Assembly: GCA_021325475.1 (NCBI GenBank)
Contig: JAJPHA010000044.1
Location: 26,328-90,327 of the forward strand
Direction of reading: 5' to 3'
Length of the DNA: 64,000 nucleotides
DNA from: Rhodanobacteraceae bacterium
GTDB taxonomy: Bacteria; Pseudomonadota; Gammaproteobacteria; Xanthomonadales; Rhodanobacteraceae
Positions 1 to 64,000 of the stretch are shown in pieces. Numbering within the stretch: the stretch's first letter is position 1; each line of letters starts with the position of its first letter. The notes beneath the pieces were generated by a model that had not been told where the DNA came from, did not search any database, and was given only the letters and a program-made list of their open reading frames with translations. Made by a program: the position numbers and the translations under genes.

Positions 1-1
1 C

Positions 2-46
2 ATGCTCGCGGCGATCAAGCAGCACGCCCGCCAGGCGCTCGCCTGA
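2..46 (+). CDS. C-terminal fragment of a gene cut by the window edge
   Basis: An open frame enters from the left edge and ends at a TGA at 44-46. The visible residues are LAAIKQHARQALA, an amphipathic-looking Ala-rich tail. Too little is present to assign a family, and the frame could be open by chance. The gap from here to the end of the dksA-like gene at 110 holds nothing I recognise. Confidence 0.25.
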   Translation: MLAAIKQHARQALA

Positions 47-109
47 GCCGCGCTCGATGGCGCGCGAAGCTTCGTCGTTTCGCGTTGTGGAGCGAACGCC
101 GGCGCCGGC

Positions 110-904
110 TCAGTCGCCCATCTGCTTCTGGCGATGCTCCCAGCGCTCCTGCGCGTCGAGGCAGAGCGTCGCGATCGGACGCGCCTCCAGCCGTTCGAGG
201 CCGATTTCCTCGTCGGTCTCCTCGCAGTACCCGTAGCGGCCTTCCTCGATCCGCTTGAGCGCCTTGTCGATCTTGGCGATCAGCTTGCGGTAGCGGTCGC
301 GCGTGCGCAGTTCCAGCGAATTCTCGGTCTCGCGCGTGGCGCGCTCGGCCTCGTCGCCGACGTCGCGCACTTCCTCGCGCAGGTTGTCGATGGTCTGCTT
401 CGACTCCTCGACCAGGTCCTCACGCCAGCGCAACAGCTTGGCGCGGAAATAGGCGAGCTGCCGCGGGTTCATGTATTCCTCGCGCGGCGACGGCCGATAG
501 TTCGGCGGCAGGGTGACGACCACCGTGCTCGGCAGCGCATAGCGGCCGTCTTCGCGGGTGATCGTGTCCTTGTCCTTCTTCGCGACCGCGGCGGCCACCT
601 TGCCCGCCGCGACGGACGTCGCCTTCGGTTTCGCCGCGGCGACCGGCGGCGTCTTCACCGGTTTGCCCGTCGGCTTCGCGGTTCGGGCCGGCGCCTTCTT
701 CGGCGCGGCGACGCGCTTGACCGGTTTCGCCGGCCGGGTCGCGGTCGCGCCGCGCCGCGCCTTGCCCTTCGTCGCCGCCGGCTTCTGCGGCTTGCGCGCC
801 GGCGCCTTCCTGGGCGGCGCCTTCGGCTTGGCCGCGGCCTTCTTCTTCGCGGCGGGCTTGCGCGCCGCGGCGGCGGGTTTGCGTTTGGATTGGGCCATGG
901 GCAT
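110..904 (-). CDS. dksA: DksA/TraR-family regulator with long Lys/Ala/Pro-rich N-terminal tail
   Basis: DksA binds RNA polymerase through the secondary channel and acts with ppGpp on rRNA and amino-acid promoters. The 264-residue product has a classical DksA core in its last ~125 residues: the coiled coil starts at YMNPRQLAYFR, has the tip DEAERA and continues SLELRTRDRYRKL. Compared with E. coli DksA the tip keeps the first Asp and the Ala but has Glu for the second Asp. The zinc finger is half lost: CEET (C227, T230) and CLDA (C248, A251) replace the two CxxC pairs. This Cys/Thr, Cys/Ala pattern resembles zinc-independent DksA2 proteins. The first ~115 residues are repeats of AAAKKP/APARK type resembling a histone H1 tail, absent from the ~150-residue E. 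coli protein. GAGG stands 10 bases before the chosen ATG; a second ATG at 898 is possible. Confidence 0.9.
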   Translation of the reverse strand: MPMAQSKRKPAAAARKPAAKKKAAAKPKAPPRKAPARKPQKPAATKGKARRGATATRPAKPVKRVAAPKKAPARTAKPTGKPVKTPPVAAAKPKATSVAAGKVAAAVAKKDKDTITREDGRYALPSTVVVTLPPNYRPSPREEYMNPRQLAYFRAKLLRWREDLVEESKQTIDNLREEVRDVGDEAERATRETENSLELRTRDRYRKLIAKIDKALKRIEEGRYGYCEETDEEIGLERLEARPIATLCLDAQERWEHRQKQMGD

Positions 905-930
905 TCACCATTGTCCTCAGGCGGTCGCGT

Positions 931-959
931 GTTATAGCCTAAGTGCCCACCTGCGGCAA
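931..959 (-). promoter_or_regulatory. Predicted sigma-70 promoter of the dksA-like gene
   Basis: Reading the minus strand, TTGCCG (959-954) is followed after 17 bases by TATAAC (936-931), each one or two mismatches from consensus. It lies about 27 bases upstream of the dksA-like start codon. Prediction by eye only. Confidence 0.55.
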
Positions 960-982
960 CCACTTGCGCCGCCGGAATCCAC

Positions 983-1225
983 GTGACTCGATTCCTGCTC
1001 CTGCTGCTTGCCGCCTACCGACGCTGGCTGAGTCCGCTGTTCGGGACCCGCTGCCGCTTCCATCCGAGTTGTTCGGAATACGCCCGCATCGCGGTCGCGC
1101 GCTTCGGCGCCGGACGCGGCGGCGTGCTCGCGCTGTGGCGCATCGCCCGCTGCCAGCCGCTGTGCGCCGGCGGACTCGACCCGGTGCCGGAAACCTTCGC
1201 GCTGCGCTGCCGCCCGCAGCCGTAA
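983..1225 (+). CDS. yidD: YidD membrane protein insertion efficiency factor
   Basis: YidD is a small membrane-associated protein that helps YidC-dependent insertion of inner-membrane proteins. The 80-residue product starts at a GTG, has an N-terminal amphipathic/hydrophobic stretch ([18 protein letters not shown]) and carries the family signature [11 protein letters not shown] with C24 and C30, followed by W-R-I-x-R-C and a G-x-D-PV motif. Length is normal for the family (about 70-100). It is divergent from the dksA-like gene and 34 bases upstream of dihydroorotase, not in the usual rnpA-yidC cluster. Confidence 0.93.
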
Positions 1226-1259
1226 CCGTGCTCTTCCCCGCCACGCAAGGATCCCCCGC

Positions 1260-2603
1260 ATGAGCGACTGGCTGATCGTCAACGCCGAACTGGTCAACGA
1301 AGGTCGCCGCTACGCCGGCGACGTGCGCGTGCGCAACGGCCGCATCGAGGCCATCGCACCGTCGCTCGCCGCGCGGCCGCAGGAGCGCGTGTTCGACGCG
1401 CGCGGGCGGCTGCTGCTGCCCGGCATGATCGACGACCAGGTGCATTTCCGCGAACCCGGACTCGAGCACAAAGGGGATTTTTATACCGAATCGCGCGCGG
1501 CCGTGGCCGGCGGCGTCACCAGCTACATGGAGATGCCGAACTCGAAACCGCCGACCACCGACTTCGCCGCGCTCGCCGACAAGTACGCGCGGGCGGCGCA
1601 AAAGTCGCTCGCCAACTACGCGTTCTATTTCGGCGCCACCAACGACAACCTCGAGCAGGTCCGCACGCTCGATCCGCACGCCGCCTGCGGCATCAAGGTG
1701 TTCATGGGCGCCTCCACCGGCAACATGCTGGTCGACGACCCGGCCACGCTGGAGGCGATCTTCCGCGAGGCGCGCGTGCCGGTGGTGACGCACTGCGAGG
1801 ACACGCCGACGATCGAGGCGAATCTCGCCGCCGCGCGCGCCGACTACGGCGCGGACATCCCGGTGCGCTGCCATCCCTACATCCGCTCGCGCGAGGCCTG
1901 CCTGAAATCGACGCGCCTGGCGATCGCGCTGGCGCGGCGCCACGGCACGCGCCTGCACGTGCTGCACATCTCCACCGCCGACGAACTGGAGCTGTTCGAA
2001 CCGGGACCGCTGGAGCGCAAGCGCATCACCGCCGAAACCTGCGTCCATTTCCTGCACTTCAGCGAGGCGGACTATGCTGAAAAAGGGAATTTTATAAAAT
2101 GCAACCCGGCGATCAAGACCGCCGGCGACCGCGCGGCGCTGATCGAGGCGCTGAAGAGCGGCCGCATCGACGTGCTCGCCACCGACCACGCGCCGCACAC
2201 GCTCGCCGAGAAGCAGCTACCCTACGAGCAGGCGCCGTCCGGCCTGCCGCTGGTGCAGTTCGTGCTGCAATGCGCGCTGGAGAACTGGTTCAGCCGGCTG
2301 TTGCCGCTGGAACTGATCGTGGAGAAGACCGCGCATGCGCCGGCCAAGCTGTTCGGCGTGCGCGAGCGCGGCTTCCTGCGCGAGGGCTACCACGCCGATC
2401 TGGTGCTGATCGATCCGCAGACGCCGCAGACCGTCGCCCGCGAGGCGGTGCTGTCCAAATGCGGCTGGTCGCCGTTCGAGGGCTACACGTTCCGCAGCAG
2501 CGTCGCCGCGACCTGGGTCAACGGCCACCTCGCCTGGCACGAGGGCCGGCTCGACGACAGCGAACTCGGCCGACGCCTGGAATTCGATCGGCCGAAGAGC
2601 TGA
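1260..2603 (+). CDS. pyrC: Dihydroorotase, Gln-variant metal site
   Basis: Converts N-carbamoyl-L-aspartate to dihydroorotate in pyrimidine synthesis. The 447-residue amidohydrolase begins with the usual beta-sandwich strands and carries IDDQVHFREPG near residue 60, where most long dihydroorotases have D-x-H-x-H-x-R-E-P-G. The first metal-binding His is therefore Gln. I recall this DDQVHFREPG form from Bacteroidetes and Xanthomonas homologues, so it is probably a known subclass and not an error. Further motifs are the metal-bridging lysine region KVFMGASTGNM, the histidines in VTHCEDTP and LHVLHIST, and the Asp in ATDHAPH. The gene contains two unusually A+T-rich codon runs (near 1468-1486 and 2077-2100). 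One base separates its stop from the next ATG, so the two are probably cotranscribed. Confidence 0.93.
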   Translation: MSDWLIVNAELVNEGRRYAGDVRVRNGRIEAIAPSLAARPQERVFDARGRLLLPGMIDDQVHFREPGLEHKGDFYTESRAAVAGGVTSYMEMPNSKPPTTDFAALADKYARAAQKSLANYAFYFGATNDNLEQVRTLDPHAACGIKVFMGASTGNMLVDDPATLEAIFREARVPVVTHCEDTPTIEANLAAARADYGADIPVRCHPYIRSREACLKSTRLAIALARRHGTRLHVLHISTADELELFEPGPLERKRITAETCVHFLHFSEADYAEKGNFIKCNPAIKTAGDRAALIEALKSGRIDVLATDHAPHTLAEKQLPYEQAPSGLPLVQFVLQCALENWFSRLLPLELIVEKTAHAPAKLFGVRERGFLREGYHADLVLIDPQTPQTVAREAVLSKCGWSPFEGYTFRSSVAATWVNGHLAWHEGRLDDSELGRRLEFDRPKS

Positions 2604-2604
2604 C

Positions 2605-3411
2605 ATGCTCCTCGGCCTCGTCTGCGCCGTCGGATGCGCCGCCGCAGCCGCGGATGCCGGCGTGCGCCTGCCGCCGCGACTCGAACAGGGCCAACTGGTC
2701 ATCGGCCATGCGCCGCCGGGTGTCACGCTCGAGTACGCCGGCCGTGCGCTCCACATCGGCAAGGACGGCGTGTTCGTGTTCGGGCTGGAGCGCGATGCGC
2801 CGCCACGGGTCGCGCTCACCCTGCGCGCGAGCGGCGGTCCGCCGCGCACGCTCACCCTCACCGTCGCGCAGCGCCGGTATCCGCTCGAACGCATCGAGGG
2901 CCTGCCGCAGCGGACGGTGACGCCCGACCCGGAAACCGCCGCGCGGATCGAACGCGAGCAGGCGCGCGTGGCCGCGGCGCGCCAGCGCGACGACGACCGC
3001 GAGGATTTCCTGCACGGCTTCGCGTTGCCGGTGGACGGCGCGCGCATCAGCGGCGTCTACGGCAGTCAACGCATCGACAACGGCACGCCGAAAGCGCCGC
3101 ATCTCGGCCTCGATCTCGCGGTGCCCGAAGGTACGCCGATCCACGCGCCGGCGCCGGGCATCGTCAGCTTCGCCGAGCCCGATCTCGTGTTGACCGGCGG
3201 CACGGTGCTGATCGATCACGGCTTCGGCTTGAGCTCGTCGTTCCTGCACCTGAGCCGCATCGACGTGAAGGTCGGCGAGCGCGTCGCGCGCGGCCAGGTG
3301 ATCGGTGCGGCGGGCATGACCGGGCGCGCCAGCGGGCCGCATGTGCATTGGGGATTCAATTGGTTTGAGGTCCGCCTCGACCCCGCCCTGCTGCCGAAGC
3401 CGCGTTCCTGA
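2605..3411 (+). CDS. Secreted M23-family metallopeptidase (LytM domain)
   Basis: A predicted periplasmic zinc endopeptidase acting on peptidoglycan cross-bridges, 268 residues. It begins with a short hydrophobic stretch resembling a signal peptide (MLLGLVCAVGCAAAAADAG), then an N-terminal beta domain, a short Arg/Ala-rich helix around residues 112-130, and a C-terminal M23 domain. Zinc ligands are visible as H-L-G-L-D (HxxxD) and as PHVHWG (HxH) near the end, with an intervening SSSFLHLSRI strand. It follows dihydroorotase by one base. All metal ligands are present, so activity is expected; the exact bond cut cannot be read from sequence. Confidence 0.88.
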   Translation: MLLGLVCAVGCAAAAADAGVRLPPRLEQGQLVIGHAPPGVTLEYAGRALHIGKDGVFVFGLERDAPPRVALTLRASGGPPRTLTLTVAQRRYPLERIEGLPQRTVTPDPETAARIEREQARVAAARQRDDDREDFLHGFALPVDGARISGVYGSQRIDNGTPKAPHLGLDLAVPEGTPIHAPAPGIVSFAEPDLVLTGGTVLIDHGFGLSSSFLHLSRIDVKVGERVARGQVIGAAGMTGRASGPHVHWGFNWFEVRLDPALLPKPRS

Positions 3412-3520
3412 GCATCGGTTCGATACCCTGGGGACTCGAATCCGACCTTCCGACGCGGAGACCTGATAAGCATCGAACCTCAGCAAGCGGTCCCCTTCTC
3501 CCGCCACAAGAGCAGAGCTT

Positions 3521-3880
3521 CCGCTCGGCCGAAGGCCGAGCGGGTTACTTCTTTGCTGGTGCAAAGAAGTAACCAAGAAACACCTCGAAAGCAGAGCATC
3601 CCTCGGAGGACCTGCACGAAGATTTTGCGAGGGGATGAAAGCTCCGTCTACGACTCGTCCGCCGTAGGCGGAAACGCCATTCGCTTCGCATGCAGGTCTT
3701 CTGTCGCAAGCGAAGCGAAAAGCCGTCCGACCGGGAGCGACCGAGTTGTACTGGAACATTCATCCGACTGGGAACCGTCGTGCAGGTCCTCCGGGGGATG
3801 CTCTGCTTGAACGTGCTTTCTCTTGGTTACTTCTCTTTGCACGAGCAAAGAGAAGTAACCCGCTCGCCGGATGCGAGCGG
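3521..3880. repeat. 360-bp inverted pair of nested hairpins (dispersed repeat family A, copy 1)
   Basis: The element has two inverted arms. The left arm has hairpin CCGCTCGGCC-GAA-GGCCGAGCGG (3521-3543), then GGTTACTTCTTTGC-TGGT-GCAAAGAAGTAACC (3543-3574), then a segment beginning GCAGAGCATCCCTCGGAGG at 3591-3617. The right arm repeats all three in reverse order: 3780-3806, then a 16-bp stem hairpin at 3825-3860, then CCGCTCGC-CGGAT-GCGAGCGG at 3860-3880. The core contains a near-palindrome of GCTTCGC type around 3680-3720. A related copy lies at 58662-58973. There is no transposase, which suits a non-autonomous element. Open frames that cross it, including an upstream extension of the M61 gene, are artefacts. 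The rest of the gap 3412-4025 holds only a second small palindrome (around 3940-3990). Confidence 0.85.
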
Positions 3881-4025
3881 AAAACCGCAGGATGCGCTTG
3901 GAGAACAGAACGAGATGACTGCCGTGCCACCCTCACCCGAAGCCGCTCTGCGGTTTCGGCCTCTCCCGCCGCGGGGAGAAGCGGCAGACGGAATTTCAGC
4001 GCTAATCAGATGCGGAGCAAACCCC

Positions 4026-5924
4026 ATGAAGCGTGCGTTCGCCCTCGTTGCCTTCCTTGCTGCCATAGGGTCCGACGGCGTCGCCGGCGCCGAGCCGGAC
4101 GCGCAGCCGTATCCCGGCACGATCGCGCTCGCGGTCGATCTCACCGATGCAGCGCGCAAGATCTTCCGCGTCACCGAAACCGTACCGGTGCGCGCCGGCG
4201 CCTTGGCACTGCGTTATCCGAAGTGGGTGCCGGGCGAGCATTCGCCGAGCGGGCCGATCACCGGCGTCAGCGGCCTCGTGATCCGCGCCGGCAACGATCG
4301 GCTCGCCTGGCGCCGCGACCGGGTGGACATGTATACCATCCACCTCGACGTGCCGGCCGGCGTCGACGCGATCGAGCTCTCGTTCCAGTTCCTGTCGCCG
4401 ACCGAAGGCGGCGAATTCGGCCAGAGCGTGTCGGCGACGAGCAAGCTCGTCGATCTCGAATGGAACCAGGTCGTGTTCTATCCGGCCGGCCCTCCCGCCA
4501 ACGCGATCTCGATCGCCCCGAGCGCACGGCTGCCGGCGGACTGGGGCTACGGCACCGCGCTCGCCGTGGCCGGCGGCAGCGGCGGCGAAGTGCGCTTCGC
4601 GCCGGTCTCGCTCGAGACCCTGGTCGATTCGCCGCTGCTCGCCGGACGCCATTTCCAGCGCGTCGATCTCGCGCCCGGCGCGCGCACGCCGGTGCATCTC
4701 GACATCGCCGCCGATCATCCGCAGGACCTCGTCATCCGTCCCGCCCAGCTCGCCGCGCACCGCAATCTGGTGACGCAGGCGGAGAAGCTGTTCGGCGCGC
4801 GTCACTACGATCACTACGATTTCCTGCTGACGCTGTCGGACGACGTCGGCCACTTCGGTCTGGAACATCATCGCTCCAGTGACGACCGCAGCCGGGCGCG
4901 CTATTTCACCGACGACGACACGTATCTGGCCGGCGGCGGCTTGCTGCCGCACGAATTCGTGCATTCGTGGAACGGCAAGTTCCGCCGTCCGGCGGGCCTC
5001 GCCACGCCGAATTTCGACGTGCCGATGCAGGGCGATCTGCTCTGGGTGTACGAGGGCCTGACCCAGTACTACGGCGAAGTGCTGGCGGCGCGCGCCGGCA
5101 TCCGCACGGCCGGACAGTACCGCGACGATCTCGCGCTCACCGCCGCGACCATGGCCGCGCGCGCCGGCCGCGCCTGGCGGCCGCTGCAGGATACCGCCGA
5201 CGAGGCGCAGATCCTCTACTACGCGCCGGCGGCGTGGCAGTCGTGGCGGCGGCTGGTGGACTTCTACCCGGAAGGCTCGCTGCTGTGGCTCGACGTCGAC
5301 ACCACGATCCGCGAGCTGTCCGGCGGCACGCGCTCGCTCGACGATTTCGCGCGTGCCTTCTACGGCATGGACGACGGCCGCTACGAAGTGAAAACGTATA
5401 CTTTCGACGACGTCGTCGCCGCGCTCGCCGCGGTGCAGCCGCACGACTGGGCGGCGTTCCTGCGCACGCGGCTCGAATCCACCGATCCCGCCGCGCCGCT
5501 CGACGGCCTGGCGCGCGGCGGCTGGCGACTGGTGTATACCGATACGCCGACGGCGCTGTTCCAGGCCAACGAGAAGGTGCGCAAGCTCGTGGATCTTTCC
5601 TATTCGCTCGGCCTCGTGATCGACGCCGACAAGGCGCCCGGCAAACTCATCGACGTGATCTGGAACAGCCCGGCGTTCGTCGCTGGCCTCGCCCCGGGGA
5701 TGCACCTCGTCGCCGTGGACGACGAAACCTACGACGCCGAACGCCTGCGCGAGACGGTCAAGGCCGCGGCCGCCGCGCACCGGCCGATCAAGCTGCTGGC
5801 ACGGAACCTCGACAGCTTCTTCACCTTCACGGTCGAGGATCGCGACGGGCCGAGGTATCCGCGTCTCGAGCGCGTGCCGGGCACGCCCGATCGCCTGGAC
5901 GATATCCTCCGCGCGCGCCAGTGA
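4026..5924 (+). CDS. M61-family glycyl aminopeptidase with PDZ domain
   Basis: A predicted periplasmic metallo-aminopeptidase of 632 residues. It has a signal peptide (MKRAFALVAFLAAIGSDGVAGA), an N-terminal beta domain characteristic of M61, a catalytic gluzincin domain with HEFVHSWNGK (HExxH) near residue 305 and the third ligand Glu in WVYEGLTQYYGE about 30 residues later, and a C-terminal PDZ-like domain from about residue 500 (LGLVIDADKAPGKLIDVIW, GMHLVAVDDE). ATG at 4026 is preferred because the reading frame further upstream runs into repeat A. It carries an A+T-rich codon run AAA ACG TAT ACT at 5391-5402. It stands alone: folE2 converges from the other side. Confidence 0.88.
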   Translation: MKRAFALVAFLAAIGSDGVAGAEPDAQPYPGTIALAVDLTDAARKIFRVTETVPVRAGALALRYPKWVPGEHSPSGPITGVSGLVIRAGNDRLAWRRDRVDMYTIHLDVPAGVDAIELSFQFLSPTEGGEFGQSVSATSKLVDLEWNQVVFYPAGPPANAISIAPSARLPADWGYGTALAVAGGSGGEVRFAPVSLETLVDSPLLAGRHFQRVDLAPGARTPVHLDIAADHPQDLVIRPAQLAAHRNLVTQAEKLFGARHYDHYDFLLTLSDDVGHFGLEHHRSSDDRSRARYFTDDDTYLAGGGLLPHEFVHSWNGKFRRPAGLATPNFDVPMQGDLLWVYEGLTQYYGEVLAARAGIRTAGQYRDDLALTAATMAARAGRAWRPLQDTADEAQILYYAPAAWQSWRRLVDFYPEGSLLWLDVDTTIRELSGGTRSLDDFARAFYGMDDGRYEVKTYTFDDVVAALAAVQPHDWAAFLRTRLESTDPAAPLDGLARGGWRLVYTDTPTALFQANEKVRKLVDLSYSLGLVIDADKAPGKLIDVIWNSPAFVAGLAPGMHLVAVDDETYDAERLRETVKAAAAAHRPIKLLARNLDSFFTFTVEDRDGPRYPRLERVPGTPDRLDDILRARQ

Positions 5925-5940
5925 TCGCCGCGGCGGCGGA

Positions 5941-6882
5941 TCACGCCATGTAGCCGCCGGCCACGCCCTTGGTCGCCACCGCCACGGCATCGTGCGGATG
6001 CAGGCTTTCGTGGTGGGTGGCGCGGATGTGGAAATCGGCGATGCGCGGATCGGCGTCGAGGGCGTGCTGGATGCGGCGCGCGGCGTCCTCGCAGAACATC
6101 AGATTCTCGCCGTTGAGGCGCGCGAACGCCTGCTCGTCCTCGCGCTTGACCGCGGTCTGCACCGGCGTCTGCAGCGCCCGCTCGACGCGGTCGATCAGCT
6201 CGGCGATCGGCAGATCGAAGCCCGGCGCGAGCCGCACCCGCACCGCCGCGGCGCTGCGCTGACTGTGCGGCGTGGCGCAGATGCCGCGTTCGCTGCCGAG
6301 CCAGGCGAGCACGGCCGCGTGCTCGAGCGGCCGTTCGCGCGGGAAGTCCGCGGCGAAGCGCTCCTGGATCAACTGCCGCGCCAGCGCCGCCGAACACGGG
6401 CAGGTGCTCGAATACAGCACCTCGACGCCGAGTTCGAGCGTGAACTGGCCCTGCGCCAGCGTCGCCTCGATCGTCACCGGGTAGGCTTTCCAGCCGCGGT
6501 GGTCGCTCACCAGGGCCGGCCGCCGCAGCAGATGCTGGAAGGCGATGCACAGATGGGCGCGGTCGGACAGCCCGGCGTGCGAATCGAGAAACTCGCGCAG
6601 CAGACGGCGCAGCACGCAGGGCGTCAGCGGCTCGGCGCCGAGCACCCGGTCGAGGTGCAGATACAGCCGCGACATGTGGATGCCGCGCGCCTCCGGCCGG
6701 GTCAGATTGACGAACGCGGCCACCCGCGCCGGCACCTGTACCACCGCGCCATCGGCACCGACCACGCGCACCGGCACGTCGATCTCGTCCATGCCGACCC
6801 GGTCGAGCGTGCCGGCGACCGCCGGTTCCGCGTCCTTGGCGACGTCGGGCATGGCGCGCAGGGTACCGTCGGGAAAACGCAT
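5941..6882 (-). CDS. folE2: GTP cyclohydrolase I, FolE2 type
   Basis: Converts GTP to 7,8-dihydroneopterin triphosphate, the first step of folate synthesis and of queuosine precursors. The 313-residue protein has the COG1469 signature SSTCPCSAALARQ with the paired cysteines of the metal site, SRLYLHLDRV and the HSQRS segment. FolE2 enzymes can work without zinc and often serve under zinc limitation; a Zur gene lies elsewhere in this window (54093-54569), but I see no clear Zur site here. The ATG at 6882 follows a GAGGAGA ribosome site. Its promoter region abuts a solo end of repeat C (6899-6953), which may supply or disturb its promoter. Confidence 0.92.
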   Translation of the reverse strand: MRFPDGTLRAMPDVAKDAEPAVAGTLDRVGMDEIDVPVRVVGADGAVVQVPARVAAFVNLTRPEARGIHMSRLYLHLDRVLGAEPLTPCVLRRLLREFLDSHAGLSDRAHLCIAFQHLLRRPALVSDHRGWKAYPVTIEATLAQGQFTLELGVEVLYSSTCPCSAALARQLIQERFAADFPRERPLEHAAVLAWLGSERGICATPHSQRSAAAVRVRLAPGFDLPIAELIDRVERALQTPVQTAVKREDEQAFARLNGENLMFCEDAARRIQHALDADPRIADFHIRATHHESLHPHDAVAVATKGVAGGYMA

Positions 6883-6898
6883 GATCTTCTCCTCGAGC

Positions 6899-6953
6899 CG
6901 GCGTCGCCGGCGGGTGAGCCGTCGAGCGCAGCAGATTTTGAAAACAGGTTCTA
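6899..6953 (-). repeat. Solo end of MITE-like repeat C
   Basis: On the minus strand this reads TAGAACCTGTTTTCAAAATC followed by TGCTGCGCTCGACGGCTCAC and CGCCGGCG, matching the left end of the complete element at 56431-56576 apart from a few bases. The second terminal repeat is missing, so it is a truncated or decayed copy between folE2 and the squalene/phytoene synthase homologue. Confidence 0.75.
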
Positions 6954-6955
6954 GT

Positions 6956-7780
6956 CTACCAGCCGCCCGCGGTTCGGCGGGCCTCGCGCCAGGCGAGCCA
7001 CAGCGTGCGCCACGGATGGCGGCGGCGCAGCGCCGCGGCCGGGTCCGCCGCGCGCGCGGCACGTTCCGCGCGTTCCAGGTCCAGCCGCGCGCGCACGCGC
7101 ACGCCGAGACCGGGACCGGCGTCGGCGCGCAATGCTTGCGCCAGGAGCTCGCCGACCCGCGCCGTATGCTCGCGCAACGCCGCTCGCGCCGCGGCGCCGC
7201 CGCGGCCGAGGTCGGCGCGCGTCACGCCGTGCCGGGCGAGCAGGTCGAGCGGCACGGCGACGCTGCGCTCCGGCGCGAATTCCATGCCGGCGGCCGCGCG
7301 CCGCAGGTGCGAGCCGATCCACAATTGGGAATTTGCCTCATTGTATACGACGCCCAACAGCGCCGCTTCCAGCGCCGCCACCGGCCGGTAGAACGATGCC
7401 AGCGCGCCGCACAGCGCGGCGAAGCTCGGCGCCGGCGGCGCCTCGAGCTGCGCCATCGCGCCGGCAGTGAGCTCGCTCCAGCGCGACGGCGCGATCGCCC
7501 GGACCTGCGGCGCGGCGAACAGCGTCTGCGTGATCGGATGGCGCGCCGTGCCGGCGCTCGCGCCGAGCAGTTCCTGGCGCCACCATTCGAGCTTGGCCGC
7601 GGCCACCTCGGGTTCGCGGATGGCGAAACAGCAGAGTTCCAGCTCGTGCACCAGGCTGCCGAACGCGCTCGCCGTGCGGCGCTGCGCCGGGGCGACGAAC
7701 AGCGCCACGACGATCTGCTCGGGGTGGGCCTCGAGCCATTTCCGTTCGAAGGCGTCGAACGGCGCGTCGGCGTGTGCCAT
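6956..7780 (-). CDS. Squalene/phytoene synthase family protein, catalytic Asp motifs lost
   Basis: The 274-residue protein shares the all-alpha fold pattern of trans-isoprenyl synthases: REPEVAAAKLEWWRQEL matches the family's first helix region, and IGSHLRRAAAGMEFAPERSVAVPLDLLARHGV matches the region around the second metal motif. Active enzymes have DxxxD motifs and an N-I-L-R-D segment there. Here the first motif has no acidic pair and the second reads S-H-L-R-R. I infer it is not a prenyl-condensing enzyme and may be a scaffold or assembly factor, as for the related NDUFAF6 group. It follows gph at a distance of 6 bases in what looks like the mtaD-to-gph operon. Confidence 0.75.
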   Translation of the reverse strand: MAHADAPFDAFERKWLEAHPEQIVVALFVAPAQRRTASAFGSLVHELELCCFAIREPEVAAAKLEWWRQELLGASAGTARHPITQTLFAAPQVRAIAPSRWSELTAGAMAQLEAPPAPSFAALCGALASFYRPVAALEAALLGVVYNEANSQLWIGSHLRRAAAGMEFAPERSVAVPLDLLARHGVTRADLGRGGAAARAALREHTARVGELLAQALRADAGPGLGVRVRARLDLERAERAARAADPAAALRRRHPWRTLWLAWREARRTAGGW

Positions 7781-7786
7781 CGCGGC

Positions 7787-8470
7787 TCAGACCAGCCCGA
7801 GCACGTCGAGCAACTCGTGCGGCGTGGCCGCCACGACGTCGGCCTGCCAGGCGTGCGGATCGGCGCCGTCGAGATAGCCCCAGCCGGCGGCGACGGTGCG
7901 CGTCCCGGCGCGACGGCCGGCCTCGATGTCGCGCGGGTCGTCGCCGACGTAGACGCTGCGATTCGCGCGCACGCGCGCCAGCGCGCAGGCGTGCAGGATC
8001 GGCTCCGGGTCCGGCTTGCGGGTCGCCAGGCAATCGCCCGTCACCAGCGCCGCGCAGCGCGCTTCGAGCGCGAGCGCGGCGAGCAGCGCCCGCGCCAGCC
8101 AGCCCGGCTTGTTGGTCACCACGCCCCAGCGCCAACCGCGCGCCTCGATCGCGCCGAGCACCGCGTCCATGCCCGGATAGGTGCGCGTGTGCGTGGCGAT
8201 CGCCTCGGCATAGAGTTCGAGAAAGCGCGGCAGCAGGGTCTCGATGCGCGCCTCGTCCGCGTCGGGAAAACCGCGGCGCAGCATGGCGCGGCCGCCCTTG
8301 GAAACCACCGCGCCGATCGCCGCGGCCTCGGCCGGCGGCTCGCCCTGCTCGGCGCGCAGGCGCTGCATGGCCACGATCAGGTCGGGCGCCGAATCGACCA
8401 GCGTGCCGTCGAGATCGAACAGCACCGCCTCGATCGCGCCACGCAGGCGCAGGTCAGGGTTTGCGCGCAC
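7787..8470 (-). CDS. gph: Phosphoglycolate phosphatase (HAD superfamily)
   Basis: Removes phosphate from 2-phosphoglycolate produced during DNA 3'-end repair and oxygenase side reactions. The 227-residue protein has HAD motif I FDLDGTLVDSAPD with the nucleophile Asp, motif II in VVTNKP, the Lys in TRKPDPEP and motif IV YVGDDPRDIEAG; a helical cap occupies roughly residues 35-105. It starts at a GTG that lies inside the 3' end of ubiG (17-base overlap), a strong sign of translational coupling. The mtaD-ubiG-gph order also occurs in Pseudomonas. Confidence 0.93.
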   Translation of the reverse strand: MRANPDLRLRGAIEAVLFDLDGTLVDSAPDLIVAMQRLRAEQGEPPAEAAAIGAVVSKGGRAMLRRGFPDADEARIETLLPRFLELYAEAIATHTRTYPGMDAVLGAIEARGWRWGVVTNKPGWLARALLAALALEARCAALVTGDCLATRKPDPEPILHACALARVRANRSVYVGDDPRDIEAGRRAGTRTVAAGWGYLDGADPHAWQADVVAATPHELLDVLGLV

Positions 8471-9164
8471 AGGCGAGATAGTTCACTTGTACACTTTGCG
8501 TGAGCCAGGCGCGCCGGCGCAGCGGATCGTAGGCGAGCCCGCGCAGATCGACCAGCGCCAGTCCGGCCGCGCGCAGCGCCGCGGCGAGCTCCGACGGCCG
8601 CAGGAACTGCGCATAGTGGTGCGTGCCGCGCGGCAGCAGACGCAGCACGTATTCGGCGCCGACGATCGCCGCGGCGAAGGCGAGCGGCGTGCGGTTGAGC
8701 GTCGAGAAGAACGCGCTGCCGCCGGGCGTGAGCAGGGTCGCGATCGCGCCGATGAGACGCACCGGATCGGGCACGTGTTCGAGCAGTTCCATGCAGGTGA
8801 CGACGTCGAACGCGCCGGGCGCCTCGGCGGCCAGCGCCTCGGCATCGATCTCGCGATAGGCCACGCGCAGACCGGATTCGTGCAGATGCAGCCGAGCCAC
8901 TTCCAGCACGCGCGGCGCGAGGTCGATGCCGGTCACCTCGGCGCCGGCGCGCGCCAGCGCTTCGGCGAGAATCCCGCCGCCGCAGCCGACGTCGAGCACG
9001 CGCGCGCCGCGCAACACGACGCGCTCGGCGATGTAGTCGAACCGCACCGGATTGAGATCGTGCAGCGGCCGCGACTCGCCCTCCGGATCCCACCAGCCGC
9101 GCGCGAGCTTGTCGAATTTCGCGGTCTCCGCCGGATCGACGTTGGCCGCCGTATTGGTCATCAT
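8454..9164 (-). CDS. ubiG: Ubiquinone biosynthesis O-methyltransferase UbiG
   Basis: SAM-dependent methyltransferase for both O-methylations of the ubiquinone ring. The 236-residue product (E. coli about 240) has the N-terminal FDKLARGWWDPEGESRPLH segment typical of UbiG, SAM motif I VLDVGCGGGILAEALA, the acidic loop VTGIDLAP, and ELLEHVPDP. Two adjacent ATGs (9164, 9161) are possible starts; neither has a strong Shine-Dalgarno site. It overlaps gph downstream and lies 13 bases after the lipoprotein gene. Confidence 0.94.
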   Translation of the reverse strand: MMTNTAANVDPAETAKFDKLARGWWDPEGESRPLHDLNPVRFDYIAERVVLRGARVLDVGCGGGILAEALARAGAEVTGIDLAPRVLEVARLHLHESGLRVAYREIDAEALAAEAPGAFDVVTCMELLEHVPDPVRLIGAIATLLTPGGSAFFSTLNRTPLAFAAAIVGAEYVLRLLPRGTHHYAQFLRPSELAAALRAAGLALVDLRGLAYDPLRRRAWLTQSVQVNYLACARKP

Positions 9165-9177
9165 CAATGGTTTCGGT

Positions 9178-9810
9178 CTAGGGACAATCCACCGCCGCCC
9201 GCACCTGCAACCGCGCCTCGATATCGCGCCACTCGGTGTCGGGCTGCTCGACCGCGAAGTGTACCGTGTAGTGCGCGCCGCGTCGCGGCGTGAACGCCGT
9301 GCCCCAACTGTCGTCCATGCCGATCGGAAAACGCTCGACGCGGACGAACCCCGGCGCGACGGCGATTTCGGCCTCGGTGCCGCGCTGATAGAGAAAGACG
9401 TGATCGGCGTCGTCGAGCGCATGCAGGGCGATCCATTGCGTCAGCGACTCGCGACGCGCGAGCACCAGCCTGCCCTGCGCGTCGTGCACCGCAAGTTCGA
9501 TCCCTGCCGCCGGCCGCTCCGCGGCGACGACCTCGCCGTCCGTCGCCGTCGGCTGCGCCTTGCGCCTCAGCGCGAGACCGATGCGCGCCTCGATCGGCGG
9601 CAGGCCGGCGAGTACGCGCGTGACGCTGCCGGCCGTGGTCAAATCCACCGCGCCGAGATCGACCGTGTAGCCGTCCCGGCACAGCGCGCTCGGCGCCGGC
9701 TGCGGCGTGAACGTGCCGTCGCCGCGATAGCCGGTGTACTGCGCAAGCCGCATCGTACAGCCGGCCAAAGCGGCGATCGCCAGCGCGAACGCAACCGGGC
9801 GTGTCTTCAT
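9178..9810 (-). CDS. Predicted lipoprotein of unknown function
   Basis: A 210-residue protein with a lipoprotein signal peptide (MKTRPVAFALAIAALAGC, lipobox ALAGC) and no family I recognise. The mature part is predicted beta-rich, with a strand-like segment TDGEVVAAERPAAGIELAVH and another around GTAFTPRRGAHYTVHFAV; three cysteines occur (lipid Cys, SALCRDG and the terminal DCP). Its ATG overlaps the stop of the beta-helix gene as ATGA, so the two are translated together. The pair separates mtaD from ubiG. Confidence 0.7.
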   Translation of the reverse strand: MKTRPVAFALAIAALAGCTMRLAQYTGYRGDGTFTPQPAPSALCRDGYTVDLGAVDLTTAGSVTRVLAGLPPIEARIGLALRRKAQPTATDGEVVAAERPAAGIELAVHDAQGRLVLARRESLTQWIALHALDDADHVFLYQRGTEAEIAVAPGFVRVERFPIGMDDSWGTAFTPRRGAHYTVHFAVEQPDTEWRDIEARLQVRAAVDCP

Positions 9811-11138
9811 CCGCCGAAACCGTCCGCGAAGATCCAATCCGGCAAGGTCTGATCGGCGCCGATGTCGGACCGGTTCGTGCCGGGCGGACGCGATTGCGCG
9901 TCGAAGTCGTCGCTGGCATCGGCGAGCGCCGTGGCGTGGCCGATCGCGGCGCCGGCCAGCGCGGTCAGATGCAGGTCGCCGGCAGCGGGATCGACGAACC
10001 AGCCGGGCGGCGCGGCAGTGAGATTGTTGCTGAGTGTGGGCGCGGCGCCATCGCGCGGCTGGATCGCGGCGTCGAGCAGATTGTTGATCACCTGCACCCC
10101 GGTGGCGCCGCTGTAACGCACCTCGATCGCGTTCGGATACCGGCCCGCAGTGAGCGCGGTGTTGTTGAGCAACTCGGCGTTCGGCGAGGTGGTGTAGATC
10201 GGCACGTCCACGGCGTAGTTCGCGTTCGCATCCCAGTGCACGAAGTTGTTGCGCACGATGCCGCGCAGGTGATCCGTCGACCCGGTGAGCCCGAGCGCGA
10301 TGCCGCGCGAGGAATCAATGATGGTGTTGCGTTCGACGAGCGAGTCGCTTGAACCCTGCCACAGCAGGATCGCCGGCCCGGCGAGCGTGAGATCCTGGCA
10401 GCGGATGCCGTGAATGAGGTTGTCGCGCACGATCCAGCGCGCCACGGTGACACCGTCCACCGCGTTGGTGTAGCAGGTGTTGCCGACCGCCGGATGATCG
10501 ACCGCGCCCGCGGTGAAGAACAGTTCGGAGTATTCGACGCTGACGTCGTCCGCGGCCGGCACGCCCTTCACCAGTTGTTCGCCGGCATCGTACAGGCGCA
10601 GATGATACAGATGCACCTGATGCGCGCCCTGGTCGCCCTGCACGGCGACGTCGTGATAGTACACATCGTGCACCGAAAGATCGGCGATGACGACGTCGCT
10701 GGCGGTGAAGATCTGGAAGCCGAACGGCACCAGCGGATCGGTCATGCCGGCGCCGACGAGAACCACATCGGCCGGATTGCCGGTCGCGCCGCGGATCTGG
10801 ATGTGACGGATCGGCGAGGCACCGTAGCGCCCCACGGTGAGACGGCCGTCCACGCCATTCGGAAAGTTCACGCTGGCGAGATCGTACGTGCCCGGCGCGA
10901 TCACGATCGCCTGATTGCTGGCGAGATTCCAGCACGCATCCGCGAGTTGCTGCGCGGTCGAGACCGGGACGACCGTGTAACTGGCGTCCGGCGGCGGCAG
11001 CGCCGGCGCATCTCGCGGCAGACGCGCACACGCGGGACGCACCGCAGCCAGGATCGCCAGCAAGACGCCGCCGCAGGCCGCGGCGATGCGCGATCCGCAC
11101 GTGGTGGGTACTGCGACCGGGAAACCGCCCGGGTTCAT
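9807..11138 (-). CDS. Secreted right-handed beta-helix protein ending in IFADGF tag
   Basis: A 443-residue secreted protein. A hydrophobic signal segment (IAAACGGVLLAILAAV) is followed by a parallel beta-helix repeat region from about residue 60 to 400: QIRGATGNPADVVLVG, IADLSVHDVYYHDVAV, VRDNLIHGIRCQDL, VERNTIIDSSRGIAL, VRNNFVHWDANANYAV and LNNTALTAGR follow the N-N-x-(I/F) coil pattern of pectate lyase/Carbohydrate-binding-like repeats. I see no catalytic set that would name a substrate. The C terminus is PDWIFADGFGG, a short tag shared with the unrelated protein at 21212-22246. It is 4 bases overlapped with the downstream lipoprotein gene. Confidence 0.82.
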   Translation of the reverse strand: MNPGGFPVAVPTTCGSRIAAACGGVLLAILAAVRPACARLPRDAPALPPPDASYTVVPVSTAQQLADACWNLASNQAIVIAPGTYDLASVNFPNGVDGRLTVGRYGASPIRHIQIRGATGNPADVVLVGAGMTDPLVPFGFQIFTASDVVIADLSVHDVYYHDVAVQGDQGAHQVHLYHLRLYDAGEQLVKGVPAADDVSVEYSELFFTAGAVDHPAVGNTCYTNAVDGVTVARWIVRDNLIHGIRCQDLTLAGPAILLWQGSSDSLVERNTIIDSSRGIALGLTGSTDHLRGIVRNNFVHWDANANYAVDVPIYTTSPNAELLNNTALTAGRYPNAIEVRYSGATGVQVINNLLDAAIQPRDGAAPTLSNNLTAAPPGWFVDPAAGDLHLTALAGAAIGHATALADASDDFDAQSRPPGTNRSDIGADQTLPDWIFADGFGG

Positions 11139-11233
11139 GTTCGCCGTCCGTCTCGGTGCGCGCTCGCCCGCAAGCTTCGCCCGATTCCCCGCCGGGGTCC
11201 GTGACGCGGCGCACGCCGCGGCGCGATGCCTGC

Positions 11234-12553
11234 TCACGCATTCTCCGCCATGCGCTCGCGCCAGGTCTCGGCGGTCGCGCGCAGCGCCGTCGCATCGATC
11301 CCGAGCAATGCGCCATTTTCCACTTTGCGCACTCCCGCGATCCAGACATCGCTCACCTGGTGCCGACCGGTCGCGTAGACGAGCTGCGAGATCACGTGAT
11401 AGACCGGCTGCGTCTCCAGCGCATCGAGGCGCACGGCGACGAGATCGGCCTGTTTGCCGGGGACGATCGAGCCGATCCGGTCGGCGAGCCCGAGCGCGCG
11501 CGCGCCGTTGAGCGTGGCCGCGCGCAGGACGGCGGCGGCGTCGAAGGCGCTGGCATCGCCGGCCACGCCCTTGGCGAGCAGCGCGGCGGTGCGCATCTCG
11601 CCGAACATGTCGAGGTCGTTGTTGCTGGCGCAGCCGTCGGTGCCGAGCGCCAGGTTGACGCCGGCGCGGCGCAGCTTCTCCGCCGGGCAGAAGCCGCTGG
11701 CCAGTTTCAGGTTCGATTCCGGACAGTGCACCACCGAGGCGCCGGCCTCGGCGAGCTCGGCGATCTCGCCGTCGGTGAGCTGGGTCATGTGCACGGCGAT
11801 CAGATGATCGTTCACCAGACCGAGCGCGCGCAGCCGCGCCAGCGGCCGCACGCCGTGGCGCTGCTTCGATTCCTCCACCTCGTGCGCGGTCTCGTGGACG
11901 TGGATGTGCACCGGCACGTCGAGCTGATCGGCGAGCACGCGGATGCGGTGGAAACTCTCGTCGGCCACCGTGTACGGCGCGTGCGGCGCGAGCGCGGTGG
12001 CGATCAGCGACTCGCCCTTGAACTCGTCATGCACGGCGAGGTTCTTGGCGAAGTATTCGTCGCGGCTCTTCGCCCAGGCGCTCGGGAACTCGATGAACGG
12101 CAGTCCGACCACGGCGCGAAAGCCGTGCTGCAGGTAGGTGGCCGCCTGCACGTCCGGGAAGAAATAGTTCTCGTTGCAGCAGGTGGTGCCGCCGCGCAGC
12201 ATCTCGGCGATGGCCAGCTCGACGCCGTCGCGCACGAACTCGGCACCGACCGCGCGCGCCTCGGCCGGCCAGATGTGCTGCTCGAGCCAGGTCATCAGCG
12301 GCAGATCGTCCGCCAGGCCGCGCATCAACGTCATCGGGTTGTGCGTGTGGGCGTTGACCAGGCCCGGAATCAGCGCGTGCGCCGGCAGCGCGATGCGCGG
12401 TACATTCGTATACTTTTCCCGCGCGGCTTCGATCGGCAGCACCTCGGCGATCGTCGCGCCGGCCAGCGCCACCGCGTGATCCTCGAGCACCGCGCCGTGC
12501 GGCTCGACCGGGACCACCCAGCGGGCTTCGAGAAGGGTGTCGACGGGGGGCAT
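11234..12553 (-). CDS. mtaD: 5-methylthioadenosine / S-adenosylhomocysteine deaminase family amidohydrolase
   Basis: TRZ/ATZ-family metal hydrolase, 439 residues, predicted to deaminate 5'-methylthioadenosine or related purine nucleosides. Metal motif NAHTHNPMTLMRG, then GTTCCNENYFF, the metal/substrate residues in HIHVHETAHE, VHMTQLTD, VVHCPESNLKLASG and LGTDGCASNNDLDM. Placement beside ubiG and gph matches the Pseudomonas mtaD block, supporting the name. I start it at the ATG at 12553 (MPPVDTLLEARW); an in-frame extension upstream would only translate a heptad repeat array into ALSPQPS units. No Shine-Dalgarno site is visible because the array abuts the ATG. Contains the run GAA AAG TAT ACG at 12408-12418. 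Confidence 0.88.
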   Translation of the reverse strand: MPPVDTLLEARWVVPVEPHGAVLEDHAVALAGATIAEVLPIEAAREKYTNVPRIALPAHALIPGLVNAHTHNPMTLMRGLADDLPLMTWLEQHIWPAEARAVGAEFVRDGVELAIAEMLRGGTTCCNENYFFPDVQAATYLQHGFRAVVGLPFIEFPSAWAKSRDEYFAKNLAVHDEFKGESLIATALAPHAPYTVADESFHRIRVLADQLDVPVHIHVHETAHEVEESKQRHGVRPLARLRALGLVNDHLIAVHMTQLTDGEIAELAEAGASVVHCPESNLKLASGFCPAEKLRRAGVNLALGTDGCASNNDLDMFGEMRTAALLAKGVAGDASAFDAAAVLRAATLNGARALGLADRIGSIVPGKQADLVAVRLDALETQPVYHVISQLVYATGRHQVSDVWIAGVRKVENGALLGIDATALRATAETWRERMAENA

Positions 12554-12554
12554 G

Positions 12555-12676
12555 GGGCTGAGGGCTGAGGGTTGAGGGCTGAGGGCGGAGGGCGGAGGGC
12601 TGAGGGCGGAGGGTTGAGGGTTGAGTGCCAAGGGCTGAACGGCTCGTCCCGCTCACCGCTCACTGCTGACCGCTCA
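12555..12676. repeat. Paired heptad arrays (GGGCTGA)n and (CCGCTCA)n, copy 1
   Basis: Ten contiguous 7-base units at 12555-12624 read GGGCTGA, GGGTTGA or GGGCGGA. After a spacer containing one more GGGCTGA (12632-12638), four CCGCTCA-type units follow at 12649-12676 (one degenerate). It fills the gap between efp and mtaD. The same two-part array in the same order occurs at 16527-16626. Confidence 0.9.
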
Positions 12677-12701
12677 CAGTTGCCCCCCCTCCGCCCCGCT
12701 C

Positions 12702-13268
12702 TCACTTGACCCGGCCGACGTACTCGCCGGTGCGCGTGTCCACCTTGATCTTCTCGCCCTGCTGCACGAACAGCGGCACGCGCACCACCGCGCCGGTTTC
12801 GAGCTTGGCCGGCTTGCCGCCGCCGCCGGAGGTGTCGCCGCGCACGCCGGGATCGGTCTCGACGATGTCGAGTTCGACGAAGGTCGGCGGCGTCACCGTG
12901 AGCGGCGCGCCGTTCCACAACGTGACGATGCAGGTCTCGTTGCCCTTCAGCCACTGCGCCGCCTCGCCCATTGCGGCCTTGTCCGCAGCGAGCTGCTCGT
13001 GCGTGTCCGGGTGCATGAAGTGCCAGAACTCGCCGTCGCTGTACAGGTATTCCATGTCGGTATCGACGACGTCGGCGGCCTCGACCGAATCGGTCGACTT
13101 CATCGTCATTTCCACCACGCGGCCGGTCTTGAGGTTGCGGTACTTGACGCGGGTGAACGCCTGGCCCTTGCCCGGCTTGATGTATTCGGTGTCGACGATC
13201 GTGCACGGATAGCCGTCCACGATGATCTTCATGCCGTTCTTGACGTCGTTCATGCCATAGCTGGCCAT
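12702..13268 (-). CDS. efp: Translation elongation factor P
   Basis: EF-P rescues ribosomes stalled on polyproline. The 188-residue product starts [15 protein letters not shown] and has the modifiable loop KPGKGQ with Lys at position 34, the residue beta-lysylated in E. coli, followed by the OB-fold domains and the C-terminal GxVxVPLF...[12 protein letters not shown] end. AAGGAG 7 bases before the ATG at 13268 fixes the start; an upstream in-frame extension has no ribosome site. The lysine-type EF-P is matched by the divergent epmB gene next door. Confidence 0.97.
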
Positions 13269-13354
13269 CGGAAGCTCCTTGGGCGCCGCGCGCAGGAAAG
13301 CGGCTACAATGGAAAAGTTTTTTCTCGCGCCGGATGCCGGCGGACGGAACCGCA

Positions 13355-14359
13355 ATGATACCCGCAAGCCCCCATCGCGCGCAGCCTCGCCCGTGGCAGC
13401 AACTCTGGCGCGAGGCGATCACCGACCCGCGCGAACTGCTTGATCTGCTCGATCTCGGCCACCTCGCCGACCGGCTGCTGCCGGGCGCGGACACCGGTTT
13501 TCCGATGCGGGTGCCGCGCGGCTACGCCGCGCGCATGCGGCGCGGCGATCCGGCCGATCCGCTGCTGCGGCAGGTGCTGCCGCTCGCCGCCGAGCTCGCA
13601 CCGACGCCGGGCTACGTCGATGACGCAGTCGGCGATCTCGCCGCGCGCGCGGCGCCAGGCGTGCTGCGCAAGTACCGTGGCCGCGCGCTGCTGATCGCCA
13701 CCGGCTCCTGCGCAGTGCATTGCCGCTACTGCTTCCGGCGGCATTTCCCCTACGCCGAGGAAACCGCCGCGGCAGGACAGTGGCATGCCGCGATCGCGCA
13801 CCTGCGCGCGGACAGCGCCATCGAGGAAGTGATCCTGTCCGGCGGCGATCCGTGGTCGCTCGCCACGCCGAAGCTCGCGGAGCTGACCGCGGCGCTGGCG
13901 CCGATCGCGCACCTGCGGCGGCTGCGCATCCACACGCGGCTGCCGGTGGTGCTACCGGAACGGGTGGACGCGGCGCTCTGCGCCTGGCTCGAACGCCTGC
14001 CGTGGCCGGTCGCGGTCGTGCTGCACGCCAATCACGCCAACGAACTCGACGCCGCCGTCGCCGCAGCCTGCGGCCGACTGCGCGCCGCGGGCGCGACGCT
14101 GCTGAACCAGTCGGTTTTGCTGCGCGGCGTCAACGACGACGTCGAAACTCTCGCCGCGCTGTCCGAACGCCTGTTCGCCTGCGGCGTCGTGCCCTACTAC
14201 CTGCATCAGCTCGATCCGGTCGCCGGCGCGGCGCACTTCGCCGTGCCCGACGCGCGCGCACGCCAGCTCGTCGAAGACCTGCGCGCACGTCTGTCCGGCT
14301 ATCTGCTGCCGCGGCTGGTGCGCGAGGTTCCCGGCGCCATCGCCAAGCTGCCCGTGTAA
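13355..14359 (+). CDS. epmB: EF-P (R)-beta-lysine formation enzyme, lysine 2,3-aminomutase EpmB
   Basis: Radical-SAM, PLP-dependent enzyme that isomerises L-lysine to (R)-beta-lysine for EF-P modification. The 334-residue protein (E. coli 342) has the radical SAM cluster motif C119-AVH-C123-RY-C126 within [18 protein letters not shown], the SGGDPW segment, [13 protein letters not shown], and the PLP-lysine region near [15 protein letters not shown]. It is divergent from efp with about 86 bases between starts, a functional pairing. ATG 13355 is preferred over 13334 by homology; both lack a strong ribosome site. The ligase EpmA is not in this window. Confidence 0.94.
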
Positions 14360-14447
14360 AGCCGGGCAAGCCCGCCGCGGCCGGTACGAACGGCGCTGGA
14401 AATGCGTGGCGGAATCGAGTAAAAGCTCTCTGCGAGCGCGCCTGCCC

Positions 14448-16520
14448 ATGAGCAAACAAGACAACGTCATCAAACTGCTACTGATCGAGGATTCGGTCGA
14501 GGAAGCCGAGCAATTGATCAGCATGCTGCGCAACGGCGGCATCGCCGTGCGCCCGGCGCGCGCGGGCAACGCGGCCGAGCTCGAGGCGCAGCTCGCCGGG
14601 ACCACGCCAGACCTGATCCTGGTCAATCTGAACGCCAAGACGCTCACCCTCGCCGACGTCGCCACCGCGGCGAACCGCACCGGCAAGGACATCGCCGTGA
14701 TCGCCGTCGCCGGCGGGGTGAACGAAGAAGTCATCGCCAGCGCGTTCCGCGACGGCGCGCGCGCGCTGGCGCTGCGCAACCGCGCCGACCACGTGCAGTC
14801 GATCGTGCGCCGCGAATTCGAGAGTCTGAACATGCGCCGCAGCGTGCGGCGGCTGGAAACCGCGCTGCGCGAGACCGAGCGCCGCTGCGACGCCCTGCTC
14901 GACTCCTCGCGCGATCCGATCGCCTACGTGCACGAAGGCATGCACGTGCGCGCCAACAAGGCGTATCTCGACATGTTCGGCTTCGAGGAGTTCGACGAGC
15001 TGCAGGGCATGTCACTGCTCGACATGATCGCGCCGGACGATGCCGAGGACTTCAAGGCGCTGCTGAAGAAACTGTCGAAGGGCGAGAAGCCGCCGCAGAA
15101 ACTGAATCTGAAGGCGCAACGCGCCGATGGCACCACGTTCGACGCGACGATGGAATTCGCCGAGGCCAGCTACGAGGGCGAACCCTGCCAGCAGATCATC
15201 TTCCGCCAGCAGACGGTGAGCGTGGAGCTGGCCAGGGAACTGGACGTGCTGCGTTCGAAGGATCTCGTCACCGATCTGTTCAACCGCCAGTACTGCCTCA
15301 CCGAACTCGAGCGCGCCGTCGGCGAGGCGGCCAAGGGCCGCAACGATCGGGCGCTGCTGCTGCTCGAGCCGGACAATTTCAAGCAGTTGCTCGATACCGT
15401 CGGTCTCGGCAACGCCGATCTGCTGCTCGGCGACATGGCCAATCTGATGCGCCGGCACATCCACGAGGCCGACGTCGCCGGCCGGTTCGGCGAGCACACC
15501 TTCGGCGTGCTGGTGAGTCGGCGCAGCCCCGAGGAAATCCGGCAACTCGGCGAAACCCTGCGCAAGGCGTTCGAGGAACGCATCTTCGAGGTCGGCAAGC
15601 AGTCGCTCACGGTCAACGTCAGCATCGGCGGTGCGCTGATCGGCGAGAAGAACGCCAACGTGCAGGCCGTGCTGACCCAGGCCACGAACGCGCTGCGCGG
15701 CGCGCAGACCGAGGGCGGCAACCGCGTCCACGTATTCGATCCAGCGGCCAAGGACCGCGCCGACGAGGAGAAGAATCGCCACTGGCTCACGCTGGTCAAG
15801 GACGCGCTGGCCAACGACGGCTTCGTGCTGTTCTATCAGCCGATCATCAGCCTGCACGGCGCCGAGGGCGAGTTCTACGAGATCCTCCTGCGCATGCAGG
15901 GCCCGAAGGGCGAGATCACGCCGAATTTCTTCCTGCCCGTCGCCGAACAGCACGGCCTGATGCCCGCGATCGACCGCTGGGTGATCGGCCACGCGATCAA
16001 GGCGCTGGCCGAACGCGAGAAGGCCGGCCACAAGACCACGTTCTTCGTCAAACTCACGCCACAGTCGCTCGACGACCAGACCCTGGTGCCGTGGATCGCG
16101 CAACAGTTGAAGAATGCGCGCCTGCGCGGCGATGCGCTGGTGTTCGAGATGCCGGAAAGCAAGGTGGTCACCAGCCTCAAACCGGCGCGCGCCTTCGTCA
16201 CCGGATTGAAGCAGGTGCATTGCGGCTTCGCCCTGGAACAGTTCGGCTCGGGCCTGAACTCGTTCCAGTTGCTCAAGCACGTCGATGCGGATTACCTCAA
16301 GATCGACCGCAACTTCATGGCCGAGCTGCCGAAGAACAAGGAAAACCAGGAGAAGATCAAGGAGCTCTGCGACCAGGCGCACCATGCCGGCAAGCTCACC
16401 GTCGCCGAGTTCGTCGAGGACGCTGCCAGCATGTCGATCCTGTTCACCTGCGGCGTGAACTTCGTGCAGGGCAATTTCCTGCAGGAACCCGAGAAGGTGA
16501 TGGCTTACGAGACGGCGTGA
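14448..16520 (+). CDS. fimX: FimX-like REC-PAS-GGDEF-EAL cyclic-di-GMP receptor
   Basis: In Pseudomonas and Xanthomonas, FimX binds c-di-GMP through an inactive EAL domain and controls type IV pilus assembly through PilZ/PilB. This 690-residue protein matches in length and order: pseudo-receiver (1-125, LLLIEDSVEEAEQL, with N in LILVNLN where the phospho-Asp would be), PAS (about 150-260), degenerate GGDEF (AGRFGEHTFGVLV in place of RxGGDEF) and degenerate EAL, reading E478-I-L in FYEILLRM, with EQFGSG in place of DDFGTG and YLKIDRNFM retained. No catalysis is expected. ATG 14448 is chosen over a GTG at 14406. No pilus genes are nearby. Confidence 0.88.
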   Translation: MSKQDNVIKLLLIEDSVEEAEQLISMLRNGGIAVRPARAGNAAELEAQLAGTTPDLILVNLNAKTLTLADVATAANRTGKDIAVIAVAGGVNEEVIASAFRDGARALALRNRADHVQSIVRREFESLNMRRSVRRLETALRETERRCDALLDSSRDPIAYVHEGMHVRANKAYLDMFGFEEFDELQGMSLLDMIAPDDAEDFKALLKKLSKGEKPPQKLNLKAQRADGTTFDATMEFAEASYEGEPCQQIIFRQQTVSVELARELDVLRSKDLVTDLFNRQYCLTELERAVGEAAKGRNDRALLLLEPDNFKQLLDTVGLGNADLLLGDMANLMRRHIHEADVAGRFGEHTFGVLVSRRSPEEIRQLGETLRKAFEERIFEVGKQSLTVNVSIGGALIGEKNANVQAVLTQATNALRGAQTEGGNRVHVFDPAAKDRADEEKNRHWLTLVKDALANDGFVLFYQPIISLHGAEGEFYEILLRMQGPKGEITPNFFLPVAEQHGLMPAIDRWVIGHAIKALAEREKAGHKTTFFVKLTPQSLDDQTLVPWIAQQLKNARLRGDALVFEMPESKVVTSLKPARAFVTGLKQVHCGFALEQFGSGLNSFQLLKHVDADYLKIDRNFMAELPKNKENQEKIKELCDQAHHAGKLTVAEFVEDAASMSILFTCGVNFVQGNFLQEPEKVMAYETA

Positions 16521-16526
16521 GGGTTC

Positions 16527-16626
16527 GGGCTGAGGGCTGAGGGCTGAGGGCTGAGGGCTGAGGGCTGAGGGCTCTTTCCGCTCACCGCTCACCGCTCACC
16601 GCTCACCGCTCACCGCTCACCGCTCA
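16527..16626. repeat. Paired heptad arrays (GGGCTGA)n and (CCGCTCA)n, copy 2
   Basis: Six perfect GGGCTGA units (16527-16568) plus a partial unit are followed, after a CTCTTT spacer, by seven perfect CCGCTCA units (16578-16626). The array begins 7 bases after the fimX stop and fills the gap to the convergent htpX gene. Cleaner than copy 1 at 12555-12676, with identical order and orientation. Confidence 0.93.
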
Positions 16627-16671
16627 CCACCCTCCACCCCCCACCCACCGCTGACCCATCGCCATTCCACC

Positions 16672-17544
16672 TCACCCCATCGCGCGCAACGCGGCGATGC
16701 GTTCCTCGATCGGCGGATGGCTCAGGAACAGCCGCGCCACGCCGCTCTCGCCGGAGATGCCGAACGCCTGGAACGCCTTCGGCAACGAGCTTTCGCCGCG
16801 ATTGCCGGCCAGCGTCTGCAGCGCCGAGATCATGCCCTCGCGGCTGCCGAGCCGGGCGCCGCCGGCGTCGGCGCGGAATTCGCGCCAGCGCGAGAACCAC
16901 ATGACGATGATCGTGGCCAGCACGCCGAGTACCGTCTGCAACAGCATGACGATGAGGAAGTAGGCGAAGCCGCCGCCGCGGTCGTCGTCGCGATCGCCGC
17001 GCAGCGCGCCGTCGATGATGCCGCCGATCACGCGCGCCAGGAACATCACGAACGTGTTGAGCACGCCCTGGATCAGCGCCAGCGTGACCATGTCGCCGTT
17101 GGCGATGTGTGTGATCTCATGCCCGAGCACGGCCTCGACTTCTGTGCGATTCATGTTGCGCAGCAGGCCGGTGCTGACGGCGACGAGGGCGTGATTCCGG
17201 CTCATGCCGGTGGCGAAGGCGTTCATGTCGGGCGCGTCGTACAACGCGATTTCCGGCATGCCGATGCCGGCGTTCTGGGCGTGCCGGCGCACGGTGTCGA
17301 ACAGCCAGCGCTCGTCGGCGTCGCGCGGCTCGGCGATCACCTGCGCGCCGACCGACATCTTCGCCAGCGTCTTCGACAACGCCAGCGAGATGAACGCGCC
17401 GCCCATGCCGAACACGGCGCACCATACCAGCAATCCCTGCAGATTCATGCCGGCGACACGGTCGATGCCGAACAGCGAAACGATCACGCTCAGCACGAGC
17501 ATGATCGCGAGGTTGGTGGCGACGAACAGCAGAATGCGCAGCAT
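16672..17544 (-). CDS. htpX: Membrane zinc protease HtpX
   Basis: Inner-membrane M48 metalloprotease of envelope protein quality control. The 290-residue product has two N-terminal membrane segments (ILLFVATNLAIMLVLSVIVSLFG and GLLVWCAVFGMGGAFISLAL), NAFATGMSRNHALVAVSTGLL, the zinc site VLGHEITHIANGD (HExxH), two more membrane segments (FVMFLARVIGGIIDGAL and FLIVMLLQTVLGVLATIIVM) and FRADAGGA, which supplies the third-ligand region E-F-R-A-D. Length equals E. coli HtpX (293). It converges with fimX and is divergent from gluQRS. Confidence 0.96.
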   Translation of the reverse strand: MLRILLFVATNLAIMLVLSVIVSLFGIDRVAGMNLQGLLVWCAVFGMGGAFISLALSKTLAKMSVGAQVIAEPRDADERWLFDTVRRHAQNAGIGMPEIALYDAPDMNAFATGMSRNHALVAVSTGLLRNMNRTEVEAVLGHEITHIANGDMVTLALIQGVLNTFVMFLARVIGGIIDGALRGDRDDDRGGGFAYFLIVMLLQTVLGVLATIIVMWFSRWREFRADAGGARLGSREGMISALQTLAGNRGESSLPKAFQAFGISGESGVARLFLSHPPIEERIAALRAMG

Positions 17545-17619
17545 CGGATCCCTCGTCAGTGACTTGTTGGCGAAACCTTGGGTAAGCTCGGCCGGTTTTC
17601 AAGCACGCTCGCCCGCCCC

Positions 17620-18585
17620 GTGTCCGCGCCCGAACCTGCACCGTCCCGACCGGATCGCACCGTGTATCGCGGCCGCTTCGCGCCCTCGCCCACCGGGCCG
17701 CTGCATCTCGGTTCGCTGGTGGCGGCGCTCGGCAGTTGGCTGCGGGCGCGTGCCGCCGGCGGCGTGTGGCTGGTGCGCATGGAAGACCTCGATCCGCCGC
17801 GTGAGGTTCCCGGCGCGGCCGCTGACATCCTCGCCACGCTCGCCGCGTTCGGACTGGAATCCGACGAACCGGTGCTCCACCAGAGCCGGCGCGAGGGCAC
17901 CTATCGCGAGGCGTTCGAGCGCCTGCATCGCGCCGGTCACGTCTATCCGTGCTGGTGCAGCCGGCGCGATCTCGAACCGTGGGCCGGTCGCCATCCCGCC
18001 GCGTGCCCCGCGCCAGCCGATCCGTCGCGGCCGCCGGCGTGGCGTCTGCGTGTGCCCGACGCCGACATCGCCTTCACCGATGCCCTGTACGGCGCGCAGC
18101 ATCAGAATCTGCGCCGCGCCGTCGGCGATTTCGTGATCCGGCGCGTCGAGGGCTGGTTCGCCTATCAACTTGCCGTGGTCGTCGACGACGCCGCGCAGGG
18201 CATCAGCGAGGTCGTGCGCGGTGCCGATCTGCTCGATTCCACGCCACGCCAGATCCATCTACAACGCCTGCTCGGCCTGCCGACGCCGCAGTATCTGCAC
18301 CTGCCGCTGGTGCGCGACCGCCAGGGCCGCAAGCTGTCGAAGCAGGACCGGGCGCGACCGGTCGACCGCCGCGATCCGCTGCCGGCGCTGCGTGCGGCGC
18401 TCACGTTCCTCGGCGTGCGCGTCCGGCGCGGCGCGGGCGGCATCGACGCGCTGCTCGCCGAGGGCGTGCGTCGATTCGATCCCGCGCGGCTCGCCGCCGA
18501 CCCGCCGCCGGCCGCGCTTGGGCCGCAATCCGAGCCGTGTACAATCGGACCACGACGGCTTGGCAACCACGGGAGGGCATCATGA
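17620..18585 (+). CDS. gluQRS: Glutamyl-Q tRNA(Asp) synthetase
   Basis: A GltX paralogue lacking the anticodon-binding half; it activates glutamate and attaches it to queuosine 34 of tRNA(Asp). About 321 residues from the GTG at 17620 (E. coli 308). Motifs: FAPSPTGPLHLGSL (HIGH-type), VRMEDLDPPRE, the zinc ligands CWC...C in YPCWCSRRDLEPWAG and PAACP, DFVIRR, and KLSKQ (KMSKS-type). A longer frame from a TTG at 17578 is less likely. Its stop overlaps the phaB start as ATGA. This is an unusual neighbour: in many gammaproteobacteria gluQRS follows dksA. Confidence 0.93.
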   Translation: MSAPEPAPSRPDRTVYRGRFAPSPTGPLHLGSLVAALGSWLRARAAGGVWLVRMEDLDPPREVPGAAADILATLAAFGLESDEPVLHQSRREGTYREAFERLHRAGHVYPCWCSRRDLEPWAGRHPAACPAPADPSRPPAWRLRVPDADIAFTDALYGAQHQNLRRAVGDFVIRRVEGWFAYQLAVVVDDAAQGISEVVRGADLLDSTPRQIHLQRLLGLPTPQYLHLPLVRDRQGRKLSKQDRARPVDRRDPLPALRAALTFLGVRVRRGAGGIDALLAEGVRRFDPARLAADPPPAALGPQSEPCTIGPRRLGNHGRAS

Positions 18586-19322
18586 CGTCTCGCGTAGCAC
18601 TCGTTACCGGCGGCACCGGCGGCATCGGCACCGCCATCGTCAAACGTCTGGCTTCGCTCGGCCACAAGGTCGCGACCAACTACCGCGACGAAGCCAAGGC
18701 CAAGGCCTGGCAGCAGAAGCTAAAGGCCGAGGGGGTCGATGCGACGATCGTCCCGGGCGACGTCAGCGACACCGCCTCCGCCGAAGGCATCGTGCGCGCC
18801 GTGGAACAACGGCTCGGACCGGTGGAGATTCTGATCAACAACGCCGGCATCACCCGCGACACCACGTTCCACAAGATGACCGCGGCGCAATGGCACGAGG
18901 TCATCAACACCAATCTCAACTCCTGCTTCAACATGACCCGGCCGGTGATCGACGGCATGCGCGCGCGCAAGTGGGGACGCATCGTGCAGATCAGCTCGAT
19001 CAACGGCCAGAAGGGCCAGTACGGTCAGGCAAATTACGCCGCGTCCAAGGCCGGCATGCACGGCTTCACCATCTCGCTGGCGCAGGAGAACGCCAAGTTC
19101 GGCATCACCGTCAACACCGTGTCGCCGGGCTACGTGGCCACGGAAATGGTGATGGCCGTGCCGGAGGACGTCCGCAACAAGATCGCGGCACAGATTCCGA
19201 TCGGCCGCCTCGGCGAGCCGGACGAGATCGCCTACGCGGTCGCGTTCTTCGTCAACGAGGAGGCGCGCTGGATCACTGGCGCCAACCTGGCCATCAACGG
19301 CGGTCAATACATGGGCTGGTAG
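18582..19322 (+). CDS. phaB: Acetoacetyl-CoA reductase (PhaB type), paralogue 1
   Basis: NADPH-dependent reduction of acetoacetyl-CoA to (R)-3-hydroxybutyryl-CoA for polyhydroxyalkanoate (PHA) synthesis. The 246-residue short-chain dehydrogenase has the cofactor motif GGTGGIG (10-16), NNAGITRDTTFHKM, ISSINGQKGQYGQ with the catalytic Ser and the YAASKAG Tyr/Lys pair, and a C terminus INGGQYMGW typical of PhaB. GGGAGG precedes the ATG by 6 bases. About 57% of residues by eye are shared with the paralogue at 20436-21182. PhaR lies between the two, supporting the PHA role over fatty-acid FabG. Confidence 0.92.
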   Translation: MTSRVALVTGGTGGIGTAIVKRLASLGHKVATNYRDEAKAKAWQQKLKAEGVDATIVPGDVSDTASAEGIVRAVEQRLGPVEILINNAGITRDTTFHKMTAAQWHEVINTNLNSCFNMTRPVIDGMRARKWGRIVQISSINGQKGQYGQANYAASKAGMHGFTISLAQENAKFGITVNTVSPGYVATEMVMAVPEDVRNKIAAQIPIGRLGEPDEIAYAVAFFVNEEARWITGANLAINGGQYMGW

Positions 19323-19436
19323 CTTCCGCTCGCGCCGCGCTTGCGGCCTGTCTACCGAAGCAGGACACTGTCACGGGGCATTGCAACCGTGCATGATCGG
19401 GGCTGGGGGACACCACACCTTGAGGAGCCCATTGCC

Positions 19437-19712
19437 ATGAAAGCGAAATTCGTACTGGGCGCATTTGCGCTCGCCTTGCTCGCCGCCGGCGCCGTCGCCA
19501 AACCGCCGGCCGACAATGTCAGTCGCGCGCGTCATCCGAATCTGGCGGCCGCGCAACACCTCTCGACGGAGGCCTACGAAAAAATCCTGGCCGCGCAGCG
19601 CGCCAACGAGTTCGATCTCGGCGGCCATGCGCAGAAGGCCAAGGAACTGCTGGAACAGGTCAACCGCGAGCTCAAGGCCGCGGCGGAAGTCTCCAACGAG
19701 CACGGCCACTGA
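19437..19712 (+). CDS. Small secreted protein of unknown function
   Basis: A 91-residue protein with a clear signal peptide (MKAKFVLGAFALALLAAGAVA) and a mature part of about 70 residues that looks helical: RHPNLAAAQHLSTEAYEKI and QRANEFDLGGHAQKAKELLEQVNRELKAAAE. It resembles small periplasmic proteins widespread in proteobacteria with an NLAAAQ-x-L start and H-x-x-KA-x-x-LL pattern, but I cannot name it. TGAGGAG precedes the ATG. A strong hairpin follows its stop. Confidence 0.8.
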   Translation: MKAKFVLGAFALALLAAGAVAKPPADNVSRARHPNLAAAQHLSTEAYEKILAAQRANEFDLGGHAQKAKELLEQVNRELKAAAEVSNEHGH

Positions 19713-19718
19713 TCGTTC

Positions 19719-19750
19719 GGCGCAGGACCTGTGGCTGCCGGTCCTGCGCC
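19719..19750 (+). terminator. Hairpin terminator after the small secreted protein gene
   Basis: Perfect 11-bp stem GGCGCAGGACC / GGTCCTGCGCC with a 10-base loop, starting 7 bases after the stop codon and followed by TTCCCT. The weak T-run makes intrinsic termination likely but not certain. Confidence 0.6.
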
Positions 19751-19821
19751 TTCCCTGCCCCGCCATTTGCTGCGCAGCAATCCCGCTGGTGCGGCGCCGC
19801 ACATTCTGCTAACTTTGCCGC

Positions 19822-20307
19822 ATGGCACAAGTGCGCATCATCAAGAAATACCCGAACCGTCGGCTGTACGACACCGAGATTTCGAGCTACATCACGCTCG
19901 AGGAAGTGCGTCAGCTCGTGCTCGACGGCGAGGAGCTCGAGGTCCGCGACGCCAAGACCGGCGAGGACCTCACCCGCTCGGTGCTGCTGCAGATCATCGC
20001 CGAGCACGAGGAGACCGGGCAGCCGATGTTCACCACCCAGCTGCTGTCGCAGATCATCCGCTTCTACGGCGACTCGATGCAGGGCTTCATGGGCAGCTAT
20101 CTCGAGAAGAGCCTGCAGATCTTCCTCGACCAGCAGCAGAAGTTCCGCAGCCAGCTCAACAACATCCTTGGCCAGACGCCCTGGTCGATGCTGAACGAAC
20201 TCACCGAACGCAACATGGATTTGTGGAAATCGGTGCAGGAAGGCTTCCTCAACGCGGCGGCGGGATCGGCCAAGGCCAAGTCCGACGGCAAGGAACCGAA
20301 GGCCTGA
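19822..20307 (+). CDS. phaR: PHA synthesis repressor PhaR
   Basis: PhaR senses PHA granules and represses phasin and PHA genes. The 161-residue protein has the highly conserved N-terminal DNA-binding domain (IKKYPNRRLYDTEISSYITLEEV) and a central VLLQIIAEHEETGQPMFTTQLL segment, both diagnostic. The C-terminal part is helical and Gln-rich (FLDQQQKFRSQL) and is thought to bind polymer. It sits between the two phaB paralogues. No phaC, phaA or phasin gene is present in this window. Confidence 0.95.
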   Translation: MAQVRIIKKYPNRRLYDTEISSYITLEEVRQLVLDGEELEVRDAKTGEDLTRSVLLQIIAEHEETGQPMFTTQLLSQIIRFYGDSMQGFMGSYLEKSLQIFLDQQQKFRSQLNNILGQTPWSMLNELTERNMDLWKSVQEGFLNAAAGSAKAKSDGKEPKA

Positions 20308-20320
20308 GCGCCGCCGGCGT

Positions 20321-20348
20321 TTGACAGCGCCCCACTTGCTGCTACCAT
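20321..20348 (+). promoter_or_regulatory. Predicted promoter of the second phaB
   Basis: Perfect TTGACA at 20321-20326, then 16 bases, then TACCAT (20343-20348). It lies about 88 bases before the phaB start and 14 bases after the phaR stop, so the second phaB can be expressed separately. The long leader may hold a PhaR site, but I cannot identify one. Confidence 0.45.
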
Positions 20349-20435
20349 CGCGCGCTTGTTGCGCCGCGCCATCGTGGGCGACGCAATAACGCAAGCCGTT
20401 TTCGTGATCGCGAGCATCCAGAGGAATCCCACTCC

Positions 20436-21182
20436 ATGACGACACGTGTAGCGCTGGTGACCGGCGGTATCGGCGGTCTGGGTACGGAAATCTGCAAGCA
20501 CCTGGCGCGTTCGGGCCGGCGCGTGATCGCGGCGGATCTGGCGAGCCGCACGGAACGGGTCGCCGAATTCGAGCGCGAGGTCGCGGCGTACGACGGCGCG
20601 ATCCGCTTCGAGCCGATCAACGTCGCCGACTTCGATGCCTGCGCGGCGACGGTCAGGACGGTCGAGGCGAACTACGGCCCGATCGACATTCTGGTCAACG
20701 CCGCCGGCATCACCCGCGACACCACCCTGCGCAAGATGGCGCCGGCGCATTGGCGCGACGTGGTCGAGATCAATCTCAGCGGCGTGTTCAACACCTGCCG
20801 CAACGTGGTCGAGGGCATGAGCGAGCGCGGCTTCGGCCGCATCGTCAACATCTCCTCGGTGAACGGCCAGACCGGCCAATTCGGGCAGACCAACTACTCC
20901 GCGGCGAAGGCCGGCATGCACGGCTTCACCATGGCGCTCGCCCGCGAGGTCGCGCGCAAGGGCGTCACCGTCAACAGCGTCTCGCCGGGCTACTGCCGCA
21001 CGGCGATGGTGGCGGCGATCCCGGAGAACATCCGCAACCAGATCATCGCCAACATCCCGGTCGGCCGGCTCGGCGAGCCGTCGGAGGTGGCGCGCGTCGT
21101 GGATTTTCTCTGCGCCGACGAATCCGGCTTCATCACCGGCGCCAACATCCCGGTGAACGGCGGCTATTTCATGGATTTCTGA
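20436..21182 (+). CDS. phaB: Acetoacetyl-CoA reductase (PhaB type), paralogue 2
   Basis: A second short-chain dehydrogenase of the PhaB group, 248 residues: cofactor motif GGIGGLG, NAAGITRDTTLRKM, ISSVNGQTGQFGQ, catalytic YSAAKAG and C terminus VNGGYFMDF. Closely related to paralogue 1 throughout, so local duplication or an old paralogue pair is likely. It differs at the region following the cofactor loop (AADLASRTERVAEF against NYRDEAKAKAW), where NADPH/NADH preference is set, so the two could use different cofactors. This is an inference. Confidence 0.9.
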   Translation: MTTRVALVTGGIGGLGTEICKHLARSGRRVIAADLASRTERVAEFEREVAAYDGAIRFEPINVADFDACAATVRTVEANYGPIDILVNAAGITRDTTLRKMAPAHWRDVVEINLSGVFNTCRNVVEGMSERGFGRIVNISSVNGQTGQFGQTNYSAAKAGMHGFTMALAREVARKGVTVNSVSPGYCRTAMVAAIPENIRNQIIANIPVGRLGEPSEVARVVDFLCADESGFITGANIPVNGGYFMDF

Positions 21183-21214
21183 GGCGGCTCCCGCCGGACC
21201 GGAAGCCGCCTCTA
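21181..21214. terminator. Bidirectional hairpin between convergent genes
   Basis: Stem GAGGCGGCT with AGCCGCCTC overlaps the phaB stop and the stop of the converging gene. No T-run on either side, so factor-independent termination is uncertain. Confidence 0.4.
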
Positions 21215-22246
21215 CCAGTTGTAGCCGTCGGCGAAGATCACATCGTCGCCGAAACCGTTGCGGGTGCAATCGCTGACCGTGTACACGGTACCGAGCGGCA
21301 TCACGTCGAAATCGCCGAGGGCGACGCCGAACAGGGAATGCGAGTCGATGGCGATGTCGGGGTCGGTCCACTGGTGGACGGTGAACAGGCCGTCGTCCGC
21401 AGTGAGCGGCACGCTGCCGCCGTCCGACAGGAACATGCCGTACTTCTTGAGCGTGCGCAGGATCACCTGCGCGGCGGCGTTGTAGCCGCTGATGTCGAAA
21501 TTGGCGCGCAGCCGGAGTCGCGCACCGTAGGGAATCGCGTTCGCCGGGCCGCTGGGACCGCCGTAATGGCTGGCCGGGTGCACGAAGCTGTTCGCGCGCA
21601 TACGCGGGTTCGGCAGGACGAAACGGATCGCGTGGCCGAGGTCACCGTTGGTCACCTGCATCGCCGCGTACACCTCGTCCGGACTGAAGATCAACGGCGC
21701 CATCGGAAAACCTGCCGCATCCGCGCTGGTGCAGCCATCGCCGCGTCCGTCGGGTGGATACACCAGATTGAGATGCCACTTCACCAGACAGAGCGAATTC
21801 AGTCCGCTCGTGTCGATGGAGGTCGCAAAGGATTCGTACAGGGTGTCGCCGGCGACGATGAACAGATGGCAATCGTTGTTGGCGTAGTCGCAGGTATAGT
21901 CGGTCGATCCCTCGATCGCCCCGATCGATGGGACAGGCACGCCGTAACCGGTGTCGCAATCCGGGAGATAGTAACCCTGCTCCTGCACCAGCGGCTGCTG
22001 CGTGACGCCACCCCAGGAGGCATACACCCTGTGCATGGAGAAATCGATCTGGAAGGCGGTGGTGCCGGTGCCCCAGCCGATGCTCGCGGCGGTCATGGTC
22101 GCGGAGTTCGGGTCCGGCGTCAGCGCGGAGATGTCCTGATACCACACCGCGCCCGCCGGGAAACGCGGCACATCGCGCGGTGGCGGCGTCTGCGCCTGGA
22201 CCAGGGTCGCCAACACGTACAACGCCAGCGGAATCGAAGCGCGCAT
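21212..22246 (-). CDS. Secreted protein with C-terminal IFADGY tag, unknown function
   Basis: A 344-residue secreted protein with a signal peptide (MRASIPLALYVLATLVQAQ). It contains Trp/Tyr-rich segments such as ASIGWGTGTTAFQIDFSM and conserved-looking cysteines (PDCDTGYG, DYTCDYANNDCHLF). HPASHYGGPSG and YGARLRLRANFDISGY are typical of extracellular proteins of this lineage, but no catalytic family is recognised. It ends GFGDDVIFADGYNW, the same tag as the beta-helix protein at 9807-11138 (IFADGF). GGAGGGGG precedes the ATG. It is last in the minus-strand run from ugd. Confidence 0.75.
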   Translation of the reverse strand: MRASIPLALYVLATLVQAQTPPPRDVPRFPAGAVWYQDISALTPDPNSATMTAASIGWGTGTTAFQIDFSMHRVYASWGGVTQQPLVQEQGYYLPDCDTGYGVPVPSIGAIEGSTDYTCDYANNDCHLFIVAGDTLYESFATSIDTSGLNSLCLVKWHLNLVYPPDGRGDGCTSADAAGFPMAPLIFSPDEVYAAMQVTNGDLGHAIRFVLPNPRMRANSFVHPASHYGGPSGPANAIPYGARLRLRANFDISGYNAAAQVILRTLKKYGMFLSDGGSVPLTADDGLFTVHQWTDPDIAIDSHSLFGVALGDFDVMPLGTVYTVSDCTRNGFGDDVIFADGYNW

Positions 22247-22322
22247 AGCTATCCCCCTCCATGACTCAGTCTATGGCATGCGCCGTGATCATTTCGTGTG
22301 CCGCGTCACGTCGACGCTAGCA

Positions 22323-22853
22323 TCACCACACCAGATCCGCCGGCACGTCGTCGTCCGCCGGCGCGGCGGGGTCGCACAGCAGGACCAGCGCCTCGGGCTG
22401 GATCGCCTGCGCCTGCAGGGCCACGTCGCGTTCGACCAGCAGATACCTTCCGGCCAGTTGCACCACGGCGAGTTCGCCGCGATTGAGCCGCGCGAGCTGT
22501 TCCGGCGTGCAGTACACGCGGCGGATCTTGCCGCCGTGCGGAAAATGCCGTGGCAGGTCGGCGTCGGCCGCATTGAGCGCACGGCCGGCGAGCAGCGCGG
22601 CGAGTTTCTGCTTGCGTTCCTTCTTCTCGCGCGCCAGCCGCTCGGCCTCGCGCCGCGCGGTTTCGCGCTCCTGCTTTTCCCGCTGCGCGCGCAACGCCCA
22701 GGCGCGGGCCAGATCCATCTCCGCGCCGTCGCGGCGAGCGGGCTGCGCCCGCGGTGCCGGCGTCGAGGCCGGTCGTGCGGAGGCGGCGGCGGGTTTCTTC
22801 AGGCGGTCGGCGAGACCGCTCTTCAGCAACTGATCGCGCAACGATTCGGACAT
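22323..22853 (-). CDS. DUF2058 family protein (YaiL-like)
   Basis: A 176-residue cytoplasmic protein of the DUF2058/YaiL group, annotated in relatives as nucleoprotein or polynucleotide-associated. The N terminus MSESLRDQLLKSGL is the conserved start, followed by a strongly charged coiled coil (QREKQERETARREAERLAREKKERKQK, residues about 58-85) and a C-terminal domain with HFPHGGKIRRVYCTPEQLARLNRGELAVVQLAGRYLLV. The biochemical role is not established. Downstream of slyX by 78 bases. Confidence 0.85.
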   Translation of the reverse strand: MSESLRDQLLKSGLADRLKKPAAASARPASTPAPRAQPARRDGAEMDLARAWALRAQREKQERETARREAERLAREKKERKQKLAALLAGRALNAADADLPRHFPHGGKIRRVYCTPEQLARLNRGELAVVQLAGRYLLVERDVALQAQAIQPEALVLLCDPAAPADDDVPADLVW

Positions 22854-22931
22854 GGCGGTGCGTCGGCGAAGCGGATGCGAACAGGAACCGGAGGCGTTCG
22901 GCGGTGGTTGCGTCGGCTCCCCGCGCCGCCG

Positions 22932-23147
22932 TCAATAATGCGGCGGTGGCGGTTCCTCGGCAACGTCGTGACTCAAGCCGATCTTGATCTGCACGAGCTC
23001 GCCGCGCAGCGCCTCGAATTCGCGCCGCAGCTCCATGATCGTGCGCTCGTGCGCGACGACCGTCGCGTCGAGCGCCTGCGTGGTCTGCTCGAGGAAGGCG
23101 ATGCGCACTTCCAGTTCGGTCAGGCGTTGGTCCAGAGATGTGCTCAT
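22932..23147 (-). CDS. slyX: SlyX family protein
   Basis: A 71-residue coiled-coil protein: LDQRLTELEVRIAFLEQTTQAL and LRREFEALRGELVQIK form heptads, and the terminal PPPPHY is the family hallmark. The function of SlyX is unknown; it was named from its position near slyD in E. coli. Here it follows a nucleotide-sugar dehydrogenase gene by 6 bases. Confidence 0.92.
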   Translation of the reverse strand: MSTSLDQRLTELEVRIAFLEQTTQALDATVVAHERTIMELRREFEALRGELVQIKIGLSHDVAEEPPPPHY

Positions 23148-23153
23148 CGGCTT

Positions 23154-24437
23154 CTACAGGCGGCCATCGACGGCTTCGGCGGGCAGGACGTACTTGACGT
23201 CGTAGAGTACCGCATTGCGCTTGGCGAAGGCACGGATCCCGGCCACGCCGAGCTCGCGGAATTCGCGGTGGGCGACGGCGACGACGACGGCATCGTACGC
23301 CTCCGGTGCGGGCCGCGACACCGGCCGGATGCCGCATTCGCGCTCGCACGCGTCGGGGTCGGCGTGCGGATCGTACACGTCCACCTGCGCATGACAGGCG
23401 CGCAACTCCTCGACGATCTCGCGCACGCGGGTGTTGCGCAAGTCCGGGCAGTTCTCCTTGAACGTGATGCCGAGCACCAGCACGCGGCTGCCGACGACGT
23501 TGATCTGCTTGAGCGCCATCAGCCGCAGCACCTGCGCGCTGACGTAGGCGCTCATGCCCTCGTTGATGCGCCGCGCGGCGCTGATCAGCTCGGGATGGAG
23601 CCGAACTTCCTGCGCCTTGTGGATCAGATAGTACGGATCCACGCCGATGCAATGCCCGCCGACCAGGCCGGGCGTGAACGGCAGGAAATTCCATTTCGTC
23701 GCCGCCGCCTTCAACACCTGTTCGGTATCGATGCCGAGACGCGCGAAGATCAGCGCCAGTTCGTTCATCAGCGCGATGTTGACGTCGCGCTGGGTGTTCT
23801 CGATCGCCTTCGCCGCCTCGGCGACACGGATGCTCGGCGCGCGGTAGGTGCCGGCGCGGATGATGCGCCGGTACAGCGCGTCGACGAACGCGGCGGCCTC
23901 CGGCGTCGAGCCCGACGTCACCTTGACGATGTCCGCGAGCCGGTGCGCCCGGTCGCCCGGATTGATCCGCTCGGGGCTGTAGCCGACGAAGAAATCCGCA
24001 TTCAGCCGCAGCCCCGAGGCGCGTTCCAGCGCCGGCACGCAGACTTCCTCGGTCGCGCCGGGATACACGGTGGATTCGTAGATCACCACCGTGCCGCGAC
24101 CGAGCACGCGCCCGACCGCCTCGCTCGCCGCCACCAGCGGCGCCAGGTCCGGCCACTTGTGCGGGGTCACCGGCGTCGGCACGGCGACGATGTATACATT
24201 GCAACCTTGCAGTTCGGCGGCGTCCGCGCTGAAGCGCAGCCGCGTCGCCTCGGCGAGTTCCGCCGCGCCGAGCTCGCCGGTGCCGTCGCGCCCGCCGCGC
24301 AGTTCGGCCACGCGCGCCGCGTCGGTGTCGAAGCCGAGCGTGGGGAATTCGCGGCCGAGCGCCACGGCCAGCGGCAGCCCGACATAGCCGAGACCGAGCA
24401 CGGCGATGCGCGCCTGCTCCAGCGCGAGGAAACTCAT
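23154..24437 (-). CDS. Nucleotide-sugar dehydrogenase, WbpA/TviB type
   Basis: NAD-dependent four-electron oxidation of a UDP-sugar, probably UDP-N-acetylglucosamine or -galactosamine, to the uronic acid for O-antigen or capsule. 427 residues: N-terminal Rossmann fold [43 protein letters not shown], central [13 protein letters not shown] and KVTSGSTPE, catalytic Cys in [12 protein letters not shown], and the C-terminal Rossmann domain from [17 protein letters not shown]. The [11 protein letters not shown] form separates it from UDP-glucose dehydrogenases (GSCFPKD). Its ATG overlaps the ugd stop (ATGA). Substrate not certain; both tviB and wbpA names would fit. Confidence 0.88.
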
Positions 24438-25786
24438 GCGTGCGCACCCGCGCGACGCACGCTGCGACCGCGGCCGATGCCGTAATAGGCGATGCCCGCA
24501 GCCTCGACCGCGCTCGGTTCGTAGATGTTGCGGCCGTCGAAGATCACTGGCATGCGCAGGCTGGCGCGGATGCGGGCAAAGTCCGGACTCCAGAACGCCT
24601 TCCACTCGGTGACGATGGCCAGCGCATCGGCGCCGTCGAGCGCGGCGTAGGCCTCATCGCAGAGCACGAGGTCGCCGCGTTTGCCGTACAGGCGGCGCGC
24701 CTCGTTGCGCGCCTCGGGATCGTAGGCGCGCACGCGTGCGCCGGCGGCCCACAACTGTTCGAGCAGCCGGCGACTCGGCGCCTCGCGCATGTCGTCCGTG
24801 TTCGGCTTGAACGCGAGTCCCCACACGGCGAAGGTCTTGCCGCCGAGCGCGCCGTCGAAATGGCGGTGGATGAGCTCGAACAGCTTTTCCTTCTGCGCCC
24901 GATTGACCGCCTCGACCGCGGTGAGCAGGCGCGCCTCGTAGGCGTGGCCGCGCGCCATGCGCTCGAGCGCCTGGACGTCCTTGGGAAAGCACGAACCGCC
25001 GTAGCCGGCGCCCGGATAGATGAACGAGTAGCCGATGCGCGGATCCGAGCCGATGCCATGGCGCACGAGCTCGATGTCCGCGCCGACGCGTTCGGCGATG
25101 TTGGCCATCTCGTTCATGAAACTGATCTTGGTCGCGAGCATCGCGTTGGCGGCGTACTTGGTCAGCTCGGCCGAACGCGCGTCCATCAGCACGATGCGTT
25201 CGTGGTTGCGATTGAACGGCGCGTACAGCGTCTTCAGCGCCTCGACCGCGCGCGGGCTGTCGGCGCCGATGATGATCCGGTCCGGTCGCATGCAGTCCTT
25301 GACCGCGTCGCCTTCCTTCAGGAATTCCGGGTTGGAAACGACGTCGAATTCGACGGCCGCGCCGCGCGCGGCCAGTTCCGCGGCGATGGTCTCGCGCACG
25401 CGGTCCGCGGTGCCCACCGGCACCGTGGATTTGTTGACGACGATGCCGTAGCGATCGAGATGGCGGCCGATGGTACGCGCGACCGTGAGCACGTGGGACA
25501 GGTCGGCGCTGCCGTCCTCGTCTGGCGGCGTGCCGACGGCGATGAACAGCAGTTGGCCGTGCGCGATCGCGGCGGCGGCATCGGTCGTGAAGCGCAGGCG
25601 GCCGGCGCCGCGGTTGGCGGCGACCAGTTCGGCGAGGCCCGGTTCGAAGATCGGCATCTCGCCGCGATCGAGGCCGGCGATCTTCGCCGCATCGACATCG
25701 ACGCAGACCACTTCGTTGCCGACTTCCGCCAGACACGTGCCGGTGACGAGACCGACGTAGCCGGTGCCGAAGATGGTGATACGCAT
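24434..25786 (-). CDS. ugd: UDP-glucose 6-dehydrogenase
   Basis: Oxidises UDP-glucose to UDP-glucuronate for exopolysaccharide or lipid modification. 450 residues: [72 protein letters not shown], catalytic Cys in [13 protein letters not shown], and [15 protein letters not shown] in the C-terminal domain. The ATG at 25786 is chosen because upstream extension runs into non-coding sequence. It leads a minus-strand run ugd, wbpA/tviB-like, slyX, DUF2058, secreted protein. Confidence 0.96.
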
Positions 25787-25860
25787 GCCGATTCCCGCAG
25801 CGCGACAGGGACGCGCATTGTATGCAATCCGGCGGACAAAAGTGCGCGCAGCGGCCGGAC

Positions 25861-25892
25861 GAAAAAAAGAGGCGCGGATCGCTCCGCGCCTC
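25861..25892 (-). terminator. Intrinsic terminator downstream of fkpA
   Basis: On the minus strand the perfect 10-bp stem GAGGCGCGGA / TCCGCGCCTC with a 4-base loop is followed by TTTTTTTC, a textbook intrinsic terminator. It would stop transcription from the FKBP gene before ugd. Confidence 0.85.
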
Positions 25893-25935
25893 GTGGGTAC
25901 CGTGCCGTGACGCTCGGGGAAACTTCTGATCAAGT

Positions 25936-26053
25936 CTCCATGGCGCCTGTCTTCGGCTGCGGCGCCGCACTTCCACAACCCCCATCAAACCCTTGCTGCG
26001 CAAGGGTTTGATCGCCCCCTTGACTCAAGGGGGCGGAAAAGCAAGCTGGAGCG
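25936..26053. repeat. Palindromic dispersed repeat family B, copy 1
   Basis: Begins TCCATGGCGCCTGTCTTCGG, then CACAACCCCC, a perfect 13-bp stem ATCAAACCCTTGC / GCAAGGGTTTGAT (25984-26012) and directly after it an 11-bp stem CGCCCCCTTGA / TCAAGGGGGCG (26013-26035). A shorter copy with the same opening and the same TTGACTCAAGGGG core lies at 45142-45218. The gap 25787-26077 holds this repeat, the terminator and presumably the ugd promoter. Confidence 0.75.
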
Positions 26054-26077
26054 GCACAGTCCAGTTGCAGGGGTTGC

Positions 26078-26947
26078 TTAGTGTTTCTCGGCGTCCGGCT
26101 TGGCGTCGGCCGGCTTCGGCGGCACGATCGCCGGCTTGGCCGGCTCGGGCGCCTTCGGCGTCTCGATGCCGAGCAGCTTGACGTCGAAGATCAGCGTCGC
26201 GTTGGGGCCGATGCTCGGCGGCGCGCGATCCTTGTAGGCGAGATTCGCCGGGATGTAGAACTTGTACTCCGAACCCACCGGCATCAACTGCATGCCCTCG
26301 GTCCAGCCGGGGATCACGCCGTTGAGCGGAAACGTCGCCGGACCCGGCGGCGTGTGGTCGGCGGTCGAATCGAACTTGGTGCCGTCGATCTTGGTGCCGG
26401 TGTATTCGACCTTGACGGTGTCGGTTGCCTTCGGCTTCGGGCCGCTGCCTTCCTTGACCACCTCGTACTGCAAGCCCGAAGCGGTGACCTTGACGCCCTT
26501 GCGGGTCTTGTTCTTGGCCAGGAACTCGTCGCCTTCCTTCTGGTTCTTCTCGGCTTCTTCCTTGCTCTTGGCCATCTGCTTGGCCTGCAGCTTCTGGATG
26601 AATTCCTGACGCACGGCGAGCGCTTCCTGTTCGGTGAGCGTGGTCTTCTCGCCCTTCATCGCGGCCTGCAGGGCCTGGATCACGGTGGCGAGATCGACTT
26701 CGTCCTTGATCGAGTTCAAGCCGCGCGCCACGTCCATGCCGACCATGTAGCTGTACTCGGCCTTCTTGTCGCCCTTGAACTTCGCATCGATGGCGGCGGA
26801 GTCGACCGCCGGCTTGGCCGGCGCGGCAGCCGCGGGTTTGGCCGGTTCGCTCTTGGCCGGCGTATCGGCGGCGCCGGCGAACGCGCTGCCGGCCAGGGCC
26901 GCGGCGATGGCTGCGGCGGTCAATGTCTTGCGCAAGAAATGGCTCAT
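26078..26947 (-). CDS. fkpA: Periplasmic FKBP-type peptidyl-prolyl isomerase (FkpA/Mip-like)
   Basis: Periplasmic chaperone/isomerase. 289 residues: signal peptide (KTLTAAAIAAALAGSAFAGA), an Ala/Pro/Lys linker, the FKBP N-terminal dimerisation domain (EYSYMVGMDVARGLNSI to a long helix rich in K, E and Q, about 60-150), the FKBP catalytic domain (VTASGLQYEVVKEGSG, VEYTGTKIDGTKFDST, VIPGWTEGMQLMPVGSEYKFYIP, IGPNATLIFDVKLLGI), and a Lys/Pro/Ala tail. Compared with classical Mip the catalytic domain keeps the aromatic pocket residues. An intrinsic terminator lies about 185 bases beyond its stop. Confidence 0.94.
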   Translation of the reverse strand: MSHFLRKTLTAAAIAAALAGSAFAGAADTPAKSEPAKPAAAAPAKPAVDSAAIDAKFKGDKKAEYSYMVGMDVARGLNSIKDEVDLATVIQALQAAMKGEKTTLTEQEALAVRQEFIQKLQAKQMAKSKEEAEKNQKEGDEFLAKNKTRKGVKVTASGLQYEVVKEGSGPKPKATDTVKVEYTGTKIDGTKFDSTADHTPPGPATFPLNGVIPGWTEGMQLMPVGSEYKFYIPANLAYKDRAPPSIGPNATLIFDVKLLGIETPKAPEPAKPAIVPPKPADAKPDAEKH

Positions 26948-27226
26948 GAATGCTCCTGAACAATGGGGATACGGCGACTACGGCCGGTCATCGGGTTGAC
27001 GGCGCCGCCCAATCCCGGCGGGACCGGCGACGGGGCGGCTATTGTGCGGTCGTTGGCGCGCGAAGGCAAACCGCGGCGGGGTTGGACTGCGCACGCCGCG
27101 CAAGGTTCCGCGAGCGCGCCCAGCGGCCGCACGGCATGACGATATACCCGCAGCACCCGGCGGCGCCTTCGGGTTTGCGTATAATTCGCGGTTTGGCCGC
27201 CCGGCCGCCCGAACCGGAAGTTTCCG

Positions 27227-28951
27227 ATGTCCGACCTGATCGCGCCGCACGGCGGCCGCCTGATCGACCTGCTCGCTGTCACCGACGCCGAACGCCTGGC
27301 GTTGAAACGCGAAGCCGTGCACTTGCCGGCCTGGGACCTGACGCCGCGTCAGCTTTGCGATCTCGAGCTCATCATGAACGGTGCGTTCTCGCCGCTGACG
27401 GGGTTCATGACGCGCGCCGACCACGAGCGCGTCTGCCGCGAGATGCGGCTCGCCTCGGGCGTGCTCTGGCCGATACCGATCACGCTCGACGTCAGCCGCG
27501 AGTTCGCCGAGCGTCTCGGCGGCGCCACGCGCATCGCGCTGCGCGACGCCGAAGGCGTGACCCTGGCCGTGCTCGACCTCGAGGACCGCTTCGAGCCCGA
27601 CCGCGAGCGTGAAGCGCGCGAGGTGTTCGGCACGACGGACCGCCTGCACGCCGGCGTGAACTACCTGCTCGGCAAGGCGCATCCGGTGTATCTCGGCGGC
27701 CGCGTGCATGCGCTGGCAGCGCCGCACCACTACGATTTCCGCCATCTGCGCAAGACCCCGCGCGAACTGCGCGAGACCTTCGCCAAGCTCGGCTGGCGGC
27801 GCGTGGTCGCGTTCCAGACGCGCAACCCCATGCACCGCGCCCACCTCGAACTCACCTACCGCGCCGCGCAGATCGCCGAGGCGAACCTGCTGATTCACCC
27901 CAGCGTCGGCATGACCAAACCGGGCGACATCGACCACTACACGCGGGTGCGCTGCTACGAAAAGCTGATCGCGCATTACCCGGAACAGACCACCATGCTC
28001 AGTCTGCTGCCACTCGCCATGCGCATGGGTGGGCCGCGCGAGGCGCTGTGGCACGCGATCATCCGCAAGAACTTCGGCTGCACGCACTTCATCGTCGGGC
28101 GCGATCATGCCGGTCCCGGCAAGGGCGCCGACGGCAAGCCGTTCTACGGGCCCTACGATGCGCAGGACCTGGTGAGCCGGCACCAGGACGAACTCGGCAT
28201 CGTCATGGTGCCGTTCCAGGAGATGGTGTATGTCCAGGAACGCGCGCAGTACGTTCCGGCGAACGAGGTGGCGGCGGGCGAGACCGTGCTCAATCTTTCC
28301 GGTACGGAACTGCGCCGCCGCCTGCACGAGGGTCTCGACATCCCGGAGTGGTTCACCTATCCGGAAGTGATCGAGGAACTGCGCCGCACCCATCCGCCGC
28401 GCCACAAGCAGGGCTTCACCGTGTTCTTCACCGGGCTGTCCGGCGCCGGCAAGTCGACGCTGGCAAACGCCCTGCTGGTGCGGCTGCTGGAACTCGGCAC
28501 CCGTCCGGTGACCCTGCTCGACGGCGATGTGGTGCGCAAGCACCTGTCGAGCGAGCTCGGCTTCTCGAAGGAGCACCGCAATCTCAACGTGCAACGCATC
28601 GGCTATGTCGCGAGCGAGATCACCAAGAACGGCGGCGTGGCGATCTGCGCGCCGATCGCGCCCTACGCGCAGGCGCGGCGCGCCGTGCGCGAGATGATCG
28701 AAGCGCACGGCATGTTCGTGGAGATTTACGTCTCCACACCGATCGCGGTGTGCGAGACGCGCGACCGCAAGGGTCTCTACGCCTTGGCCCGCGCCGGCAA
28801 GATCAAGGAATTCACCGGCATCAGCGATCCCTACGAGGTGCCGGACGACGCCGAGATGTCGATCGACACCAGCGACGTCACGCCGGACGAAGCGGTGCAG
28901 CGGATCATCCTCAAACTCGAAGCGCTGGGCCTGATCCGGCCGCGCGAATAG
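27227..28951 (+). CDS. Bifunctional sulfate adenylyltransferase / adenylylsulfate kinase
   Basis: Makes APS from sulfate and ATP, then phosphorylates it to PAPS. 574 residues in two parts: a single-chain ATP sulfurylase (1-390) with LIMNGAFSPLTGFM, QTRNPMHRAH (197-206) and GRDHAGPG, and an APS kinase (395-574) with P-loop GLSGAGKST (403-411), LLDGDVVRKHL, and the KGLYALARAGKIKEFTGI segment. The enzyme is the monomeric Sat type, not the CysDN heterodimer. No other cys genes flank it. A perfect TATAAT stands at 27180-27185, 42 bases before the start, with no clear -35. Confidence 0.96.
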   Translation: MSDLIAPHGGRLIDLLAVTDAERLALKREAVHLPAWDLTPRQLCDLELIMNGAFSPLTGFMTRADHERVCREMRLASGVLWPIPITLDVSREFAERLGGATRIALRDAEGVTLAVLDLEDRFEPDREREAREVFGTTDRLHAGVNYLLGKAHPVYLGGRVHALAAPHHYDFRHLRKTPRELRETFAKLGWRRVVAFQTRNPMHRAHLELTYRAAQIAEANLLIHPSVGMTKPGDIDHYTRVRCYEKLIAHYPEQTTMLSLLPLAMRMGGPREALWHAIIRKNFGCTHFIVGRDHAGPGKGADGKPFYGPYDAQDLVSRHQDELGIVMVPFQEMVYVQERAQYVPANEVAAGETVLNLSGTELRRRLHEGLDIPEWFTYPEVIEELRRTHPPRHKQGFTVFFTGLSGAGKSTLANALLVRLLELGTRPVTLLDGDVVRKHLSSELGFSKEHRNLNVQRIGYVASEITKNGGVAICAPIAPYAQARRAVREMIEAHGMFVEIYVSTPIAVCETRDRKGLYALARAGKIKEFTGISDPYEVPDDAEMSIDTSDVTPDEAVQRIILKLEALGLIRPRE

Positions 28952-28962
28952 CGCGGCGGGTT

Positions 28963-28987
28963 CTCGGATTGTTCTCACGAATCCGAG
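28963..28987 (+). terminator. Possible hairpin after the sat-cysC fusion
   Basis: Stem CTCGGATT / AATCCGAG with a 9-base loop, 12 bases after the stop codon. There is no T-run, so its role is uncertain. Confidence 0.35.
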
Positions 28988-29055
28988 CCAATCCACTGAT
29001 CGAAAAACCAAAGATTCCTTCCTCGAGCGAACTCTAGCGACTGTGCTCGCCGGGG

Positions 29056-29097
29056 GTTGACAAGCGTCGATCTAGTGTTATACTTACATACAACACT
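29056..29097 (+). promoter_or_regulatory. Promoter with overlapping palindromic operator of the GntR/ABC operon
   Basis: TTGACA (29056-29061), 16 bases, TATACT (29078-29083): nearly consensus. A 26-bp imperfect palindrome TAGTGTTATACTT / ACATACAACACTA (29072-29097, 10 of 13 pairs match) covers the -10 element and the start-site region. The second gene of the operon is a YtrA-type GntR repressor, so autoregulation through this site is the simplest reading. Confidence 0.8.
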
Positions 29098-29125
29098 ATA
29101 ACGACAAATCACCAAGGACATCGCC

Positions 29126-29473
29126 ATGAACCTGCACGCAATCCTCGCTCGCGGCGTACTGATGTTGTTGTTCGGCCTGGGTCTCGCGATCGCGGTGGCC
29201 TACCAGCGCCATGCCGGCGCCGCCGGCGAACGGGATCGACTCCTCGAACCGGTGCTGTTGCCGACCGTCATCGTGCGGCCCACCGCCGCCGACCTCGCCA
29301 TGGCGCAAAACGACGCAGCCGAGTCGAGGGTCGTGATCGCGCCGCTCGCACAAGCGACGCCACGGCAGCGCGCGCCGCAGGCGCAGCTCGGTGCACCGCT
29401 GCTGCCGCGGCTTGGTCTGGACATGCCCTACTATTCCTTCGGCAAGGCCATGCCGCGAATGCGCAAGGAATGA
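29126..29473 (+). CDS. Small membrane-anchored protein leading the ABC operon
   Basis: A 115-residue protein with one N-terminal hydrophobic segment (ILARGVLMLLFGLGLAIAVAY) followed by a Pro/Ala/Gln-rich, probably periplasmic part ending GLDMPYYSFGKAMPRMRKE. No family recognised. It is the first gene after the palindromic operator, one base before the GntR gene, so it is likely coexpressed with the transporter and may be an accessory subunit or a stress-induced envelope protein. AAGGA precedes the ATG. Confidence 0.72.
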   Translation: MNLHAILARGVLMLLFGLGLAIAVAYQRHAGAAGERDRLLEPVLLPTVIVRPTAADLAMAQNDAAESRVVIAPLAQATPRQRAPQAQLGAPLLPRLGLDMPYYSFGKAMPRMRKE

Positions 29474-29474
29474 C

Positions 29475-29849
29475 ATGAGCATCACCTGGAACGACAACAC
29501 TCCGATCTACCGCCAACTGCGCGATCACGTGGTGGCGATGATCCTCGACGGCGTGCTCAAGCAGGGCGACGCCCTGCCGTCGGTGCGCCAGGTCGCGGCG
29601 GATTTCCAGCTCAATCCGATCACCGTGTCGAAGGCGTATCAGGAGCTGGTGGACGAACAACTGGTCGAAAAACGGAGAGGTCTCGGCATGTACGTCACCG
29701 AAGGGGCGCGCGCTGCCCTGCTGCGCTCGGAGCGCGAGCGGTTCCTCCGCGAGGAATGGCCGCAGCTCCATGCCCGTCTCAAGCGCCTGAATCTGGATCT
29801 GCAAACCCTGCTCGAACACGCCGAACACGGCAAGGGAGCCCAAGCATGA
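29475..29849 (+). CDS. GntR-family transcriptional regulator, YtrA subfamily
   Basis: A 124-residue regulator with the GntR winged helix (PIYRQLRDHVVAMILDGVL, GDALPSVRQVAADFQLNPITVSKAYQELVDEQLVEKRRGLGMYV) and only a short C-terminal helical arm (ERFLREEWPQLHARLKRLNL). That short form is the YtrA subfamily, which usually controls ABC transporters encoded in the same operon. Its stop overlaps the ATPase start as ATGA. The 26-bp palindrome at 29072-29097 is its probable operator. Confidence 0.92.
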   Translation: MSITWNDNTPIYRQLRDHVVAMILDGVLKQGDALPSVRQVAADFQLNPITVSKAYQELVDEQLVEKRRGLGMYVTEGARAALLRSERERFLREEWPQLHARLKRLNLDLQTLLEHAEHGKGAQA

Positions 29850-30703
29850 GCGCGATCGTCGTCGCCCGCGGCCTCTGCAAGCGTTACGGCACGACCGTCG
29901 CGCTCGATCACGTGAATCTCAACATCGAGGCCGGACGCATCGTCGGCCTGGTCGGGCCGAACGGCGCCGGCAAGACCACCGCGCTCAAGGCGATCCTGGG
30001 TCTGGCCGAATTCGACGGCGAACTGTCGGTGCTCGGCATGGATCCGCGCACGCACCGCGACGAGCTGATGCAGCAGGTGTGTTTCATCGCCGACGTCGCC
30101 GTGCTGCCGCGCTGGATCCGCGTGGCCGAGCTGGTGGATTTCGTCGGCGGCGTGCATCCGCGCTTTTCGCGCGAGAAGTGCCAGGCATTTCTGGCCCGCA
30201 CCAAGATCCAGCCGACGCAGCGCGTGCGCGAGCTGTCCAAGGGCATGATCGTGCAGTTGCATCTGGCCCTGGTCATGGCGATCGACGCGAAGCTGCTGGT
30301 GCTCGATGAGCCCACGCTCGGCCTCGACATCCTCTATCGCAAGGAGTTCTACAACCGCCTGCTGAGCGACTACTTCGACCACGAGAAGACGATCCTGGTG
30401 ACCACGCACCAGATCGAGGAGGTCGAACACATCCTCACCGATCTCCTGTTCATCCGCGAGGGCCGCATCGTGCTCGACGCCAGCATGGACGCGGTCGGCG
30501 AGCGCTTCGCCGAGGTGATGGTCCATCCCGATCAGGCGGAAGCGGCGCGCGCGCTCAAGCCGCTGCACGAGCGCCAGATCTTCGGCAAGTACATTTTCCT
30601 GTTCGACGGCGCCGACCGCGCCCGGCTCGCGCAACTCGGCGAGCTGCACAAACCGAGTGTGGCCGATTTGTTCGTCGCCACGATGCAAGGAACCTACGCA
30701 TGA
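29846..30703 (+). CDS. ABC transporter ATP-binding protein
   Basis: A 285-residue ATPase of the exporter/YtrB-like group. Walker A GPNGAGKTT near residue 38, Q-loop region QQVCFIADV, signature ELSKGMIVQLHLAL (degenerate LSGGQ), Walker B LLVLDEPTLGLD and the H-loop TTHQ. A C-terminal extension after residue 215 contains a small domain (VMVHPDQAEAARALKPL). It overlaps both neighbours by 4 bases, so regulator, ATPase and permease are made together. The substrate is unknown; relatives act in envelope stress or antibiotic response. Confidence 0.92.
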   Translation: MSAIVVARGLCKRYGTTVALDHVNLNIEAGRIVGLVGPNGAGKTTALKAILGLAEFDGELSVLGMDPRTHRDELMQQVCFIADVAVLPRWIRVAELVDFVGGVHPRFSREKCQAFLARTKIQPTQRVRELSKGMIVQLHLALVMAIDAKLLVLDEPTLGLDILYRKEFYNRLLSDYFDHEKTILVTTHQIEEVEHILTDLLFIREGRIVLDASMDAVGERFAEVMVHPDQAEAARALKPLHERQIFGKYIFLFDGADRARLAQLGELHKPSVADLFVATMQGTYA

Positions 30704-31686
30704 ACGCCAACCGATTCCTCTGGCTGCTGAAACGCGAATTCTGGGAATACCGCGGCAGCTTCTTCTGGGCGCCGCTGATCACGGCCATGGCCATGCTCGG
30801 GCTGTGCCTGATGGCCATCGTCAGCGCCGAGGTGCTCGGCCATCGGCACGGCGTCGAACTGAGCGGCATCCATCTCGATATGCTCACCCAACACCTGAGC
30901 GACGCCGACATCGCCAAGGCGCACCGCGCCATGGACCTCGGCCTGCTCAGCCTCGGCTTTCCGCTCGCCATCACCCTGTTCTTCGTGACGTTCTTCTACT
31001 GTCTCGGCGCGCTCTACAATGATCGCGCCGATCGCAGCGTGCTGTTCTGGAAATCGCTGCCGCTGTCCGACACCGAGACGGTGCTCGCCAAGGTCGTGAC
31101 GGTCGCCTTGATCGCGCCGGCGTTCGCGGTCGCCGCGCTGATCGCCCTGCAGCTCGGCTTTCTCCTGCTGCTCAGCGCGTACACGTTGGCGCACGGCGTG
31201 AATGCGCTCGTGCTGCTGTGGTCGCCGACCCATCTGCTCGCGTTGTGGCTCAAGCTGATCGCGCTGATCCCGCTCAACGCGCTGTGGGCGCTGCCCTCGA
31301 TCGGCTGGCTGCTGCTGTGTTCGAGCTACGCCCGTTCCAAGCCGTTCCTGTGGGCGGTGCTGCTGCCGATCGTGACCGGCTTCTTCGTCTGGTGGTTCGA
31401 CCTGATGCGGCTGCTGTCGCTGTCGGCCAGCTGGTTCTGGCACCACGTCGTCGGCCGCCTGCTGCTCAGCCTGGCGCCGGCGAGCTGGATGGATGCGAAG
31501 CTGCTCAAGGACGAGATCGTCATCGGTGGCGGCCCGGACAGCTTCGAATTGCTCCTGCCGATTCCGCTCGATCGGCTGCGCGACGTGCTCGCCACGCCGA
31601 ATCTCTGGATCGGCGCCGCGGCCGGCGCCGCCATGATCGCGGCGGCGATCTGGTTCCGCCGCAGCCGCATCGAGTGCTATGCCTGA
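30700..31686 (+). CDS. ABC transporter permease
   Basis: A 328-residue integral membrane protein with about six membrane segments: the first after WEYRGSFFWAPLITAMAMLGLCLMAI, then FPLAITLFFVTFFYCLGAL, VALIAPAFAVAALIALQLGFLLLL, an area around LLALWLKLIALIPLNALWALPSIGWLLL, PFLWAVLLPIVTGFFVWWF, and the final LWIGAAAGAAMIAAAIWF. ALYNDRADRSVLFWKSLPLSD is the ABC-2-type motif shared by such permeases. It is the last gene of the operon. A large extracytoplasmic segment is predicted between the first two membrane segments. Confidence 0.9.
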   Translation: MNANRFLWLLKREFWEYRGSFFWAPLITAMAMLGLCLMAIVSAEVLGHRHGVELSGIHLDMLTQHLSDADIAKAHRAMDLGLLSLGFPLAITLFFVTFFYCLGALYNDRADRSVLFWKSLPLSDTETVLAKVVTVALIAPAFAVAALIALQLGFLLLLSAYTLAHGVNALVLLWSPTHLLALWLKLIALIPLNALWALPSIGWLLLCSSYARSKPFLWAVLLPIVTGFFVWWFDLMRLLSLSASWFWHHVVGRLLLSLAPASWMDAKLLKDEIVIGGGPDSFELLLPIPLDRLRDVLATPNLWIGAAAGAAMIAAAIWFRRSRIECYA

Positions 31687-31693
31687 AGCGAAG

Positions 31694-31725
31694 GCGCCCC
31701 GGCGCGCGCACGGCGGCCGGGGCGC
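31694..31725. terminator. Hairpin between convergent genes
   Basis: Perfect 10-bp stem GCGCCCCGGC / GCCGGGGCGC with a 12-base loop between the permease stop and the converging coiled-coil gene. No T-run. Confidence 0.45.
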
Positions 31726-31743
31726 ACGCGGCGATCGGCCGGA

Positions 31744-32907
31744 CTACTTGATCGTGTCGGACAGCACGCGGTAGGCGTTGGCTGCCTGCTTCGTCAGGCC
31801 GGTCTGGGCGAGATTGAGATCGCCATCGAGCCAGAAGCGCGAGACCAGCGTGCCGGAACGACGCACCACCACCGCCGCCGACTGTCCGGTGAAGACGACG
31901 TCGCCGGCGCGCAGGTCCGCCGGATGCAGCGTTTCGGTGACCTCGCGACCTTCGGCATACTGATCCTGCAGCGTCTTGCGCTCGGCGGCATCCGCCGCGG
32001 GCACGCGGCCGACGAAGTGGCCGCTCAAGCCGCGCGTGCGCAGCACCGGATTGGCGGTCTCGCGGATCGGCTCGGCGATCTTGTAATGGTCCTCGCCCAC
32101 CGGGACCAGTTCCACGCGTTCCAGGTTGAGCTCGCCCTCCAGCCAGAACAACTGCCGATGCGCGCCGCTCAGACGCACCACGCCGCGCACGCCGTCGTCG
32201 ACGAAGAGCTGATCGTCCTTCTGCAATTGCGCCACCGTCAGCGCGCCTTCGGCCGGCTTGCCTTCGTTGAGATTCTTCTCCATGCGCTGCCGGATCTGCG
32301 CGACATGGTCCGCGGCCGCCTTCGCCGCCGCCTTTTCCGCCTCGGCCTTGGCCGCGGCCGCCTTCGCCGCGGCTTCCTTCTCCGCTTCGATGCGTGCGGC
32401 TTCCGCGCGGGCCGCGGCCTCCTTCGCCGCGCGTTCGGCTTCGATGCGCGCGGCTGCGGCGCGCTCGGCCTCCAGACGCGCCGCCTCGGCGCGTTCGGCC
32501 TCGGCCTTGGCCGCCGCCGCGCGCGCCGCTTCGGCCTTGGCGGCTTCGGCCTTCGCCGCGTCCGCCTTGGCGGTGTCCGGCTTGGCCGCTTCGGTCTTCG
32601 GCGCCTCTGCCTTGGCGGCCGCGGGCTTGGCGTCCTCGATGCGCACCAGCACGTTCTCGAAGAAGCCTTCCTTCATCTGCACCTCGACGTTGGCCGCGCC
32701 GGCGTGCAGCTTGTCCGCCACCTTGCCCTGCCAGTACGGCGGCGCCGTGACCACCAGACGCTTGCCCTGCGCCGCCGCCTGGCGGGCGATGTCGGCCAGA
32801 CGCGCGTCGCCGGCGCCGGAGAGGAAGTCCTTGCCGGCGATGTCGACCTGCTGGGCGAACGCGGCGGAGGAGAACAGCAATGCGGCAAAAAATATACGTT
32901 TATACAT
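31744..32907 (-). CDS. Secreted Ala/Glu/Lys coiled-coil protein with duplicated C-terminal module
   Basis: A 387-residue secreted protein. Signal peptide (MYKRIFFAALLFSSAAFAQQ), an N-terminal alpha/beta segment (about 20-95), a TolA-like coiled coil of KAEA/EAERA repeats (about 97-205) and a C-terminal region of about 180 residues. That region contains two copies of one module: LQKDDQLFVDDG...QLFWLEGELNLERVEL and DLRAGDVVFTG...SRFWLDGDLNLAQTGL. I do not recognise the module. GGAG 6 bases before the ATG at 32907 fixes the start. The coiled coil could span periplasm, as in TolA, but there is no membrane anchor beyond the signal peptide. Confidence 0.75.
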   Translation of the reverse strand: MYKRIFFAALLFSSAAFAQQVDIAGKDFLSGAGDARLADIARQAAAQGKRLVVTAPPYWQGKVADKLHAGAANVEVQMKEGFFENVLVRIEDAKPAAAKAEAPKTEAAKPDTAKADAAKAEAAKAEAARAAAAKAEAERAEAARLEAERAAAARIEAERAAKEAAARAEAARIEAEKEAAAKAAAAKAEAEKAAAKAAADHVAQIRQRMEKNLNEGKPAEGALTVAQLQKDDQLFVDDGVRGVVRLSGAHRQLFWLEGELNLERVELVPVGEDHYKIAEPIRETANPVLRTRGLSGHFVGRVPAADAAERKTLQDQYAEGREVTETLHPADLRAGDVVFTGQSAAVVVRRSGTLVSRFWLDGDLNLAQTGLTKQAANAYRVLSDTIK

Positions 32908-33030
32908 CGTCATCTCCAGATCACCCCTGTGCATGAAACCCAGCGGACGTCAGCATGCCGTCGACGACGTGCAATTCATGTGCCGTTCGCCATGTCCACT
33001 TCGCGTTTACACTCCTTCACAGCGCCGCTG

Positions 33031-35909
<2,879 letters not shown>

Positions 35910-35963
35910 AATGTTCGGCCAGCGATGCCGGGCGGACGATCGCGCGCCCGCTCGGCGCGGGCA

Positions 35964-36584
35964 TCACGCCGCTTTCTGCTTGATCAGGCCTTCCGCCACC
36001 AGCGCCGCCTGCACGGCGGGCCGCGCCGCGACACGCTGCTGGAACGCGAGCAGGGCCGGGAAACCGGACAGATCGAGCTTCACGAACTCCGCCCAGCGCG
36101 TCACCGTGAACAGATAGGCATCGGCCACGGTGAACCGCTCGCCGAGCAACCAGGTCTGCCGGGCGAGAACCTTCTCGATCAGCTCGTAGCGCCGACGCAG
36201 ATACGCCTGCCGCTCCTCGCGCGTTTCCGCCGGCGTCTCTGCCCGGAACAGCGGGCTGTAGGTCTTGTGCAGCTCGGAATTGATGTAGCCCAACATCTCC
36301 TGCAGCCGATAGCGGGCCGGCGTGCCATTGGCCGGCGCGAGCTGCGCCTCGGGCTTGCGATCGGCGAGATATTGCATGATCGCCGGCCCCTCGGTCAGCA
36401 CTTCGCCGTTGTCCAGTTCGAGCGCGGGCACGTAGCCCTTGGGATTGATCTCGAGGTAGTCGCGACCGCTTTCGGTGCGCTTGGCTTTCGTGTCGACCCG
36501 TTCCAGGGCCAGCGCCAGGTCGAGCTCGCGCGCGACGATGTGCGGCGCGAGCGAACAGGCACCGGGCGAGTAATACAGTTTCAT
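35964..36584 (-). CDS. gstA: Beta-class glutathione S-transferase
   Basis: Conjugates glutathione to electrophiles and binds hydrophobic ligands in the cytoplasm. 206 residues (E. coli GstA 201): MKLYYSPGACSLAPHI with the characteristic Cys10 of beta-class enzymes, then NPKGYVPALELDNGEVLTEGPAIMQYLAD of the thioredoxin-like domain, and a C-terminal helical domain with FTVADAYLFTVTRWAEFV. AAAGGAG precedes the ATG. Divergent from an HxlR-family regulator, which probably controls it in response to electrophile or redox stress. Confidence 0.93.
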   Translation of the reverse strand: MKLYYSPGACSLAPHIVARELDLALALERVDTKAKRTESGRDYLEINPKGYVPALELDNGEVLTEGPAIMQYLADRKPEAQLAPANGTPARYRLQEMLGYINSELHKTYSPLFRAETPAETREERQAYLRRRYELIEKVLARQTWLLGERFTVADAYLFTVTRWAEFVKLDLSGFPALLAFQQRVAARPAVQAALVAEGLIKQKAA

Positions 36585-36659
36585 GCGGATTCTCCTTTCT
36601 GGTTTGGGGATGCTGCGGTAGGGCCTCGGCTCGAGGCTTGAGAAGTATCCTACACCAAG

Positions 36660-36727
36660 TTGGTATCTAATGGTTATCACGTACCTGTCATTTACCATGA
36701 AAATGTGGTATCTATGCGGTTACCTGG
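36660..36727. promoter_or_regulatory. Candidate HxlR binding repeats between gst and hxlR-like gene
   Basis: Two direct copies of TGGTATCTA(N)nGGTTA lie at 36661-36675 and 36706-36722, about 45 bases apart. They sit in an A+T-rich gap that is unlike the surrounding sequence and must hold the promoters of both divergent genes. HxlR-type proteins bind such sites as dimers. Inference from position and repetition. Confidence 0.45.
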
Positions 36728-36746
36728 TTACTGCCGCGAGACACCC

Positions 36747-37112
36747 ATGGGCCTGCCCCTGCGCAAGAGCAAGGTCGCGCCGCCGCCGATCTGCCCGCTG
36801 ACCGAGTGCATGGCGCTGCTGCGCGGCGCCTGGGCGCCGAACGTGATCTGGTGGCTGCGTGCCGGACCGCGCCGCTTCGGCGAACTGCGCCACGACATCC
36901 CGCGCATTTCTGCGCGCGTGCTGTCGGCGCGACTGCGCGAACTGGAGTCGCGCGGCATGATCACCCGCCGCGTGCTCGACACCTCGCCGCCGTCGGCCGA
37001 ATACGAACTGACCGAACTCGGGCTCGAGCTGCTGCCGGCGATCGACGCCATCGTCAAGGTCGGCATGAAGCTCAAGCACGAGCCGCGCGCGCGGCGCCGC
37101 GCGAACGCGTGA
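36747..37112 (+). CDS. HxlR-family transcriptional regulator
   Basis: A 121-residue winged-helix regulator. PPPICPLTECMALLRGAWAPNVIWWLRAGPRRFGELRHDIPRISARVLSARLRELESRGMI is the HxlR domain, with the conserved CP and a second Cys four residues later (ICPLTEC). These may sense thiol-reactive compounds, as in YodB/QorR. ATG 36747 is preferred because an alternative at 36714 lies within the direct repeat. Divergent from a beta-class glutathione transferase; its stop overlaps the start of roxA by one base (TGATG). Confidence 0.88.
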   Translation: MGLPLRKSKVAPPPICPLTECMALLRGAWAPNVIWWLRAGPRRFGELRHDIPRISARVLSARLRELESRGMITRRVLDTSPPSAEYELTELGLELLPAIDAIVKVGMKLKHEPRARRRANA

Positions 37113-38311
37113 TGCGCGCGCGCCCGCGCCGCACGCCGGCGCTCGAAGTCCGCGCCACGCGCACCCAACCGCTCGGCATGCCACCCACGCGGTTCCTGCG
37201 CGACTACTGGCAGAAGCGGCCGCTGCTCGTCCGCGGCGCCTTCGCCGGGCGGCACGACTGGCTGACGCCAAACGATCTCGCCGGCCTCGCCTGCGAGGCA
37301 ACGGCGCTGGCGCGGCTGGTGCGCCACGACGTCCGCCGCGATCGCTGGCAGGTGCGTCACGGTCCGTTCCGCGCCGCCGATTTCGCCCGGCTGCCGAAGA
37401 CGCACTGGACGCTGCTGGTCCAGGACGTCGACAAGTGGGACGCCGACGTCGCCGCCCTGCTCGATGCCTTCGCGTTCCTGCCATCGTGGCGCATCGACGA
37501 TGTGATGGTGAGCTACGCCGTCGACGGCGGCGGCGTGGGACCGCACCTCGATCAGTACGACGTGTTCCTGGTGCAGGGGCTGGGTCGGCGCCGCTGGCGG
37601 ATCGGCGCGGACGCGGCCGTGCCGAAGGAATTCCGCGCCGATGTCGAACTCAAGCTGCTGCGCGAATTCGCGCCGACCCACGAGTGGCTGCTCGAACCCG
37701 GCGACGTGCTGTATCTGCCGCCCGGCGTGCCGCACGAGGGCGTCGCGGTCGGCGCGTGCCTGACCTACTCGGTCGGCATGCGCGCGCCGTCGCAGGCGGA
37801 GCTGCTGCTCGATCTCGCCGAATTCCTCGCCGAACCGCTCGGCGAGGAGGCGCGCTATGGCGATCCCGATCTGCGCCCCGCGCGGCACGCCGGCGAGATC
37901 GACGCCGCCGCGCTCGCCCGTGTGCGCCGGGCGCTGCCGCTGGGTATCCAAGTGGACGATGCGACATTGTCGCGCTGGTTCGGCGCCTTCATCACCCGCT
38001 ATCGCAGCGCGCTCGACGCCGCACCGGTGGCGCGGCCCCGGCGCGCCGAGGCGCTCGCACGCCGGCTGCCGAATTCGGTGCTGCTGCGCCATCCGTGGAG
38101 TCGCGTGGCATGGACGCGGCACGGCCGCGGCGCCCTGCTGTTCGTCGCCGGCCTCGCCTACCCGTGCGCGCCGGCGCTCGCCCAGGCGCTGTGCGCGCGG
38201 CGTGCCGTCGACGGCGCCGCCCTCGCCGCGCTGTGTCGCACGAACGCGGCACTGGAATTGCTCACAACGCTGCTGAACGCCGGTCATTGGCGGCTGGCGG
38301 CGCGGCGCTGA
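37112..38311 (+). CDS. roxA: Ribosomal oxygenase RoxA (JmjC/cupin, uL16 arginine hydroxylase)
   Basis: Fe(II)/2-oxoglutarate oxygenase that in E. coli (YcfD) hydroxylates Arg81 of ribosomal protein uL16. 399 residues (E. coli 373). The JmjC core has FLRDYWQKRPLLVRGAF, HWTLLVQDVDKW, the iron ligands in GPHLDQYDVFLVQGLGRRRW (HxD) and PPGVPHEGVAV (distal His), and TYSVGMRAPS; the C-terminal winged-helix-like domain follows from about residue 250. Start by one-base overlap with the HxlR gene. Its oxygenase activity would depend on oxygen and iron. Confidence 0.93.
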   Translation: MRARPRRTPALEVRATRTQPLGMPPTRFLRDYWQKRPLLVRGAFAGRHDWLTPNDLAGLACEATALARLVRHDVRRDRWQVRHGPFRAADFARLPKTHWTLLVQDVDKWDADVAALLDAFAFLPSWRIDDVMVSYAVDGGGVGPHLDQYDVFLVQGLGRRRWRIGADAAVPKEFRADVELKLLREFAPTHEWLLEPGDVLYLPPGVPHEGVAVGACLTYSVGMRAPSQAELLLDLAEFLAEPLGEEARYGDPDLRPARHAGEIDAAALARVRRALPLGIQVDDATLSRWFGAFITRYRSALDAAPVARPRRAEALARRLPNSVLLRHPWSRVAWTRHGRGALLFVAGLAYPCAPALAQALCARRAVDGAALAALCRTNAALELLTTLLNAGHWRLAARR

Positions 38312-38348
38312 GCGCGCCGGCGCATGCCCCAGCTACAATGGGGTCGCC

Positions 38349-39311
38349 ATGATCCCGAACGATTTCACCGTCAGCACCGCCGACTGGGCCAACGCCGACG
38401 ACCGCGCCGCCTGCCGTGCGGTGCGCGAGGCGGTATTCGTCGAGGAACAGCAGGTGCCGCGCGAGGACGAATGGGATGCGCTGGACGAGGTCTCGCGTCA
38501 CGCGCTGGCGCGCGACGCGAACGGCCGGCCGATCGGCACCGGACGGCTGACGCCGCAACAGACGATCGGCCGCATGGCGGTGCTGCGCGATTGGCGCGGC
38601 CGCGGGGTCGGCGGCGCGATCCTGCACCTGCTGCTGGAACAGGCGCAGGCGATGCACTACCCGCACGTCGAGATGCATGCGCAGATCCACGCCGTGCCGT
38701 TCTACGAGAAATTCGGCTTCCGCACCTACGGCGAGGAGTTCCTCGAGTGCGGCATCCGCCATTTCCACATGCGCCGCGAGCTGACGCCGCCGACGCCGCC
38801 GGCGCGTCCCGCGCCGGGCGAGCGTCCGGACGTGCGCAGCGTCGTCGTCGCCTCGCGCGACGAAGCACTGAGCGAAACGCTGCGCCTGCTCGCGGCGGCA
38901 AAACGCGAAGTCGCGATCTACACGCGCGACCTCGACGCGGCGCTGTACGACAACGACGCCGTGCTGGACGCGCTGAAGCAGCTCGCCATCCGCGGGCGCG
39001 GCGTCGCCATCCGCATCCTGGTGCAGGAGCCGCGCACGCCGGCGCAGGATGGCCACCGCCTGATCGGCCTGGCACAACGCCTGTCGAGCGTGTTCGCGCT
39101 GCGCACACCGGTGCAGGAAGAGGATCGCCAATACCCGTCCGCGTTTCTGCTCAACGACGCGCGCGGCTACTACTTCCGCACCCTCGGCAGCCGCTACGAA
39201 GGCGAGGCGGTGAACTACGCGCCCGGCAAGCACGCGCAATTGCTCGAATTCTTCAACCAGGTGTGGGAGCGCTCCGAACCGAGCGAGGAACTGCGCCAAT
39301 TGAGCCTGTAG
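38349..39311 (+). CDS. GNAT acetyltransferase fused to a PLD-like C-terminal domain
   Basis: A 320-residue protein. Residues 1-145 are a GNAT domain of the ElaA/YjcF type: FVEEQQVPREDEWD and IGRMAVLRDWRGRGVGG (acetyl-CoA pyrophosphate loop R-G-x-G-V-G), YEKFGFRTYGEEF. After a Pro/Ala linker (PPTPPARPAPGERP) the remaining 160 residues (SVVVASRDEALSETLRLLAAAKREVAIYTRDLDAALYDND) resemble a phospholipase D-like fold, but I see no HxKxxxxD motif, so it is likely non-catalytic. The combination is found in Xanthomonadales; the acceptor is unknown. Confidence 0.82.
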   Translation: MIPNDFTVSTADWANADDRAACRAVREAVFVEEQQVPREDEWDALDEVSRHALARDANGRPIGTGRLTPQQTIGRMAVLRDWRGRGVGGAILHLLLEQAQAMHYPHVEMHAQIHAVPFYEKFGFRTYGEEFLECGIRHFHMRRELTPPTPPARPAPGERPDVRSVVVASRDEALSETLRLLAAAKREVAIYTRDLDAALYDNDAVLDALKQLAIRGRGVAIRILVQEPRTPAQDGHRLIGLAQRLSSVFALRTPVQEEDRQYPSAFLLNDARGYYFRTLGSRYEGEAVNYAPGKHAQLLEFFNQVWERSEPSEELRQLSL

Positions 39312-39440
39312 CTGCGGCGCGCCCTTCGCTCACGCCGCGCGGCGGCGGCACGATCGATGCTTGCTTTGACGGCCCCGCCGCGGAAGCGTAGCGTCCACCC
39401 ACCGCCCGCACTCCGCGGCGGCATTTCCCGGGAGACTTCC

Positions 39441-39878
39441 ATGAAGACGAGATTCATGCTCGCGGCGGCGCTCACCTGCGCGTTCGCCGTCCAGGCCAGC
39501 GCCGACGACGGCCGCGCCTACAAGGAAGGCCCCGTCACCGAGGTCACCTACGTCAAGATCAAGCCCGGCCAGTTCGACAATTACATGAAGTGGCTCGACA
39601 CCCACTTCAAGCCGGAAAACGAGGAGTTCATCAAGGCCAAGATCATCCTCGGCTACAAGGTCTACGCGCAGCAGGCGCGCGATCCGCGCGATCCCGACCT
39701 GATCCTGTCGATCACCTACCCGAACATGGCGGCGCTGGACAATCTCGAGGAGCGCACCGACGCCATCGTCGAGAAGTTCGAGGGCAACCTCGACAAGCAG
39801 AATCAGGGTTTCGCCGACCGCGGCTCGATGCGCGAGATCCTCGGCTCGAAATACATCCGCGAGCTGATTCTGAAGTAG
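39441..39878 (+). CDS. Small secreted protein of unknown function
   Basis: A 145-residue secreted protein with a signal peptide (MKTRFMLAAALTCAFAVQASA). The mature part (VTEVTYVKIKPGQFDNYMKW, FIKAKIILGYKVYAQQ, DLILSITYPNMAALDNLEERTDAI) reads as a beta-alpha-beta pattern reminiscent of dimeric alpha-beta barrels such as monooxygenase ABM domains, but no catalytic residues can be assigned. GGGAG precedes the ATG. A hairpin follows its stop. Confidence 0.8.
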   Translation: MKTRFMLAAALTCAFAVQASADDGRAYKEGPVTEVTYVKIKPGQFDNYMKWLDTHFKPENEEFIKAKIILGYKVYAQQARDPRDPDLILSITYPNMAALDNLEERTDAIVEKFEGNLDKQNQGFADRGSMREILGSKYIRELILK

Positions 39879-39897
39879 GCGATCACCAGGCGACCAT

Positions 39898-39924
39898 GCG
39901 ACCGGCGCGCTGCCGGCCGGTCGC
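39898..39924. terminator. Hairpin between convergent genes
   Basis: Stem GCGACCGGC / GCCGGTCGC (9 bp) with a short loop, placed between the secreted protein stop (39878) and the korB stop (39940). It could serve either gene; no T-run. Confidence 0.45.
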
Positions 39925-39939
39925 ACCTTGCCGCGTCGC

Positions 39940-40995
39940 TCAGCGCAACGCGGCGTTGATCTTCGCCAGCGTCGCCGCGCCGGGACTGAGTTCCTTCGCG
40001 CCGAGGCGATGGAACGGTGTCGGCACGGTGTTGAGGTGCCGATGCAGGTCCTCGGCCTCGGCGTCCACGTACAGCAGACCGGTCACCACCTCGCCCTTGG
40101 CCTGGCGCTCGTGCACGTAGGCGAGCGCGGCCACGCGGTCGTGCGGATCATGGTTGGCGTGCAGCTTGCGCAGCCGCAGCACGCTGCCGTCGTGCTGGGT
40201 GATGTCGATCAGCTCGCCGGCGGCGTAATCCACCACGATCTCGTCGCGCACGTCGATGAAGTCGAGCCGGTTCGCCGCCTCGTTGTGCTCGCGCACGTAG
40301 TCGTAGCTCTTGGTGCTGCCGGGATGGTTGTTGAACGCCACGCACGGGCTGATCACGTCCAGCACCGCCGGGCCGCGGTGCTTGATCGCCGCCTTGATCA
40401 GCGGCACGAGCTGCTTCTTGTCGCCGGAAAAGCCGCGCGCGACGAAGCTCGCGCCGAGCTGCAGCGCGAGACCGACCAGATCGAGCGGACTGTCGGTGTT
40501 GACCACGCCCTTCTTCGACTTCGAACCCAGGTCCGCGGTGGCGGAGAACTGGCCCTTGGTCAGGCCGTAGACACCGTTGTTCTCGACGATGTAGACCATG
40601 TTCACGCCGCGGCGGATGGCGTGCACGAACTGGCCGATGCCGATCGACGCGGAATCGCCGTCGCCGGAGACGCCGAGATAGATGAGTTCGCGATTCGCCA
40701 GATTGGCACCGGTCAACACCGACGGCATGCGCCCGTGCACGGTGTTGAAGCCGTGCGACTGGCCGAGGAAATAGTCCGGCGTCTTGCTGCTGCAACCGAT
40801 GCCGGAGAGCTTGGCCACGCGATGCGGTTCGATGTCGAGTTCCCAGCACGCCTGGATGATCGCGGCCGAGATCGAGTCGTGGCCGCAGCCGGCGCACAGC
40901 GTGGAAATCTTGCCTTCGTAGTCGCGGCGGGTGAAGCCGATCGCATTGCAGGCGAGCGTGGGATGGTGCAGTTTCGGTTTGGCGATGTAGGTCAT
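39940..40995 (-). CDS. korB: 2-oxoacid:ferredoxin oxidoreductase, beta subunit (KorB)
   Basis: TPP-binding subunit of a 2-oxoglutarate- or related 2-oxoacid:ferredoxin oxidoreductase. 351 residues: an N-terminal STLCAGCGH cysteine pair for [4Fe-4S] binding, SGIGCSSKTPDYF, the TPP motif region LIYLGVSGDGDSASIGIGQF to VENNGVYGLTKGQFSAT, and VLDVISPCVAFNNHPGS. It is the last gene of the operon; its ATG overlaps the stop of the small membrane protein gene (ATGA). Whether 2-oxoglutarate or another 2-oxoacid is used cannot be read from sequence. Confidence 0.92.
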   Translation of the reverse strand: MTYIAKPKLHHPTLACNAIGFTRRDYEGKISTLCAGCGHDSISAAIIQACWELDIEPHRVAKLSGIGCSSKTPDYFLGQSHGFNTVHGRMPSVLTGANLANRELIYLGVSGDGDSASIGIGQFVHAIRRGVNMVYIVENNGVYGLTKGQFSATADLGSKSKKGVVNTDSPLDLVGLALQLGASFVARGFSGDKKQLVPLIKAAIKHRGPAVLDVISPCVAFNNHPGSTKSYDYVREHNEAANRLDFIDVRDEIVVDYAAGELIDITQHDGSVLRLRKLHANHDPHDRVAALAYVHERQAKGEVVTGLLYVDAEAEDLHRHLNTVPTPFHRLGAKELSPGAATLAKINAALR

Positions 40996-41282
40996 GACTT
41001 CGCACTCCGCTGCGCGGCTTGGTATTCCGTCCAGGCGTGGCCGGCGAGGCCGATCGCGAACACCAGCACGCCCACCGGCCAGATCACCCGCAGCAGCGGC
41101 AGCCGGGCGAACCCGTCCGGAACGAACAGCACGAGCCGGCACACCACCGCGACGAGTTGTCCGGCCAGCGCCAGCGACGGCCAGAGCGTCTGGTGGCGCA
41201 GCCACAGCAGTACACACGCGCCGAGCACGAGCAGCCCGGCGATCACGGAAACCAGATTGGCGAGGTCCAGGGGAATCGTCAT
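40992..41282 (-). CDS. Small three-pass membrane protein between korA and korB
   Basis: A 96-residue hydrophobic protein with three predicted membrane segments: LVSVIAGLLVLGACVLLWL, LWPSLALAGQLVAVVCRLVLFV and LLRVIWPVGVLVFAIGLAGHAW, ending in a charged tail YQAAQRSAKS. No family recognised. Its start overlaps the korA stop and its stop overlaps the korB start, both as ATGA, so it is translated in lock-step with the two oxidoreductase subunits. That position suggests membrane attachment or electron-acceptor coupling of KorAB, which is inference only. Confidence 0.75.
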   Translation of the reverse strand: MTIPLDLANLVSVIAGLLVLGACVLLWLRHQTLWPSLALAGQLVAVVCRLVLFVPDGFARLPLLRVIWPVGVLVFAIGLAGHAWTEYQAAQRSAKS

Positions 41283-43120
41283 GCGACCTTGTCCTTGCCG
41301 ATCGGCGCTACCCGCGCGGCGCGCAGGTGCGCGCCGATCGCCTCGGCGATGAAGCGCGCCGTGATCGGCGTGCCGTCGTAGTGCAGGATCGGCACGAGCT
41401 TGGCGGGGTCGATGCCGAATTCGTTGACGAGCAGCGTGCGCAACTGGCCGTCGCGGTTCTGCTCGACGACGAACACCGCCTCGTGCGCGGCGATGAACTC
41501 GGCCACGCTGTCGGCGAACGGGAACGCGCGCACGCGCAGCGTGTCGAGATTGAGGCCGTCGTCCTCCAGCGCCGCGATCGCCTCGTCCATCGCCGGGCTG
41601 GTCGAGCCGTAGTAGATCGCGCCGTGCCGTGTCTTCTGCCGCGCCGCGCGCGGCACCGGCGCCGGCACCAGGGTCCTGGCGGTGGCGAACTTCTTCAGCA
41701 GACGCTGCATGTTGTAGACGTAATCCGGCCCGCGCTCGGAATAGCGCGCGTAGGGGTCGCGCGAGGTGCCGCGGGTGAAGTACGCGCCCTTGCTCGGGTG
41801 CGTGCCGGGATAGGTGCGGTACGGAATGCCGTCGCCATCGACGTCCTTGTAGCGCGCGAATTCCTTGCCCGCTTCGAGCTCCGCGGCGGTCATCACCTTG
41901 CCGCGATCGTATTCGCGCGCATCGTCCCAGACGAACGGCGCGGTGAGCCGCTGGTTCATGCCGATGTCGAGGTCGCTCAGCACGAAGATCGGCGTCTGCA
42001 GGCGGTCGGCGAGATCGAGCGCCAGCGCCGAGAACTCGAAGCACTCGTGCGGATCCTCGGGGAACAGCAGCACGTGCTTGGTGTCGCCGTGCGAGGCGTA
42101 GGCGCAGGCGAGCACGTCGGACTGCTGCGTGCGCGTCGGCATGCCGGTGGACGGGCCGCCGCGCTGCACGTCGATGATGGTCACCGGAATCTCGGCGAAA
42201 TAGGCGAGCCCGATGAATTCGTTCATCAGCGAAATGCCGGGACCGGAGGTGGTGGTGAACGCGCGCGCGCCGTTCCAGCCGGCGCCGACCACGATGCCGA
42301 TCGAGGCGATCTCGTCCTCGGCCTGGACGATGGCGAACTTGTTCGCTCCGGTCTCCGCATCGACGCGATATTTCATGCAGTACTTCTGGAATGCCTCGGC
42401 CAGCGACGACGACGGCGTGATCGGATACCACGCGCATACGGTCGCGCCGCCGTACACGCAGCCGAGCGCGGCGGCCGAGTTGCCGTCGACGAAGATGCGC
42501 TCGCCCACCGCATCCGCGCGCCGCACCTGCAATCCGATGGGATGGGCGAGATGCTCGCGCGCGTAGTCGCGGCCGAGCTCCAGCGCCTTGACGTTGGAGT
42601 CCAGCAGTTTCTCCTTGCCCTTGTACTGCTCGCCGAACAGCTTGCGGATTTCCGCATCGTCGATGCCGAGCAGCACCGACAGCGCGCCGACGTACATGAT
42701 GTTCTTGAACAACTGACGCTGGCGCGCATCCGCGTAGGTGCGGTTGCAGATCGCGGTCAGCGGCATGCCGATGACGACGATGTCGTCGCGGAACTTCGAC
42801 GGCGGCAGCGGCTTGGTGCTGTCGTAGAACAGGTACCCGCCGGGCGCGAGCTCCTTGACGTCGGCGTCCCAGGTCTGCGGATTCATCGCCACCATCATGT
42901 CCACGCCGCCGCGCCGGCCGAGCCAGCCGCGCTCGTTGACGCGCACCTCGTACCAGGTCGGCAGGCCCTGGATGTTCGAGGGAAAGATGTTGCGCGGACT
43001 CACCGGCACGCCCATGCGCAGGATTGCCTTGGCGAACAGCTCGTTGGCGGAGGCCGAGCCCGAGCCGTTGACGTTGGCGAACTTGATGACGAAGTCGTTG
43101 GTGGCGGTGATGGGTTTCAT
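41279..43120 (-). CDS. korA: 2-oxoacid:ferredoxin oxidoreductase, fused gamma-alpha subunit (KorA)
   Basis: A 613-residue subunit. Residues 1-190 are the gamma domain (NDFVIKFANVNGSGSASANELFAKAI, RGGVDMMVAMNPQTWDADV), then the alpha (pyrimidine-binding) domain with the invariant TSGPGISLMNEFIGLAYFAE, VQRGGPSTGMPTRTQQSD and EDPHECFEF, and a C-terminal domain with YGSTSPAMDEAI. The fused gamma-alpha form is known in bacterial KorA. In relatives the enzyme oxidises 2-oxoglutarate to succinyl-CoA with ferredoxin reduction, alongside or in place of the 2-oxoglutarate dehydrogenase complex. The start at 43120 is the first ATG beyond the palindromic spacer. Confidence 0.93.
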   Translation of the reverse strand: MKPITATNDFVIKFANVNGSGSASANELFAKAILRMGVPVSPRNIFPSNIQGLPTWYEVRVNERGWLGRRGGVDMMVAMNPQTWDADVKELAPGGYLFYDSTKPLPPSKFRDDIVVIGMPLTAICNRTYADARQRQLFKNIMYVGALSVLLGIDDAEIRKLFGEQYKGKEKLLDSNVKALELGRDYAREHLAHPIGLQVRRADAVGERIFVDGNSAAALGCVYGGATVCAWYPITPSSSLAEAFQKYCMKYRVDAETGANKFAIVQAEDEIASIGIVVGAGWNGARAFTTTSGPGISLMNEFIGLAYFAEIPVTIIDVQRGGPSTGMPTRTQQSDVLACAYASHGDTKHVLLFPEDPHECFEFSALALDLADRLQTPIFVLSDLDIGMNQRLTAPFVWDDAREYDRGKVMTAAELEAGKEFARYKDVDGDGIPYRTYPGTHPSKGAYFTRGTSRDPYARYSERGPDYVYNMQRLLKKFATARTLVPAPVPRAARQKTRHGAIYYGSTSPAMDEAIAALEDDGLNLDTLRVRAFPFADSVAEFIAAHEAVFVVEQNRDGQLRTLLVNEFGIDPAKLVPILHYDGTPITARFIAEAIGAHLRAARVAPIGKDKVA

Positions 43121-43286
43121 GCGAGCTCCCCGCCCCACCCTTCTCCCATCGGGAGAAGGTGGCGCGAAGCGCCGGATGAGGGTTCGACATCGACAACCGG
43201 CAACACCGAGCTCGGACCCTCACCCCTGCCCCTCGCCCGGCGGGAGCGGGGTGCAAGCGACGCGAGTGGATTGAGTGCCGGGCGCA
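43121..43286. repeat. Palindromic spacer repeat between the flavoprotein gene and korA
   Basis: Contains CCACC-C-TTCTCCC-ATC-GGGAGAA-GGTGG (43135-43161), a 12-bp stem with one bulged C, and further right CCCTCGCCC-GGCGGGAGCGGGG. Similar CCCTCACCC...TCTCCCG blocks occur at 3935-3985. I read it as a common Xanthomonad-type intergenic palindrome that may attenuate transcription into korA. Confidence 0.5.
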
Positions 43287-45110
43287 TCACGCCGCCTCCC
43301 GCCGCGCCGGCTTGTGGCACGCGGGCCCGGCATGCGTCATCTCGAGCAGGAACTTGCGCATGTCCCAGGCGCCGGTGGGGCAGCGCTCCGCGCACAGGCC
43401 GCAGTGCAGGCAGACGTCCTCGTCCTTGACCATCACCCGGCCGGTCTTGAGCGTATCGGAAACGTACAGCGCCTGGTCGAGGTTCCGCGCCGGCGCGGTC
43501 AGGCGCTGGCGCAGCTCGGTCTCCTCGTCGTTCCAGGTGAAGGTGATGCAGTCCATCGGACAGATGTCGACGCAGGCGTCGCATTCGATGCAGACGTCCC
43601 TGGTGAACACGGTCTGCACATCGCAGTTGAGACAGCGCTCGGCCTCCTTGAACGCGGTCGCCGGATCGAAGCCGAGCTCGACTTCCACTATGATACTTTT
43701 CAGCGTTTTTTCCTTTTCCCGCCACGGCACCGCGTAGCGCGCGTCGGCGGAGACGTCGTTGTCGTAGCTCCATTCGTGGATGCCCATCTTCTGCGAGATC
43801 AGGCTCACCGACGGCTCCGGGCGCTGGCGGATGTCCTCGCCGTTGAGCAGCTTGTCGATCGACACCGCCGCCTCGTGGCCGTGCGCCACCGCCCAGATGA
43901 TGTTCTTCGGGCCGAACGCCGCGTCGCCGCCGAAGAACACGGTCGGGTGGGTCGATTGCAACGTCGTCGCATCGACCACCGGCAAGCCCCACTCGTCGAA
44001 GCGGATGCCGAGATCGCGCTCGATCCACGGAAAGGCGTTCTCCTGGCCGATCGCGATCAGCACGTCGTCGCATTCGAAGAACGCGTCCGGCTCGCCGGTC
44101 GGCACGAGCTGGCGACGCCCCTTGGCGTCGCGCTCGGCGCGCACCTTCTCGAAGGTCATGCCGATCAACTTGCCGTCGCGGTGCGCGAAGGTCTTGGGCA
44201 CGAGGTAGTTGAGGATCGGAATGCCCTCGTGCATGGCGTCTTCCTTCTCCCACGGCGAGGCCTTCATTTCCTCGAAACCGGACCGCACGATCACCTTGAC
44301 GTCCTCGCCGCCGAGGCGACGCGCCGAGCGGCAGCAGTCCATCGCCGTGTTGCCGCCGCCGAGCACGATCACGCGCTTGCCGATCGACTTGACGTGCTCG
44401 AAATACACCGAGGCGAGCCAGTCGAGGCCGATGTGGATGTTGGCCGCGGCTTCCCGGCGGCCGGGGATGTCGAGGTCGCGCCCGCGCGGCGCGCCCGAGC
44501 CGACGAACACCGCGTCGAACCCTTGCGCGAGCAGATCACGCAGCGAGTCGATCCGCGTGTTGCCGCGGAACTCGACGCCGAGATCGAGGATGTAGCCGAC
44601 CTCCTCGTCGATCACTTTCTCGGGCAGACGGAAGCGCGGCACCTGGGTGCGCATGAAGCCGCCGGCCTTGGCATCGGCCTCGAACACGACCACGTGATAG
44701 CCGAGCGGCGCCAGATCGCGCGCCACGGTGAGCGAGGCGGGACCGGCGCCGACGCAGGCGATGCGCTTGCCGTTCTGCTTCGTCGCCGGCTTCGGCAGGC
44801 GCGCGCGGATGTCGTCCTTGAAGTCGGCGGCGACGCGCTTCAGCCGGCAGATCGCCACCGGCTCGGGCTTCTCGCCGTTGTTCTGCTCGACGCGGCCGCG
44901 CCGGCACGCCGGTTCGCACGGCCGATCGCAGGTGCGGCCGAGGATTCCCGGAAACACGTTGGATTTCCAGTTCACCAGGTAGGCGTCGGAATAGCGCCCG
45001 GCGGCAATGAGACGGATGTACTCGGGAACCGGCGTGTGCGCGGGACAGGCCCACTGGCAATCGACGACCTTGTGAAAATAGTCGGGAACGCGGATATCGG
45101 TCGGCTTCAC
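43287..45110 (-). CDS. GltD-like NAD(P)H oxidoreductase with C-terminal ferredoxin domain
   Basis: A 607-residue iron-sulfur flavoprotein. N-terminal Cys-rich helical domain (CQWACPAHTPVPEY, GRTCDRPCEPACRRG), two dinucleotide folds (RIACVGAGPASLTVARDL for FAD; VIVLGGGNTAMDCCRSARRL for NAD(P)H), GGDAAFGPKNIIWAVAHG, then a C-terminal 2[4Fe-4S] ferredoxin domain (CIECDACVDICPMDC; CLHCGLCAERCPTGAWD). The parts match glutamate synthase small subunit and NADPH:ferredoxin oxidoreductases. Upstream of korA and transcribed towards it, it probably passes electrons between ferredoxin and NAD(P)H. GGAG 6 bases before the GTG at 45110 sets the start. Contains GAAAAGTATC at 43692-43701 (minus strand). Confidence 0.9.
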   Translation of the reverse strand: MKPTDIRVPDYFHKVVDCQWACPAHTPVPEYIRLIAAGRYSDAYLVNWKSNVFPGILGRTCDRPCEPACRRGRVEQNNGEKPEPVAICRLKRVAADFKDDIRARLPKPATKQNGKRIACVGAGPASLTVARDLAPLGYHVVVFEADAKAGGFMRTQVPRFRLPEKVIDEEVGYILDLGVEFRGNTRIDSLRDLLAQGFDAVFVGSGAPRGRDLDIPGRREAAANIHIGLDWLASVYFEHVKSIGKRVIVLGGGNTAMDCCRSARRLGGEDVKVIVRSGFEEMKASPWEKEDAMHEGIPILNYLVPKTFAHRDGKLIGMTFEKVRAERDAKGRRQLVPTGEPDAFFECDDVLIAIGQENAFPWIERDLGIRFDEWGLPVVDATTLQSTHPTVFFGGDAAFGPKNIIWAVAHGHEAAVSIDKLLNGEDIRQRPEPSVSLISQKMGIHEWSYDNDVSADARYAVPWREKEKTLKSIIVEVELGFDPATAFKEAERCLNCDVQTVFTRDVCIECDACVDICPMDCITFTWNDEETELRQRLTAPARNLDQALYVSDTLKTGRVMVKDEDVCLHCGLCAERCPTGAWDMRKFLLEMTHAGPACHKPARREAA

Positions 45111-45141
45111 CACTGGCTCCAGGGAAGGCGCAATTGAATCA

Positions 45142-45218
45142 CCATGTTCCTGTCTTCGGCGGCGGCGCCCCCACAACCCCATCGAACCCTTGACTCAAGG
45201 GGCGCAAAGAGCCGGAGC
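45142..45218. repeat. Palindromic dispersed repeat family B, copy 2 (short form)
   Basis: ACCATGTTCCTGTCTTCGGC, then GGCGGCGCCCCCACAACCCC, ATCGAACCCTTGACTCAAGG and GGCGCAAAGA match copy 1 (25936-26053) except that the first hairpin is deleted to a half-site. The gap 45111-45322 holds this repeat and no gene that I can support. Confidence 0.65.
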
Positions 45219-45322
45219 GATGTACTCCAAATGCTTCCGAGGTTCCACAGGATTGCGGAAGAGCCCGCGAGCAATCCGAGTCTACTCGCGGTGCCGCGCG
45301 CTGAAAAGCCGCGGCGCGCGCC

Positions 45323-45715
45323 TCAGCCGCGCCAGGCGATGCACTCGATCTCCACGCGCGCGCCGAGCGCCAGCCCGGCGGTGGCGAACGCGCTGCGCGC
45401 GGGCAGATGGCGCGGAAAGAACCGCAGGTACTCGGCGTTCATCGCCGGCCATTCGGCGATGTCGGCGAGCATGACCGTCACCTTGACCACGCGCTCGAGC
45501 GACGCGCCGCCGCGCACCAGTGCAGCGCGCAGATTCGCGAGCGCCTGGCGCGTCTCCGCGGCGATGCCGCCCGGCACCAGCGCGCCGCTCGCGTCGGTGC
45601 CGATCTGGCCGGACAGGAACAGCCAGTCGCCGGCCGCCACGGACTCGCTGAACGGCAGGCCGGGGACGGCGAGAAAAGGCCGCCGCAGGATCGATCGGAA
45701 GGTTCGAGCGAACAT
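45323..45715 (-). CDS. ridA: RidA family enamine/imine deaminase
   Basis: Hydrolyses reactive 2-aminoacrylate and related imines made by PLP enzymes. The 130-residue protein has the YjgF/RidA pattern: GDWLFLSGQIGTDASGALVPGG, QALANLRAALVRGGASLERVVKVTVML, the Arg in ARSAFATAGLALGARVEIECIAW and its C-terminal Glu. It is somewhat divergent, so it may belong to a RidA-related subgroup with a different substrate. GGGAG precedes the ATG. Divergent from phaZ. Confidence 0.85.
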   Translation of the reverse strand: MFARTFRSILRRPFLAVPGLPFSESVAAGDWLFLSGQIGTDASGALVPGGIAAETRQALANLRAALVRGGASLERVVKVTVMLADIAEWPAMNAEYLRFFPRHLPARSAFATAGLALGARVEIECIAWRG

Positions 45716-45825
45716 GAGCTTTTCTCCCTGGAGCGCTGAATGCGCGGCGATTGTCGCAATGCCGCAGGAAATCTTGCACAATCCTTGCTTGGCTCAGGCG
45801 AATCGTCGCCGTTCGAGGATAGCGG

Positions 45826-47067
45826 ATGCTGTACCAATTGCACGAATTCAACCGCGCCCTGCTGCGGCCGCTGGTGTCGTGGTCGCAGGCCAGCGCGAGG
45901 ATGTTTTCCGCACCCGACAGTTGGCTGTCGCACCTGCCCGAGGCCAACCGGGTGGCCGCCAACTACGAGCTGCTCTACCGGCTCGGCAAGGAGTACGAGA
46001 AGCCGGCCTTCGCCATCGATCGCGTGCACGCCCACGGCGCCGAACTGCCGGTGGTGGAACGCTGCGCGCTGTCCCGGCCGTTCTGCAATCTGCTGCGCTT
46101 CAAGCGCTATGCCGACGATGCGGCGACGCTCGAGAAACTCAAGGACGATCCGACCGTGCTCGTGGTCGCGCCGTTGTCCGGCCACCACGCCACCCTGCTG
46201 CGCGACACGGTGGCGACGCTGTTGCGCGATCACAAGGTCTACCTCACCGACTGGATCGACGCGCGCATGGTTCCGGTCGCGGCCGGCGCGTTCCATCTCG
46301 ACGACTACGTCGCCTACATGCAGGACTTCATCCGCCACATCGGCGCGGCCGAGCTGCACGTGATCAGCGTCTGCCAGCCGACCGTGCCGGTGCTCGCGGC
46401 GGTGGCGCTGATGGCGGCGGCGGGCGAGCCGGTGCCGCGCACGCTGACGCTGATGGGCGGGCCGATCGACACGCGCCGCAGTCCGACCGAGGTCAACGAT
46501 CTCGCCGCCACCAAGCCGCTGTCCTGGTTCGAGAACACGCTGGTGCAGGAAGTGCCGCAGAACTATCCCGGTCGCGGCCGCCGGGTGTATCCGGGTTTCC
46601 TGCAGCACGCCGGATTCATCGCCATGAATCCCGGCCGGCATTTCATGTCGCACTGGGATTTCTACGAGAAGCTCTGCCGCGGCGACCTCGAGGACGCCGA
46701 CAGCCACCGCCGCTTCTACGACGAATACAACGCCGTGCTCGACATGCCCGCCGAGTACTACCTCGACACCATCCGCATCGTGTTCCAGGAACATCTGCTG
46801 CCGCGCGGCCTGTGGCAGGTCGGCGGCCGGCGCGTCGCGCCGGAGGCGATCGAGACCAGCGCGCTGTTCACCATCGAGGGCGAGCTCGACGACATCTCCG
46901 GCCCCGGCCAGACCGAGGCCGCGCACGAGTTGTGTACCAGTATACCGGCCACGCGCAAGCGCCATCTCACCGTCAAGGGCGCCGGCCACTACGGCATCTT
47001 CAGCGGCCGGCGCTGGCGCAACGTGGTCTATCCGGAAGTACGCGAGTTCATCCGCGCGCATGCGTGA
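45826..47067 (+). CDS. phaZ: Intracellular poly(3-hydroxybutyrate) depolymerase
   Basis: Mobilises stored PHB granules. The 413-residue alpha/beta-hydrolase matches the Ralstonia PhaZ family: MLYQLHEFNRALLRP start, VVAPLSGHHATLLRDTV, LTDWIDARMVP, and the nucleophile box VISVCQPTVPVL in which Cys183 replaces the usual serine, as in the Ralstonia enzyme. The C terminus has GELDDISGPGQT and GAGHYGIFSGRRWR with the catalytic Asp and His. GAGGA lies 8 bases before the ATG. Functionally tied to the phaB/phaR genes 25 kb away. Confidence 0.94.
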   Translation: MLYQLHEFNRALLRPLVSWSQASARMFSAPDSWLSHLPEANRVAANYELLYRLGKEYEKPAFAIDRVHAHGAELPVVERCALSRPFCNLLRFKRYADDAATLEKLKDDPTVLVVAPLSGHHATLLRDTVATLLRDHKVYLTDWIDARMVPVAAGAFHLDDYVAYMQDFIRHIGAAELHVISVCQPTVPVLAAVALMAAAGEPVPRTLTLMGGPIDTRRSPTEVNDLAATKPLSWFENTLVQEVPQNYPGRGRRVYPGFLQHAGFIAMNPGRHFMSHWDFYEKLCRGDLEDADSHRRFYDEYNAVLDMPAEYYLDTIRIVFQEHLLPRGLWQVGGRRVAPEAIETSALFTIEGELDDISGPGQTEAAHELCTSIPATRKRHLTVKGAGHYGIFSGRRWRNVVYPEVREFIRAHA

Positions 47068-47114
47068 GCCCGGCATCGCGCCAGCGTCACGCGCCGGCGC
47101 CCAACCAAACCGCG

Positions 47115-48599
47115 ATGAGCGACCGCCTCGATCCGCGCACTGAGGCCGCGCGCCGGGCGGCGCTGTTCTACCTCGTCGGCGGCCTGCTTGCCGTCAGTCT
47201 CGGCCTCGGTCTGGCCGAGGCCGGCGCGCAACGCACGGCCTTCGTCCTGCTGGGATCGCTCGATCTCCTGATCGCGGCGCTGTTGCACGTCCTGCCGTGG
47301 CGGCGCTGGCCGGTGGCCGCGTTGTACGCGCTGATTCCACCCACCCTCGCGGTGATCGTGCTGTTCGAGCTGTTCGGCCGCGAGCCGCCGGAGGTCTATT
47401 TCGCCTTCTTCATGGTGGTCGGCATCTGGATCGGCTTGTCGCTGCCGCGATTCGCCGCGCTCAAGGTCTCGCCGCTGCTGTTCGTCGCCTACCTCGCACC
47501 GGCGCTGATCCGCGGCGAAGGACACGGCGCGCTGCTCGCGGCGCTCACCGACATCCCGCTCTGCGTGGTCACCGCCGAGGTGATCGCGCGCGTGGTGGCC
47601 GATCTGGAAGGGGCCCGCGGCGAGGCCGAACGCCGTGCCCGCATCCTGCACGCGATCACGCTGGCCAGCCGCGACATCAGCCGCCTGAGCAGCGCCGAGG
47701 TGATCGCCCGGGTGTTCGATTCCGTGCGCATGCTCGGCTTCGAGGCGGCGGCGCTGACCGTCGCCGAGCCGGAACGCGGCGTGTTCCGCATCGCCCACTG
47801 CTTCGGCTTTCCCGAGGAATTCACGCAGGGCGTCTACCCATTGCAGGACGGCGTCACCGGCCAGGTCTGGCGCGAGGCGCAGACCGTGGTGGTGGCGAAT
47901 TACCGCGCCTACCCGGCCGCGGTGCCGGCGCTGCGCGACAGCGGCTTCGATTTCCTGATCGCCGCGCCGGCCACGCCGGTGCCGCCGCCGCGATCGGTGC
48001 TGATCGCCGGTCACCGCCGGCACTATCGGCTGACCGACGAGCTGCGCGACGCCTTCGAGCTGCTCGCCGCCCACGCCGGCATCGCCCTCGAAAACGCGCG
48101 GCAGTTCGAGCAGGAACAGGACAGGGCGCGCGCGTTCCGCGAAAGCGCGCTGCGCGACGCACTCACCGGCCTCGGCAACCGGCGTCACGCCGATGCCGTC
48201 CTCGCCAACCTGCAGCCGGCGGACGGCGTGGTCATGCTCGATCTCGATCGTTTCAAGGAGGTCAACGATCGCGACGGCCACGCCGCCGGCGATGCGCTGC
48301 TGCGCGAGCTCGGCGAGTTCCTGCGCCTGTCGCTGCGCCCGCAGGACCTCGCCGCGCGCTACGGCGGCGAGGAATTCGTGCTCGTCATCCCCGCCATCGG
48401 CGCCGGACTGGGCCACGTCGTCGAGCGCCTGCTCGCCGCCTGGCGCGCGCGCACACCGCGCACCACGCTGAGCGCAGGCTTCGCCTTGCACCGGTCGGGC
48501 GATTCGCCGCAGGAGACCTTGCGCCGCGCCGACGCCGCGCTGTATCAGGCCAAGCGCTCCGGCCGCGACCGCGCCTGCGGCGAATCGGCCGCGTGGTAG
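47115..48599 (+). CDS. Membrane GAF-GGDEF diguanylate cyclase
   Basis: A 494-residue protein. Five or six N-terminal membrane segments (AALFYLVGGLLAVSLGLGLA to LLFVAYLAPALIRG, about 15-145), a short coiled coil, a GAF-like domain (about 180-340: AITLASRDISRLSSAEVIARVFDSV, LQDGVTGQVWREAQTVVV), and a GGDEF domain (355-490) with DALTGLGNRRHADAVL, MLDLDRFKEVNDRDGHAAGD and ARYGGEEFVLVIP. The active-site motif is intact, and RPQD stands five residues upstream, forming the RxxD inhibitory site, so product inhibition is expected. It is the probable synthase in this window, paired in concept with FimX. Confidence 0.92.
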   Translation: MSDRLDPRTEAARRAALFYLVGGLLAVSLGLGLAEAGAQRTAFVLLGSLDLLIAALLHVLPWRRWPVAALYALIPPTLAVIVLFELFGREPPEVYFAFFMVVGIWIGLSLPRFAALKVSPLLFVAYLAPALIRGEGHGALLAALTDIPLCVVTAEVIARVVADLEGARGEAERRARILHAITLASRDISRLSSAEVIARVFDSVRMLGFEAAALTVAEPERGVFRIAHCFGFPEEFTQGVYPLQDGVTGQVWREAQTVVVANYRAYPAAVPALRDSGFDFLIAAPATPVPPPRSVLIAGHRRHYRLTDELRDAFELLAAHAGIALENARQFEQEQDRARAFRESALRDALTGLGNRRHADAVLANLQPADGVVMLDLDRFKEVNDRDGHAAGDALLRELGEFLRLSLRPQDLAARYGGEEFVLVIPAIGAGLGHVVERLLAAWRARTPRTTLSAGFALHRSGDSPQETLRRADAALYQAKRSGRDRACGESAAW

Positions 48600-48624
48600 C
48601 GGCGGGCTCGCTCAATCGACCTCG

Positions 48625-49563
48625 CTATTTGCCCGTGGCCACCGGACGCACCGGAATCGGCACGCTGCACACGTCGATGTAGCCGGCCGGCACCTTGTAC
48701 CACGCCTCGCGGCGATTGCGCCGCGCCTCGATCAGGGCGGCGAAGGCGGCGCTGTCGGTGCGCAATACCTCGAGCGGGATGCGCTGCTCCGGCGGCAGGT
48801 CGGCGGCGAGACGGATGCGTTCGATCGGCACGCGCTGTTCGGCCTTCTCGTAGAAGCCGAGCGGCCCGTTGCCGCGCGGCAGGCTCGACAACAATTCCAT
48901 GCCCTGCACCACGCGGCCGACCACGGTGATGTTGCGATCGAGCCAGCGCGGCGAGGCGCCGATCACGGCGTAGAGCTCGGTGCCGCCGCCGGAATCGGCG
49001 TCCTCGTCGCGGCCGACGCCGACCGTGCCGTAGCAATGCGTCAGCCACGCCGTGCGCGACTTCGGATCGCGCGCGGCGGGGAAATCGCCGGAAAAGCCGG
49101 TCTGCGGCGCGTAGCCGTCGCGATCCGGCAGCGGCACGAACGGCAGATCCGCGCGCAGCGGCACGGTGAATTCGGCCTTGAGCGTGCGCGCGGCGTGGCG
49201 GATCGGCCTTGGCACCGCGGCCTCGCCGGCGCGGGCATCGGCGTTCGGATCGCCCCATTGCGCGACGTAGTTGTCCTGCACGCGCAGGAAGGCGAGACCA
49301 TCGAAATACTTTTCCCGCACCAGCGCCTTGATGTTGGCGACATGCCGCGGCGCGAACGCCGGCGCCAGTTCGATCACCACGCGCCCGCGCGCGAACTCGA
49401 GGATCAGCGTGTTCTCCGGATCGAGCGCGTGCCAGTCGTCGGGCTTGGCGGCGGCGAGCACCTCGGCCATCGTCAGCGGCGCGGTGGCGGCGCTGGCGAC
49501 CATGCCGGCGGCACCGCCGCACACGGCGCCGATGATGGCGAACAGGAAACGGATGCGGGGCAT
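48625..49563 (-). CDS. Secreted cyclophilin-type peptidyl-prolyl isomerase
   Basis: A 312-residue exported protein with a signal peptide ([20 protein letters not shown]). The cyclophilin domain shows [57 protein letters not shown] and [24 protein letters not shown], then [16 protein letters not shown]. It has a 60-residue insertion ([16 protein letters not shown]) and a C-terminal extension ending [11 protein letters not shown], so it is longer than PpiA (190). TGGAG 6 bases before the ATG at 49563. It contains GAA AAG TAT TTC at 49304-49314 (minus strand). Function probably folding of outer-membrane or secreted proteins. Confidence 0.88.
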
Positions 49564-49590
49564 GCGCAACTCCAGGGGAAATATACTTGT

Positions 49591-50298
49591 CTACTTGTTC
49601 ACATCGTCCAGCGTGCCCAACCGCACCAATCGGTCGAACACCGCGCCGTCGCGGCGAATGGTGAGGACGACGCGCCGACCCTGATGGCTCTGCAACAGCG
49701 CCTGGAATGCGGCCTTGTCGCGCAGCGCGAGGTGGTTGAAACGCAGCACGAGATCGCCGCTGCGCAGATTCGCCGCCGCGGCCGGGGTGCCGCCGATCAC
49801 CACACCGAGGCACACGCCGTCCGCGCCGAGTTCGGCGCGCTCCGCCTCGGTCAGATCGCGGAACTCCGCGCCGAACGGCAGCCGCAGGCGCGCATAGTAG
49901 GCCGCGCTCCATTCGCCGCCGGCGGTCGCCGGCGCATAAAGCAGGAAGCGATCCGCACCGACGCCGCGCGCCAGGTGCCGTGCCTGCGCGCGGGCCGCGT
50001 CCGCATCGGCGGCGACGAAGCGCGCGCTGCCGATCCGCACATAGCCCTGCGCGCCCTGCACGTCCTCGTCGTTCTGCGGATTGCCCGCCGGCGACTCCTC
50101 CGGTTCCGCCGGCGCCGGTTCGGCACGCAGTCGCGCCACGACCTCCGGCGTGCGTCCGGCGACGGGCTCGTACCGCGCGGTGGGCGTCGCTGGCGTCGGC
50201 GTCGGTCGCGCCGGCGGCAGCGGCAGTGACGCGCAGGCGGCGAGCGCGAGCGTTGCGGCCAGCGCCGCGCCGCGAACGACGACGCCCGCCGCGTCCAC
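49591..50298 (-). CDS. PDZ-domain lipoprotein
   Basis: A 235-residue protein starting at GTG. A lipoprotein signal ([17 protein letters not shown], lipobox ALAAC) is followed by a Pro/Thr/Ala-rich linker, a region with [36 protein letters not shown], and a C-terminal PDZ domain ([57 protein letters not shown]). No catalytic domain. It begins 8 bases after the response-regulator stop and shares its transcription unit; role unknown, possibly a periplasmic scaffold. Confidence 0.8.
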
Positions 50299-50306
50299 GG
50301 CGCGCC

Positions 50307-50801
50307 TCAGCGCACGGGCGGCGGAGTCAGCGCCGGCGCCGGGCGCTTCAGCGCGAGATCGACGTCGAGCAGCCGTTCGATGCGGGCGAACACCTCGGCG
50401 CGCGAGAACGGCTTCTTCATGAAATCGTCGGCGCCGATGCGCTGGGCGTAGAACTGCTCGGTGGCCTGCTCGTTGCCACTGATCATGATCACCGGAATGT
50501 CGCGCGTGGCCGGATCGCGCCGCAACTGGCGCAGCGCGGCGAAGCCGTTCATGCCGGGCAGGACGATGTCGAGAAAGATCAGGTCCGGCCGCTCGGCGCG
50601 CGCGATCTCGATGCCCTTCTCCGCATCGCCGGCCTCGAGCGTCTGGTAGCCGTTCTGCTGCAGGAACTTGCGCAGCATGGCAACGATGGTCGGCGAATCG
50701 TCCACGATCAGCATGCGCGTGCCCTCGCGCGCGTTGACGCGCGGCTTTTCGCGGCGTTCCTGGGGTCCGAAGAAGCGCTTGAACAGTTCGAAGGTGGCCA
50801 C
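50307..50801 (-). CDS. Single-domain response regulator (PilG/PilH-like)
   Basis: A 164-residue CheY-like protein: an N-terminal segment (ATFELFKRFFGPQERREKPRVNAREG) seen in Xanthomonadales homologues, and a receiver domain with MLIVDDSPTIVAMLRKFLQQNGYQTLEAGDAEKG, the phosphorylated Asp in RPDLIFLDIVLPGMNGF, VIMISGNEQ and KKPFSRAEVFARIERLL. No output domain. Resembles PilH/PilG of the type IV pilus chemosensory pathway, which would link to FimX, but this is inferred from similarity. The GTG at 50801 is the best start; the domain begins 35 residues later. Confidence 0.85.
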   Translation of the reverse strand: MATFELFKRFFGPQERREKPRVNAREGTRMLIVDDSPTIVAMLRKFLQQNGYQTLEAGDAEKGIEIARAERPDLIFLDIVLPGMNGFAALRQLRRDPATRDIPVIMISGNEQATEQFYAQRIGADDFMKKPFSRAEVFARIERLLDVDLALKRPAPALTPPPVR

Positions 50802-51011
50802 GATCGACAGTCCCGGTCCGAGTCCGGCGGACAGTTTCCGTGTTGCCGCGCGCGCTGACAAGCCCCGCGCCGCGGCACGGCTGCCGCCCGCGCATGCTGT
50901 AAACGATTCCATTCCCGTTCCGGTCGCGCTTCGACGCGCACGCGCCGGTTCGGTCAACCCCGCAACGCTCGCGCTATCGTTGCAACGCCAACCCATCCCG
51001 AGGAGATCGCC

Positions 51012-52508
51012 ATGTTCCGACCGCTCGCCGCGGCCATCGCCGCCAGTCTCGTCGCCTCTGCCTCCGCCGCCGACGCGCCGGACTATTCGCTGACCGTCTA
51101 CAGCGCGGCGCAACCGGGCCAGCTCAGCACCGCGAATCTCGCCAACTACGGCGCCAATCTGCCGGGGTACGCGCTGGTGCGCGACGCGCGGCGCATGAAC
51201 CTGCCCGCGGGCGTCGGCGAGCTGCGCTTCACCGACGTCGCCAAGCGCATCGACCCGACCACGGTCGCGTTCGAGTCGCTGTCCGATCCCGCCGGCACGC
51301 GCGTGATGGAGCAGAACTACCAGTACGACCTGGTCGACAACGCCAAGCTGCTCGACCGCTACCTCGGCCAGACGATCAGCGTCACCCAGGTGCACGGCGA
51401 CAAGACCGAGCAGATCGGCGGCCGGTTGCTGTCGGCAAGCGGCGGCTTGATCCTGCAACGCGACTCGGGCGAAGTCGTGACGCTCGGCAACTACAGCAGC
51501 ATCCAGTTCCCCGCCCTGCCCGGCGGCCTGATCACGCGGCCGACGCTGGTGTGGAAGGTGACGAGCAAGACCGGCGGCGCGCAGGACACGCGCGTCAGCT
51601 ACCAGACCCAGGGCCTCACCTGGTGGAGCGATTACAACGTGACCCTGCGCGAGGCCGGCGGCAACTGCGCGATGGACCTCGCCGCCTGGGTCACGTTGGT
51701 CAACCAGTCCGGCGGCAGTTATCCGAACGCGCAGCTCAAGCTCGTCGCCGGCGAGGTCAACCGCGCACCGGCGGCGCCGCAGGCCGCGGGCCTGGCGATG
51801 AAGCGCGCCGCGGCGATGGCGCTGGAGGAAGCCAAGGACGGTTTCACCGAGTCCGGCCTGTCCGAGTATCACTTGTATACTCTGGGGCGCCGCACCGATC
51901 TGCCGGACAATTCGACCAAGCAGCTCGAACTGTTCCCGGCGGTCCACGAGGTCGCCTGCCGCAAGCAGCTCGTATTCACCGCGGCCCCGCAACCCGGCAG
52001 CTACTGGTCGGCGCCGATCGAGGACCAGGGCTACGCCGCGACCGCGCAGGGCACGGTCGGCGCCTATCTCGAATTCGACAACAAGGAAGCGAACCGGCTC
52101 GGCGTGCCGCTGCCGGCCGGCCGGGTGCGCGTCAACCAGGCGAATGCGAGCGACGGCGCGCTCGAATTCATCGGCGAGGACGTGATCAAGCATACGCCGC
52201 GCAACGAGACGCTGCGGATCAAGCTCGGCAACGCCTTCGACGTCGTCGGCGAGCGCAAGCAGACCAACTTCCACGTCGATACCAGCGCCAGGATCATCGA
52301 CGAGAGCTTCGAGATCAGCGTGCGCAACCGCAAGAAGGAGCCGGCGAACGTGATCGTGCGCGAATATCTGTACCGCTGGAGCCGCTGGGAGATCCGCGAC
52401 CAGAGCCACGACTACGCCAAGCGCGACGCGCAGACCATCGACTTCCCGGTCGCGATCGCCGCCGACGGCGAGGCCCGGATCCGCTACACCGTGCGCTACC
52501 GCTGGTGA
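51012..52508 (+). CDS. DUF4139 family secreted protein
   Basis: A 498-residue exported protein with a signal peptide ([19 protein letters not shown]) and the DUF4139 beta-rich fold: [91 protein letters not shown] and [35 protein letters not shown]. The family function is unknown. It ends overlapping the converging endonuclease V gene by 13 bases. It contains CAC TTG TAT ACT at 51870-51881. Confidence 0.85.
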
Positions 52509-53221
52509 GGCGCGCGCGCATCGCGCCGCGACGCCAGCCGGTCGGCCAGCCGTGTGGGCTCCGGCAGACGGTAGCGCGTGACGCAGGCGAGCACGAGTTC
52601 GGGCGCGCGCGCCACGCTCACGCGATGGCCGGGCGAGACGATCAGCGGCCGCACGCCATCGCGGCTGCGCAGCACCGTGCCGACCACCCGGCCGGCATGG
52701 CGCAAGTCGCTGCGGTCGCCACGGCGCGGCCCGACCGGGGTGTGCTCGCCGACGAGTATACTTTTTGCCACGCCGATCGTGGCCAGACCGCTCGCCACGC
52801 CGAGATGCGCGGCGATGCCGAGTCCGCGCGGATGGGCGATGCCCTGGCCATCGACCAGCACCAGATCGGGTCGCTCCGGCAACCGTTCGAGCGCGGCCAG
52901 CACCGCCGGCAGCTCGCGGAACGACAGCAGACCCGGCACGTACGGCATGCGCGTCGGCCGGCGCGCGATGGCCTGCGCCAGCGGTTGCAGCGTGCGCGCA
53001 TCGACCAGCACCGCCGCGGCGCGAGTCACGCGGCCGGCGTCCGCGAAGCCGACATCCACACCGGCGATCCGCCGCAGCGGCGGAAACTCGTCGCTGAGGA
53101 TCACCCGTGCGGCGAGCTCGGCCTGCAGGGCGCGCGCGCCGGCGACGCTGCCGTCCCAGCCCGCGAAGGGATCGATCGCCGCAATCGCGCGCACGTCGGC
53201 GAGACCTCGTCGCGCCGCCAC
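52496..53221 (-). CDS. nfi: Endonuclease V (deoxyinosine 3' endonuclease)
   Basis: Nicks DNA 3' to deoxyinosine. 241 residues (E. coli 223). Catalytic triad by alignment: Asp56 in RIAGVDVGF, Glu103 in [12 protein letters not shown], Asp124 in [18 protein letters not shown], with [18 protein letters not shown] after. The GTG start lies just before the GNAT stop codon, so coupling is likely. It carries GCA AAA AGT ATA CTC at 52756-52766 (minus strand). Confidence 0.92.
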
Positions 53222-53224
53222 GCG

Positions 53225-53710
53225 CTAGCCGCGCAGGTCGGCGCGCGCGGTCGCGGCGAAATCCTTGCCCAGGCGCACGGCGTCCTCGCGATCGGCGTAA
53301 TAGCGCGGCAGCCGCGCCAGCTCGCGGTAACCGTGGGCACGGTAGAACGCGCGCGCGGCGGTATTGCCGAGCCGCGCCTCGAGAAAAATCAGCTCGATCC
53401 CGGCAGTGCGCGCGGCCTGCTCGAGCCAGGCGAGCAGGTGCGAGCCCAAGCCGCGGCGCCGCTGCGCAGGCGCGACCGCGAACAGCAGCAGATGCGCCTC
53501 GTCGTCGGCGTAGCGCATGATGCCGAAGCCGGCGAGCGCACCGTCGGCCTCGGCCAGGGCGACGTTGGTGTCGCGGTCGCGGATCATGCGCAACACCCGC
53601 GCCGGCGTCCAGCGCCAACCGAGACCGGCCTCGACGTAGTCGCGCGACATCGCGGCGATGCGCGCCGCGTCCGCCGGCCGCGCGAGGCGGATGTCGCCCG
53701 CGCCGCTCAT
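53225..53710 (-). CDS. rimI: GNAT acetyltransferase, RimI-like
   Basis: A 161-residue acetyltransferase: RLARPADAARIAAMSRDYVEAGLGWRW, MRYADDEAHLLLFAVAPAQRRRGLGSHLLAWLEQAARTAGIELIFLEARLGNTAARAFYRAHGYRELARLPRYY, with the RRRGLGS acetyl-CoA loop. The ribosomal S18 alanine acetyltransferase RimI is the best guess from the ALGYR-type end and the VRLGNxAA pattern, but other N-terminal GNATs are possible. It precedes nfi with a 3-base gap. Confidence 0.75.
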   Translation of the reverse strand: MSGAGDIRLARPADAARIAAMSRDYVEAGLGWRWTPARVLRMIRDRDTNVALAEADGALAGFGIMRYADDEAHLLLFAVAPAQRRRGLGSHLLAWLEQAARTAGIELIFLEARLGNTAARAFYRAHGYRELARLPRYYADREDAVRLGKDFAATARADLRG

Positions 53711-53976
53711 ATGGCCAACGTCGCCGCGTGGATCGGCGGCCGGTGCGCGCCGGCGACTTCGCATGCGAGCGCGCGAGCGAGAATTACACTGGGCATAGCC
53801 CTTCCTCCTCGACCCGAGCCTACTGCCGCGCCGGGCGATTCTCAAACGCGGCGGCTGACAAGTGTCATGCACCGCGCCTGGCGTTCACCAGTGGGCGCGG
53901 CGGCGCAGCGCTGCTACGGTATCGCACCGACTCGAACCGGATCGTTCCATGCACGACCTCACCCAGGGGCCGACAC

Positions 53977-54096
53977 GTGTGGCTGGTGTCGATCGCGAGC
54001 GTCGCCACGCAGGCCGCACTCAGCCTGTGGCTGCTGCGCCGGGAATTCCGCACGCGCTTGCGCGCGGCGCCCGAGGCCGGCCTGGCGCCGGCCTAG
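53977..54096 (+). CDS. Possible small membrane protein
   Basis: A 39-residue open frame from a GTG: one membrane segment WLVSIASVATQAALSLWLL followed by a basic tail RREFRTRLRAAPEAGLAPA. It fits single-pass small membrane proteins of bacteria but lacks an obvious ribosome site and there is no family evidence. It overlaps the 3' end of zur on the other strand by 4 bases. The surrounding gap 53711-54092 otherwise holds nothing that I can identify. Confidence 0.3.
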   Translation: MWLVSIASVATQAALSLWLLRREFRTRLRAAPEAGLAPA

Positions 54097-54569
54097 GCCG
54101 CGTCGCAGCGCTTGCACACGCCGTGCACTTCCAGGGTCTGCGCGCGCGGCCGGAAACCGAGCGCGCGGGCCTGGTCGTTGAGCAGGCCGGCGACGCGCTC
54201 GTCGCAGATCTCGGTGGCGGAATGGCACACGTCGCAGATCAGGAACGGCACCTGATGCACCACGCTCGGATGGTGGCAACCGACGTAGGCGTTGATCGAC
54301 TGCAGCTTGTGGATGAAGCCGTGCTCGAGCAGGAAGTCGAGCGCACGGTACACCGTCGGCGGTGCGGCGTTGCCGCGATCGTCCTTCAGCCGGTCGAGCA
54401 GGTCGTAGGCCTTGATCGGTTTGTCGGCACGCGCGATCAGCTCCAGCACCTGCAGGCGGATCTCGGTCAGGCGCAAACCACGCATCTCGCACGCCGCCGC
54501 GACCTCGCGCACGAACGCGCGCGCGTCGTGCGTATGGTGATGGTGCACGCGAGCGGTGCGGACGGACAT
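54093..54569 (-). CDS. zur: Zinc uptake regulator Zur (Fur family)
   Basis: A 158-residue Fur-family repressor. DNA-binding helices EMRGLRLTEIRLQVLELIARADKPIKAYDLLDRL and PPTVYRALDFLLEHGFIHKL, then the dimerisation part with CHHPSVVHQVPFLICDVCHSATEICDE and terminal VCKRCDAA: two structural Cys pairs (CDVC, CKRC) as in Zur, and a His-rich N terminus VHHHHTHD. It is closer to Zur than to Fur by the late CxxC and the absence of the Fur HHDHxxC form. It sits 52 bases after the zinc-ribbon gene. Confidence 0.88.
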   Translation of the reverse strand: MSVRTARVHHHHTHDARAFVREVAAACEMRGLRLTEIRLQVLELIARADKPIKAYDLLDRLKDDRGNAAPPTVYRALDFLLEHGFIHKLQSINAYVGCHHPSVVHQVPFLICDVCHSATEICDERVAGLLNDQARALGFRPRAQTLEVHGVCKRCDAA

Positions 54570-54621
54570 GGCACCATCATAGCGCGCTTTCCTCCGCGCT
54601 CGGCGGCGCCGGCGGCCGCGT

Positions 54622-54963
54622 TCAGGCGTCCAGCCTGGCCCCGCAATGACGGCAATGCCGGTCGCCCGCGGCCACCGTCCGCGCGCAGGCCGGACAGGTC
54701 GGCGGCGGCTTCGGCGTCGGCAGGCACAGCGAGATGATCCAGCCGATCGGGCCGAGCGCGGCGCCGAGGATGGCGTCGCGCACGACGGCGTTCTTGTAGC
54801 GGCCGATCAGCGCCCCGACCGCGGCGCCGACCACGGTCAGCGCGATCGTCCACAGCCACAGACTCGGGTCCTCGAGCACGGCCGTGCATTCGCGCAGCAG
54901 CGCCGCGACCTGCTCCGGATCGGAACCGTCGAGATTCGCCAGCGCCCGTAGATCGCAGGCCAT
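54622..54963 (-). CDS. Membrane protein with C-terminal zinc ribbon
   Basis: A 113-residue protein. After a short cytoplasmic start (MACDLRALANLDGSDPEQVAAL), two membrane segments: WLWTIALTVVGAAVGALIG and AILGAALGPIGWIISLCL, with glycine-zipper spacing. The C-terminal part, TCPACARTVAAGDRHCRHCGARLDA, has CPAC and CRHC, a zinc ribbon. It lies between gltX and zur, spaced 6 bases from the former, so it may act in zinc-dependent control, but no role is known. Confidence 0.7.
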   Translation of the reverse strand: MACDLRALANLDGSDPEQVAALLRECTAVLEDPSLWLWTIALTVVGAAVGALIGRYKNAVVRDAILGAALGPIGWIISLCLPTPKPPPTCPACARTVAAGDRHCRHCGARLDA

Positions 54964-54969
54964 GGTGGC

Positions 54970-56373
54970 TCAGGCGCCGGCCTTGGCCAGCGCGTCCTCG
55001 ATGCGCTTGAGCGCACGCTGGCGGCCGGCGAGGTACACGGTCTGATCGATCGACGGCGACACCTGGGTGCCGGTCATGGCCACGCGCAACGGCTGCGCCA
55101 CCTTGCCCATGCCCTGGCCGAGCGACGCTGCCGCGGCCTCGATCGCCTGGTGCACGGCACTCACCGTCCATTCCGGCACGATGGCGAGCTGTTCGTGCGC
55201 CGCGGTGAGCGCCGCCGCCGCAGTCGGTGTCTTCAGGTGCTTGGCGACGGCGGCCTCGTCCCAGTGCGTGATCGGGCCGTACCAGACGCTCGCCTTGTCG
55301 GCCATCTCCTTGAGCGTGCGCGCGCGGTCGCGCAGCGCGACGACGACATCCGCGGGCTGCGGCCCGTGCGCCGGATCGAAGCCCTGCTGGCGCAGTTGCC
55401 ATTCCAGATGCGGCGCGATCTCCTCCGGATCGTCGTGCTTGAGGTAATGCTGGTTGAGCCAGCAGAGCTTCTCCAGATCGAAGCGCGCCGCCGCCTTGTT
55501 GACCTCGGCGACGTCGAACAGCGCGATCATCTGCTCGATCGAGAAGATCTCCTGGTCGCCGTGCGACCAGCCGAGCCGTACCAGATAGTTGAGCAGCGCA
55601 TGCGGCAGGAAGCCGTCGTCGCGGTACTGCATGACGCTCACCGCGCCGTGCCGCTTCGACAGCTTCTGGCCGTCCGGGCCGAGGATCATCGGCAGGTGCG
55701 CGAACTCCGGGATCGCCGCGCCGAGCGCGTGGTAGATGTTGATCTGGCGCGGCGTGTTGTTGACGTGGTCGTCGCCGCGGATCACTTCGCTGATGCGCAT
55801 GTCGATGTCGTCGACGACGACGGCGAAGTTGTAGGTCGGGAAGCCGTCCGAGCGCACCATGACGAGATCATCGAGCTCCTCGTTGCTCCACTCGATGCGG
55901 CCCTTGACCTTGTCGTGGAACACGACCGATCCCGTGGCCGGATTGCGAAACCGGATCACCCGGTTCGGATCCTCGCGATACGGCTCGTTGCGTTCGCGGT
56001 AGATCCCGGCGTAGCGCGGCTTGAGGCCGCGTTCCATCTGCGCCGCGCGCATCGCGTCGAGTTCCTCGCGGGTCTCGTAGGCGTAGTACGCCTTGCCGGC
56101 GCGCACCAGCTCCTCGGCCACCTGGCGATAGCGATCCATGCGCAGGGTCTGGTAGTACGGACCCTCGTCGTAGGACAGACCGAGCCAGCCCATGCCGTCG
56201 AGGATCGCCCGGACCGCCTCCTCGGTGGAACGCTCGCGATCGGTGTCCTCGATGCGCAGGATGAATTCGCCGCCGCGGTGCCGCGCCTCCAGCCAGCAGT
56301 ACAGCGCGGTGCGCGCGCCGCCGATGTGCAGATAGCCGGTCGGGCTCGGGGCGAAACGGGTGCGGACGCTCAT
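54970..56373 (-). CDS. gltX: Glutamyl-tRNA synthetase
   Basis: Charges tRNA(Glu). 467 residues (E. coli 471). HIGH motif [48 protein letters not shown], and KMSKS-type [13 protein letters not shown]; the anticodon-binding domain follows from about residue 330. The region corresponding to the E. coli zinc-binding C-x-C...C-x-H (here [15 protein letters not shown] to KPRYAGIYR) has no cysteine, so this is a zinc-less GltX. The start [13 protein letters not shown] is the usual N terminus. Confidence 0.96.
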
Positions 56374-56430
56374 GCCGGAATGATCTGCCGAAACGGCCGG
56401 CAAGGGTAGCAGATGCGTCGCGAAGATCGG

Positions 56431-56576
56431 TAGAACCTATCTCAAAATCTGCTGCGCTCGACGGCTCACGCGCCGGCGGTGCTGGGACTCCTCATTTACT
56501 ACCAGTAAACTCCGGGTCCTGCGCTCCGGCGGCGCGCAATCCGTCCTCGCTCGCGATGATTTCGAGATAGGTTCTA
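56431..56576. mobile_element. 146-bp MITE-like element (repeat family C)
   Basis: Bounded by an imperfect inverted repeat TAGAACCTATCTCAAAATC ... GATTTCGAGATAGGTTCTA (19 bp, one mismatch). The interior contains TGCTGCGCTCGACGGCTCAC and a CTCATTTACTACCAGTAAACTC palindrome. Bounds fit a miniature inverted-repeat element; no transposase and no clear target duplication. It lies between gltX and the CpdB-like gene. A solo end is at 6899-6953. Confidence 0.8.
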
Positions 56577-56611
56577 ATAATCGCGCTTCGAGCAGACCGA
56601 GAACCTCCGCC

Positions 56612-58606
56612 ATGCACCTGCATCGCTTCACCTTCCTCGCCGCCCTGCTCGTCGCGTCCTGCGCCGCGCCGCCGCGCGCGCCCGTGCCCGCGCCGGCCGA
56701 CGGCACGCGCGCCGAGATCGGCGTGCTCGAGACGACCGATCTGCACTCGAACGTGATGAGCTACGACTACTACCGGCTCGCGCCGGACGACACGCTCGGC
56801 CTCGAGCGCGCCGCCAGCCTGATCCGGGCTGCGCGCACGGACTTCCCGAACACGCTCCTGTTCGACGACGGCGACACCATCCAGGGCAGCGCGCTCGCCG
56901 ATTACCAGGCGCTGGTCGCGCCGCCGCCGTGCGACGCAGAACTCGCCGTGTACCGGGCGATGGACGCGCTCGGCTACGATGCCGGCACGATCGGCAACCA
57001 CGAGTTCAACTACGGCCTGGCGTATCTCAGCCGCGTCACCGGCACGCCGTTCCCCGGCATCCAGGGGGAAACCTGCCGCGGTCCGCATTTCCCGCTGGTG
57101 CTGTCGAACGTGTTCCGCGCCGCGGACGAGGCGCCGCTGTATGCGCCGTGGCGCGTGCTCACGCGCCGCATCCGCGCGCGCGCGCCGGACGGTCGCGAAG
57201 TCGCCGCAGAAATCCGCATCGGCCTGCTCGGTTTCACCCCGCCGCCGATCCTGCAGTGGGACAAGCGCAATCTCGAAGGTCGCGTGCGCGTGCTCGGCGT
57301 GGTCGAGGCGGCGCAACGCTACGTGCCGGAGGTGCGCCGCGCCGGCGCCGACATCGTCATCGCCTTGCTGCACGGCGGACTCAACGCCGCGCCGTACACG
57401 CCGGACATGGAGAACGCCGGCTGGCATCTCGCCGGCGTGCCGGGTATCGACCTGATCCTGCTCGGCCACTCGCACGATGCGTTCCCGAATCCGGCCGACC
57501 CGAAATCGCGTTTCGCCCATCTGCCCGAGGTGGACAATGTGCAGGGCAACGTGCGCGGCGTGCCGGCGGTGATGGGCGGCTACTTCGGCAAGGGCATCGG
57601 CGTGATCGATCTCGCGCTGGTGCGGCGCGACGGCCGCTGGCAGGTGGATCGCGCGGCGACGCGGGCCGAGGTGCGTCGGCTGCGCGCCGCCGCCGGCGCC
57701 GCGGCGGCGCCCGATCCCGCCATCGCCCGCGCCGTCGCGGCCGAACACGCGGCGACGATCGCCTGGGTGCAGACGCCGATCGGCCGCAGCGATTTCGCGC
57801 TCACCACCTACTTCGTCGCCGCCGGCGACGTCTCCGCGTTGCAGATCGTCAACCAGGCGCAACGCGACTATGTGGAAAAGTATATAAAGGAAAATCTTCC
57901 CGCGCTCGCCGGCATTCCCGTGCTGTCGGCCGCGGCGCCGTTCAAGGCCGGGTTCGGCGGCCCGCGCGACTACACCGACGTCCCCGCCGGTCCGCTCGCG
58001 ATCCGCCATGCCGCCGATCTGTATCTCTATCCGAACACCCTCGCCGTGGTGCGGCTCGACGGCGCCGGCGTGCGCGCCTGGCTGGAGAAATCCGCAGCCT
58101 GGTTCAATCGCATCGACCCGGCCCGGCGCGAACCACAGGAACTGGTCAACCGCCGCGTCCCGACCTACGACTTCGACGTGATCCAGGGCGGCCTGAGCTA
58201 CGCGATCGACGTCACCCGGCCCGAAGGGCAACGCATCGTCGATCTGCGCTACCAGGGTCAGCCGGTGCGCGATGCGCAGCCATTCCTGGTCGTGACCAAC
58301 AACTATCGCGCCGCCGGCGGCGGCAAGTTCCCGGGCCTCGACGGCGGCAACATCGTGCTGTCCGCACCCGACGCCAACCGCGACGTGCTGATCGCCTATC
58401 TGCGCGCGGCCGGCGACATCACCCGCGCGCGCCACGGCAGCGACCGCAACTGGCGATTCGTGCGCGTCAAGACGGCCGGGCCGGTGGTGTTCACCTCCGC
58501 CGCCGGCAAACTCGAGCTCGCCCGCGCGGCCGGCCTCGACAACGTCAGCTTGTGGCGGGACAACGGCGACGGCAGCGCCGTCTATGCCGTCGATCTCGGG
58601 CGCTGA
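56612..58606 (+). CDS. CpdB/UshA-like lipoprotein nucleotidase (2',3'-cyclic phosphodiesterase type)
   Basis: A 664-residue exported metallophosphoesterase. Lipoprotein signal (FTFLAALLVASC), catalytic domain with the two-metal motifs TTDLHSN, DDGDTIQGS, TIGNHEFNYG, HGGLNAAP and LLGHSHD, and a C-terminal 5'-nucleotidase domain from about residue 400 with FAGFGGPRDYTD, NTLAVVRLDGAGVRAWLE and TYDFDVIQGGLSYAIDV. Domain order and the Tyr-rich C-terminal stretch fit cyclic-nucleotide phosphodiesterase/3'-nucleotidase (CpdB) better than UshA. A lipobox is unusual for CpdB. It carries GTG GAA AAG TAT ATA AAG at 57872-57889. Confidence 0.86.
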   Translation: MHLHRFTFLAALLVASCAAPPRAPVPAPADGTRAEIGVLETTDLHSNVMSYDYYRLAPDDTLGLERAASLIRAARTDFPNTLLFDDGDTIQGSALADYQALVAPPPCDAELAVYRAMDALGYDAGTIGNHEFNYGLAYLSRVTGTPFPGIQGETCRGPHFPLVLSNVFRAADEAPLYAPWRVLTRRIRARAPDGREVAAEIRIGLLGFTPPPILQWDKRNLEGRVRVLGVVEAAQRYVPEVRRAGADIVIALLHGGLNAAPYTPDMENAGWHLAGVPGIDLILLGHSHDAFPNPADPKSRFAHLPEVDNVQGNVRGVPAVMGGYFGKGIGVIDLALVRRDGRWQVDRAATRAEVRRLRAAAGAAAAPDPAIARAVAAEHAATIAWVQTPIGRSDFALTTYFVAAGDVSALQIVNQAQRDYVEKYIKENLPALAGIPVLSAAAPFKAGFGGPRDYTDVPAGPLAIRHAADLYLYPNTLAVVRLDGAGVRAWLEKSAAWFNRIDPARREPQELVNRRVPTYDFDVIQGGLSYAIDVTRPEGQRIVDLRYQGQPVRDAQPFLVVTNNYRAAGGGKFPGLDGGNIVLSAPDANRDVLIAYLRAAGDITRARHGSDRNWRFVRVKTAGPVVFTSAAGKLELARAAGLDNVSLWRDNGDGSAVYAVDLGR

Positions 58607-58661
58607 CGGTCGCTCTTTCCGGGACGCGGCGCGCGCGGATCGCGGTCGAAAGCAAGAGTTT

Positions 58662-58973
58662 CCGATCGGCCGCAGGCCGAGCGGGTAACTTTTCCTTGCT
58701 CGTGCACTGCGCCGCAGGAGCAGCGCGAACAGCGGCGCTGGCCGCGCAGCGGCGGAGGGCAGACTGATACGTTGTCCGCTTCGCTTGCGACCGAAGACCT
58801 GCATGCGAAGCGAATGACGTTTCAGGTCGGAACGACCGAGTTGTCCGTGGAATATTCATCCCTTCGCGAATTCGTTGTGCAGGTCCTCCGAGGGATGCTC
58901 TGCTTTCGAGGTGTTTCTTGGTTACTTCTTTGCACCAGCAAAGAAGTGACCCGCTCGGCCTGCGGCCGAGCGG
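58662..58973. repeat. Dispersed repeat family A, copy 2 (left arm decayed)
   Basis: Right arm intact: GTGCAGGTCCTCCGAGGG from 58877, then stem GGTTACTTCTTTGC / GCAAAGAAGTGACC (58920-58951) and CCGCTCGGCC-TGC-GGCCGAGCGG (58951-58973). Left arm degenerate: CCGATCGGCC-GCA-GGCCGAGCGG (58662-58684) followed by a broken second hairpin. The core GCTTGCGACCGAAGACCTGC at 58783-58802 matches the core of copy 1 near 3690-3710 in inverted orientation. The gap 58607-59051 contains this element and nothing else I can support. Confidence 0.8.
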
Positions 58974-59051
58974 AAGCTTTGGCTGTCGAAAGTAACCCGC
59001 GCGCCGGGCGGGAGGCGGGATGGCCGCAGGCCGAACATGCGGCACGCCGCC

Positions 59052-59486
59052 TCATTTCACATGAATCCTGATCTTCCTCGAAACGATGGGCGGATCGAAC
59101 TGCATGTGCGCGGCGTCGGCGAAATCGAGCTGCAGGGTGTGATCGCCGGGGCTGAGGTGAATCGTGTCCTCGGTCTGGCCCTTGCCGTAGTGCTTGTGCT
59201 GCTCGTCGTTCGGAATCGGCTGGTCGAGCGGCGGCAGTTGCTTCTGGTCGATCAGCAGATGGTGGTGGCCGGTGCCGGGCGTGGTGTCGGTCGAGGGCGC
59301 CACTTTGATGCCGCTCGCGCCGAACTTCACCAGCACGTCCTGACCGACCGTGGCGCCGTTCTTCGGCGCGACGATGAACACCTTCGCCCCGTGCGGCGCC
59401 TTCGGCCGTGGCGGCGCGGCGTTCTGCGCGAAGGCGCTGCCGCCGAGCAAGGCGAGGCCGGCGGCGATCAGCAGCGTATGACGCAT
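59052..59486 (-). CDS. DUF4399 family secreted protein
   Basis: A 144-residue exported protein with a signal peptide (LLIAAGLALLGGSAFAQ). The mature part has the DUF4399 pattern VFIVAPKNGATVGQDVLVKFGASGIKV and GTGHHHLLIDQKQLPPLDQPIPNDEQHKHYGKGQTEDTIHLSPGDHTLQLDFAD: His-rich loops (GHHHL, EQHKHYG) suggest copper or other metal binding, though the family function is unsettled. GGAG lies before the ATG. Divergent from the exporter gene. Confidence 0.85.
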   Translation of the reverse strand: MRHTLLIAAGLALLGGSAFAQNAAPPRPKAPHGAKVFIVAPKNGATVGQDVLVKFGASGIKVAPSTDTTPGTGHHHLLIDQKQLPPLDQPIPNDEQHKHYGKGQTEDTIHLSPGDHTLQLDFADAAHMQFDPPIVSRKIRIHVK

Positions 59487-59577
59487 GGCCCTGTCTCCGG
59501 TCGTTGCGATGCTGGCATGATACGCCAGACGACCGCGGCCGGCTTGTGCCGGCGACTTCCGCCCCGATATCACGACG

Positions 59578-61383
59578 ATGACCCGAGCCTCCCACGCCGC
59601 GACGGCGACCGTATCCGCCACGCTGCGCCGCCTGGCGCCGTACGTCTGGCACTACCGCCGGCGCGTGCTGATCGCGCTCGTCCTGCTCGTCGCCGGCAAG
59701 CTCGCCAGCATCGGCGTGCCGGTGGTCCTCAAATGGCTGGTCGACCGGCTGGATCTGAAACCGGTCCCGCTGACCATCCCGGTACTGCTGCTGCTCGCCT
59801 ACGGCGCGCTGCGGCTGTCCACCTCGTTCTTCCAGGAGCTGCGCCAGGTCGTGTTCGCGCGCGTGCTGGCGCGCACCTCGCGCGAGATCACGCTGCAGGT
59901 GTTCGCGCATCTGCACGCGCTCAGCCTGCGCTTCCACCTCGATCGCCGCACCGGCGGCGTGGCGCGTGAGGTCGAACGCGGCATGGTGTCGGTGGCGGAT
60001 CTGCTCGACTGGACGATCTACACGATCCTGCCGACCGGGCTCGAGATCGCGCTGATCAGCGCGATCCTGATCGTGCACTACGACCTCGGCTTCGCCGCGA
60101 TCACGCTCGCCACGCTCGCCGCCTACATCGCCTTCACGTTCTCGATCACCGAATGGCGCCTGCGCTACTACCGCGCCAAGAACGAGGCCGACACCGAGGC
60201 GAACGCGCGCTCGGTGGATTCGCTGCTCAATTACGAGACGGTGAAATACTTCAACAACGAGGCGCACGAACTCGCCCGGTTCGACGTCGCCCTGCGCGCC
60301 TACGAGGAAGCCACGGTGATGAGCCAGAAGACGCTCGCCGTGCTCAACGTCGGCCAGGCCGGCATCGTCGCGATCGGTCTGACCCTGCTGCTGTGGCGCG
60401 CCGCTGCCGGCGTCGTCGCCGGCAAGCTGACGCTCGGCGATCTCGTGCTGGTCAACGCCTTCCTGCTGCAACTGGCCATTCCGCTGAACTACCTCGGCAT
60501 GGTGTACCGCGAGGTCAAGCAGGCGCTGATCAACATCGAGCACATGTTCGCGCTGCTCGAACAGCCGCGCGAAGTGCGCGACGCGCCCGGCGCGCGGCCG
60601 CTCGTCGTGCGCGGCGGCGAGGTGCGCTTCGAGCGCGTCTCGTTCCACTACGAGCCGGAACGTGCGATCCTGCGCGAGGTGGATTTCGTCATTCCGCCCG
60701 GCAAGACCGTGGCGGTGGTCGGCACCACCGGCGCCGGCAAGTCGACGCTGGCGCGGCTGCTGTACCGCTTCTACGACGTCAGCGGCGGGCGCATTCTGAT
60801 CGACGGTCAGGACCTCCGCGAGGTCACCCAGGACTCGCTGCGCGCGGCGATCGGCATCGTGCCGCAGGACACCGTGCTGTTCAACGACACGATTTACTAC
60901 AACATCGCCTACGGCCGACCGCAGGCGACACGCGCGGAGATCGTCGCCGCGGCGCAGGCGGCGCACATCCACGAGTTCATCCAGAGCCTGCCGCTGGGCT
61001 ACGAGACGCGGGTCGGCGAACGCGGACTGAAATTGTCCGGCGGCGAGAAGCAGCGCGTGGCGATCGCCCGCACCCTGCTCAAGAATCCGGCGATCCTGGT
61101 GTTCGACGAGGCCACCAGTGCGCTCGATACGCGCACCGAGAAGATCATCCAGGCGGAACTGGCCGAGATCGCGCGCGAGCGCACCACGCTGATCATCGCC
61201 CATCGCCTGTCGACCATCGTCGATGCCGACGAGATCCTGGTGCTCGAGCACGGCCGCATCGTCGAGCGCGGCACGCACGCGCAATTGCTCACGGAGCGCG
61301 GCCGCTACGCCGCGCTGTGGACGATGCAGCAGCAGGCGCAGCAGACCGAGCCGGCCGCGCGCGAGACCGCGCTCGTTTCCTGA
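59578..61383 (+). CDS. Atm1-type ABC exporter (ABCB7 family)
   Basis: A 601-residue half-transporter. Six membrane segments in the N-terminal half (APYVWHYRRRVLIALVLLVAG, DLLDWTIYTILPTGLEIALI and others), the family-specific SLLNYETVKYFNNEAHE, then the ATPase domain with Walker A VVGTTGAGKSTLARL, LSGGEKQRVAIARTLLKNP, LVFDEATSALDTRTE and the His switch. Bacterial Atm1 homologues export glutathione derivatives or heavy-metal complexes and may aid Fe-S cluster homeostasis. GST and Fe-S genes occur elsewhere in the window but not adjacent. Followed by two paralogous genes of unknown role. Confidence 0.93.
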   Translation: MTRASHAATATVSATLRRLAPYVWHYRRRVLIALVLLVAGKLASIGVPVVLKWLVDRLDLKPVPLTIPVLLLLAYGALRLSTSFFQELRQVVFARVLARTSREITLQVFAHLHALSLRFHLDRRTGGVAREVERGMVSVADLLDWTIYTILPTGLEIALISAILIVHYDLGFAAITLATLAAYIAFTFSITEWRLRYYRAKNEADTEANARSVDSLLNYETVKYFNNEAHELARFDVALRAYEEATVMSQKTLAVLNVGQAGIVAIGLTLLLWRAAAGVVAGKLTLGDLVLVNAFLLQLAIPLNYLGMVYREVKQALINIEHMFALLEQPREVRDAPGARPLVVRGGEVRFERVSFHYEPERAILREVDFVIPPGKTVAVVGTTGAGKSTLARLLYRFYDVSGGRILIDGQDLREVTQDSLRAAIGIVPQDTVLFNDTIYYNIAYGRPQATRAEIVAAAQAAHIHEFIQSLPLGYETRVGERGLKLSGGEKQRVAIARTLLKNPAILVFDEATSALDTRTEKIIQAELAEIARERTTLIIAHRLSTIVDADEILVLEHGRIVERGTHAQLLTERGRYAALWTMQQQAQQTEPAARETALVS

Positions 61384-61455
61384 ACGCCGCGCCGACGCGC
61401 CCCGGCGCGCGTTTTGAAGTATATTTCTCGTCACCAACCGGAGCGACGCCGCAAC

Positions 61456-62724
61456 ATGGTGCGGCCGAGGGATCGCAGCGTGGCGAGCGAAAAATACCTG
61501 GCGGTGGTGGGTCTGGGCGAGGAGGACACTGCGCATCTTCGCCTGCTGCTGCGCGCCGCGGCGGGTCAGCTCGAGCATCGCTGGCGCTGGGGCACCGAGG
61601 ACAACGCCGATCTGGTGATCGTCGATCCGTCCCAGCTCGCCGGCCAGATCGCGCGCAATCGCGCCTTTTCCAGTGGCCGCCGCTGCGTCGTGTTCAGCGA
61701 CGGCGAACCGCTGCGCGACGGCGAGGTGCGTCTGACTCGGCCGCTCAAGGGCGAAAGCGTCGTCGCCGCGCTCAACGGCACGGCCTCGGCCGGCGCCGCC
61801 ACCGGCGCGCCGGTCGCGCAGTTCAAGAACGATTTCTACGACGTCGAGGCGTTCAATCCGGCGTTCGAGCTCGAGGACACCGAATCCGCCGAGGCGCGCG
61901 CGCAGCGGCGCGATGCCACGCCCGCCCCCGGCCTCGACGAATTGTTCAAACCCGATACCGAGGCGCTGAAGCCGCAGTTCGCCGTGCCGGTCAAGCTCGA
62001 CGCCGACACCGGCATCCAGGCCGGCGGCGGCCGCTCCGCACGCAGCGAACGGCGCGTGGCCGATTCGGTGCACGGCATCCGCGCCACCGACGCCAAGCCG
62101 GAGGGCATCAATCTCGGCTCGCGCCTGGCCGGCGTCACCGTCGCCGGCGACGTCGGCGCGCATCGGCTGCGCGAGTATCTCGATCGCAATCTGCTCGGCG
62201 GACCGGCGACGCTCGGCCTGCCCGCGGTGCCGGCGCTCACGCTCGACCCGAAGGAGCGGGTGTTCCACAGCGCCGGCAGCCTGTGCAGCCTGACGCCGTA
62301 CTGCCGGCAGGAATTTCCGCGCGACGCCTGGCGGGCGATTACCACGCAGGAGCTCGCCCGGCTGCGCACCGAGCAGCCGGCGCAGCCCTACGCGCGGCTG
62401 ATCTGGCTCGACGTGCTGGTGCATTCCAACGGCCAGCTCGCGCGCCATCTCGATCCCGGCGGCCGTTACCGCCTCAAGCAGCGCGTGCACGCGGAACCGG
62501 ACTTCCCGGCCCACGCCCGCATCGTCGCCGCGATGGACGTGCCGCGCAAACTCAACGAGATCGCCGCGGCCAGCGGCGCGTCGATGGCCGAGGTGTTCGA
62601 TCTCATCAACGCCTACGACGCGATCGGGCTCGTCGAGGTCGAACAACGCCTGCCGCGCGGCGCGCCGCCGCCGCGATCCGGCGGTCTGCTGTCGCGTCTG
62701 CGCAAACCCTTCGGCAAGGGGTGA
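61456..62724 (+). CDS. Tandem paralogue 1: pseudo-receiver protein with C-terminal LLSRLRKPFGKG
   Basis: A 422-residue protein of no recognised family. Residues 15-125 look like a degenerate receiver or PAS-like alpha/beta domain (YLAVVGLGEEDTAHLRLLLR, ADLVIVDPSQ, RCVVFSDGEP, VRLTRPLKGESVVAAL). A low-complexity linker precedes a C-terminal domain (about 250-415: LTLDPKERVFHSAGSLCSLTPYC to KLNEIAAASGASMAEVFDLINAYDAIGLVE), ending LLSRLRKPFGKG. The paralogue downstream has the same architecture. The conserved phosphorylation Asp of a receiver is not in a standard LxxD context. ATG 61456 gives better agreement with the paralogue than an earlier ATG at 61414, which carries the A+T-rich GAAGTATAT. 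Confidence 0.7.
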   Translation: MVRPRDRSVASEKYLAVVGLGEEDTAHLRLLLRAAAGQLEHRWRWGTEDNADLVIVDPSQLAGQIARNRAFSSGRRCVVFSDGEPLRDGEVRLTRPLKGESVVAALNGTASAGAATGAPVAQFKNDFYDVEAFNPAFELEDTESAEARAQRRDATPAPGLDELFKPDTEALKPQFAVPVKLDADTGIQAGGGRSARSERRVADSVHGIRATDAKPEGINLGSRLAGVTVAGDVGAHRLREYLDRNLLGGPATLGLPAVPALTLDPKERVFHSAGSLCSLTPYCRQEFPRDAWRAITTQELARLRTEQPAQPYARLIWLDVLVHSNGQLARHLDPGGRYRLKQRVHAEPDFPAHARIVAAMDVPRKLNEIAAASGASMAEVFDLINAYDAIGLVEVEQRLPRGAPPPRSGGLLSRLRKPFGKG

Positions 62725-62790
62725 GCCAGCGCGACTGGCCAATCGCGCCGGTTGCGGCATAGAATTTGGTGCAGCAACGACGGGGGAACT

Positions 62791-63783
62791 ATGGTCCGGC
62801 TTCTCGCACTGCAGGGCGCGAGCGACGAAGACAGCGCGCGTCTGCGCGAACTGTTGCCGCAGGCGACGACGAATCTCGATGCGGCATGGATGATCGGCGC
62901 CGGCGACGACGCCGATCTGCTCGTCATCGACATCGACTCGGTGTACGGCCACATGGACTGGCTGCGCGCGCAGAGCAGCGGCCGGCTGGTGGCGGTGCTG
63001 ACCGAGCACGCCCAGTTCGAGGACGCCGACCTCGTCCTGCACAAGCCGCTCGAGCTCGCCAATCTGGTCGAGGTGCTGCAGCGCGCCGCCGAACGGGTGC
63101 CGGCGCGGCCCGCGCCGATGCCTGCCGCCGCCGCGCCGCCGAAACCGGCCGCCGTCGCGTCGCCCGCATCGGCCGCCGCGCCTGCGCCGATGCCGGAGCC
63201 GCCGCGTGAACGGCGTCTCGCCGACTGGCTGGCCGATGGCGCCCTGACCTCGGCGGTGCGGTTGTGCGCGACGGGCGCGCCGGACCTCGTGCTCGATCCG
63301 CAGACGAAAACCTATTTCGCCGACGGCGCGCTGCGCGCGCTCGCGCCGTACTGCAGCCGCGTCATCGCCGCCGACGAATGGCAGCCGCTGCCGGCGGCGG
63401 AGCTCGTCGAGCTGCAAGCCGGCGGCAAGGGACAGCCGTTCGCGCGCCTGCTGTGGCTGTGCCACGCGCTCGGCTCGAACGGCCAGCTCGATCCGGCGCT
63501 CGACATCAACGCCCGCTACAAGCTCGCGCGCTGGCCGCAGATCGAACGCGAATTCCCGAAGCATTTCCGCATCGCCACCGTGATGATGAAACAGGCGGCG
63601 ACGCTCACCGAGATCGCCGAACAGAGCGGTGCGACGCTCGCCGACGTGATCGACTTCACCAACGCCTACAACGCCACCGGCCACATCGAGACCGAAGCCA
63701 CGCCGGCCGCACCGCCCGCTGCGCGGGACACCGGCCGTGGCGCGATCCTCGCTCGCCTGCGCAATCCGTTCGGCGGCGGCTGA
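62791..63783 (+). CDS. Tandem paralogue 2: pseudo-receiver protein with C-terminal ILARLRNPFGGG
   Basis: A 330-residue paralogue of the preceding gene: N-terminal domain LLALQGASDEDSARLRELLPQAT, ADLLVIDIDSVYGH, GRLVAVLTEH, VLHKPLELANLVEVLQRAAE; here DADLLVID keeps the acidic context, and VLHKPL resembles the Lys-Pro of real receivers. A Pro/Ala linker (residues 108-140) leads to the shared C-terminal domain (VLDPQTKTYFADGALRALAPYCSR, LARWPQIEREFPKHFRIATVMMKQAATLTEIAEQSGATLADVIDFTNAYNATG) and the same terminal ILARLRNPFGGG. The two differ mainly in the length of the linker. Function unknown. Confidence 0.72.
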   Translation: MVRLLALQGASDEDSARLRELLPQATTNLDAAWMIGAGDDADLLVIDIDSVYGHMDWLRAQSSGRLVAVLTEHAQFEDADLVLHKPLELANLVEVLQRAAERVPARPAPMPAAAAPPKPAAVASPASAAAPAPMPEPPRERRLADWLADGALTSAVRLCATGAPDLVLDPQTKTYFADGALRALAPYCSRVIAADEWQPLPAAELVELQAGGKGQPFARLLWLCHALGSNGQLDPALDINARYKLARWPQIEREFPKHFRIATVMMKQAATLTEIAEQSGATLADVIDFTNAYNATGHIETEATPAAPPAARDTGRGAILARLRNPFGGG

Positions 63784-63870
63784 GTCCCCGCCGTCACGCC
63801 GACGTCATCCGCGCGTCACCGCCGCGCCACGCGCCCGCCCTAGCCTGCCCGCGCCATGCGGAGCCGGGCC

Positions 63871-64000
63871 ATGCGCGTCGCCATCGTCACCGAAACCTAT
63901 CCGCCGGAAGTCAACGGCGTGGCGCTCACCGTCGCCGGCCTGGCGCACGGCCTGCGCGCGACCGGCCACGAGGTCCAACTCATCCGCCCGCGCCAGCCGC
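63871..64000 (+). CDS. Glycosyltransferase family 4 protein, N-terminal fragment
   Basis: The first 43 residues (MRVAIVTETYPPEVNGVALTVAGLAHGLRATGHEVQLIRPRQP) show the GT4/GT1-like Rossmann start, with the donor-glycine loop P-P-E-V-N-G-V-A. It runs off the right edge. The alternative ATG at 63856 is in frame and could be used. A glycosyltransferase here would fit with the polysaccharide precursors made by the ugd and wbpA/tviB-like genes, but its substrate is unknown. Confidence 0.75.
   Translation, partial: MRVAIVTETYPPEVNGVALTVAGLAHGLRATGHEVQLIRPRQP

Follow-up and report, generated by a model that had tools for sequence, protein, structure and literature searches.

In the window, i.e., the stretch of 64,000 nucleotides of a Rhodanobacteraceae genome analyzed here, the genes korA and korB, encoding the subunits of a putative 2-oxoacid oxidoreductase, are separated by a gene for a protein of 96 residues that is predicted to span the membrane three times. 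What is a membrane protein doing in the operon of a normally soluble enzyme, and is it a part of this enzyme? In a preliminary description of the locus it was taken as a subunit made at the same ratio as KorA and KorB, through which a membrane-associated enzyme could pass electrons to the respiratory chain. Here, its conservation, distribution, predicted structure and evolutionary history are considered and the possible roles are weighed.

Organization of the kor operon

On the minus strand, a korC-like gene is followed by a dispersed repeat, korA, the small gene and korB (Table 1). KorA contains the domains PF01558 and PF01855 (POR and POR_N) and reaches 573 bits against TIGR03710 (cut-off 482.75), which assigns it to the fused gamma-alpha type. 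KorB shows TPP_enzyme_C above the cut-off and solved KorB-type chains are clear relatives of it, while its score of 204.7 bits against TIGR02177 lies below the cut-off of 261.9. In the korC product, a GltD-like FAD/NAD(P) body is flanked by a Fer4_20 domain of the GltD type at the N-terminus and by a 4Fe-4S dicluster domain at the C-terminus. Its earlier reading as a GltD-like flavoprotein can be kept, but the two [4Fe-4S] centres then assigned to it are fewer than the possible sites offered by Fer4_20 and the dicluster domain together. In most relatives the alignment begins at about residue 22 of KorC, the actual start of which possibly lies later than annotated. The korC-korA spacer, with its repeat of about 120 bp, has 28 matching places in the genome, counting itself.

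Table 1. Features of the kor locus with their positions in the window.
Feature	Position	Strand	Description
korC-like gene	43287..45182	minus	GltD-type FAD/NAD(P) oxidoreductase, 631 aa as read
dispersed repeat (REP-like)	43138..43257	no strand	korC-korA spacer
korA	41279..43120	minus	fused gamma+alpha subunit, 2-oxoacid:acceptor oxidoreductase, 613 aa
small three-helix membrane protein gene	40992..41282	minus	96 aa, accessory gene
korB	39940..40995	minus	putative thiamine-diphosphate beta subunit of 351 aa, distal end of the operon

From these assignments, the operon probably encodes a KorCAB-type 2-oxoacid oxidoreductase with 2-oxoglutarate as the probable substrate. An ordinary 2-oxoglutarate dehydrogenase E1 is also encoded in the same genome and KorCAB is therefore probably not its sole route. 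The linkage of korC holds with or without the small gene: korC lies upstream of korA in 63 of 68 loci of the family, the remaining five being on short contigs or stretches there, and is linked to korAB in 68 of 80 named relatives.

KorA, KorB and a GltD-like FeS flavoprotein are reportedly also united in the enzyme KorCAB of Azoarcus evansii, and in this combination lies the likeness to the window. The difference is the additional membrane protein gene between korA and korB, and for the window substrate and acceptor are putative. In PMC10134865, a subunit of the A. evansii 2-oxoglutarate:NADP+ oxidoreductase is grouped with GltD/NfnB homologues; for KorCAB, this source and PMC8163825 cite Ebenau-Jehle et al. 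(2003). By analogy, the GltD-like protein of the window is the constantly linked KorC of such a 2-oxoglutarate:NADP+ oxidoreductase and, as the protein families also suggest, the electrons should leave KorCAB through this FeS/FAD protein, most likely to NADP+. The 2-oxoglutarate:ferredoxin oxidoreductase KorAB of Thauera aromatica is the same kind of KorAB enzyme; it provides reduced ferredoxin for benzoyl-CoA reductase (Dorner and Boll, 2002, cited in PMC9973337). While the Thauera enzyme feeds benzoyl-CoA reductase, the operon of the window adds a linked korC gene and the optional membrane protein gene.

The korA-korB joint

The korA stop codon TGA (41279-41281) overlaps the ATG of the small gene (41280-41282), and the stop codon TGA of the latter (40992-40994) overlaps the ATG of korB (40993-40995), so that the two ATGA overlaps described before for the 96-residue gene are indeed present at 41279-41282 and 40992-40995. 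The proposed translational lock is reproduced in the relatives on one side: in 14 of 15 homologues the start of the small gene lies at -4 to +11 nucleotides relative to the korA stop (+72 in the remaining one), whereas it ends in the ATGA of korB in only eight of the 15, with its end 8-28 bases before korB in three and further off in four. In two of the latter, G087 and G088, the small gene is followed by two genes for secreted proteins. As korB starts with ATG-ACC, any upstream open reading frame in that frame must stop in ATGA, and since the ATGA is supplied by the korB start, the overlap on this side alone is weak evidence for a translational lock.

In 39 of the 68 family genomes, additional DNA is present at the joint. 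Besides the 15 carriers of the small gene, these are 24 genomes with inserts ranging from repeats to unrelated genes. Another, unrelated membrane protein gene lies between korA and korB in L176 (G063), and L045 (Luteimonas gilva) also has an unrelated membrane protein gene at the joint, the relatives of which are scattered over other genomes, in one of them as two adjacent copies. Proteins with signal peptide-like starts and no Pfam match are encoded between korA and korB in L146 (G088), L149 (G087) and L159 (G068), and L181 (G067) carries an insert of 1.2 kb with two or three open reading frames, the largest without a Pfam match. Among the inserts that do not encode the three-helix protein (L183, L186, L187 and others), a frame is open from the korA stop to the ATGA of korB in 13 of 24, compared to about six of 24 expected from shuffles that leave the relatedness of the genomes uncorrected, an excess hinting at selection for translational coupling.

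Distribution of the small gene

A profile built from five relatives was used to search 234 genomes belonging to the family of the window, with matches at E below 1e-11 counted as strong. It returned 15 strong matches, all of them located between korA and korB. Conservation at this position, which the preliminary description had proposed to check, is thus found in 15 of the 68 family genomes with korAB and a readable joint, but in the other 53 the small gene is missing with korA-korB intact. The operon being unchanged in these 53, which include a species with nearly identical korA and korB DNA, the small protein is not supported as a stoichiometric subunit of KorAB. The carriers belong to three genera, i.e., the genus of the window (4/11) and two others (3/13 and 8/8), while six further genera of the family have none (0/36 genomes).

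The small gene was absent from all 80 named relative loci, mostly from Lysobacterales and Betaproteobacteria, and no credible homologue away from the kor site was found in 399 genomes of the order and 369 of the class (overlapping samples). The lone weak off-site match in the order, L210, was rejected as it lies within a longer, different membrane protein. As far as these genomes tell, the small gene is dedicated to kor. A substitute hydrophobic gene directly after korB was looked for in the genomes lacking the small gene, which gave five scattered open reading frames and no common replacement.

Selection on the small gene

For each of the seven pairs compared, the annotated frame had the lowest pN/pS of the six frames, with values of 0.25-0.66 compared to 0.36-2.5 in the others. 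In the same pairs, korA and korB showed values of 0.08-0.43, those of the small gene being about 1.5 to 4 times higher. Homologues located after korA in 14 other genomes from three genera, together with the lowest pN/pS in the annotated frame, argue against a chance open reading frame; by this comparison, the small gene is real and under purifying selection in its coding frame.

Predicted structure and conserved residues of the small protein

The earlier assignment as a three-pass membrane protein agrees with three hydrophobic stretches (residues 10-28, 36-54 and 61-79) and with three predicted helices (residues 5-29, 34-52 and 63-95; single-sequence AlphaFold model, pLDDT 68). The positive charges are located in loop 1 and in the tail, and an N-out/C-in topology fits the positive-inside rule. 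The cytosolic surface would be tiny, consisting of loop 1 and the tail, which is non-conserved. Conservation is highest in loop 1, helix 2 and helix 3. Across the 15 homologues A38, R49, W68 and A83 are invariant and A22, L26 and W34 nearly so, and position 42 is Gln in the genus of the window and Glu in the two other genera. W34, A38, E/Q42 and R49 are found together on a single face of helix 2. Neither His nor Cys is invariant at any position across the 15 homologues, so that heme or cluster ligands are not expected. This, together with KorC as the likely exit to NAD(P), speaks against the idea that electrons pass to the respiratory chain.

The small protein matches no family in Pfam and NCBIfam searches, a Pfam scan of all 15 members gave scattered weak matches only, and the PDB returned neither a match to the sequence nor a significant match in a fold search with the weak single-sequence model. 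SdhC/SdhD and NuoK resemble it in having about 100 residues and three helices and in being encoded within a redox enzyme operon. These are, however, required subunits, while the small protein is optional and has no conserved heme ligand. A NuoK-like subunit was considered, as size, number of helices and charge of loop 1 are similar, and rejected, since the sequences are unrelated according to hhalign (probability 0.7%). A description of the family was not found in the open-access literature. Neither the small membrane protein family nor its restriction to the site between korA and korB seems to have been described in the libraries searched, while KorCAB itself is known.

Evolutionary history

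In the tree of the small protein every genus forms one group, one of them weakly supported, while on the KorAB tree the presence of the small gene requires six changes. Taken together, the two trees suggest an old presence with repeated loss and some exchange. G006 and G013 form a sister pair with korA and korB DNA about 98% identical over most of the length, and only G006 has the small gene. The identity drops towards the korA end beside the insert, where the korA tail of G006 resembles that of the window, as would be expected from gain or loss of a cassette by recombination. The encoded proteins differ at 4 of 351 positions in KorB and 12 of 613 in KorC, and in KorA mainly towards the C-terminal end; with KorB and KorC nearly identical, the enzyme seems not to need the small protein. 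A co-evolved interface was sought in the Kor proteins of this pair and none was seen. Columns of KorA, KorB and KorC tracking the small gene were also looked for; the differences were few, confounded by phylogeny, and none was decisive. From the trees and the sister pair, the small gene would have originated in, or been acquired by, ancestors of the three related genera on one or a few occasions, would often have been lost and may be mobile as a cassette via recombination in the flanking kor genes.

Possible roles of the small protein

As a whole, the data are best explained by an optional non-redox membrane partner that holds KorCAB at the membrane or modulates it; this is put forward tentatively, its chance lying a little under even. 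The small gene would be translated from the end of korA to give a small, non-catalytic inner-membrane protein of three helices that tethers or modulates KorCAB, with loop 1, which is conserved, and the polar face of helix 2 as possible sites of contact. The membrane-partner interpretation of the preliminary description is thereby partly supported. A pN/pS above that of korA and korB, the tiny cytosolic surface and the lack of a co-evolved interface in G006 and G013 count against a partner role, and since the joint also takes unrelated inserts, part of the genes located at it could simply be passengers.

The latter thought leads to a rather unlikely alternative, in which the small protein has an unrelated job and is expressed via the kor operon from a joint that tolerates inserts. 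Extra DNA is frequent there (L176, L146, L149, L159 and repeats as well as L045 are examples) and most relatives keep KorCAB without the small gene. A passenger would, however, be expected elsewhere too, as is the L045-type insert with its scattered relatives, whereas the small family was never found off-site; the kor-only location thus distinguishes the small gene from likely passengers, and its retention by every one of the eight species in one of the genera also argues against such a status. That the open reading frame is due to chance, or is a spacer retained just for translational coupling of korA and korB, is highly improbable: the ATG-A start of korB forces the ATGA end on any in-frame open reading frame and other inserts are open into korB more often than expected, but frame-specific selection at the protein level and residues invariant across three genera contradict it.

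For a role in the membrane apart from KorCAB, such as a small transporter, a channel or a signalling protein sensing substrate, product, pH or ions, it can be said that conservation lies mostly within the membrane and that operon linkage suggests a shared pathway; no transporter or sensor family resembles the small protein, however, and with three helices only it would need to oligomerize, which makes this role improbable. A redox subunit that anchors KorAB and delivers electrons either to quinone or to the respiratory chain is quite improbable. Being encoded within the kor operon would suit such a subunit, and W68 with the polar E/Q42-R49 face of helix 2 could in principle bind quinone, but a heme or cluster is not to be expected with His and Cys not conserved, neither NuoK, Pfam nor solved structures gave a match, KorC stays as the electron exit, and the enzyme is almost unchanged where the small protein is missing. 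The optional non-redox partner is therefore favoured; a passenger comes next, followed by a small transporter or sensor and then by a subunit linked to quinone. Its more specific form, in which the optional protein docks the normally soluble KorCAB and the membrane-attached enzyme couples 2-oxoacid oxidation locally to a membrane process, is doubtful.

For the biology of the family, the locus presents an undescribed membrane protein family tied to an enzyme of central metabolism, and natural species pairs in which KorCAB is nearly the same but only one member has the small gene allow a direct test of its role. If the small protein does not dock, the locus would be an example of a joint in a core operon that gathers optional genes; if it docks the enzyme, these bacteria would possess a membrane-attached 2-oxoacid oxidoreductase.
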